Below are positions 1-30,534 of a stretch of 30,534 bases of DNA, in pieces. The DNA comes from a virus: positions 1-30,534 of IMG/VR virus record IMGVR_UViG_3300030329_001112; one strand, 5' to 3'. The first letter of the stretch is position 1. Each line of letters starts with the position of its first letter. A program made the translations under genes and the position numbers. The notes under the pieces were generated by a model. That model ran no database searches and was not told where the DNA came from. It saw nothing but the letters and a program-made list of their open reading frames with translations.

Positions 1-482
1 TCGGGTGGGGTGCGGAGGCTGAGTGGGAGGAGATCGTTCGAGACGAGGGCACCGACAGCGCGTGCACCATTGTCAAGTGCCTCGTCAGAGTGTGGTACAG
101 AGATCCACACGACGGTGCCATCCGTTACCTCCCGCCCGTGACTGCGAAGGCGACAGCCCGTGAGAATGGGCGTGAGGATTTGGACAGTGACAAGAAGTGT
201 TTCACCGATGCGTTCACGAAGTCAGTGTCCGACATCGGCCTGAATGCGGACGTGTTCCTCGGACTGTTCGACGACCCCGAATACCTTGCGGGGCTGATGA
301 AGAAGAAGCAGGGCGGACCCGCCACTGATGAGCAGGTAAACCAGTTGAAGGCACTTGCGGACGAGAAGGAATCCGAGTGGTTGCCCCGCATCCTTCAGCA
401 CTTCAACGTAGATTGCTTGGAAGATATGGCCAAGCAGCAAGCACAAATGGTTCTCGACAGAGCAGCCGAGAAAGGAAACTGA
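1..482 (+). CDS. Putative phage ssDNA-annealing (Rad52/ERF-like) protein, 5' truncated
   Basis: The reading frame is open from base 3 and runs off the left edge, so the N-terminus is missing. A GTG at 90 is available, but residues upstream of it (GWGAE..., then KCLVRVWY) continue the same protein, so it is not the true start. The visible 160 residues contain the pattern DAFTKSVSDIGLNADVFLGLFDD, split by a few positions from an upstream DSDKKCFT. I associate this with small phage recombination proteins of the single-strand annealing type, in which a helix with DALTK...LGFNADVF is conserved. The role would be homologous recombination and repair of phage DNA in the cytoplasm. It lies 3 nt before an SSB-like gene, a classic pairing of annealase and ssDNA-binding protein. 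The family call rests on motif memory; an unrelated conserved phage protein is possible. Confidence 0.5.
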   Translation, partial: GWGAEAEWEEIVRDEGTDSACTIVKCLVRVWYRDPHDGAIRYLPPVTAKATARENGREDLDSDKKCFTDAFTKSVSDIGLNADVFLGLFDDPEYLAGLMKKKQGGPATDEQVNQLKALADEKESEWLPRILQHFNVDCLEDMAKQQAQMVLDRAAEKGN

Positions 483-485
483 CGA

Positions 486-1010
486 ATGAGTAAATACCCA
501 GTTATCAAAGCGGGACGCTATGTAGGCGTCATCACCAAGGCGGAACTCGCCGTCTCAGTCAACAACAACAACATGATCAAGACCAGCATTCTGGTCCCGT
601 TCCCCGACATCGACTCAGAGGATGTCACCTTCGTGCATGAGAACATCATGCTCATGCCTGCGATGGCGTGGCGTCTGCCCTACATTGCCGAGGCTGTTGG
701 GTGCGAGGCAGCGGACCTGGTCGAGAACATGAAGGGCACCGTTGTGTCCCTTGAACTGGGCTCCGAGAGTCACCCCGAGTACGGCGAAAAGAATACGATC
801 ACGCAGTGGCACGCAGCCACGGACGAGGAGAAGGAACTCTTCGACAAGCGTGAGTCAAGCACCGGCGGCGGGGGTGGACCCGGCAAGTCGGACGAGGAAA
901 GTAAGGCCGCACTCGATGCCCTTCTCAAGAAGCACGGGAAGAAGATCGAGAAGAAGGCCAAGCACGCCACGCCGGTACGCACCGTGCCGGATGACGACAT
1001 CCCATTCTGA
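486..1010 (+). CDS. Single-stranded DNA-binding protein-like (acidic DDDIPF tip)
   Basis: The protein has 174 residues and is preceded by an AAAGGA ribosome site ending 9 nt before ATG. The N-terminal 110 residues form a short beta-rich domain (AGRYVGVITKAEL, then MIKTSILVPF) like the OB-type domain of phage SSB-like proteins. A glycine-rich hinge (GGGGGPG near residue 128) and a lysine-rich helix follow. The protein ends in DDDIPF, the amphipathic acidic tip by which SSBs recruit recombination and replication partners. It probably coats ssDNA during phage replication and hands it to the annealing protein encoded just upstream. The domain could equally be a DUF669-type ssDNA binder rather than a canonical bacterial SSB. 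The C-terminal tip is directly visible; the fold is inferred. Confidence 0.7.
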   Translation: MSKYPVIKAGRYVGVITKAELAVSVNNNNMIKTSILVPFPDIDSEDVTFVHENIMLMPAMAWRLPYIAEAVGCEAADLVENMKGTVVSLELGSESHPEYGEKNTITQWHAATDEEKELFDKRESSTGGGGGPGKSDEESKAALDALLKKHGKKIEKKAKHATPVRTVPDDDIPF

Positions 1011-1025
1011 TTGAAGGTGCCAACA

Positions 1026-1051
1026 GGCCCGCCACCGGAAGAGGGTGGGCC
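1026..1051 (+). other. Small GC-rich hairpin
   Basis: CCACC and GGTGG face each other across a GGAAGA-type loop, with a flanking GGCCC/GGGCC pairing if one base is bulged. It sits 16 nt after the SSB-like stop codon, directly before a longer hairpin. It may stabilise the 3' end of the upstream transcript. No poly-T follows, so it is not by itself a convincing terminator. Confidence 0.35.
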
Positions 1052-1058
1052 ACATAAC

Positions 1059-1098
1059 GCAGGCTCCTGACACGTTGCTACCCGTGTTGGGAGCCTGC
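1059..1098 (+). terminator. Long hairpin, possible weak terminator or translational control element
   Basis: A perfect 9-bp stem, GCAGGCTCC (1059-1067) with GGAGCCTGC (1090-1098), encloses a second 5-bp stem, ACACG (1070-1074) with CGTGT (1083-1087). The loop is short. The hairpin is followed by TTCTTTGG, only a weak T tract, then a GGAG ribosome site for the microprotein at 1115. It may attenuate transcription between the recombination genes and the next genes, or modulate access to that ribosome site. Confidence 0.5.
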
Positions 1099-1114
1099 TT
1101 CTTTGGAGAACACA

Positions 1115-1192
1115 ATGCTTGTACTGCCCATGATGCTGATCTGGCCACGGATCTATGTGATCCTCGACCCTGTATACGGAGTCATCGCATGA
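1115..1192 (+). CDS. 25-residue hydrophobic microprotein, coupled to the next gene
   Basis: ATG at 1115 follows TTTGGAG (GGAG about 7 nt upstream) and opens a 25-codon frame, MLVLPMMLIWPRIYVILD then a short tail, ending in TGA at 1190-1192. The peptide is almost entirely hydrophobic, consistent with one membrane-inserted segment. The stop overlaps the start of the next gene as ATGA (1189-1192), the standard arrangement for termination-reinitiation. That overlap is the main evidence that this frame is translated. It could be a small membrane protein, or a leader peptide whose only task is to deliver ribosomes to the next start. No family is recognised. Confidence 0.5.
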   Translation: MLVLPMMLIWPRIYVILDPVYGVIA

Positions 1193-1710
1193 ACTTTACC
1201 GACGTGACCGAAGCGTACCTGTCCACTATGCCACCGCCCGATGAGTTTGTGAGGGAGTCCATGGAGTCCCACCAGAGCAGCATGGAGGAGGCACGCGAGT
1301 TGTACCTCATGCACACCGAGCCTGAGTTTCGGGTGTACGAGGGGGACGCCCACCGCGTAACCGTCTGGCCCGTGGGTGGTGAACTGGGGCACTTGTTCGT
1401 CCGCCTGTCGATACAGAACACTGACGGCTCGGCTCGACACGACTGGCGAGAACTCCAGCAGATCAAGAACGAGGTGGTCGGCCAGGAGAACGAGGCGATT
1501 GAGTTGTACCCAGCCGAGTCACGCAAGAGGGACTATGGCAATGCGTTCCACCTGTTCGTAGCCAAGTCCCCGGAGTACCGGTTCCCGTTCGGTGCGATGG
1601 ATCGTCGGGTCAGCAACAGGCCGCCAACTGGGTACGCCCAGCGTCCGCTGCCTGACTACGACCCCGAGTCACTAGAGCCTGCGGCGTCTGCCGGCGGGGA
1701 TGAAGGCTAG
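1189..1710 (+). CDS. Conserved small phage protein (DUF7694-like)
   Basis: The frame is open from 1045, but I choose ATG 1189 because it overlaps the upstream microprotein stop as ATGA and residues before it look non-coding. The product has 173 residues. Residues around 85-130 contain DWRELQQIKNEVVGQENEAI followed by ELYPAESR and a GNAFHLF motif. I recall this W..LQ..KNE..G.E..A.E.YPAESR pattern from a widespread small phage family, often labelled DUF7694, of unknown function. It usually occurs among phage early or accessory genes. The C-terminus (PDYDPESLEPAASAGG) is disordered. The last 39 nt overlap, on the opposite strand, the end of the late cluster. Family membership is likely; no function can be given. 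Confidence 0.75.
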   Translation: MNFTDVTEAYLSTMPPPDEFVRESMESHQSSMEEARELYLMHTEPEFRVYEGDAHRVTVWPVGGELGHLFVRLSIQNTDGSARHDWRELQQIKNEVVGQENEAIELYPAESRKRDYGNAFHLFVAKSPEYRFPFGAMDRRVSNRPPTGYAQRPLPDYDPESLEPAASAGGDEG

Positions 1711-1998
1711 TGCAAACAACGCCAGTGTCCCTGGTGCTGGGAAGATCAACCCGTCAATCCCATTCCGCACGCCGTTGGCGGAGTCGATCCACTCGACGAT
1801 CTTGTCCAGCGTCTCCTTGCCCATCACTGCACCGATGCCGATGGCAATCAGGGTGAGGATGAACACCCGCTTGTCGAGCGTCTTGATCTTCCTGTCCTTG
1901 GACTTGTGCCTCTTCTGACACTCGGACAGTTCACGCCGAAGGTGATCGACTTCCTTGTCCCGACACACCGGGCACTCATTCGTATTCTCGCTGCTCAT
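1672..1998 (-). CDS. CxxC-containing coiled-coil protein with two C-terminal membrane segments
   Basis: The protein has 108 residues. The N-terminus carries CPVC (about residues 9-12) and a further Cys near residue 27, separated by a charged helix likely to form a coiled coil. There follow a hydrophobic segment (VFILTLIAIGIGAVMG, about 45-60) and a second (GTLALFALAFIPAG, about 90-103), and the protein ends in RRRRL. This is the last gene of the - strand cluster; its ATG overlaps the previous stop as ATGA. Small size, membrane segments and a basic tail suit a holin or another membrane effector, but the N-terminal cysteine pair is not typical of holins. It overlaps the converging + strand gene by 39 nt. 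Function is unknown; a membrane location is well supported. Confidence 0.75.
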   Translation of the reverse strand: MSSENTNECPVCRDKEVDHLRRELSECQKRHKSKDRKIKTLDKRVFILTLIAIGIGAVMGKETLDKIVEWIDSANGVRNGIDGLIFPAPGTLALFALAFIPAGRRRRL

Positions 1999-2270
1999 TC
2001 TTCCCGCCCGTCATCCGCCTTGCACAGCACTCGGGTGGACAGGATGCTCTGCTTGGGTATGCAGATTGTGTAGTCCAGCGTGCCCAAGTCAGGCTTCCAC
2101 CCGCCCGAGATGGTGACGCTGTCCTCGGTCTCGTCTACCAAGTGCCCGACCTGAATGATCTTCTGGATCTCGGGCAACTCGGCGGGGTACTCCAACTCAC
2201 AGTTGTCCGCCGGCTCGCAACTGTCCACCCACACTACTCGGACACACGGGAAGTCATACCGCTGCAACAT
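1995..2270 (-). CDS. Hypothetical 91-residue protein
   Basis: A longer frame is open upstream, but that part is antisense-like sequence inside the phosphoesterase gene; ATG 2270 (MLQRYDFPCVRVVWVDSCEP) overlaps the phosphoesterase stop by 17 nt, matching the close packing of the cluster. The small protein looks like a single alpha/beta or beta domain: a strand VRVVWVDSC, a loop with two more cysteines or acids, then VGHLVDETEDSVTISGGW and a C-terminal strand. The VGHLVDETEDSVTIS stretch resembles small phage proteins that I have no name for. It lies between a metallophosphoesterase and a membrane protein. No function is assigned. Confidence 0.7.
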   Translation of the reverse strand: MLQRYDFPCVRVVWVDSCEPADNCELEYPAELPEIQKIIQVGHLVDETEDSVTISGGWKPDLGTLDYTICIPKQSILSTRVLCKADDGREE

Positions 2271-3051
2271 GTGATCTACCCCCAGCCCACTGGTCGTAGG
2301 TCTTGAACACTTCCGTCCTCGCATCCCAGCACCGCCGGGCACGGGGGGACTTGAGCAACTGAGCGCGTCCAATGACAACGCCGTGGCCCCATAGCGTCTT
2401 GTCGGACTTGCCCATGAAGGCTGGGCTGAGTTCCCTTGCACAACCAGGATTGGCACGCCAGAAGTTGAGCGGCCAGTTCGACCCCGCCATGATGCGTTCG
2501 ACCGTGCCGTGTGGCGTGGGCCGGTGCGTGTGTCCGTGGACATACAGCCCGAACTCACGGCACAGGGTGGTGGTTTCTTTCCGTATCCCCGAGGGGGAGG
2601 AGGCGAAGCCGTGACAGAACACCACCTGCCCGAGACGGAAGACGCCTCGGTGCCGGCAGTGCAAGTAGTCAACCGGCTGCTCCCAGTGCTCCAGTTCAGG
2701 CTCATGCCGTGACCAGTGCAGTGCCTCTCGGACACACGGCTCGATGCGTGGGGAGTACAGCCTCCACTCATGGTTGCCGGGCAGGAAGATGCGACGTGCG
2801 GGTGGGTGCGCCTTGCGGATCTGACCCAGCAGTTGGTTGTGCACGTCGTACTCTTGGACGGCAGTCAGTTCGCCAGCGTCGTCAAACTTGCTGGCCCATG
2901 ACATCTCATGTCCGTCACCCAGGTGAACGATGACGTCCGGCTTCTCCCTTGCAATGGTTTCGAGGATAGCGTCGAACGCCGCCTCGTCCTGCAATGGTGC
3001 GTGGACGCAAGAGAATGCGATGAACGAAACGTCCTTATTTGTTCCCGCCAT
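2254..3051 (-). CDS. Calcineurin-like metallophosphoesterase with altered first metal motif
   Basis: ATG 3051 starts inside the 3' end of the giant gene (17-nt overlap) and gives 265 residues. The motifs of the calcineurin-like fold are in order: a first motif SCVHAP at 14-19, GDGHE at 45-49, GNHEW at 92-96, CHG at 146-148 and GHTH at 173-176. Such enzymes hydrolyse phosphomono- or diesters with a two-metal centre; phage members may act on nucleotides or nucleic acid ends. The first motif is normally D-x-H; here the Asp position is Cys (C15-V-H17, codon TGC), which should change or weaken one metal site. Its place at the end of the virion gene cluster, next to the giant polyvalent protein, suggests a late or ejected activity. 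The fold is secure; the substrate is unknown. Confidence 0.85.
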   Translation of the reverse strand: MAGTNKDVSFIAFSCVHAPLQDEAAFDAILETIAREKPDVIVHLGDGHEMSWASKFDDAGELTAVQEYDVHNQLLGQIRKAHPPARRIFLPGNHEWRLYSPRIEPCVREALHWSRHEPELEHWEQPVDYLHCRHRGVFRLGQVVFCHGFASSPSGIRKETTTLCREFGLYVHGHTHRPTPHGTVERIMAGSNWPLNFWRANPGCARELSPAFMGKSDKTLWGHGVVIGRAQLLKSPRARRCWDARTEVFKTYDQWAGGRSHVAAV

Positions 3052-6000
3052 TTGTTTTGATCCCCAATGCTTCGGCAGCCGCCTGCTGCCGTTCAAGTTC
3101 CAGTCTATCTATCTCTCTCTTGAACTCCTCCACCTCTTCATCCGACAGCATGCCAGACCTTATGGCATTCCTACGTTTAGATATTTGACTGCTTCTTGCT
3201 TCCACCCCGTGTTCTTTCAAGTCAGCGATCCTATCCCACTGCTCGTCAGTCCGCTTTGCAGGGTGAGTGCCCGTTACTTCCCTGAGTGCCTCTCGGTACT
3301 TGCTGAGGTAATCGGGCGGCTGAAGCCTCTTCTCATAAATCTGTCCCACCTGCCTCGCAAGTGGCGTCACATTCATGCCGGTCAACTGGCCGACAGCAAG
3401 GGCCAGGTCTTTACCCGCATCGAACGCCCGGCTCTTTACCTCATCCCACTTCTTCTCTTCATCATCAAACCCGTGGACGTTGAACGCATCCAAGATCAGC
3501 CCGGCGTCACCAAACATATCCATGATGGTTCCAACAACCGGCATTTCTGCACCATAGAACCGAACATCCTCGTTCTCAAACAAGGCCCGCTGAACAAGGG
3601 CGGACAACTGGTCACCAATCGGAAGGCTACCGAGGTTGATGTCAAGTAGCGTCCGCCCAAGGTTGTCCACTGAGAATGCCTTGTCCATGTGGGTGACGAA
3701 GTCGTCATCATCCCCACCTGTGAGTGCCCACCAGTACATTTCTGCAATGGTCATCAAGAGTATCGGCGACAGCACGCCAACATAAATAGGCACCTTCAAG
3801 GTTGTTCCCGAGACGTTCCCCCGCCTCGCCTCAAGGGCGGCGCGAGTCATCATGTTGATGTTCTTGTTTCTCTGGGACATGAACATGGTCAACAGTGATG
3901 CCCAGCCTCCAACCCGCTTGGCTTCCCGAGACAGACCGGATGAGTGGAGGACATCCATTGTCGGCTGTGATCTTTGGACTACAGTCTCGGCCCTCTTCGC
4001 AACCTCTTTGTAGTATTCTTCAGAACCAATCTCTATGTTTAGCGCACCGGACTCAATCTCAGAGTCAACCCAATGCTCGCAAGCACGCCAGATTGTTCGG
4101 ATAGCCTGAGCATCGAATGCCTGAATACCCTGCATGCCCCACTCACCGGTCGGCCTGGTCCCCAGAAGGGCCATGGCTTCGACGCCGCCGGACGAGTTCA
4201 CCAGTCCGAATGCAGATGAGTCATTCCTGAACCGTAGGAAGGGTGAGTACCGATCCATGAGAACTTCCGTCCGCTCGTTCTTCTCCTCCTCCACCGGGTC
4301 AGTGAACTGCCGGGTTCCCCTCATGCTTGAAGCACCCCTGCTTGCCACAGCCATACCGATATACTTGTCGGGCATAACAGACGCGGCTTGGATGAGCGAC
4401 ACGACCTGATAGGCCATGACTCGGGGGTTCACTGCAAGCGTACCCTTCGCAAACTTGTTTCGGAAGGAACGCATGGCCGCCGTAGACTCGCCAGACAAGG
4501 GGATGCCGCCGACAATCTCCCGAGCGATGGAGTCGTACAGGTCGTTCCAGTACCTGAATATCCGGTTGCCCCTCTTCATACGATTGAGGCGTGCTGAAAC
4601 TTCCTTGCTCTTGAGCACGCTGCGTGCCGCACGCATGACTGGGGAAAGGTTGTTCATCCCACTCGTAGTCCAGCACAGGTTGGAGAACTTTGCAAAGGCG
4701 TCACTGATTTCAATGGGATCACTGCCACCCGCTCTCTTCTTGCCAATGCCAGCCGAGTCTACGCCGCCCTGAACAATGTTGACTGCGGCCAGTTCCTCTT
4801 CCTTGCCGCCTGTTCGGACCCTCTTCCTCGACCACCAGGTGTCTTCCGACACGTTCGAGTACCCGTGTGCCTGCACTGACCACGCTTCCATGGCCTCCGC
4901 CAGCGGCCCGTTGGCATAAGCAATCATCGCATCTGCTATGACCACCGACCTGCCACCGTTCAAACCCTTAGCAAAGTTCTGGATTGCGACGATGTCTGCC
5001 GCCGTCAAGGTCACGTCCCTTTCCTCAAGGGAGTTCTTGATGTGGATTGGTGCTGGATTCTTAGACAGCAACCACTTGACCGTGTCCATGTCTTGGAATG
5101 TGCACAGCAGGTCAATCAACTCTGCTTCTGTGACCTGTATACTTCCCGCTTCTCCGGGCAGTTCGATGGTGTGCATCTCGGCGGTCACCTTCTTCGGCAC
5201 CCTCTTGGTTCCATCCTCCTCGACCACAAGACGCCTACCCTTCTGCCCCGAAATCACCATGCTCATACGAGTGAGGGCGGAGGTGCCCGCTGAAGTCTCG
5301 ACGTCAATACCCAACTCGGCCAGAACCTCCCGAAGGTAGTCCTGTGACTCGTAGTAGTCCCGAATCATCCCATCGTATGCGTCTGCGATGTCTCGGTACA
5401 TCATCTGCCAGAAGGCCGTGTTGGCCCCACCAGACAGGAGGTCTGCCATCAGGTCCGGCTGCAACTGGGACGTGGAGGTAATACCAAAGAACTGCCGGAG
5501 GTTGAAGATGAACGACGAATCGAATACGCGACGGCCTTCCCGAGTCTTGATGTCCTTGGCGTATGTTCCACTTGCGTTGTTCAACTCTTTGATTATTCGA
5601 GCAATCCTTTTGGCTCGGTCAACCACACCACGCTTGGTCACGATCTTGTTCTTGAGCGAGTTCAGTTTCAGAACCATGCCGATTGCATCGGTCACAGCAT
5701 TAGCCTGTTCTTCTGTGAGATCGGAAACCGGAGTCTGTTCCAGACGAATCAACGCGGACTTCAACCCACTTGAGTTGAGCAAGAGGACCAGTTCTTCGTT
5801 GTGAACCTGCTCTTCAGGCGTCAGTGATTCGATGTACTGCTTGCTCGTAATTCGATCGAGGAACTTGCTGAAAGACCTCAGTTGCCGCTCGGCACCCTCG
5901 GTCATGCGACTCATGCCCAGACTGCCAATGATTGCCTTCATCTCCTCTTTAAACTCGGGCCGCAGTTTGTCTATGCTGAAACTGCTAAGTGCTTTCTTGA

Positions 6001-9000
6001 GTCTTGAGATTGCATTGCGACGGTTTACTTCATTGACCGCCTGGTCAACCTTGCGGTACGCGGACTCAAGCCCCTTCAAAGTTTTGATGTTGGCCCACCG
6101 GAATTGTTTAGGCAGCCGGTCCCGAACCTCAGATCGAATGGCATTCGGCTGCGACTCGACCAGTTCCTCTAGGTTTTTTCGGAGGGACTCGACCGACGCG
6201 GCCTTCGCCTTCATCTTGACACGCAGGTCGGACAGTTGGGTACGAAGGGATTCCTTGTGCTTCTCACGAACGGAAGCCAACCGTTCCTTTGAGGTCTCCC
6301 TCATCTCAGACCGTGCTCTCTTTACGGCTTCGTCCCTCCTCTCACGCCCGGCTTGCCGTTCCTCTTGAACCCGTTCCCGCGTCTCACTTTTAATCCGCTC
6401 CTGCACCATCCTCTCGGCGGTACGCGCCTCGATGGGAGTCACGTCCTCTCGCAGCAACGAACCTTTACTGATGGCCTCCTTCCGCTCCTCCTCCCTAGCC
6501 GCCGCTTCCTGACGCCTGACCCTGCCCTCCTCCAGTCTTGCCTCCCTCTCTTCCGGCGTTTCGTCTACTTCGGCGGGCGCGAACTTTGTCCCAGCAACGC
6601 CTGATTCAACTGCCTCGCTGCTGACCGCAACGCCGGGTGTATTGACGAATACGTTTGCCCCGTCAACGAAATCCGTGCTTTCTGTTTTGACTCCGAGCGA
6701 GTTGTAGAGTTGCTGCTCGAAGTACCAGAGGACTGCTTGGGCTTCTTGGGGCTTGACCCCCGTTCGCTTACCGATTTCTTCGAAGTATCTCTTGGCATGT
6801 GGTCGTGTCCTGGGTGTGGGGGCGTCGTTCAGCCCGGTTTCCTTGCTTGGGTTAAGCAACAACTCTCCAAACTCTCGCGTGAAGAGCCGGTGCGCCCAAA
6901 CATCTATTGTAGTTTCATCCAAGCCAAATATGTTTAAGAAGAATGGCCCGATTTTTTCCCCGAATATGTAGCCGCCGAGGTACTCGTCCTTCGCTTTGCC
7001 CTTAAGGGCCATGCTTGGGGTGACCTTGTACATCGCATTATTAGCCTTAGGGAAGCGTTCGTCCCGGAGGCTTTCGTCTTGTGCAGAAGACCGGCGTATG
7101 TCTCTAAGTTCTTTCAAAGTGTGGGGGCTGGTAAGGAAATCAACCAGACCTCGCTCGCCCATCGTGTTGAGCATGTGCTCAAGCAATCCCAACTGCGTTG
7201 CAATGGTGTTGCCTCGGGGGCCAAACATATTACCGTTGACGTTTGTCCTGGGTATCTTTCCTGTTTCTTTCCAGGTTCCGTATGCGTGAGAAGCGTGGTC
7301 CCAGTTTTCCCTTGCTTTAATACTGTTTGAAAGGGGTGCGACAAACGCGGCGAACACCGCCCTCTTGACGGGGTCGTTCCGAAGTTCGGGGTATACCGCA
7401 GAGGTTATTTCGTAAGCATTCGCAATGACCTCGGAGTACCAGTTGAGGCCGTTTTCGCTTTGCTGCATTTGGTAGTTGAAAGACTCTACACCTCGAAGGA
7501 CTGCGGACTCAAACGCCGCGGCATCTTCGTAGTCATTCTTGACCCCGTTAATTGCAAGTCCAATGTCTCGGACCAACACAATGTTGTTGTTCTTCCCTCC
7601 GGTCGCAACAACTTCTCTCGCAGAAACAAGGTTGGCTCGGGCTTGGGCGTCCGCGCTCATTGGTGCGGGCGCAAAGCGGGGGGCTAGAACGTCTCGTACC
7701 TCTCCCACTGGTTCAGCAGTTGCTGCACCTTCTCGGGGTCGTTCGGGTACTGCTTCTCGTAGTGCTCCCTCATTCCGCTCTTGGGAGGAGGGCCAGTCAC
7801 CGAAGTAGTTGGAACCTGGGTCCGGCCTGTTATACGGGTCGTAGGCTTCTGCGATTTCTCTTGCATCGGTAGTCTCTCCAACGTAGGTCATCAGAACAAC
7901 ATCTGGCCGACCGTCCTTAGTATAGTCCCAAGCCGGGGGTTTGAACTCATCACTCCAAACAGTTCGATGAGTTTCTCGGAAGTTCATGGCGTGGTACAGG
8001 GCCGTCAGGTACCCCTCAAAGGCGTCAAGCGTGGTTGCGCCCCTAGCAATGCCGTCTACCAGGGCCGAAACGCCAGCCCCCTTGACCGACCTGTCGTTGC
8101 TGTACAACGCCTGCATGTCCCATCCGTAGCCGCCCTCATTTCTTCTCAAGAGGTATCCGGTATTACCGGACGGGTCGGCAATAGCGATGGTGTCCCCACT
8201 TCGTATCTCAGCGTTCAAGTCCTCAACACTTGGAAGCGGGCTGAGGTATCCCTTTCGACTAGACTCGGCGTGCCCCTTGACAATTATTTCGGCAGTCGTT
8301 GGGACAAAGTCCATGCCGGGTATGGTCTTCGGCAGGTTAAACTCTTGTTGAGGTGCGGGTGCGAAGCGGGGTGCGGCCTCGGCCTCGACCTCATCAGCCC
8401 CCTTCCTTAGATCACTTGGGACCAGGCCAAACTCACGGGCACGTTCAATGCCAGCCTCCTGTCGGCCAAGTTCAATGTCGGCAATGTCCTTGCCTTCAAG
8501 CAACTGGTCAACGATACGCTGTGCTTCTTCCGCAAACTGACCACGCAAACCGAGGCGGTTGACCAGTCCATTGGCCCAAGCCTTGAACTGACCAAACATA
8601 CCAGCCTCTTTCGAGGCCACCCCAAGTTTCCCTTCCTTGAGCATGCTCTCAATCGCAACCGCAATACCTTCTGAAACTTTGAACTCGGCACTGCCCTCAT
8701 CAAACTGCTCCCCACCCAAGGCACTCTCGCGGTACTTCTCGATGCCCAAGTGGATCTCTCCGGGGGCAAGGGAGATGATGTACTCATACAGTTTGGGGTT
8801 GACGGACTCAAGGACGTGGGTCACCTCATGGCCTATGAGAGCCATAAGGTTGTTGGCCAAAGCCTTGGCCTTCTCTTTTCCCTTGAGGTTGGTAAGGTTC
8901 TGGACATAGATGACACGGCTGTTCGTTGGCGACTGGACGCCCCTGAACACAGCAGGCCCACCCTCTGCCGTGACATCAACAGGCACAACGGTGACGCCAC

Positions 9001-11653
9001 CCTTGGACAAGCGTGAAACGATGGTCGATGTTGTCGCATCCTGCTCTGTCTCCGGCACAACTCGCACGCTGTGGGAGACCTCTCGGCCACGCTCCTTAGC
9101 CTTGGCATCCGCTGCCGCCGAGATGCGATTGATGTCTTGTTGTACCTCTTCCGAAACTTCTGCTTCTTGAGGGGCAGCCTCTTGAGGAGCAACCTCTTGG
9201 TCAGCGGCTTCAGCCGGAGAGAACATAAGCCTCTGCCCGCCTGGCTCGGCCTTCTCTTCTTCCTCCGGCAACTCTTCCTGTGCCACCTCCGGCAACTCTT
9301 CCTTCAACTCCTCCGGCATTTGAGCCTCGGGGATCACAGCCTCCGGTGCTCGCTGCTCAACCTCTACACCCTCAAGACCAAGTCCCTCGGCCTGCTCGTA
9401 GATGTGTGCCTCAGCCTCGTCCACACGATCTTCCGGCACACGCACATTCGCAAGGACATGTCCGTCTTCCCTAGTAACCATCAGGGAAACATGGGACTGG
9501 TCGGCATCAACCTCCCCAAACTCAGACACAACAGATTCCCGCAACGGCTCGCCTTCCTTCTCAGCACTGCGAGCACGGAGCACCGCTGCCCCCTCCGCAA
9601 CAGCCACGGCCCCGGTGGCCTGCTTCCTTTGGAACCCGCCAGCAACAGCCGAAGTTGTGGCAACGGTTCCCGAGGGAATACCAAAGGCTATGAGCCTAGA
9701 CACCCACTCCTCAAGACCCGGCATATGGAGTTCTGCACCCTCTTCAAGAGTAGCCAAGTCAACCCCATATCGGCCCACCATACCTACCCACTCTTCAAAG
9801 TCCTCGCCAATAATGCCGTGATATGCACCGCGAGAAAGCAGGGTGTCGCCGAACTCTCGGACGCCCGCGTTTGGATTCAACCGCAACCACTTGGTGGCAA
9901 CGTGGGCCTTCACCCGGTTCGCAACCGCCTCGGCACCAGCCTTCTTCATCGCCTTGTTTAATACGATGCCGGTTCTCTCGGAGACGTACTCGATGTATGT
10001 GTTTGCAAACGATCTAAGCAGGTCCATGTCACCCACTTCAGATTCAAGAACGGCAGTCAGTTCTTCGGAGTCATCAACACTCAGGGTCGGCATCATCTCC
10101 GAAAGCGAACCCTCAATTATCCGGCTTCCGCCCGCGTATGGTGTCCTGACCAGTTCACCACCAACGGTTCCAACTGCCTTCCCGGTTGCGGTCTGGCCAC
10201 CACGCCTTGCCGATGCTTTGAAACTTGGAATGATTTTACCAGTGCGGCCAGCACCCTTCTTCACGCCAGCCTTCTTCAAGGTGTCTCCAACCACCTTTCG
10301 CAAAGACCTGGATACTACAGCCGTACCACCCTTCAACGCGCCCCGCGTACCAGCGGCACCCAACCCCGCCACGTTTCTCGTTGCAAGAATCTCGGCCATG
10401 AAGGTCAGGGACTCGCCGGTTATTGCACCAGCCGTACCAAGATAGGGAACCCGGCCTTGCAGTTCCTCCGCCTTCATGTCCGCCCAGAACCCGAGCAGGC
10501 GTTTGTTATCCTCTTCAGTCCCCGTGCCAGCCTCAACCCTTTCGGCTGCCGCAACCAGAAATCCAGCCTCGGTAGCATCAATCGCTATGCCAACAAACGG
10601 GATGTCAACGCCCTTCCCGAAAGACTCCCAGAACCCAGCAGGATGGAACTGCTCCATCGGCAAAGGCTCTAGTCCCAACTCCACACGAACCGAGTTCAGT
10701 TCTCGGATACTTTGTCCCCGCTTGAACTCCACGAAGGTGCGTCTTGTGTCTTCGGTGTTGGCAGGAGGCAAACCTTTAGCGGCCCTCTTTGCAACGATGC
10801 CAGCATTAAACCTACTGAACTCAAGGTCAAACAGTGCCGAGTCAACATCAGACTCTACCTTCGCAATGGCGTCGTCCAACTCTTGTTCAGCCGAGACAAC
10901 CACCGCATAGTCACCAACTTCCCCCTTACTAGCGGGAAGGATGCTGTCACCCTCACGCCTTCGGTAGTATTCAAGGTGCAAATCGCGCTCTCGACGATAA
11001 CGCCATTCCGCGTCGTCGATACCCGGCTGCCCCCGCTCTCGGATTTTATTCTCAATAACCTCTTCGACTGAAGGGGGGTGCTCCATTTCATCCAGACCAG
11101 CCTGAGTTCGTTTGACGTTGACGAACCTGGCAGCCGCTTTGGCAGCGGCGTCCGACGTTGTGAACGGGCCAAGTAGTTCCTCGGCCTTGCGTGCATGAGC
11201 AATGATCGCGTACTTGTTATCGTATTCCTTGCCGTCATACGATGTGGGGGCGACGTAATACTTGCCTTGATAATCGACTACCGTGTAGTCCTTCAGTGCC
11301 CCGCTTTCATAGGCCTCTTTTTCCTTCTCAGCCTGCTGAAGGTTACCCCTAAGTTGTTCAAGTTCATCCGACCTGCTTTCATACGACCGGGTCGCCCGGT
11401 CCCTTTCTTCTTGATCAACGGCTAACGGAAACAGTTCTCTGACTTCCGGGCTAATCTCCCTCTCATCAATCCGTAGTTGCTCCTCCGCTTCCTTCTCCTT
11501 TCGCTCCTGCTCCGCCCTCTGAACCCATGGTGCGTCAGACCCCCTCTCCGCATACCGACTTCGGACTTCTTTTAAGCCGCGGGTGTTTAAGTCCTCGACA
11601 TGCGGATGATCCGATGGGGGCCAGGCTTCCTGATTTGTTGGGGGGGAGTCCAT
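3035..11653 (-). CDS. Giant polyvalent virion protein (2872 aa): zincin, GNAT-like, glycosylase-like, coiled coil, membrane segment
   Basis: The gene starts 2 nt after the preceding virion gene with GAGGA before ATG. Residues 1-800 are helical and charged. HEVTH at 942-946 marks a zincin-type metalloprotease module. Residues about 1105-1260 (ending PAWDYTKDGRPDVVLMTY) resemble the acetyltransferase-like module of phage polyvalent proteins. Residues about 1335-1690 are helical, with GEKIGPFFLNIFG then TTIDVWAHR near 1567-1591, reminiscent of a helix-hairpin-helix DNA glycosylase core. A charged coiled coil spans about 1695-1870. The C-terminal third ends with a region like large polyvalent-associated domains (MFMSQRNKNINMMTRAA) and a membrane segment near 2619-2646. 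F-(A/S)-P-A motifs at 810, 1097, 1327 and 1691 fall between modules. Its position matches the large ejected core protein of T7-like phages, so it is probably packaged and injected. Individual activities are inferred. Confidence 0.85.
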   Translation of the reverse strand: MDSPPTNQEAWPPSDHPHVEDLNTRGLKEVRSRYAERGSDAPWVQRAEQERKEKEAEEQLRIDEREISPEVRELFPLAVDQEERDRATRSYESRSDELEQLRGNLQQAEKEKEAYESGALKDYTVVDYQGKYYVAPTSYDGKEYDNKYAIIAHARKAEELLGPFTTSDAAAKAAARFVNVKRTQAGLDEMEHPPSVEEVIENKIRERGQPGIDDAEWRYRRERDLHLEYYRRREGDSILPASKGEVGDYAVVVSAEQELDDAIAKVESDVDSALFDLEFSRFNAGIVAKRAAKGLPPANTEDTRRTFVEFKRGQSIRELNSVRVELGLEPLPMEQFHPAGFWESFGKGVDIPFVGIAIDATEAGFLVAAAERVEAGTGTEEDNKRLLGFWADMKAEELQGRVPYLGTAGAITGESLTFMAEILATRNVAGLGAAGTRGALKGGTAVVSRSLRKVVGDTLKKAGVKKGAGRTGKIIPSFKASARRGGQTATGKAVGTVGGELVRTPYAGGSRIIEGSLSEMMPTLSVDDSEELTAVLESEVGDMDLLRSFANTYIEYVSERTGIVLNKAMKKAGAEAVANRVKAHVATKWLRLNPNAGVREFGDTLLSRGAYHGIIGEDFEEWVGMVGRYGVDLATLEEGAELHMPGLEEWVSRLIAFGIPSGTVATTSAVAGGFQRKQATGAVAVAEGAAVLRARSAEKEGEPLRESVVSEFGEVDADQSHVSLMVTREDGHVLANVRVPEDRVDEAEAHIYEQAEGLGLEGVEVEQRAPEAVIPEAQMPEELKEELPEVAQEELPEEEEKAEPGGQRLMFSPAEAADQEVAPQEAAPQEAEVSEEVQQDINRISAAADAKAKERGREVSHSVRVVPETEQDATTSTIVSRLSKGGVTVVPVDVTAEGGPAVFRGVQSPTNSRVIYVQNLTNLKGKEKAKALANNLMALIGHEVTHVLESVNPKLYEYIISLAPGEIHLGIEKYRESALGGEQFDEGSAEFKVSEGIAVAIESMLKEGKLGVASKEAGMFGQFKAWANGLVNRLGLRGQFAEEAQRIVDQLLEGKDIADIELGRQEAGIERAREFGLVPSDLRKGADEVEAEAAPRFAPAPQQEFNLPKTIPGMDFVPTTAEIIVKGHAESSRKGYLSPLPSVEDLNAEIRSGDTIAIADPSGNTGYLLRRNEGGYGWDMQALYSNDRSVKGAGVSALVDGIARGATTLDAFEGYLTALYHAMNFRETHRTVWSDEFKPPAWDYTKDGRPDVVLMTYVGETTDAREIAEAYDPYNRPDPGSNYFGDWPSSQERNEGALREAVPERPREGAATAEPVGEVRDVLAPRFAPAPMSADAQARANLVSAREVVATGGKNNNIVLVRDIGLAINGVKNDYEDAAAFESAVLRGVESFNYQMQQSENGLNWYSEVIANAYEITSAVYPELRNDPVKRAVFAAFVAPLSNSIKARENWDHASHAYGTWKETGKIPRTNVNGNMFGPRGNTIATQLGLLEHMLNTMGERGLVDFLTSPHTLKELRDIRRSSAQDESLRDERFPKANNAMYKVTPSMALKGKAKDEYLGGYIFGEKIGPFFLNIFGLDETTIDVWAHRLFTREFGELLLNPSKETGLNDAPTPRTRPHAKRYFEEIGKRTGVKPQEAQAVLWYFEQQLYNSLGVKTESTDFVDGANVFVNTPGVAVSSEAVESGVAGTKFAPAEVDETPEEREARLEEGRVRRQEAAAREEERKEAISKGSLLREDVTPIEARTAERMVQERIKSETRERVQEERQAGRERRDEAVKRARSEMRETSKERLASVREKHKESLRTQLSDLRVKMKAKAASVESLRKNLEELVESQPNAIRSEVRDRLPKQFRWANIKTLKGLESAYRKVDQAVNEVNRRNAISRLKKALSSFSIDKLRPEFKEEMKAIIGSLGMSRMTEGAERQLRSFSKFLDRITSKQYIESLTPEEQVHNEELVLLLNSSGLKSALIRLEQTPVSDLTEEQANAVTDAIGMVLKLNSLKNKIVTKRGVVDRAKRIARIIKELNNASGTYAKDIKTREGRRVFDSSFIFNLRQFFGITSTSQLQPDLMADLLSGGANTAFWQMMYRDIADAYDGMIRDYYESQDYLREVLAELGIDVETSAGTSALTRMSMVISGQKGRRLVVEEDGTKRVPKKVTAEMHTIELPGEAGSIQVTEAELIDLLCTFQDMDTVKWLLSKNPAPIHIKNSLEERDVTLTAADIVAIQNFAKGLNGGRSVVIADAMIAYANGPLAEAMEAWSVQAHGYSNVSEDTWWSRKRVRTGGKEEELAAVNIVQGGVDSAGIGKKRAGGSDPIEISDAFAKFSNLCWTTSGMNNLSPVMRAARSVLKSKEVSARLNRMKRGNRIFRYWNDLYDSIAREIVGGIPLSGESTAAMRSFRNKFAKGTLAVNPRVMAYQVVSLIQAASVMPDKYIGMAVASRGASSMRGTRQFTDPVEEEKNERTEVLMDRYSPFLRFRNDSSAFGLVNSSGGVEAMALLGTRPTGEWGMQGIQAFDAQAIRTIWRACEHWVDSEIESGALNIEIGSEEYYKEVAKRAETVVQRSQPTMDVLHSSGLSREAKRVGGWASLLTMFMSQRNKNINMMTRAALEARRGNVSGTTLKVPIYVGVLSPILLMTIAEMYWWALTGGDDDDFVTHMDKAFSVDNLGRTLLDINLGSLPIGDQLSALVQRALFENEDVRFYGAEMPVVGTIMDMFGDAGLILDAFNVHGFDDEEKKWDEVKSRAFDAGKDLALAVGQLTGMNVTPLARQVGQIYEKRLQPPDYLSKYREALREVTGTHPAKRTDEQWDRIADLKEHGVEARSSQISKRRNAIRSGMLSDEEVEEFKREIDRLELERQQAAAEALGIKTNGGNK
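6572..6586 (-). other. F-A-P-A linker motif 4 in the giant protein
   Basis: Codons for KFAPA (residues 1690-1694) lie between the glycosylase-like module and the coiled coil. It is the fourth copy of a recurrent linker motif. Confidence 0.5.
7661..7681 (-). other. F-A-P-A linker motif 3 in the giant protein
   Basis: Codons for PRFAPAP (residues 1325-1331) are identical at the amino-acid level to the copy at 1095-1101. They separate the acetyltransferase-like module from the helical glycosylase-like module. Confidence 0.55.
8351..8371 (-). other. F-A-P-A linker motif 2 in the giant protein
   Basis: Codons for PRFAPAP (residues 1095-1101) lie between the zincin-containing region and the acetyltransferase-like module, preceded by an acidic linker rich in Glu and Ala. 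Confidence 0.55.
9212..9226 (-). other. F-S-P-A linker motif 1 in the giant protein
   Basis: Codons for MFSPA (residues 810-814) follow a long Glu/Pro-rich linker and precede the zincin region. The variant MFSPA matches the F-(A/S)-P-A pattern of the other three copies. Confidence 0.5.
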
Positions 11654-11655
11654 CT

Positions 11656-13395
11656 TTATTCCTCGGTAAGTTGCCGAGTTGTTTGTTCCAGCAAATAGGC
11701 TTCAATTTCTTCTTGGCTTGCGCCCCTCGATTCCATCAACGCCGCCACCTGCTGCTGCCAGTTGCCATAGGCGTCCATGTCTTCCATCGGAGGCGGGTTG
11801 TTTAGAAACGCTTCGTGCTCCTCTGGAGTGCCGGGGACGGCGGTGCCCATCTGACCCGCCTGCTGAGACACGGGCTGAGTACCAGCCGGGGGACCAGCAG
11901 CCTGGCCAGCGGTTGAGCCACCAGTTTCCATTGACTCGAAGTTAGCGTTCCGATCCATTTCGTTGGCAGCACTGATTATGCCTGCGAGTTCAGAAGGCGT
12001 TGCACCGTTTATCAGCCACCTAGCCAAACCATTGACCCACGCATCAGCACGGTTTGATTGCCAGTAGAACGAGCCAGCCTTCCGTTGGCACTCTCGAATA
12101 AACATTGCAGCCTGCTCAGGGTCGGCAAGTTGTGTCGGAAGATCCTCACTGTGAAGTCCCATTTGGAACCCACTGTCTCTGGCAACAAGATCCATTATGC
12201 CCCAGACAGTCCCGCCTATCTCCATCAATCTTCTGGACTGGGTCTTGTCATTGTAAATGTTGTCAATGTTGTTATCGCCATACGAATCGTCGAACTGCGC
12301 AGCAATCGTGGACGCTTGGACATCCCGCTTGTTAACTCCCCTACTCCAGTCGTCCCGCCTATCGTTCAAGTCCTTCTTAGCGGCATCAATCTTTGGGTCA
12401 AACATAGCACTAGCCGCCCTGTTTGCGTCTTCAAAAGAAATGAAGACTTTCCCGAACTCATTTGGCTCCAGCAGTCTCTGCATATACAAAGTCTTCTGCT
12501 CCTCCAACTCCTCAACCCTCTTTCTGGCGGTGTTCTGGGCATTGCCCATCTCTGTGATATAGTCATCCAGATCGTTGACATATTGAGCACGGCCTGCATT
12601 CCCCGCCCTAGACCCTTTTGACTGGCTACGTTTAAGAGCACTACTTACCGTCGCCGGGTCTGCACCAGACCGCATAAGGTCAAGGATCTGATTGACAGCA
12701 TTCATGAACTCTTTTGGTTCCATCGCATACAATGGACCCATGGACCCCTCGTCCTCCAAGAAACCGCGAAGCATCTCACCCATCTCGGGAGAATCATTCG
12801 CTAGTTGCGAGGCCATGTCCGTCAGAAGTTTTCGATTGAAGGCGTGGTAGGTAGCAGTGGTGGTCTCCATCGTGTCCAAGGACGCCTGTAGTTTGTCCTC
12901 TTTGATACGATAGTCCTGCCGCTTAAGTTGGATGTCGGCCTGGTCCCGGTCAACGCCCATGATGAACGCGGCTTCCTTCTCGTCCTTGACAAAAGACCAC
13001 ACCCCGCCAATCTCAGCCATCATCTGCCCGTTACCCAGTCGGACTATACGGGGGCGGGAGCCTTCCGAGTAGTTGGCTTGACCCTCCCAGATTTGACCAC
13101 CAAGAGGCGTGTTATTTCTAACAGGCATCCCGGTATCGACCGGCTGCGTGTATACGCTCGCGTCCCGTGCCGCCTGTTGCTGATCTGCCCTAGCCTTGAC
13201 AAGATCTATGTTCGCCCGCCATCGCTCCATCTCTGTCTGGGGGGCAGTGGCGTTAATAGCAGCCGCATCCGCTCGGGCATCGGCCTCTTCTTTGTATGCC
13301 AAGACTTCGCTGGGGTCGGCACTTGCTGCTTGATCCACAGCAGAAGTAAAGATGTCCATCGGACTTGAGGTTTCATTCTTCTTGTTCTTAGCCAT
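11656..13395 (-). CDS. Internal virion protein candidate (579 aa)
   Basis: ATG 13395 overlaps the previous stop as TAATG, which decides the start over an upstream in-frame TTG. The 579-residue product is highly helical and charged, with predicted coiled coil around residues 265-360 (GNAQNTARKRVEELEEQKTL), and a Pro/Gly/Gln-rich stretch near 500-530 (AGPPAGTQPVSQQAG) before a final acidic helix. No enzymatic motif is visible. It lies between the tail nozzle group and the giant polyvalent protein, the position of gp15 in T7-like phages, whose internal core proteins are ejected to build a channel through the cell envelope. That role is inferred from order and composition only. Confidence 0.7.
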   Translation of the reverse strand: MAKNKKNETSSPMDIFTSAVDQAASADPSEVLAYKEEADARADAAAINATAPQTEMERWRANIDLVKARADQQQAARDASVYTQPVDTGMPVRNNTPLGGQIWEGQANYSEGSRPRIVRLGNGQMMAEIGGVWSFVKDEKEAAFIMGVDRDQADIQLKRQDYRIKEDKLQASLDTMETTTATYHAFNRKLLTDMASQLANDSPEMGEMLRGFLEDEGSMGPLYAMEPKEFMNAVNQILDLMRSGADPATVSSALKRSQSKGSRAGNAGRAQYVNDLDDYITEMGNAQNTARKRVEELEEQKTLYMQRLLEPNEFGKVFISFEDANRAASAMFDPKIDAAKKDLNDRRDDWSRGVNKRDVQASTIAAQFDDSYGDNNIDNIYNDKTQSRRLMEIGGTVWGIMDLVARDSGFQMGLHSEDLPTQLADPEQAAMFIRECQRKAGSFYWQSNRADAWVNGLARWLINGATPSELAGIISAANEMDRNANFESMETGGSTAGQAAGPPAGTQPVSQQAGQMGTAVPGTPEEHEAFLNNPPPMEDMDAYGNWQQQVAALMESRGASQEEIEAYLLEQTTRQLTEE

Positions 13396-13802
13396 TACCA
13401 ACCACCCATCTGCGTAGCCATCGGGCCAGCACTAAACCAAGAAGACATTGCAGGGTCACTTGCCATGGCTCCACCGTATTGTGGTGCCTGTTGCACAGGG
13501 CCGGGGTTTCTTCCCAGACCCGGCCCAATGACTTGCTGGGCTGGAGCGGGAGCAGCCATCATCCCCGCCACCTGGTTCCATCCACCAGTTACATAAGTTC
13601 CAAGAGCAGCACCGGCGGCAGAAACCGTCTGCTGCATGCCCTGTCTCAACGCATCGTTCTCTCTGTTTCGCTCCCGCATAGGAATAGTCACATCCATGAA
13701 CAAGCCAAACGACTGATCGAGTTTACTCTGAACATCAGCGAACGCCGGCTCAGTCGTGGCCGCAGCAATCTTGTACAGAGACATATCCATTATGTTTGCC
13801 AT
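13395..13802 (-). CDS. Small internal virion or tail protein candidate (135 aa)
   Basis: This 135-residue protein begins after AGGGA and ATG 13802. An N-terminal helical part (MANIMDMSLYKIAAATTEPA) precedes an amphipathic, Ala/Gly-rich segment around residues 57-85 (QQTVSAAGAALGTYVTGG) that could insert in a membrane. A Pro/Gln/Gly/Met-rich tail follows (PAPAQQVIGPGLGRNPGP). This composition resembles small ejection proteins of podoviruses such as T7 gp14. It is translationally coupled to the next gene by TAATG. The role is inferred from position between the nozzle and the larger internal proteins. Confidence 0.6.
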   Translation of the reverse strand: MANIMDMSLYKIAAATTEPAFADVQSKLDQSFGLFMDVTIPMRERNRENDALRQGMQQTVSAAGAALGTYVTGGWNQVAGMMAAPAPAQQVIGPGLGRNPGPVQQAPQYGGAMASDPAMSSWFSAGPMATQMGGW

Positions 13803-13814
13803 TGTATTTCCCTA

Positions 13815-14585
13815 TTAAATCATGCCGCCGAGCATACCGCCCATGCCGCCACCACCGCCGCCGCCCATCATGCCGCCTAACATTCCTGATCCGCCGCCGC
13901 CCAAGAATCCACCGCCAAATGTATTGAGCAAGCCTCTCTCCCCGCTGACTTCATCCCCAACCTTTCGGGTCATGAAACTCCAAGGAGTCGTACCCATCTG
14001 GGTTTGACGCAACTGCATGTATGCGGTTGGATCGAACGTACTCGATCCATATTGTGTCAGGAAGTTCATATAGTCCCCCGCGCGGGCAGCAGGCAGACTC
14101 GACAACTGGTCTTGGAGAGCACGGACATCTGCTTGCTTTTGACGCCGCTCATCCGAACGGAGGCCGGCAGCCCAAGTTGCAAAGCCACGGGTGGCATCGT
14201 TCTGGGGTCCACGGGCACGGGTCATGTCAACGGTGGACGAACCTAAGCCACGCCGGATCGCATCAGACTGGCTACGCTCTCGGATCTTATCCAAGTTAGC
14301 GTCAAGTTCTACTTGTCCCTGAGAGATGACACCCTCGGCAACGGACGGCCTGGACTGGACACGTTCCAGTGCCTGCTCAATACCAGCCTTTCGCATTTCC
14401 CAAATCTGAGACCAATACTTCCTCCGAAGTTCATCCATTCCCTCTTTCTTGACAAGCGCGTCGCCAAGTTGCTTCTGGATGTCAGCAAAGTATTGCCTGT
14501 ATGCGCCCGGCATCTGCTGCCCAAACGCCTTGTTGGGGTTTTGGAACTCATATCCCTCCCCAAACATGTCATCAAGAAATCCCAT
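13815..14585 (-). CDS. Virion protein with Gly/Met-rich hydrophobic C-terminal tail (256 aa)
   Basis: The gene starts after AGGAG, 9 nt after the nozzle stop. The N-terminal 200 residues are helical and charged (MGFLDDMFGEGYEF, IQKQLGDALVKKEGMDELRR), with repeated heptad-like segments. The last 35 or so residues are a run of Gly, Met, Leu and Phe (for example GGGFLGGGGSGMLGGMMGG), a flexible hydrophobic tail suited to membrane insertion. Directly downstream of the nozzle, this is the expected place for a podovirus internal or ejection protein. The glycine tail is encoded by a GC-rich low-complexity stretch (13816-13930) prone to length variation. Alternatively it is a tail-tip scaffold protein. 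Confidence 0.65.
   Translation of the reverse strand: MGFLDDMFGEGYEFQNPNKAFGQQMPGAYRQYFADIQKQLGDALVKKEGMDELRRKYWSQIWEMRKAGIEQALERVQSRPSVAEGVISQGQVELDANLDKIRERSQSDAIRRGLGSSTVDMTRARGPQNDATRGFATWAAGLRSDERRQKQADVRALQDQLSSLPAARAGDYMNFLTQYGSSTFDPTAYMQLRQTQMGTTPWSFMTRKVGDEVSGERGLLNTFGGGFLGGGGSGMLGGMMGGGGGGGMGGMLGGMI
13816..13930 (-). repeat. Low-complexity Gly/Met codon repeat
   Basis: The 3' end of the 256-residue gene consists of GGC/GGT and ATG codons in irregular short repeats (read on the + strand as ccgcc/catgccgcc units). It encodes the Gly/Met-rich tail and is a likely site of slippage. Confidence 0.7.
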
Positions 14586-14594
14586 AACATTCTC

Positions 14595-17500
14595 CTATCG
14601 GTCCCTGACCTTGCCAGCAACCGCCAGCGTAGCCGTGAGCCTTTCGTATACCCACGGCAGGTTTGATGAGTTGTTGTAAAGTTTAATGAAGATGGCCGAG
14701 CCTCGGGCACGCATACGATGAGATGCGTTTCTGCCGGCTGACCATGTACTGCTGTGAACTGCCTCTGCCTGCTTGGCTTCCTCCACACTGTCCGCCACAT
14801 GGATGGAGTAGTTGACGTCCGCAGACTCACGGTCAAGCACCGCGATCAACTCAGTCAACTTCGCCTCTCGGGTGGACGACGTCTGAATCGGACCCAGCCA
14901 GACGTATGAGTCAATGGCCGTGCCGTCGTCAGTCTTGGCCGTCTCAGAGAACGACCTGATGTGGCCATCGAACCCACCCATCAGAATGCGACGGGAGCCA
15001 GGGCTTTGGCTCTTGAAGTCGTAGACAGCGGTAGGCCCGATGATTGCTGGGTACTCCATCTTCCAGAACGAGTCACTACGCCGGTCGTAGTAGAAGTGAG
15101 CCACGGCCCCTACCTGCTGGCTGTTGGGTGTTACGAAGATGTGGACCCCGTGCTTCTCATGGTCGTATGCCAGCATCGTGGTGGAGGAGTCGAAGTCAAC
15201 CCCGCCAAAGGTCTTGTCGAACTTGCCAGCCGACAGCCGGTCGGTCTGTGAGATGTCGTAGTCGTTGGGCATGAGAAGGTACAGGCCGTTCTCGCCCATG
15301 AAGTAGACTGAGTTGCCGGGACCATAGCACCACGCCTCCGGCCCCACAATGCCCACGTCAAACGACAGTGAGTGCTGCTGGGTGTCAGGCCACAGCGGGT
15401 CGCCAGTCAGCATGTGCAGACTGCTGATGCCTCCGATGAGGAGTTTGGTTCCAGAGAACGGGATCAACGCCGTGACAGCGGATGCCATTTCCCCGAACTG
15501 GCGGGTGCTGGATCCTTTGACAGCACCGGTTTCATCCGACCCTGTCAAGTAGTCCCAGTCCAGCGGGTCGCCGACTGCGGACATGAACCAGTTCTGCGGG
15601 TCGTCCCCCTTGCCGGCTAGTACGATGCGACCGAGCCACGTTGTGATGATTGGGCATCGAGCGTTGCCGTCACTGGTTCCAGACCCGTTGACTCCCGTTG
15701 ATCCATCGCCACCGGGCAAGTCACCATTGGCCGCGTTCCAGTCACTGATTGTTCCAATAGTCCCGGCCACCGCCGAAATTGATGGTTCATACACCTTGTA
15801 GTTCTCGCCGTCCACAAAGTACATCTTCTGGAAGTGCTCAACCGCGTTGACCATGTTCTGGCTGGCGTTCAGGTCTTGCTTGGTGGAGATACGAGAGAAC
15901 TCCGTCTGGCCAGGTGACCCGTAAATAAACCCACCACCGACCGCGATTGTGTTCTGCGGAACAGAAAGCAACTCTCCGCCTTCCAGCCACTCCAACCTTC
16001 GGACACGAAGTTCGTCCGAGCGGTCACCGCTCCGGTGTTCGTCCCCTTCCCAGACCTCTTTAGCAGTCAGGTCACCCGTTCCCTTCTGGTGAGTAAAGTC
16101 TCTAGTAGCAGCGTAAGCCATAAATCTTTTGCCGTTGGCATCACTGTCCATTCCCGAGGTGCTATTCTTGTCGTGGAAATGGGTGTTTACCTCATACACA
16201 AACGTGGAGTACCCATACGTTGTTGCGGTATCGGTAGATTCCGTGTCCGCTATGTACTGTGTCCAGTCTCCGGATGCCCCGCCTTCTGAATCGTCTGCAA
16301 CTACATTTGGCAAAGAGAACCGGATTATCCCGTCGAGCGCGACATCCAATTTATTACCCTTAAGCCTAACCTCAAGAGTGTGATACGCATCAAGGTCAAA
16401 CCCACCATCGTGAATGTCGTCCGTAATTCGGACGAAGTTGTGAGCGAGGTATCTCCACCGACTAATAGCGTTTGATTGAGTCGTTGATTGAGTTAGCGGA
16501 AAGCAGTTCAGATCAAGATACCTGCCGTTGGTGCTCATCAACACAGCCAGAGGGTTGTTGTTGTTTGTGTTTTCCCAAGCGTTAGTCATTTGGCTGTCTG
16601 AAGAATCAAACTTAACCCGAAGAATAAACCCCCACTTAAATAATTGGTCGTAAAACTTCAGTTGATTTCCCTCCCCGCCATTACTGGCGTACCACGAGTT
16701 TCCGTCATGGGTCATACACTGGTGGTAATAAGGGTCGTAAAAATGGAAATCAGAAGTCACAGACGCTTTATCTTCTTGAAACTCAAAGCCTGCTCCGCCG
16801 TACTGTTCGCCGGGGGCGATGACGTTGTCTTCACTAATATCTTCCAAGTGGGTCTTGGGAACTTTAAACTCAACACGGGACACAAACTCTCGGCCTGGGC
16901 TAGAGTTCCACGGGCTTTCACCATGGAACATTTCCGGCACTAGACTGAAGTGTTTATGGACTTGCATGTGCCCATCGGCCTCAGCACTCCCGTGCCCCGG
17001 AGGGTCACCAGCGATCGGGAACGCCCCTCCGTCACCGTTGTAGTTGTCAATTACATATTGAAATGTGTTTGTGGATGGCTCGTCATACTTTGCAACAGGA
17101 AACTTGCACGGGTTGATTGAGATGTATGCGGCACCGTCCCCATCGGTTTGCTTTGTAAAGCCAGAATGAGACTCTCCGTTCTGGTTGTTCCAAGCGTTTG
17201 TTCCCGTAGATGAGGAAGTCCAAAAGGACCTATCGTTATACATACCCATAGGGTCAGTGTCGAATAAAGACCATCCGTGTGAACTCCCTGGTCTTGTCGC
17301 GCTGTCTACCCAAGTAGTACAGTCCCCGTAAAACGTGTGGCCCAGACGGTCTGAAGTAAGTGGCGTTCCATCATCCAATTCTTGATACGGAAGGTTTCCG
17401 TATTTGTTTTCAGAGTCAACCTCGTCACTCCACTTTGCAAGTCCGCCGCCAACCATGGTGTTCGCGTCTCCAGGCACAACGCCTACGCTTCGTACCATCT

Positions 17501-17708
17501 GAAGACGCTCTGATGAAACTGGAAGACCAGTTACCCTCTCCACGCCGTTGCGTCGTCCGCCTCGGGCACGGTCCTCCTCTGGGTCAAACGGCACAACATT
17601 CTTCGCATCCCAAGTCGTGTTGAGGGGCTGCTGGCTGTGCGACGAACCTTCGACGATGCCGGAGATCGGGAACGGGATATCAACAGGTTGCTTGGGAGGC
17701 TCAGGCAT
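14595..17708 (-). CDS. Tail tubular protein B-like nozzle with inserted lectin-like domain (1037 aa)
   Basis: ATG 17708 overlaps the previous stop as TAATG; an upstream in-frame extension is rejected. The N-terminus (IPFPISGIVEG, then NVVPFDPEEDRARGGRRNG) matches the opening of marine phage tail tube B/nozzle proteins as I know them. From about residue 560 to the end are repeated beta blades typical of the nozzle propeller: FIYGSPGQTEFSRIS, YFVDGENYKVYEP, RIVLAGKGDDPQNWFMSAVG, LIGGISSLHMLTGDP and VYFMGENGLYLLMPND. Between roughly 110 and 540 is a large insertion with LEVRLKGNKLDVALDGI, resembling a concanavalin/LamG-like sandwich. The T7 counterpart (gp12) has 794 residues, so the insertion accounts for the extra length. 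The protein would close the tail tip and may contact the cell surface. The nozzle call is good; the insert's fold is inferred. Confidence 0.75.
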   Translation of the reverse strand: MPEPPKQPVDIPFPISGIVEGSSHSQQPLNTTWDAKNVVPFDPEEDRARGGRRNGVERVTGLPVSSERLQMVRSVGVVPGDANTMVGGGLAKWSDEVDSENKYGNLPYQELDDGTPLTSDRLGHTFYGDCTTWVDSATRPGSSHGWSLFDTDPMGMYNDRSFWTSSSTGTNAWNNQNGESHSGFTKQTDGDGAAYISINPCKFPVAKYDEPSTNTFQYVIDNYNGDGGAFPIAGDPPGHGSAEADGHMQVHKHFSLVPEMFHGESPWNSSPGREFVSRVEFKVPKTHLEDISEDNVIAPGEQYGGAGFEFQEDKASVTSDFHFYDPYYHQCMTHDGNSWYASNGGEGNQLKFYDQLFKWGFILRVKFDSSDSQMTNAWENTNNNNPLAVLMSTNGRYLDLNCFPLTQSTTQSNAISRWRYLAHNFVRITDDIHDGGFDLDAYHTLEVRLKGNKLDVALDGIIRFSLPNVVADDSEGGASGDWTQYIADTESTDTATTYGYSTFVYEVNTHFHDKNSTSGMDSDANGKRFMAYAATRDFTHQKGTGDLTAKEVWEGDEHRSGDRSDELRVRRLEWLEGGELLSVPQNTIAVGGGFIYGSPGQTEFSRISTKQDLNASQNMVNAVEHFQKMYFVDGENYKVYEPSISAVAGTIGTISDWNAANGDLPGGDGSTGVNGSGTSDGNARCPIITTWLGRIVLAGKGDDPQNWFMSAVGDPLDWDYLTGSDETGAVKGSSTRQFGEMASAVTALIPFSGTKLLIGGISSLHMLTGDPLWPDTQQHSLSFDVGIVGPEAWCYGPGNSVYFMGENGLYLLMPNDYDISQTDRLSAGKFDKTFGGVDFDSSTTMLAYDHEKHGVHIFVTPNSQQVGAVAHFYYDRRSDSFWKMEYPAIIGPTAVYDFKSQSPGSRRILMGGFDGHIRSFSETAKTDDGTAIDSYVWLGPIQTSSTREAKLTELIAVLDRESADVNYSIHVADSVEEAKQAEAVHSSTWSAGRNASHRMRARGSAIFIKLYNNSSNLPWVYERLTATLAVAGKVRDR

Positions 17709-18088
17709 TACTTGAATGAATCCTTGAATCGAAGGAAGACGTACAGGTTGTCGCCGTTCTGGAGAGTCTCGGCGACAGAGATGCTGATGTACTGGTCCGA
17801 GTCCAAGTCGATCGCATAGTCCTCCTCGTTCCACACAGCGGAGTCACCGGCTTGAATTGTGGTCCGGTCAAGTTTCCTTGAGATCGTCCCGTTGGTGACT
17901 GTGATGGTGGGGGTGAGTGCTTGCGTTGACTGGTGGTCGTTGTACATGACAGCACCAACAAACCTACGATTACGAACAGCCCTAGTGTTCCGATCCGTGT
18001 CAGCCGACAACGCCGTGCTAACAGACGTAGACGCAGCGGTGTATCCGATGTGGCCGGAGATTGTTCGAGTTCGTTTGTAATCGTTCAT
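17708..18088 (-). CDS. Hypothetical beta-rich virion protein (126 aa)
   Basis: Starts at ATG 18088 with GGGAG 8 nt upstream; that ribosome site lies in the 3' arm of a hairpin. The 126 residues are mostly beta-prone (TPTITVTNGTISRKLDRTTI, then YISISVAETLQNGDNLYVFL), probably one jelly-roll or Ig-like domain. It is coupled to the nozzle gene by TAATG, so a tail-associated role, such as a small adaptor, is likely. No family is recognised. Confidence 0.65.
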   Translation of the reverse strand: MNDYKRTRTISGHIGYTAASTSVSTALSADTDRNTRAVRNRRFVGAVMYNDHQSTQALTPTITVTNGTISRKLDRTTIQAGDSAVWNEEDYAIDLDSDQYISISVAETLQNGDNLYVFLRFKDSFK

Positions 18089-18096
18089 GTAAACTT

Positions 18097-18123
18097 CTCC
18101 CTCCCCCTATTGAGGAGAGGGAG
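18097..18123 (-). promoter_or_regulatory. Hairpin overlapping the ribosome site of the 126-aa gene
   Basis: CTCCCTCTCC and GGGGGAGGGAG (read on the - strand) can pair over about 10 bp around a 6-nt loop. The 3' arm contains GGGAG, the only good Shine-Dalgarno for ATG 18088. Folding would hide the site, unless ribosomes or a protein open it. It could also act as a weak terminator or RNA processing site. Confidence 0.5.
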
Positions 18124-18142
18124 ACGGTGGGGGTTAAGATTA

Positions 18143-18577
18143 TTATCCAGAATGTTCAGCACCAGCATCAGCAACAGATGACTGTCGGGCGTACCAGTTA
18201 TTGCCGTCGTGCCAGATGTGCAAGTGGTCACCTATTCCGGCGTTGCTCGCATCAAACGTAACCTTGTCAGCCGGGTCAGAAGCATTGTTTGTCGCCGTGT
18301 CTGAGTTTTCCAATATGTAGATTTTGTCCGCATCGGCAGTAGCGGCAACAACATCAACATCGTTGGACCCAGCGGTTACAAGCGTAAAGTCTGCCCACCA
18401 GCCCGCGCGTGAAGCCGAAATAGCGGGCAGAGTAATGTCGTAAGCAGATGCTTGAGTGACCGTAAAGTATGTACCCCCATCGTCATCTGTCAGGGTTACA
18501 TTGGCAGAGGTTGCCACGACTCGATAGTGACCGGTTTCCTGTCTTGCAATTTCTCTTGTTCTGTGTGGACTCGGCAT
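18143..18577 (-). CDS. Hypothetical virion protein, small beta-sandwich type (144 aa)
   Basis: AAGGAG precedes ATG 18577. After a basic N-terminus (MPSPHRTREIARQETGHY) come alternating strands and loops: ATSANVTLTDDDGGTYFTVT, AYDITLPAISASRAGWWADF and GDHLHIWHDGNNWYARQS. The last motif, ending in a W-x-A/V-x pair, is common in small phage decoration, spike or fibre-base proteins (the strand pattern GdxxxxxxDGxxWyxxxxs). It lies among head-tail and tail genes, so it is probably a minor virion component. Decoration of head or tail is inferred. Confidence 0.65.
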   Translation of the reverse strand: MPSPHRTREIARQETGHYRVVATSANVTLTDDDGGTYFTVTQASAYDITLPAISASRAGWWADFTLVTAGSNDVDVVAATADADKIYILENSDTATNNASDPADKVTFDASNAGIGDHLHIWHDGNNWYARQSSVADAGAEHSG

Positions 18578-18624
18578 GATTTACTCCTTGCCTGCGGGTA
18601 GATGCGGACCCACTCGCCGCGTGG

Positions 18625-18960
18625 TTATGACCAAGGTAGGTCGGATACGATGCACTCCCAGTGAGTGCCCTTAGATACGAAAGCAGCCAAGCAACCTGGC
18701 TTGACCACCATTGGTTCTTCGCCCTCCTCACTCACGTTGAGGTAGGACTTCTTTCCAGTTTCACAGAGCCAGAACGTCTCACCGAACAGTGCCGGGTCTG
18801 AATCAGGCAGGACAATTTCTCGGTCCCAGTTTCCCGCGTCGATCGCGTGGAACCGATGATCCGCCTCGTCAACCAACCTATGGACATTACCGGTTCGCAT
18901 AGTTACAACCTTGTAACCGACCGGCAAAGAGCACTGTTCTTTCAGTTCTTCCGTGAACAT
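18625..18960 (-). CDS. Hypothetical protein (111 aa)
   Basis: A 111-residue protein beginning 9 nt after the adaptor stop, with AGGA upstream of ATG 18960. It has mixed alpha/beta character (LPVGYKVVTMRTGNVHRLVD, then WDREIVLPDSDPALFGETFW and a Cys in LCETGKKSYLNVSEEG). No motif is recognised. By position between adaptor and nozzle it could be a head-tail completion or tail protein. Confidence 0.6.
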   Translation of the reverse strand: MFTEELKEQCSLPVGYKVVTMRTGNVHRLVDEADHRFHAIDAGNWDREIVLPDSDPALFGETFWLCETGKKSYLNVSEEGEEPMVVKPGCLAAFVSKGTHWECIVSDLPWS

Positions 18961-18969
18961 TTGTTATTC

Positions 18970-19677
18970 CTAAGAAGGATCCGAGGTGGAATCCCAAGGG
19001 AGATGGTAACCGGAAACGACTTGAGACAGGGCACCGTTCTTGATCGGCCCGTAGTCGGGCTGGATGATTCCATCCTTCTCAAGAAGACGCTGGAAGAGGG
19101 GGCCGTTCTGAACTTCGGCCACTCGGACCTCCAGACCGTCCTCCTCGTATCCCAGTGCAAACGCTCGAACAAGGCTGATGAGAACAGACTCGGCATATCC
19201 GGGGACGTGTGCGTACTCTTCATCCGACGTCAACTCCGACCAGTCAGAGCGGTAAGCAACAACCACGCTGTCTGCTGAAGTAGGGGTCGGGTGGAGTTCC
19301 ATCCTCGGAGCCTCAGCCCCACCGGTTGTAGCCTCGGACGTCGGGTGCAGGATGACTGCCCAATACTCCTGAGACTGGCCGATTGCCGTTGTACGACGCT
19401 CCACCAAGTCATCCATCGTCGTAAAGTGGATCGACTTGACCAGGCCGTCGCTCATGTTGGCCGAGATCATCTCACCGAAATCGGTGGGCAGTTCGACATA
19501 CGACTGGTTGGCTGTCATCGTAACCGTGGCCGGCGGTCGTTCTCGGAACTTCCACGGGACACTGAACATGTACCGGCCTGCCTCATTGACGATACCGGCC
19601 TCACTCAACTGAGAGGCTGGGGTGCCGCCGAGGGCGTGCCGAACGTGACTCTTGAGACTAGAGAGTGTAATAGCCAT
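18970..19677 (-). CDS. Head-tail adaptor / tail tube A-like protein (235 aa)
   Basis: An upstream extension to 19776 is open, but ATG 19677 begins 2 nt after the previous stop and gives the typical N-terminus MAITLSSLKSHVRHALGGTP. The order of elements (an N-terminal helical pair with EAGIVNEAGRYMFSVPWKF, then a strand with SYVELPTDFGEMISANM, then a helical C-terminal region) resembles phage adaptor proteins of the T7 gp11/gp6-like group, in which an LPxDF motif follows the first strand. These form a 12-fold ring under the portal and receive the nozzle. The position between capsid genes and the nozzle supports the call. T7 gp11 has 196 residues, so the length fits. Confidence 0.65.
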   Translation of the reverse strand: MAITLSSLKSHVRHALGGTPASQLSEAGIVNEAGRYMFSVPWKFRERPPATVTMTANQSYVELPTDFGEMISANMSDGLVKSIHFTTMDDLVERRTTAIGQSQEYWAVILHPTSEATTGGAEAPRMELHPTPTSADSVVVAYRSDWSELTSDEEYAHVPGYAESVLISLVRAFALGYEEDGLEVRVAEVQNGPLFQRLLEKDGIIQPDYGPIKNGALSQVVSGYHLPWDSTSDPS

Positions 19678-19679
19678 GA

Positions 19680-20177
19680 TTATGTCGCCGCAAAGATACG
19701 AACATTGACGGTCCCGCCCGTTGGGTTGTAGCACTCGATCCGGTCGATTGTGTCCGCCGCCCAGTTGGTTTCCCAAGTGTCAATTTCAGAGGCGTAATTG
19801 GAAGCATTGACTGTGGCAGCCATATCCCCCCGGTTCCTGCTGTCGTCATTCGACAAGATGAACGGGATGCCGGCAGTCAACTTAACTACGAATGCGTTTT
19901 CCAACTCGCTATCACCGATTACCCCGTCTTCATTACACAGGAGTTGGATTTCAACAGCAGCGTCAGACTCGATCCACAAGAAGTCAAAGTTCCCAATGGC
20001 ATTACTGTCGCTCCACAACTCTTGGAGAGTTGTTCCGGCGATAGAAAACCGTTGATCGTAGTAGTGCGTGACGGTAATCGTGTCAGCGGAAGAAGTGCTC
20101 CCGCCCGTAATTGTTCGGGCGTCATCTGCATCCGTAATGGACACCGTAAAGTGTGTTGTCAGGCTTAGGGTAGCCAT
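19680..20177 (-). CDS. Virion-associated beta protein, paralog 2 (165 aa)
   Basis: A strong AGGAGG lies before ATG 20177, 12 nt after its paralog. The 165 residues form a beta-rich domain with FDFLWIESDAAVEIQLLC in the middle and VVKLTAGIPFILSNDDSRNR later; both stretches match the neighbouring 151-residue protein nearly residue by residue. The product is probably a capsid decoration or small head protein, since the pair follows the major capsid and lectin-like genes and precedes the adaptor. A sister domain with extra residues near the C-terminus suggests divergence after duplication. No named family is recognised. Confidence 0.7.
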   Translation of the reverse strand: MATLSLTTHFTVSITDADDARTITGGSTSSADTITVTHYYDQRFSIAGTTLQELWSDSNAIGNFDFLWIESDAAVEIQLLCNEDGVIGDSELENAFVVKLTAGIPFILSNDDSRNRGDMAATVNASNYASEIDTWETNWAADTIDRIECYNPTGGTVNVRIFAAT

Positions 20178-20189
20178 GAAGACCTCCTG

Positions 20190-20645
20190 TTATCCGATGG
20201 CGACTACGCGGACCTTGGCGTCCGAGCCGGTTGTCTGGTAATACTCGATTGCATCCACTACGCCTGCGGTCCAAGCCGATTCCCAACTGGCCAAAGCACC
20301 AGTGTTTCCTTGGTTCCGGCTGTCATCATTAGCCAGTACAAACGGGACTCCAGCATTTAGTTTGACTACCCAACCGTTTTGCAAAGTTGGGGCTGAACCC
20401 CCTTGGGTACAAACCAGTTGGATTTCCGCCGCCTGGTCTGATTCAATGTAGAGGAAATCAAATGTGGCAATCTTGGCATCACTCAAGATTTCAGTGATGG
20501 TTGAAGAAGCGATTTTGTATGTCCGGTCAAAGATTTCACCGTTGGTAATGGTGATGGTCTTCGCCGTCGTGGTGCTGCCGTCCGAGTACAGATTGCCATC
20601 GGCATCCGTGAAGTCGAACTTGGTGTATAGATTTACGTTAGCCAT
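20190..20645 (-). CDS. Virion-associated beta protein, paralog 1 (151 aa)
   Basis: Starts at ATG 20645 behind GGAG. It shares with the adjacent gene the core FDFLYIESDQAAEIQLVC and VVKLNAGVPFVLANDDSRNQ, including the invariant NDDSRN turn, so the two arose by tandem duplication. The N-terminal halves also align loosely (a repeated TITITNG/TITVTHY strand). The role is probably structural in the head or neck. It is the first gene after an intergenic hairpin, so its expression may be set separately from the capsid genes upstream. Confidence 0.7.
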   Translation of the reverse strand: MANVNLYTKFDFTDADGNLYSDGSTTTAKTITITNGEIFDRTYKIASSTITEILSDAKIATFDFLYIESDQAAEIQLVCTQGGSAPTLQNGWVVKLNAGVPFVLANDDSRNQGNTGALASWESAWTAGVVDAIEYYQTTGSDAKVRVVAIG

Positions 20646-20693
20646 CAGGCTTCTCCGTGAATTGTTGCTTAAGAAGAGTTGAGTAAGAAGAAT

Positions 20694-20724
20694 GACTTCC
20701 TCCCCCCGGTAGGGGAGAGGAGTC
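20694..20724 (-). terminator. C/G-rich hairpin after the lectin-like gene
   Basis: Read on the - strand, GACTCCTCTCCCC pairs with GGGGGGAGGAAGTC around a TACC loop (one or two mismatches or bulges). It is followed by ATTCTTCTTACTC, pyrimidine-rich but not a true T run. It lies in a 93-nt gap between the lectin-like gene and the first paralog, the longest intergenic gap of the cluster. A partial terminator that lowers expression of downstream genes relative to the capsid genes is plausible. Confidence 0.55.
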
Positions 20725-20738
20725 TTGAGTTGTTAGGA

Positions 20739-21431
20739 TCAGCGTTCGTTGACCACAAGGATGTAGTCAATGTCAACTGTTTCCGTTGCACCGTTTGATT
20801 CAATGGTGAAGATCGGTGAGAGATATGCACCCTCCGGCACGTTGCTAGTCGTGGAAGCCTTTTTGTTTCCATCGACGTAGAACGTGACACGACCATTACC
20901 ATCGTATTCAAAGGCAAGTTCCACCCAGGTTGCGGCGGCGATATCAGCACCAGTATCGGTGTGATTGTGCCCGCTACTTCCAGTGGCGACACTGTAATCA
21001 ATGTCAGCATCGGCGTTAAGGGTGAACGCAATGTAATCGGACGGAGCCGTTGCGTGCGCGTCTGTCGAGTTGACAGAAAGGCCGATCAGGGCGTCCTGAG
21101 TAGTGTTAGTGAACTTGCAACGAGTACGGAATGAGCATCTACGTCCAGATTGGAGGTAGAAACTTTCACCGTTCAGTTGGCAGTTCGTCCGGTCACCATC
21201 GTCACCGTCAGTAACGATCTGGAGGACTCCTCCGTCGCCGTTGTCGGTAACAATCGGATTAGTTCCACCAGCGTCAACAGAGACGAGCCAGTCGCCTTTA
21301 TCTGCTGTCGTGGAGAACTTGTGTCCGTCTTCGGTGCACCCAGTCAGGAAGTCGTCAAAGTAGACGACTGACATGTTCAGGGTTTCGCCGGGAGCAGATA
21401 CTGGGGGAAGAAATGGAATGCTAAGTGACAT
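20739..21431 (-). CDS. Lectin-like (LamG/concanavalin-type) head decoration protein (230 aa)
   Basis: AAGGAAAA precedes ATG 21431. After a short proline-rich leader the protein shows the strand order of a concanavalin-like sandwich: VYFDDFLTG, GVLQIVTDGDDGDRTNCQLN, SGRRCSFRTRCKFT, DYIAFTLNADADIDYSVAT, TWVELAFEYDGNGRVTFYVD with GNKKAST, and VDIDYILVVNER. The phrase VTFYVDG followed by a final D-Y-I-x-V strand is typical of such domains in phage structural proteins. It directly follows the major capsid gene, so it is likely a capsid decoration protein that may also bind glycans at the host surface. The fold is fairly clear; the location on the capsid is inferred from order. Confidence 0.7.
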   Translation of the reverse strand: MSLSIPFLPPVSAPGETLNMSVVYFDDFLTGCTEDGHKFSTTADKGDWLVSVDAGGTNPIVTDNGDGGVLQIVTDGDDGDRTNCQLNGESFYLQSGRRCSFRTRCKFTNTTQDALIGLSVNSTDAHATAPSDYIAFTLNADADIDYSVATGSSGHNHTDTGADIAAATWVELAFEYDGNGRVTFYVDGNKKASTTSNVPEGAYLSPIFTIESNGATETVDIDYILVVNER

Positions 21432-21470
21432 TCGATTTTCCTTTCTTTGTCAAGAGAACATCGACACGAC

Positions 21471-22604
21471 TTACGCCGTGGCGATGACACCCTGCCGCTG
21501 ACGGCTGTTACAGAAAGTGTTCCACCAGCAGTCAACGGGCTGCACAGTCGTGAACGGCTGATTCGGGTGCCGCATCGGATCGTGCTTCTCCATGTACCGA
21601 CGTGCGTGATACACGGGGGTCATGTAGTTGCCGTTGAGCCACCAGTAACGAGATCCACCCGCAGCAGTTTCAGTCTGGTTTGCAGCGGAGCCGTTAATGG
21701 CAGCGTCGTCCAGAGTTGCAACGTATACGAGGTCGATGCCACTGTACTGAGGCATGTTGTAAGCAGGATCCTGCTTGTTCACCAGAGTGTCGTTCGCGTC
21801 ACGGAGCATTCTCTTGTAGAGATTAAGTCCGGTGCGTGAGCAACAGATGAACTGGCGATTGAGGGAGTCCTTCTCGAAGTACTCTTGCTTGGTAGCAGGG
21901 GGAGTAAACTTCACCTTGAGGAACATTTCATCAAACGCATCAAGCAGACCGTCCTGGTCGCCATCGGAGTCATCGGGGTCGCCAGCGTCATAAGTGACCA
22001 ACTGGTTACGCCACTTCGACTCAGAAGCACCGTCAACACCCATCAGGTTGAAGCCAGCACCAAAGCCGTGGTACTGGGTGGTGTTCTCGGAGATGAAAGC
22101 AGGGATGCTGTACGGGCGTGAGCCAGTAGCAGTTTCCATTTCAGCACCGCTTGGAGCGGTCCAGAGGTCGGCTTCCATACCGTTGAGGAATGAAGTCCAG
22201 AGACGCATTTCCTTGATACGCTTCAGTCGCTTGTAAGCAACCTTCTGTGCATCGCGGGAAAGTCCTTCGGACACGTTAAGTTCAACTTCCTGATCCGTCC
22301 ACGACATGTGATCGACGGAGAAACGCCAGTTGATCTCCAGGTCTGTGATGACCTGCGGGTTCGTCCATGAGAACGTGGCGTTCGGCTTGTAGTGGTCATA
22401 CGTCGATGACTCATCAAACATGATGGAATCATTGATCGTCTTGCCGCCCTGAATCGAAACATCCATGCCCTTCCCCTTGAGGAAGCGACCGAGGATGTAA
22501 GTGTTCTTGACGGCTTCGTTGATGACCTCTTCAGCCGACGAAAGGTACCGGGGGCCGGTCACTTTCATAAAGTCGTTGAAGTTGGCGAGGGCTGTACCTG
22601 CCAT
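21471..22604 (-). CDS. Major capsid protein (377 aa)
   Basis: Two ATGs are in frame at 22610 and 22604. The AAGGAG at 22612-22617 is 1 nt from the first and 7 nt from the second, so I choose MAGTALANFND at 22604. The product follows the scaffold and has the size of HK97-fold capsid proteins. Visible features are an N-terminal helix region (ISSAEEV-like LSSAEEVINEAVKNTYIL), a segment rich in beta strands and aromatics (FSWTNPQVITDLEINWRF), a long helix (DAQKVAYKRLKRIKEMRLW) suited to the spine helix, and a C-terminal NPNQP/QPVDCWW region. The identity rests on gene order (portal, scaffold, capsid, decoration) and this layout, not on a signature motif. Expected product: the shell of the head. 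Confidence 0.85.
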   Translation of the reverse strand: MAGTALANFNDFMKVTGPRYLSSAEEVINEAVKNTYILGRFLKGKGMDVSIQGGKTINDSIMFDESSTYDHYKPNATFSWTNPQVITDLEINWRFSVDHMSWTDQEVELNVSEGLSRDAQKVAYKRLKRIKEMRLWTSFLNGMEADLWTAPSGAEMETATGSRPYSIPAFISENTTQYHGFGAGFNLMGVDGASESKWRNQLVTYDAGDPDDSDGDQDGLLDAFDEMFLKVKFTPPATKQEYFEKDSLNRQFICCSRTGLNLYKRMLRDANDTLVNKQDPAYNMPQYSGIDLVYVATLDDAAINGSAANQTETAAGGSRYWWLNGNYMTPVYHARRYMEKHDPMRHPNQPFTTVQPVDCWWNTFCNSRQRQGVIATA

Positions 22605-22611
22605 AGTCATA

Positions 22612-22617
22612 CTCCTT
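22612..22617 (-). promoter_or_regulatory. Ribosome binding site deciding the capsid start
   Basis: AAGGAG (read on the - strand) lies 7 nt before ATG 22604 but only 1 nt before ATG 22610, which favours the downstream start and a 377-residue capsid protein. Confidence 0.75.
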
Positions 22618-22619
22618 CT

Positions 22620-22635
22620 CGGGGTCTATGCCCCG
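22620..22635 (-). promoter_or_regulatory. Small hairpin just upstream of the capsid ribosome site
   Basis: CGGGG and CCCCG form a 5-bp stem around CATAGA, in the 34-nt gap between scaffold and capsid genes. It ends 2 nt before AAGGAG. It could keep the ribosome site single-stranded and raise translation of the most abundant virion protein, or protect a processed 5' end. Confidence 0.45.
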
Positions 22636-22638
22636 GAA

Positions 22639-23676
22639 TTAGCCTTCAAAGGCAGACATTGCACCATCGAAGCCCTTGCCAGAAAGAATGGCGTCGAGAG
22701 CAGCGTCTTCACGCTCCTCCCCACCAAGGCTTCTGGTAGGAGTCTTCGTATGGCTCTGCGTAGTGGGTTGGCCATTGTTCTTCATACGATCAACGGCCTC
22801 CTTCTTCGCTTCTTGTTCTGCCAGTTTTGCGAAACTGATTCGGTACGCATCGGTCATGAGGTCATCGACACTGTTGTACTCATTCAAGTGAATAAGTTTC
22901 TGCATGCCTTCGACCACCGTATAATAGTCCGAATCATCCGCCAGTCGCGGGAACCGTTCCTGCAACCGTGACCGCGTGGAGTTCAGCGTCTGGTTCTGGT
23001 TCTCCGCATACAACTGAGCAATAACTTGCTGTTGATATTGGAGTGCCTGAGCAGTTTGCTGAACCATATCACGGAAAGGCGACATTACCGCCTCTGCGGC
23101 CTCGTCCCCAAAGATGTCTGAAATCTTGCTTTGGTACTGGTTCAGTGCTTCGAAATTAGCGGGTTGGCTTTGGGGTTGATCTTGGCCCGTCGCCTCCACT
23201 GTCTCTTCGGCACTGTCAGTTCTCTGCGCGTTATTCAGTCTGTCTTCGAGTTCTCTGACCTTTGCGCCATAGCCGTCAACGTCTGCTTGGACCTTTGCAC
23301 GCTTTGCACCCCATTCAAGAATGGAGTTGTCGTCCATGTTTTCCCAAGCAGACTCGGGCACGCCATCCCTGCGAAGGGCGGCAATGGCCTTAGCGTAATC
23401 CTCTGACCTGGGTTCACTGTGTGTTTCAGTGTCCGTGTCTTCGGAAACCGGTTCTTCCTCAGCGTCCGTTGTTTCGGCTTCGGGTTCCGGTGCTGGCGAC
23501 TCTACAGCCGCCGAGAAAGGATCCTTCTCGTCCATGAGACGATCAAGGATTGCGTCGTCCGATGAATCATTGTCGGTGGTTACACCTTCTGAAACCGGAA
23601 TCATTGGGGTTGTGTCAACCACAGCAGTCGGGTTCACTTCCGTGTCCACTGCTTGGGTTTCATTTACGTCTGTCAT
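22639..23676 (-). CDS. Capsid scaffolding protein (345 aa)
   Basis: AAAGGAG lies 6 nt before ATG 23676. The N-terminal 130 residues are very acidic and low in complexity (ESPAPEPEAETTDAEEEPVS), the middle is helical and glutamine-rich (QYQQQVIAQLYAENQNQT), and the C-terminal part is helical and basic before a short acidic end (LDAILSGKGFDGAMSAFEG). This composition and the place directly before the major capsid gene are typical of podovirus scaffolds, which direct procapsid assembly and then leave. The DAALDAILSG helix near the C-terminus may be the capsid-binding element. No protease gene lies nearby, so release without cleavage is the simpler assumption. Confidence 0.8.
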   Translation of the reverse strand: MTDVNETQAVDTEVNPTAVVDTTPMIPVSEGVTTDNDSSDDAILDRLMDEKDPFSAAVESPAPEPEAETTDAEEEPVSEDTDTETHSEPRSEDYAKAIAALRRDGVPESAWENMDDNSILEWGAKRAKVQADVDGYGAKVRELEDRLNNAQRTDSAEETVEATGQDQPQSQPANFEALNQYQSKISDIFGDEAAEAVMSPFRDMVQQTAQALQYQQQVIAQLYAENQNQTLNSTRSRLQERFPRLADDSDYYTVVEGMQKLIHLNEYNSVDDLMTDAYRISFAKLAEQEAKKEAVDRMKNNGQPTTQSHTKTPTRSLGGEEREDAALDAILSGKGFDGAMSAFEG

Positions 23677-23710
23677 GACGTCTCCTTTAGGGGTTCTCGC
23701 AATGCGGTCC

Positions 23711-24013
23711 CTAGTCCTTTGCCATGTCGTGCTCCGACGCTACGTTGCGTTCGTGAGCCTGCGACTTAATGATGGGCTGCCCCTGTGAATTACAATCACA
23801 TCCCCCGAGATTGCGTGGCAGCGTCCTACTAACGTAGGGATACTTGTGTGTCTTTCTTGCAATGCCTGCGGAGTCCAGAACGAAAGAAGCGACCCGCTTA
23901 AGTTCTCGACCGTCCTCATTGACAATATCCCCGATCTTGGGAACATCCTTTGAGCGGTAGAACAGATCCTTCTGTTCCTTCGTTTCGACATCCTCAAACA
24001 CATAGAAGGGCAT
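23711..24013 (-). CDS. Small conserved phage protein with FmdB-like N-terminus (100 aa)
   Basis: The ATG overlaps the portal stop as TAATG. The N-terminus (MPFYVFEDVETKEQKDLFYR) resembles the beginning of FmdB-type zinc-ribbon regulators, but the paired CxxC knuckles are missing; only one CDC (in LGGCDCNSQGQPIIKSQ) is present near residue 75. The C-terminal half, with PYVSRTLPRNLGGCDC then IIKSQAHERNV, is a combination I recognise from small phage proteins next to portal genes. The function is unknown; it may assist portal or head assembly, or bind a metal through the remaining cysteines and histidines. Confidence 0.65.
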   Translation of the reverse strand: MPFYVFEDVETKEQKDLFYRSKDVPKIGDIVNEDGRELKRVASFVLDSAGIARKTHKYPYVSRTLPRNLGGCDCNSQGQPIIKSQAHERNVASEHDMAKD

Positions 24014-25719
24014 TACATACCTCCAGTTTCTGCGGCGGCCTGATCGGACATCATGGCCATTTGTTCTGCCATGGCGGCCTGCTGCTGCATCTGGTTTAAC
24101 GCTTGTCGGTCAATAAGGTTCGCCATGTCAGGCATGTTGAGCGAGTCGCCCACCTGCTTGAGCAGTCGTTCCCAGTCAACATACGGAGCCTGCGGCATGG
24201 CCGTCGCCACGTTCGACACGATCTGAAGGGTCTCCATCGCACGACGCTGCTGCATCGCCTCGTTGGTCCGCTCCATGGAATACGAATCGACTTCCAGTTC
24301 GATGTCGTCAAACGACTCAGGAGGCTGGCCTCCGCCTTGGAAGAACGGCTCGCCCATTCCCAACTCTTCAGCACTCTCGGCACCAAGCGGGAAGAACACC
24401 CGCTCGTCATTCCAGAGGTACCAAGCCACACGTCCCATCATCATTTCAGTGGCCTTGGCAAACTGACGCTTGAGGTGGTCGATACGAATAGAGGAACTGG
24501 CGTCCGCAGTAGCAACCTCAGTTGCCGTGGCTTGGCCGCTGATGTTGCCACGCATGACATCGTGAATACCGCTGTTGCGGTCAAGACGCTCGCGGGCCAT
24601 CTGGATGTAGTTGACCTGCTGGTTGGTGATACCTCCCAGTTCGATCGGGATGACGCGGTCACGGTCAAGACCTTCCACCGGCACAACAAAGTTGTCCGGC
24701 TGGGACTTGACGTCCTGCATCAGTTTCTTGGACTTGGAGTCCACTAGGATCAGACGCTTGTACTGAGCAGCGGATCGTGCGGCAGACACAATGTGAGCGT
24801 TCAACTCGTCCGCCTGCCCCAGACTGGCCATAATTGGAGACAAGGGGTAGGAGGAGTCCGGCACATAGTAGGCACCGTAAAAGGAGTACGGCCCTGTCTT
24901 GGGTCCGTAATAAGGACGCGGTTCTCGGATGAAGTCAGCCTCACCCTCCCCATCTCCGCTACCTGCTTGGCCAACGGTAAGCGTGTAGATGGTTCCGTGG
25001 AACCCTTCCTCTGCTCCGGGGGACTCGTCCAACTCAATTTCAGGCACCCAGATTTCGTAACCCACTACTTCGTTTCTTGTGGGCGTGTCTCGTTTTTCTC
25101 GCCGGTCGTAGTAGTCTTCTGTTCCTGTGTCAGCGGTCAGACGCTCGACCACGTCCAAGTTCCAGCCAGGATTGTTCTTGGCTTCTTCCAACAGATCCTC
25201 TTTGTCCCGAATCCACATATGGCCGGTAAACCGAGCCTGCGGGAAAGAGACCGCCAACGGATCAACAATTAGACGCTTAGGTGCAATCCGGTAGCACTGG
25301 GGCCAGTAGGACTGAAAGTTTGACCGGGGGTCGTAAATGCGAGACGGTTGCTGTGTGGTGATCGACGCACCGAACGACAGAAGCATGTCGTATGCAATAC
25401 GAATAAGGGTGCCTCGAAGATCCGTGTCTCGGATCCAACGATTAAGCCCGTGCTTCAACGCTTGGGCTGCCATCTCCTGAGACACCGGCCTGCGGGTATA
25501 TACCTCGACCCGCGGGTTGTCGTGGATTAGACGAGGGATCGTGAGCGAAAGGTACTCGTACACATGGTTGTCTGGGGTCAAATGATCCCGGTCGCCAGAA
25601 GGCCCAGCGGCACCGACATACTCACCAATCAGATCACGGTAGTGAGTCAGGTGAGAGTCACGGAACCGCTCGGCGGCCTGAACCTCTTGGTACAAATTGG
25701 CTGGGGTTGTATCAAGCAT
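24013..25719 (-). CDS. Portal protein (568 aa)
   Basis: ATG 25719 (MLDTTPANLYQEV) is chosen because GGAG lies 6 nt upstream and the previous gene ends 2 nt before it; a TTG at 25731 would overlap. The length and layout match podovirus portals. There is an N-terminal helical wing (VQAAERFRDSHLTHYRDLIG), a beta-rich stem with PKRLIVDPLAVSFPQARFTG, and a clip/crown region with SGIHDVMRGNISGQATATEV followed by the helix SSIRIDHLKRQFAKATEMMM. The C-terminus is Gln/Met/Ala-rich (QMQQQAAMAEQMAMMSDQ), a low-complexity barrel-like tail. The portal forms the 12-mer ring through which DNA is packaged by the terminase encoded upstream, and later ejected. High confidence from several family features and from order. 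Confidence 0.9.
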   Translation of the reverse strand: MLDTTPANLYQEVQAAERFRDSHLTHYRDLIGEYVGAAGPSGDRDHLTPDNHVYEYLSLTIPRLIHDNPRVEVYTRRPVSQEMAAQALKHGLNRWIRDTDLRGTLIRIAYDMLLSFGASITTQQPSRIYDPRSNFQSYWPQCYRIAPKRLIVDPLAVSFPQARFTGHMWIRDKEDLLEEAKNNPGWNLDVVERLTADTGTEDYYDRREKRDTPTRNEVVGYEIWVPEIELDESPGAEEGFHGTIYTLTVGQAGSGDGEGEADFIREPRPYYGPKTGPYSFYGAYYVPDSSYPLSPIMASLGQADELNAHIVSAARSAAQYKRLILVDSKSKKLMQDVKSQPDNFVVPVEGLDRDRVIPIELGGITNQQVNYIQMARERLDRNSGIHDVMRGNISGQATATEVATADASSSIRIDHLKRQFAKATEMMMGRVAWYLWNDERVFFPLGAESAEELGMGEPFFQGGGQPPESFDDIELEVDSYSMERTNEAMQQRRAMETLQIVSNVATAMPQAPYVDWERLLKQVGDSLNMPDMANLIDRQALNQMQQQAAMAEQMAMMSDQAAAETGGM

Positions 25720-25721
25720 CC

Positions 25722-26057
25722 CTATCTCCAACTCCCGATCGGAGTGTTAAGCAAATCTTTGTTTTTCCTATCCTTGCCGCCGGGGGAAGAGAAACTTCCC
25801 ATCCCCGCAGTCAACGCCTGAAGGTCGAACATCGGAGGAGTCTGACTTGCAGACCTTGTCCCTCCAATCGACGCACCGGGCCTGGAAGAAGATGTGGAAG
25901 TGGCGGCTCCCCCCAGCATTCCGTCAAACCAATTTGTTCCACCGGGAGCACCGACTGAGAACAAAGATGGAGACGCAGCAGGGGTGCCGCCCTCAAGCCC
26001 CTGCATGAACGGGTAGAACGAAGCCGTGTTTGATGAGTAGCCTATACCCTGCGGCAT
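25722..26057 (-). CDS. Low-complexity small protein upstream of portal (111 aa)
   Basis: ATG 26057 begins 2 nt after the stop of the lysine-rich peptide gene; an upstream TTG is less likely. The 111 residues are rich in Gly, Ser, Ala, Pro and Thr (GGTPAASPSLFSVGAPGG, SSSRPGASIGGTRSASQTPP), with few predicted secondary structure elements, and end in a basic stretch (GGKDRKNKDLLNTPIGSWR). It is probably disordered and may be a minor head protein or an assembly helper. No family is recognised. Confidence 0.6.
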   Translation of the reverse strand: MPQGIGYSSNTASFYPFMQGLEGGTPAASPSLFSVGAPGGTNWFDGMLGGAATSTSSSRPGASIGGTRSASQTPPMFDLQALTAGMGSFSSPGGKDRKNKDLLNTPIGSWR

Positions 26058-26059
26058 AA

Positions 26060-26173
26060 TCAATAACCCATTCTCTTTTTCTTGACCTTCTTGCCGGTCT
26101 TCTTGGCGTGCTTCTTAGCAGCCTTCTTGCCAGCCTTTGTGTATGAAAACTTTTTCTTACCGACCTGTGGCAT
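26060..26173 (-). CDS. 37-residue lysine-rich phage peptide
   Basis: ATG 26173 lies 2 nt after the previous stop with GGGAG upstream. The peptide opens MPQVGKKKFSYTKAGKKA and ends in KKVKKKRMGY, with 15 Lys in 37 residues. I recall near-identical peptides (MPQVGKKKFPYT...) between terminase and portal genes in many phages, especially marine ones. It probably binds DNA or RNA electrostatically and may be packaged. It is shorter than usual gene-calling cut-offs and easy to miss. The conserved position, tight spacing and typical start make it a real gene. Confidence 0.8.
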   Translation of the reverse strand: MPQVGKKKFSYTKAGKKAAKKHAKKTGKKVKKKRMGY

Positions 26174-26175
26174 AA

Positions 26176-26421
26176 TTATCTCCCAGTAAATCTGTCTTCG
26201 TCTTGATCTGAATCATCGGCAGAATCAAGAATGTGAATCAAGGACATGAGCAGTTGAAGGAGTTCTTCTGGGCTTTCCGCTGCAACGAATGCACATGGCG
26301 GCTTGCTCATGTTGTCCTCTTGTATGTACATAAACCCAGAAACCTCATGGTCATTCATAATCGAAATCGCGTCTTCCGACAAATCAGCCAGACACAGGTT
26401 GATCGGATCATAGTTATCCAT
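26176..26421 (-). CDS. Acidic hypothetical protein after TerL (81 aa)
   Basis: ATG 26421 overlaps the terminase large subunit stop by 8 nt (ATGGATAA); an upstream extension is rejected. The 81 residues contain an alpha/beta pattern (SEDAISIMNDHEVSGFMYIQ, then PPCAFVAAESPEELLQLLMS) and a very acidic C-terminus (DSADDSDQDEDRF). It may be a small accessory factor for packaging or head assembly; acidic tails of this kind can bind basic partners such as the lysine-rich peptide encoded next. No family is recognised. Confidence 0.65.
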   Translation of the reverse strand: MDNYDPINLCLADLSEDAISIMNDHEVSGFMYIQEDNMSKPPCAFVAAESPEELLQLLMSLIHILDSADDSDQDEDRFTGR

Positions 26422-28276
26422 CAATGCTCTCCCACACTTCGGCATGATTCATGATCTCGCCCATAGTCCCCGTAAGGTACTTGGGCACAACGACATCAAA
26501 GTGCGGCACTTCATTGCGAAGGAACACGCAGCCGGCGTATGCGATGACGCGGTCGCCGTGGGACTCGCGGGCACCAGTACGCTCATCACGCATGGTGCCG
26601 GGTCCGATGCTGCCGTCCTCGAAGTACACATACTCAAGGAGTTCTTTCAGCCCAGCCTCTGAATGGATCGTGATCTCGTTTCGAGCAAGGGAGCGAGACA
26701 GGGCCGACAGGAGAATACGCTTGCTGCGGCGATCACTACGCCAGCCATATCTACGAGAGGAGCGGTCGGTTCGTTCGCCCACCGAACGCTGGTAGTACAC
26801 GTTGGTGTAGTCCTGACGACGCATATCCTCGTAGAACGCCTCGCCTGGCCCGTTGACTTCCCAGCCGATGAACGCCGTGTCCGACCCCGAGAACACCGTA
26901 TTGCCAGCCAGTGCGGCCTCCTCCGCCAAGTCATGCGGAGAGATAAACGGGTCCACGAACTCAGCCACAACGTCCCCGCCGCCGATACCCATGGCAGCGA
27001 TGGCCGAGTTGCTCGACCCCTTGCCGGATGAGATGTCAGCGAACATGACGTAGTTGTCCATCTCAGGCAGATCCCAGACATACCAACGACCCGCATCGAC
27101 CGGGATGAACTGGCCCTTGTGGATCTCGCACCTAGTCGGCTTGGAAGCGTGGCTCTGGATATGGCGGGACACAGTGGATGCGGAGAAGAACAGATCACCC
27201 GAAGTGGTGTGGTCGATCAGAATGTTCTGACCGATGTCAGACGTGTCTCCACGTCGAGCAACCTGCTTCTCAAACCAAGGAGTCCACCAGAACCAGCGGC
27301 CAGCAGTGCCGGTCATATCGCCGTCCTCGTCCTTGATCCACTTGCGTCCTCCGCCTTTACCGGGGTGGTCCCAGTATCCAAGCGTCAGGATCTTAGGAGA
27401 TCCGTGCTTTACGCCACGCTCCCAAAGCCGAGTGAACTCCGTGCCCGCACCAAGCGGCGTCGAGTTTGCCACACGGCACGACGTTGTATCTGCCGCCGAC
27501 TGCCAAGCAGCACGGCCATTCTGCATGGACGCCATTTCATCGAACAGCACAAAGGTACGACGACCACCACGGCCAATATGCTCCGTGGTTGCCTGACCAG
27601 CAATCGTGCTCGATGTCTTGGGGTTTACCAACTGCATGTGGCTGCGGTGCTTCCCACCACGACGCATGTCCTCATACTTGGCTGGCAGCATGCTCGGCGG
27701 CAAGTTCTGGATGATGTAGTCGATCTTCCAGAACAACGTATCGGGGTCGCCGGTTCGGTCTACCAAGTCCTCCACACGCGAGGTCAGCAGGACTTGAGAA
27801 CCTGGTGCAAACAGCCACTGCCACACAGCAGTGGTAATGCAGATCCAAGAGGCACCCATGTCACGCGACTTGTCAATCAAGACGTCCCGCCCCTCCAAGA
27901 TCGCCGAGTTGAGTTCTCGGAATGCTTCGTTCTGGACGGGCCAAGTGATGAATGGTACATGCTGTTCTTGGGCCGGAATCTCGCATCCGTCGTCGTCCAC
28001 CGTCTTGACGTTGTACGTCCATGCGAAGTAGTTGACCCAGAACAAGATGGACTTACGACAAAGGTCGAGAACCCGATCCCTAGTGGATTCGGTCTCGACT
28101 GCAAAGAGCAAGGTTTCGCGTTCTTCTCGGTTCCGGTCTGGGTCAGACCAGATGATGGCACCGGAGTCAGGATCTTCCCAACATTCTGGGATTCTGATCT
28201 CCGCCGTCTTCGGTGGGAGTGGCGCGTCCTGCGTCTTTTTCTTCGATGAGGTTGTCGTTCCGTCGAGTGAGGGCAT
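26414..28276 (-). CDS. terL: Terminase large subunit (ATPase/nuclease)
   Basis: The packaging motor threads DNA into the procapsid with its N-terminal ATPase and cuts it with its C-terminal nuclease. Numbering from ATG 28276 gives 620 residues. A Walker A-like SRDMGAS lies at 137-143, in the variant form with Arg before Asp, and Walker B FVLFDEMA at 242-249 with the catalytic Glu at 247. The nuclease acids of the RNase H-like domain are D414 (ADISSG), E473 (GWEVNGPG) and D576 (SHGDRVIAYAG). The start is uncertain: no clear ribosome site precedes ATG 28276 or the in-frame GTG 28312, and either would overlap TerS by more than 100 nt. The product is coupled to the acidic protein that follows. 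Family assignment is secure. Confidence 0.95.
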   Translation of the reverse strand: MPSLDGTTTSSKKKTQDAPLPPKTAEIRIPECWEDPDSGAIIWSDPDRNREERETLLFAVETESTRDRVLDLCRKSILFWVNYFAWTYNVKTVDDDGCEIPAQEQHVPFITWPVQNEAFRELNSAILEGRDVLIDKSRDMGASWICITTAVWQWLFAPGSQVLLTSRVEDLVDRTGDPDTLFWKIDYIIQNLPPSMLPAKYEDMRRGGKHRSHMQLVNPKTSSTIAGQATTEHIGRGGRRTFVLFDEMASMQNGRAAWQSAADTTSCRVANSTPLGAGTEFTRLWERGVKHGSPKILTLGYWDHPGKGGGRKWIKDEDGDMTGTAGRWFWWTPWFEKQVARRGDTSDIGQNILIDHTTSGDLFFSASTVSRHIQSHASKPTRCEIHKGQFIPVDAGRWYVWDLPEMDNYVMFADISSGKGSSNSAIAAMGIGGGDVVAEFVDPFISPHDLAEEAALAGNTVFSGSDTAFIGWEVNGPGEAFYEDMRRQDYTNVYYQRSVGERTDRSSRRYGWRSDRRSKRILLSALSRSLARNEITIHSEAGLKELLEYVYFEDGSIGPGTMRDERTGARESHGDRVIAYAGCVFLRNEVPHFDVVVPKYLTGTMGEIMNHAEVWESIDG

Positions 28277-28724
28277 TGAGTCTTTGAACAATATGGGCAA
28301 TAGGAGGAGCACTGTGAGTCATGTCGATGCTTCCGCCGTCCGGCCCGGACATTTCCAGTTTCTTCTTTGGGTTGAACATCTCGGGGAAGAATGCACGAAG
28401 GTACATTTCCTTCCCTCGGGGGTCTCCGTCATTAAACGCTTCGCTGTACCCGACAGCAAACGCTGTCTCGGCCAGTTCGTCGTAGATACTTATGAACGCT
28501 CTGCGATACGAGGGGGAGTCCTTTAGCCACTTGTAGTGGTTGCTAGGATCAATGGCGATAGCCTTGGCCGCCTTCTGCACGACCAAGATGTCCTTGAACT
28601 TCTCCAAGAACAGACGTTGCCGCTTGCTCAATGGGCGGTGAGGCACATTGGCAGCGTCGTCCGCAGCGATCTGGTTGCGGATCTTCTCAACAGTCTTCGG
28701 CCAGGGTAGTCCGCCTCGGCTCAT
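28167..28724 (-). CDS. terS: Terminase small subunit
   Basis: ATG 28724 overlaps the previous stop as ATGA; a longer frame upstream encodes a Cys/Trp-rich extension that looks non-coding. The 185-residue product has an N-terminal helical part, a helix-turn-helix at about 45-75 (VVQKAAKAIAIDPSNHYKWL followed by KDSPSYRRAF) in the HYxWLKxxPxYxxAF style of terminase small subunits, and a long oligomerisation region. The C-terminus is charged and disordered. It recognises the packaging site and activates TerL, encoded immediately downstream with an overlap of 110 nt. Well supported by motif and neighbour. Confidence 0.88.
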   Translation of the reverse strand: MSRGGLPWPKTVEKIRNQIAADDAANVPHRPLSKRQRLFLEKFKDILVVQKAAKAIAIDPSNHYKWLKDSPSYRRAFISIYDELAETAFAVGYSEAFNDGDPRGKEMYLRAFFPEMFNPKKKLEMSGPDGGSIDMTHSAPPIAHIVQRLNALTRRNDNLIEEKDAGRATPTEDGGDQNPRMLGRS

Positions 28725-29098
28725 TGATACCTCGCAATGTAAAGGTAAACAACACAGATGCCAGAGCCAGTGCCGCCACCGCTTGCAGTAAACTTTAGTT
28801 TGCCGTGGCACGCCATTCCATTATCCAAATCCGCTTGAGTAATGACTTGGTGGTCATCGTCCTTGTCAATGGCAGCACCCTTGCCGTTAAGGACGTCGGT
28901 CGCCGTGTCATCCGTAACAACCAAAACCCAGTTGTCATCAGGCAGCGTTGAAGCATCGTGGTCATAAACCACTTGAGTCACATACCCGTAATACTCATGG
29001 GTTGTTGTGTTTTCGATGCTGTCAGTGCCAAAGGTCAATGTAGCCTTAATCAACTGCATCGCATGGTCATGCTTTTCGTAGTCGAATACTATTGCCAT
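28721..29098 (-). CDS. Hypothetical structural protein (125 aa)
   Basis: ATG 29098 begins 2 nt after the previous stop with AAGGA upstream. The 125 residues are beta-rich (LIKATLTFGTDSI, YGYVTQVVYDHDA, DNWVLVVTDDTATDV, GKLKFTASGGGTGSGICVVY), likely a small beta-barrel or sandwich. The final SGICVVYLYI strand resembles small phage head or fibre-base proteins. It lies between membrane and packaging genes, so a minor virion role is possible. No family is recognised. Confidence 0.65.
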   Translation of the reverse strand: MAIVFDYEKHDHAMQLIKATLTFGTDSIENTTTHEYYGYVTQVVYDHDASTLPDDNWVLVVTDDTATDVLNGKGAAIDKDDDHQVITQADLDNGMACHGKLKFTASGGGTGSGICVVYLYIARYQ

Positions 29099-29100
29099 AT

Positions 29101-29385
29101 CTAATCCTTACGTCGATCTTGTTCGTCCAACTTCCCAATCCGTTCCCAGTCTGGGTCCATGTGGTTCAAGAGTCGAATCATTGTTTCCAGTCGAATGATT
29201 GAGTTATCCAACGCTCGCGTTCGGTCAATCAGTTTGGTAATCATATTCCACTGGGCATCCAGTTTGCCCATAAGGTGGTTCATCATCCAGCGGCCCAAGA
29301 AATAAATGCCACCCATCAGCACAAGTGCGATAAATACCGGGAAGCCCAGTGTCTCTATGGTCTTGAGTATGTCGCTGCTTTCCAA
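29101..29385 (-). CDS. Holin-like membrane protein with coiled-coil tail (94 aa)
   Basis: The frame starts at TTG 29385; an AGGGA lies 9 nt upstream and no ATG is available before the membrane segment, so this unusual start is preferred. Residues about 13-33 (LGFPVFIALVLMGGIYFLGR) form one transmembrane helix. An amphipathic charged region follows (DAQWNMITKLIDRTRALDNS), probably a coiled coil. One N-terminal membrane helix plus a charged tail resembles BhlA/UviB-type holin-like proteins, which would permeabilise the inner membrane at lysis. No endolysin is present nearby. It could alternatively be a virion membrane anchor. Confidence 0.6.
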   Translation of the reverse strand: MESSDILKTIETLGFPVFIALVLMGGIYFLGRWMMNHLMGKLDAQWNMITKLIDRTRALDNSIIRLETMIRLLNHMDPDWERIGKLDEQDRRKD

Positions 29386-29412
29386 TTTCCTTGTTCCCTG
29401 AAATAAACGGCT

Positions 29413-30084
29413 TTAGCGCTTACGTCCGCCTTTTCGCCCACCGGCCCGCATAGAAGATGTTCGCATCTTCCCCGCCGCTCCGCCGCCCTCGACATACTTG
29501 ACTGTCAACTCTGGACGGTTTCCTGTGGTCGAGTTGTCCCCAGTCTTAATACTGAAAGAATCTGTTGCACCACCCGTTCCCTCCGCTTGGTCCTTCAAGA
29601 CGATGTTCAAAACCTTGCTTCGGTTCTCAATAGCGTCCCTCACAAGGGGAGTAATATCAATGTCGTGATCACCAGTGGACGTAGGGAAAAGACCACAGGT
29701 TGTAGAAACAGTCGTGTCAATGCTTCCGCCAGAAGCAGACCAGTTGTTGGATCCATCCTTTGCGGTGTGCGTGGGGTAACTGGAACTTTCAGTCCAGTCA
29801 GTTTCCGAACTCCTTACCGCTTGAAGAGTGTTTGAGGTTCCAGAAGCAGCAGATCCAACATTCAATGTAAGAATGCCAGACGTGATAATTGCATTGTCAG
29901 GAATCTCATCCAACCCCATCTGTAGGATGTACCGATAGTTAATCGTCCCACCCATCGCCGCCACATGGCCTATGTTTCCGGTGACAGAGGTACCGCCCCT
30001 AGCCGACCCGGCACTGTACAAGTGGCCGTCTTTAAACGTGCCAGCCCCAGATACGCCGTCTTGAAATGTAGCAGTCTGAGCCAT
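29413..30084 (-). CDS. DNRLRE-like beta-sandwich virion protein with basic tail (223 aa)
   Basis: Coupled to the previous gene by TAATG. After the start MAQTATFQDGVSGAGTFKDG come strands typical of DNRLRE/CBM-like domains: YRYILQMGLDEIPDNAIITS with ILTLNVGS, then SETDWTESSSYPTHTAKDG plus NNWSASGG, then DHDIDITPLVRDAIENRSKV, and finally SIKTGDNSTTGNRPELTVKY. In these domains the pattern of I-x-S-A/G-x-L-x-L and WtE...W is conserved, and many occur in secreted or phage structural proteins. A glycine- and arginine-rich tail (MRTSSMRAGGRKGGRKR) follows, perhaps for attachment to DNA or another virion part. Probably an appendage or adhesin-like virion protein. Confidence 0.7.
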   Translation of the reverse strand: MAQTATFQDGVSGAGTFKDGHLYSAGSARGGTSVTGNIGHVAAMGGTINYRYILQMGLDEIPDNAIITSGILTLNVGSAASGTSNTLQAVRSSETDWTESSSYPTHTAKDGSNNWSASGGSIDTTVSTTCGLFPTSTGDHDIDITPLVRDAIENRSKVLNIVLKDQAEGTGGATDSFSIKTGDNSTTGNRPELTVKYVEGGGAAGKMRTSSMRAGGRKGGRKR

Positions 30085-30377
30085 TACCCCTCATCTCCAT
30101 CAATGCCGTACTGGTATCGAACGGTGCGGCAAGAGTGTCCACCCACCTTGTAGTCTCTACAGTGCTTTGGCCGATACTCGTACTTGCTGCAATTCATCTC
30201 ACAATCCAACCAAACACACGGCATGTTTCGCCCACGGTTCGTCATGTTGTAGTGCGCAAGTTCATGCTGTATCTCGTTTGGCAAGTTGTCGATCTCACTA
30301 CCTGCAAACGGGGGCAGTCCTGCATCCATGCAGCACGCCCCACAATTATCACAGTTGTCAATGACGGGTAGTTGCAT
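30084..30377 (-). CDS. YkgJ-like CxxCxxCC zinc/iron-binding protein (97 aa)
   Basis: ATG 30377 overlaps the upstream peptide stop as TAATG. The N-terminus has CDNCGACC (about residues 9-16), and downstream come PCVWLDCEMNCSKYEYRPKH, then CRDYKVGGHSC. This set of cysteines in the order CxxCGxCC...PCxxL...C..Y..RP..CR.Y is the signature of YkgJ-type zinc or iron chelating proteins (related to FliB-type methylase N-termini). Bacterial members may load or sense metals; the function in phages is unknown. The stop overlaps the next start by TAATG. The family is clear, the biological role is not. Confidence 0.85.
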   Translation of the reverse strand: MQLPVIDNCDNCGACCMDAGLPPFAGSEIDNLPNEIQHELAHYNMTNRGRNMPCVWLDCEMNCSKYEYRPKHCRDYKVGGHSCRTVRYQYGIDGDEG

Positions 30378-30502
30378 TAACCCTTCTTAACCCAAGGCAG
30401 TTTCTTATACAGCCACTGGGGGAAGCCAGTTGCCTGAAGAAGACAGCCGGTTACTACGCTTGCAACCAGTGTGAGTACAGCAAAGACAATGTTGATTTCC
30501 AT
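30377..30502 (-). CDS. 41-residue single-membrane-pass peptide
   Basis: The gene is preceded by CGGAGAAATAGAT before ATG 30502 and ends in TAA shared with the next start (TAATG at 30377-30380). The peptide MEINIVFAVLTLVASVVTGC carries a hydrophobic helix with a Cys near its end, followed by a short basic tail (LYKKLPWVKKG). The Cys after a hydrophobic run at residue 20 hints at a lipobox (VTGC), though the segment before it is longer and less basic than a typical lipoprotein signal. It could be a pinholin, a small spanin-like lipopeptide or another membrane peptide. It is the first - strand gene visible; the cluster may continue beyond the right edge. Confidence 0.65.
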   Translation of the reverse strand: MEINIVFAVLTLVASVVTGCLLQATGFPQWLYKKLPWVKKG

Positions 30503-30534
30503 ATCTATTTCTCCGTAATTCTGGTGACAATGCC

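Follow-up and report, generated by a model that had tools for sequence, protein, structure and literature searches.

A YkgJ-type cysteine-rich protein from an uncultured phage lineage looks like optional cargo of an exchangeable late cassette

The occurrence of a YkgJ-type protein, with its CxxCxxCC motif, among the late genes of a phage raises the question of what such a protein does there: whether it supplies metal to a virion enzyme, services or forms part of the virion, or acts on the host cell. The locus was analysed in a linear virus record (30,534 bases; hereafter the window), from which the gene order was read on the minus strand. In this order, a 41-aa hydrophobic peptide (P41) is followed by the 97-aa protein under study, a 223-aa protein, a 94-aa membrane/coiled-type protein (TM94), a 125-aa protein (D125), and the small and large terminase subunits (TerS and TerL); a portal or connector protein comes later (Table 1). 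The 41-aa and 97-aa reading frames lie where the preliminary description placed them, with CDNCGACC in the longer frame and a one-base TAATG stop/start overlap at their junction; an overlap of the same kind leads from the 97-aa frame into the 223-aa frame.

Table 1. Features of the late locus, and the two enzymes proposed as metal clients, in the window.
Feature	Position	Strand	Basis
41-aa hydrophobic peptide (P41)	30377..30502	-	ORF, 24-row alignment, junctions, hydropathy
97-aa PF03692 (CxxCxxCC, YkgJ-type) protein	30084..30377	-	PF03692 33.9 bits, cut-off 23; alignments; purifying selection
223-aa DNRLRE/CBM96-like beta protein with Lys/Arg-rich C-terminal tail, exchangeable neighbour	29413..30084	-	NF033679; fold matches
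94-aa membrane/coiled-type protein (TM94), phrog_18771	29101..29385	-	PHROG match
125-aa protein (D125), same late slot	28721..29098	-	ORF
Terminase small subunit (TerS)	28167..28724	-	phrog_4044, E 3.3e-07
Terminase large subunit (TerL), basis of the lineage tree	26414..28312	-	phrog_2, E 2.4e-11
2872-aa giant protein, zincin motif HEVTH at residue 942	3035..11653	-	DUF7178 26.9 bits, just under cut-off 27; HExxH
280-aa metallophosphoesterase	2254..3096	-	PF00149 38 bits, cut-off 21.5; phrog_221

The 97-residue protein and its relatives

The assignment to the YkgJ-type family is supported by Pfam (Table 1), and the intact cysteine set by alignment. PF03692 scores above its cut-off in all 14 late-slot copies (the window, 12 relatives and G223, the record of L071), and the eight family cysteines are retained in each of them, with CxxCxxCC, the downstream cysteines and RPxxC in place. 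In the window these eight, out of nine cysteines in total, are residues 9, 12, 15, 16, 54, 63, 73 and 83. The corresponding columns do not vary across all 23 rows aligned, representing 12 late-slot phages, two other phages and nine of the 12 fetched Planctomycetota loci, an alignment which omits the near copies L004 and L042, the L038 frame with its in-frame TAG, and the Planctomycetota loci L053-L055; the proteins of these last three, more distant, loci keep CxxCxxCC and RPxxC and lack CxW.

The gene is under purifying selection, with dN smaller than dS in seven of the seven pairs for which dS was computable (the window/L005 pair having no computable dS), as illustrated by the dN/dS values of 0.035/0.298 for the window against L001, 0.046/1.01 for the window against L002, 0.097/0.576 for L028 against L071 and 0.075/0.741 for L034 against L037. 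The gene is taken to be beyond chance, since dN lies well below dS in relatives, the cysteines are invariant, and, when 100 mononucleotide shuffles of the window were searched for seven of these eight cysteines plus CxW and RPxxC, none of the 11,935 ORFs (60 aa or longer) had the pattern. The protein contains no hydrophobic stretch (highest 19-residue mean 0.63). No solved structure was matched by sequence, and the AlphaFold model, with a mean pLDDT of 48.5, is of too low a quality for a fold search. The sole PHROG match, to phrog_32498 (function not annotated), covers the cysteine core and at E 0.0058 is too weak for membership. The tree of the PF03692 family is poorly resolved, with 3 of 20 inner branches starred, and was used for alignment only.

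PF03692 is widespread, being found in 9 of 14 control genomes of bacteria and archaea. Bacterial standalone PF03692/YkgJ proteins share with the phage protein their size, the eight cysteines and the PP, CxW and RPxxC motifs; in contrast to them, the phage protein sits in a late phage cassette and is exchanged between phages, its placement relative to the cellular proteins being not firmly resolved. The nearest cellular relatives found here are small standalone YkgJ-type proteins of Planctomycetota. A genome scan of 84,980 species with three peptide patterns led to two confirmed loci, both in Planctomycetota, whose proteins are 34 and 44% identical to the 97-aa protein, and a profile search restricted to Planctomycetota matched 8 of 199 genomes at E <= 1e-8. 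This TerL was found in none of 294 Planctomycetota genomes, a search which had no positive control and so shows little on the host.

FliB is the only PF03692-comparable protein with tested biochemistry found in the literature, surveyed mostly at listing level. It is reported to carry a [4Fe-4S] cluster, to methylate flagellin lysines and to have eight conserved cysteines, including a cysteine-rich motif that its authors compared with PF03692 and whose mutation removed the [4Fe-4S] signals (PMC8598068). Because of the PF03692 family and this cysteine-motif result, we infer that the 97-aa protein may bind an Fe-S cluster ([4Fe-4S]) or Zn. The FliB motif is CX4CX3CC, as opposed to CX2CX2CC here, and the FliB model spans 373 positions compared with 97 aa. 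Membership in FliB was rejected: the NCBIfam scan of the 97-aa protein returned no match at E <= 1, and the FliB model NF038110 matched none of eight records (the window and seven others) at the same limit, the 14 control genomes also being without a match over the cut-off, so that the sensitivity of this search is not shown.

E. coli biofilms reportedly contain more filamented cells at 24 and 48 h when ykgJ is deleted (PMC8743551), which is a lead and not a test. A phage protein with this domain name has already been published, namely ORF 123 of phage R21Y (PMC10671443), a likeness of name that is known here by annotation alone. In 50,697 deposited phage records, tblastn gave no match to the 97-aa protein (E limit 0.01) nor, at an E limit of 0.001, to four further PF03692 proteins of phages, searches that would miss distant members, and no functional study of a phage PF03692/YkgJ member was found in a literature search at listing level.

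Presence, absence and exchange of the gene

Viral contigs were scanned with the protein and its alignments, with TM94 and with TerL, in the last case taking the best 80 of 541 relatives. The slot set comprises 24 records, including the window, in which the stretch from P41 towards the terminase genes is readable. The gene is present in 14 of these (the window, L001, L002, L003, L004, L005, L026, L028, L034, L036, L037, L042, L043 and L071) and absent from the other 10 (L032, L068, L072, L073, L074, L076, L077, L078, L079 and L082), in agreement with PF03692 searches of the whole records. These counts refer to records and not to independent events, L028 and L042 having identical PF03692 proteins, L003 and L004 nearly identical ones, and L073 and L074 identical TerL. 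Several gene-lacking slot records contain two D125-like ORFs.

The surroundings of the gene vary in detail. Extra proteins lie between P41 and the gene in L001 and L002. In L036 (5980-6330), the PF03692 frame seems to start at an ATT overlapping the stop of the preceding peptide, the usual place being without ATG, GTG or TTG. Three tiny Lys/Arg-rich proteins surround the DNRLRE gene of L002 in the same late slot (4254-5505), and further small basic ORFs were seen in L032 (1205-1366) and L078 (6377-6649).

The preliminary description had coupled the gene to a 41-residue peptide with a VTGC run. The peptide itself, with its TAATG junction and one hydrophobic stretch (highest 19-residue Kyte-Doolittle mean 2.33), is confirmed; the VTGC cysteine does not stand as a general feature, being present in 7 of 24 copies only and replaced by A, S or M in the other rows, with the preceding glycine kept in all 24. 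A lipobox is therefore unlikely, and was rejected as an assignment. In each of the 14 gene-bearing slots P41 precedes the gene; it also occurs in the 10 gene-lacking slots, where it is no independent finding, as these records were recognised partly by P41. Since P41 is also found in these slots, it does not belong to the PF03692 gene, and a specific coupling of the two was likewise rejected, the same TAATG junction entering a D125-like gene in L032, L072, L073, L074, L079 and L082. Upstream of P41, in L005 (5145-5872), two proteins are encoded, one of 72 aa with a single hydrophobic stretch and one of 170 aa that has several such stretches and whose start resembles a lipobox; this pair recurs in nearly all slot records and, by reading of the sequence, looks like a lysis or membrane module.

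On the TerL tree, at least three gains or losses are needed to account for the presence of the late-slot gene. This tree has 24 rows, 22 of the lineage and two distant (L089 and L090, labelled as without the late-slot gene, each having another PF03692 protein elsewhere), and it includes 12 of the 14 gene-bearing slot records, the stretches of L001 and L042 being without TerL; TerL is partial in L034 and L043, and that of L037 was taken from L025, a stretch of the same contig. The window and L005 are 85% identical in the PF03692 protein and 64% in TerL, and L028 and L071 show 87 and 64%, respectively; the window and L037, conversely, share 46% in the PF03692 protein and 86% in TerL. Because the type of PF03692 protein thus disagrees with TerL, the gene or its cassette has been exchanged between phages.

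Related proteins are encoded in three other phage contigs (L038, L044 and L045), the fetched stretches of which are without the terminase, portal and P41 genes of the slot, and the distant TerL relatives L089 and L090 have another PF03692 protein, adjoining a phosphoesterase-like and a RusA-like protein by reading of the sequence; its scores are 30.3 bits in one and, in the other, 22.8 bits, or 24.6 when the frame neighbours are included. By reading of the sequence, DNA-methyltransferase-like genes lie near the PF03692 genes of L044 and L045. The YkgJ-like frame of L038, on a 101-kb phage contig, is interrupted by an in-frame TAG (5990-6360), so that either the stop is recoded or the gene is broken. 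A PF03692 protein directly follows a phosphoesterase-like protein near a RusA-like one, both named by reading, in two distant TerL relatives (L142 927-1232 and L143 741-1298).

TM94 of the window is 98-100% identical in L003 and L004 despite a TerL identity of about 65%, and looks like a mobile late module, recurring on other phage contigs in stretches that lack this TerL. The contigs found via TM94 only (L008-L011, L013-L020, L022 and L023) gave no close TerL match and no CxxCxxCC ORF in the fetched stretches, and were not counted as evidence of gene absence. By its own gain, loss, movement and exchange among relatives, the 97-aa gene looks like optional cargo in an exchangeable late cassette of this uncultured phage lineage, a cassette that is best read as being of adsorption type.

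The exchangeable neighbour

The coupling of the gene to a virion-like protein, which had also been described, is borne out by the 223-aa product. It matches DNRLRE (NF033679) at 44.5 bits against a cut-off of 34, and its model (mean pLDDT 70.0) has its best fold matches in carbohydrate-binding modules, one for chondroitin sulfate (8wab, E 2.8e-07) and one for alginate (7vbo, E 1.0e-05), followed by BMP9 prodomains at E of about 1e-04; it can accordingly be placed with DNRLRE/CBM96 proteins on the profile and the carbohydrate-binding fold, PF24517 itself staying below cut-off (21 bits against 26). The viral model that matches best is an uncultured phage's fibronectin type-III domain protein, and CBM96, tail and tail-fibre proteins are found among the first 21 matches. 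The modelled fold makes this a probable sugar-binding protein, and a role at the virion surface is likely because of the DNRLRE match, the carbohydrate-binding folds and the phage CBM96 and tail matches.

The gene adjoins its exchangeable neighbour in 14 of 14 slot copies, separated at most by a 45-aa peptide, a basic one found in L002. The neighbour is of DNRLRE type in 10 of the 14 gene-bearing records and is an unrelated-looking, beta-rich-looking protein of 415-422 aa in L003, L034, L037 and L071. A Fisher test of the link between gene and neighbour (12/12 versus 4/10) gave p 0.0028, with the tree holding three independent pairs, of which one is informative, and with the neighbour of L078 scored as present by reading, tblastn not having found it. 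Between records, the body of the neighbour may be wholly different and a Gly- and Lys/Arg-rich C-terminal tail kept, as if it were a docking part; the basic tail is common to the proteins of the window (29413-30084), L003 (2467-3720), L034 (4673-5941) and L037 (1204-2469), the ends having been read in the last three.

What the protein may do

According to the preliminary description, the protein may load metal into a virion enzyme, the zincin or the phosphoesterase, and this is not supported, both enzymes being found in records without the gene. The phosphoesterase accompanies the gene in the window and G205 and is present in all four gene-lacking slot records longer than 40 kb (G211, G229, G230 and G231). 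Among records extending as far as the giant protein, its zincin was found in all three that bear the gene (the window, G203 and G205) and, with HExxH, in 3 of the 5 that lack it (G226, G229 and G231); the giants of G211 and G230 (the records of L032 and L079; 3665 and 3027 aa), both without the gene, have neither HExxH nor a profile match. This split leans towards the earlier proposal; it is not significant (Fisher p 0.46) and is too small to settle the matter alone. Records that end too early and are without a match were left uncounted, namely, for both enzymes, the 16-kb G223, which has the gene, and the 22-kb G224, which lacks it, and, for the phosphoesterase, G203 and G226; 11 distant TerL relatives gave no match to the zincin or the phosphoesterase. 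A lack of co-occurrence together with a variable position in relatives had been named as grounds for giving the proposal up, and these apply in part: both enzymes occur without the gene, and its position is before the neighbour in 12 of 14 records and after it in two (L034 and L037). Metal loading is thus not supported as a specific link. An ART-PolyVal domain, scoring 74.6 bits, in the giant protein of L005's record agrees with the polyvalent proteins of PMC5512222, for which processing by such zincins is proposed there; the word YkgJ is absent from the main text of that article.

The reading favoured here, at about even chances, is that the 97-aa protein is an accessory Fe-S or Zn protein of an exchangeable late cassette, most likely at work inside the host cell during late infection. 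It would be a standalone PF03692 protein, its complete eight-cysteine site kept by selection, which would be made late, with the virion genes, and would stay soluble in the host cell. As a metal-cluster protein it would act on host physiology, on a redox, iron or metal-dependent host process, rather than feed a virion enzyme, and the other earlier idea, that it interferes with host iron handling, comes near to this host-acting reading.

Three alternatives place the protein in the service or the structure of the virion. Because the gene stands beside the neighbour in every slot copy, a role on that protein is conceivable, if rather unlikely: the 97-aa protein might service the carbohydrate-binding surface protein by methylating lysines of the basic tail as a FliB-like [4Fe-4S] enzyme, or by assisting its folding as a redox or metal chaperone, for which the Lys/Arg-rich tails common to neighbours with different bodies, and the chemistry of FliB (PMC8598068), could also be adduced. 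Against it stand the DNRLRE-type neighbours without the gene in L068, L076 and L077, the absence of NF038110 and NCBIfam matches (the former also lacking in the controls), and a length far from that of the FliB model. A bolder form drawn from the FliB analogy, in which a minimal 97-residue Fe-S protein-lysine methyltransferase would travel with exchangeable phage adsorption proteins and methylate lysine-rich tails as FliB coats flagella, is highly improbable. Late-cluster position beside a CBM96-like protein would suit a small metal-binding component built into the virion, perhaps into its adsorption apparatus; such a part is an unlikely identity for a gene that is optional in the lineage, with 10 of 24 slots lacking it, and that has relatives in other contexts in other phages. 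The loading of zincin or phosphoesterase is very doubtful, for in addition to the gene-lacking records with zincin (three) or phosphoesterase (four), some 21 and 27 kb separate the gene from its supposed clients in the window; the points in its favour are the zincin in all three gene-bearing records that reach the giant and its absence from two of the five gene-lacking ones, and the PF03692 protein of L089 and L090, which by reading directly follows a different phosphoesterase-like protein.

The result weakens the tempting story of a phage metal loader. In keeping, swapping and selecting a bare PF03692 domain, this phage lineage offers a minimal version from which the role of the domain may be learned.
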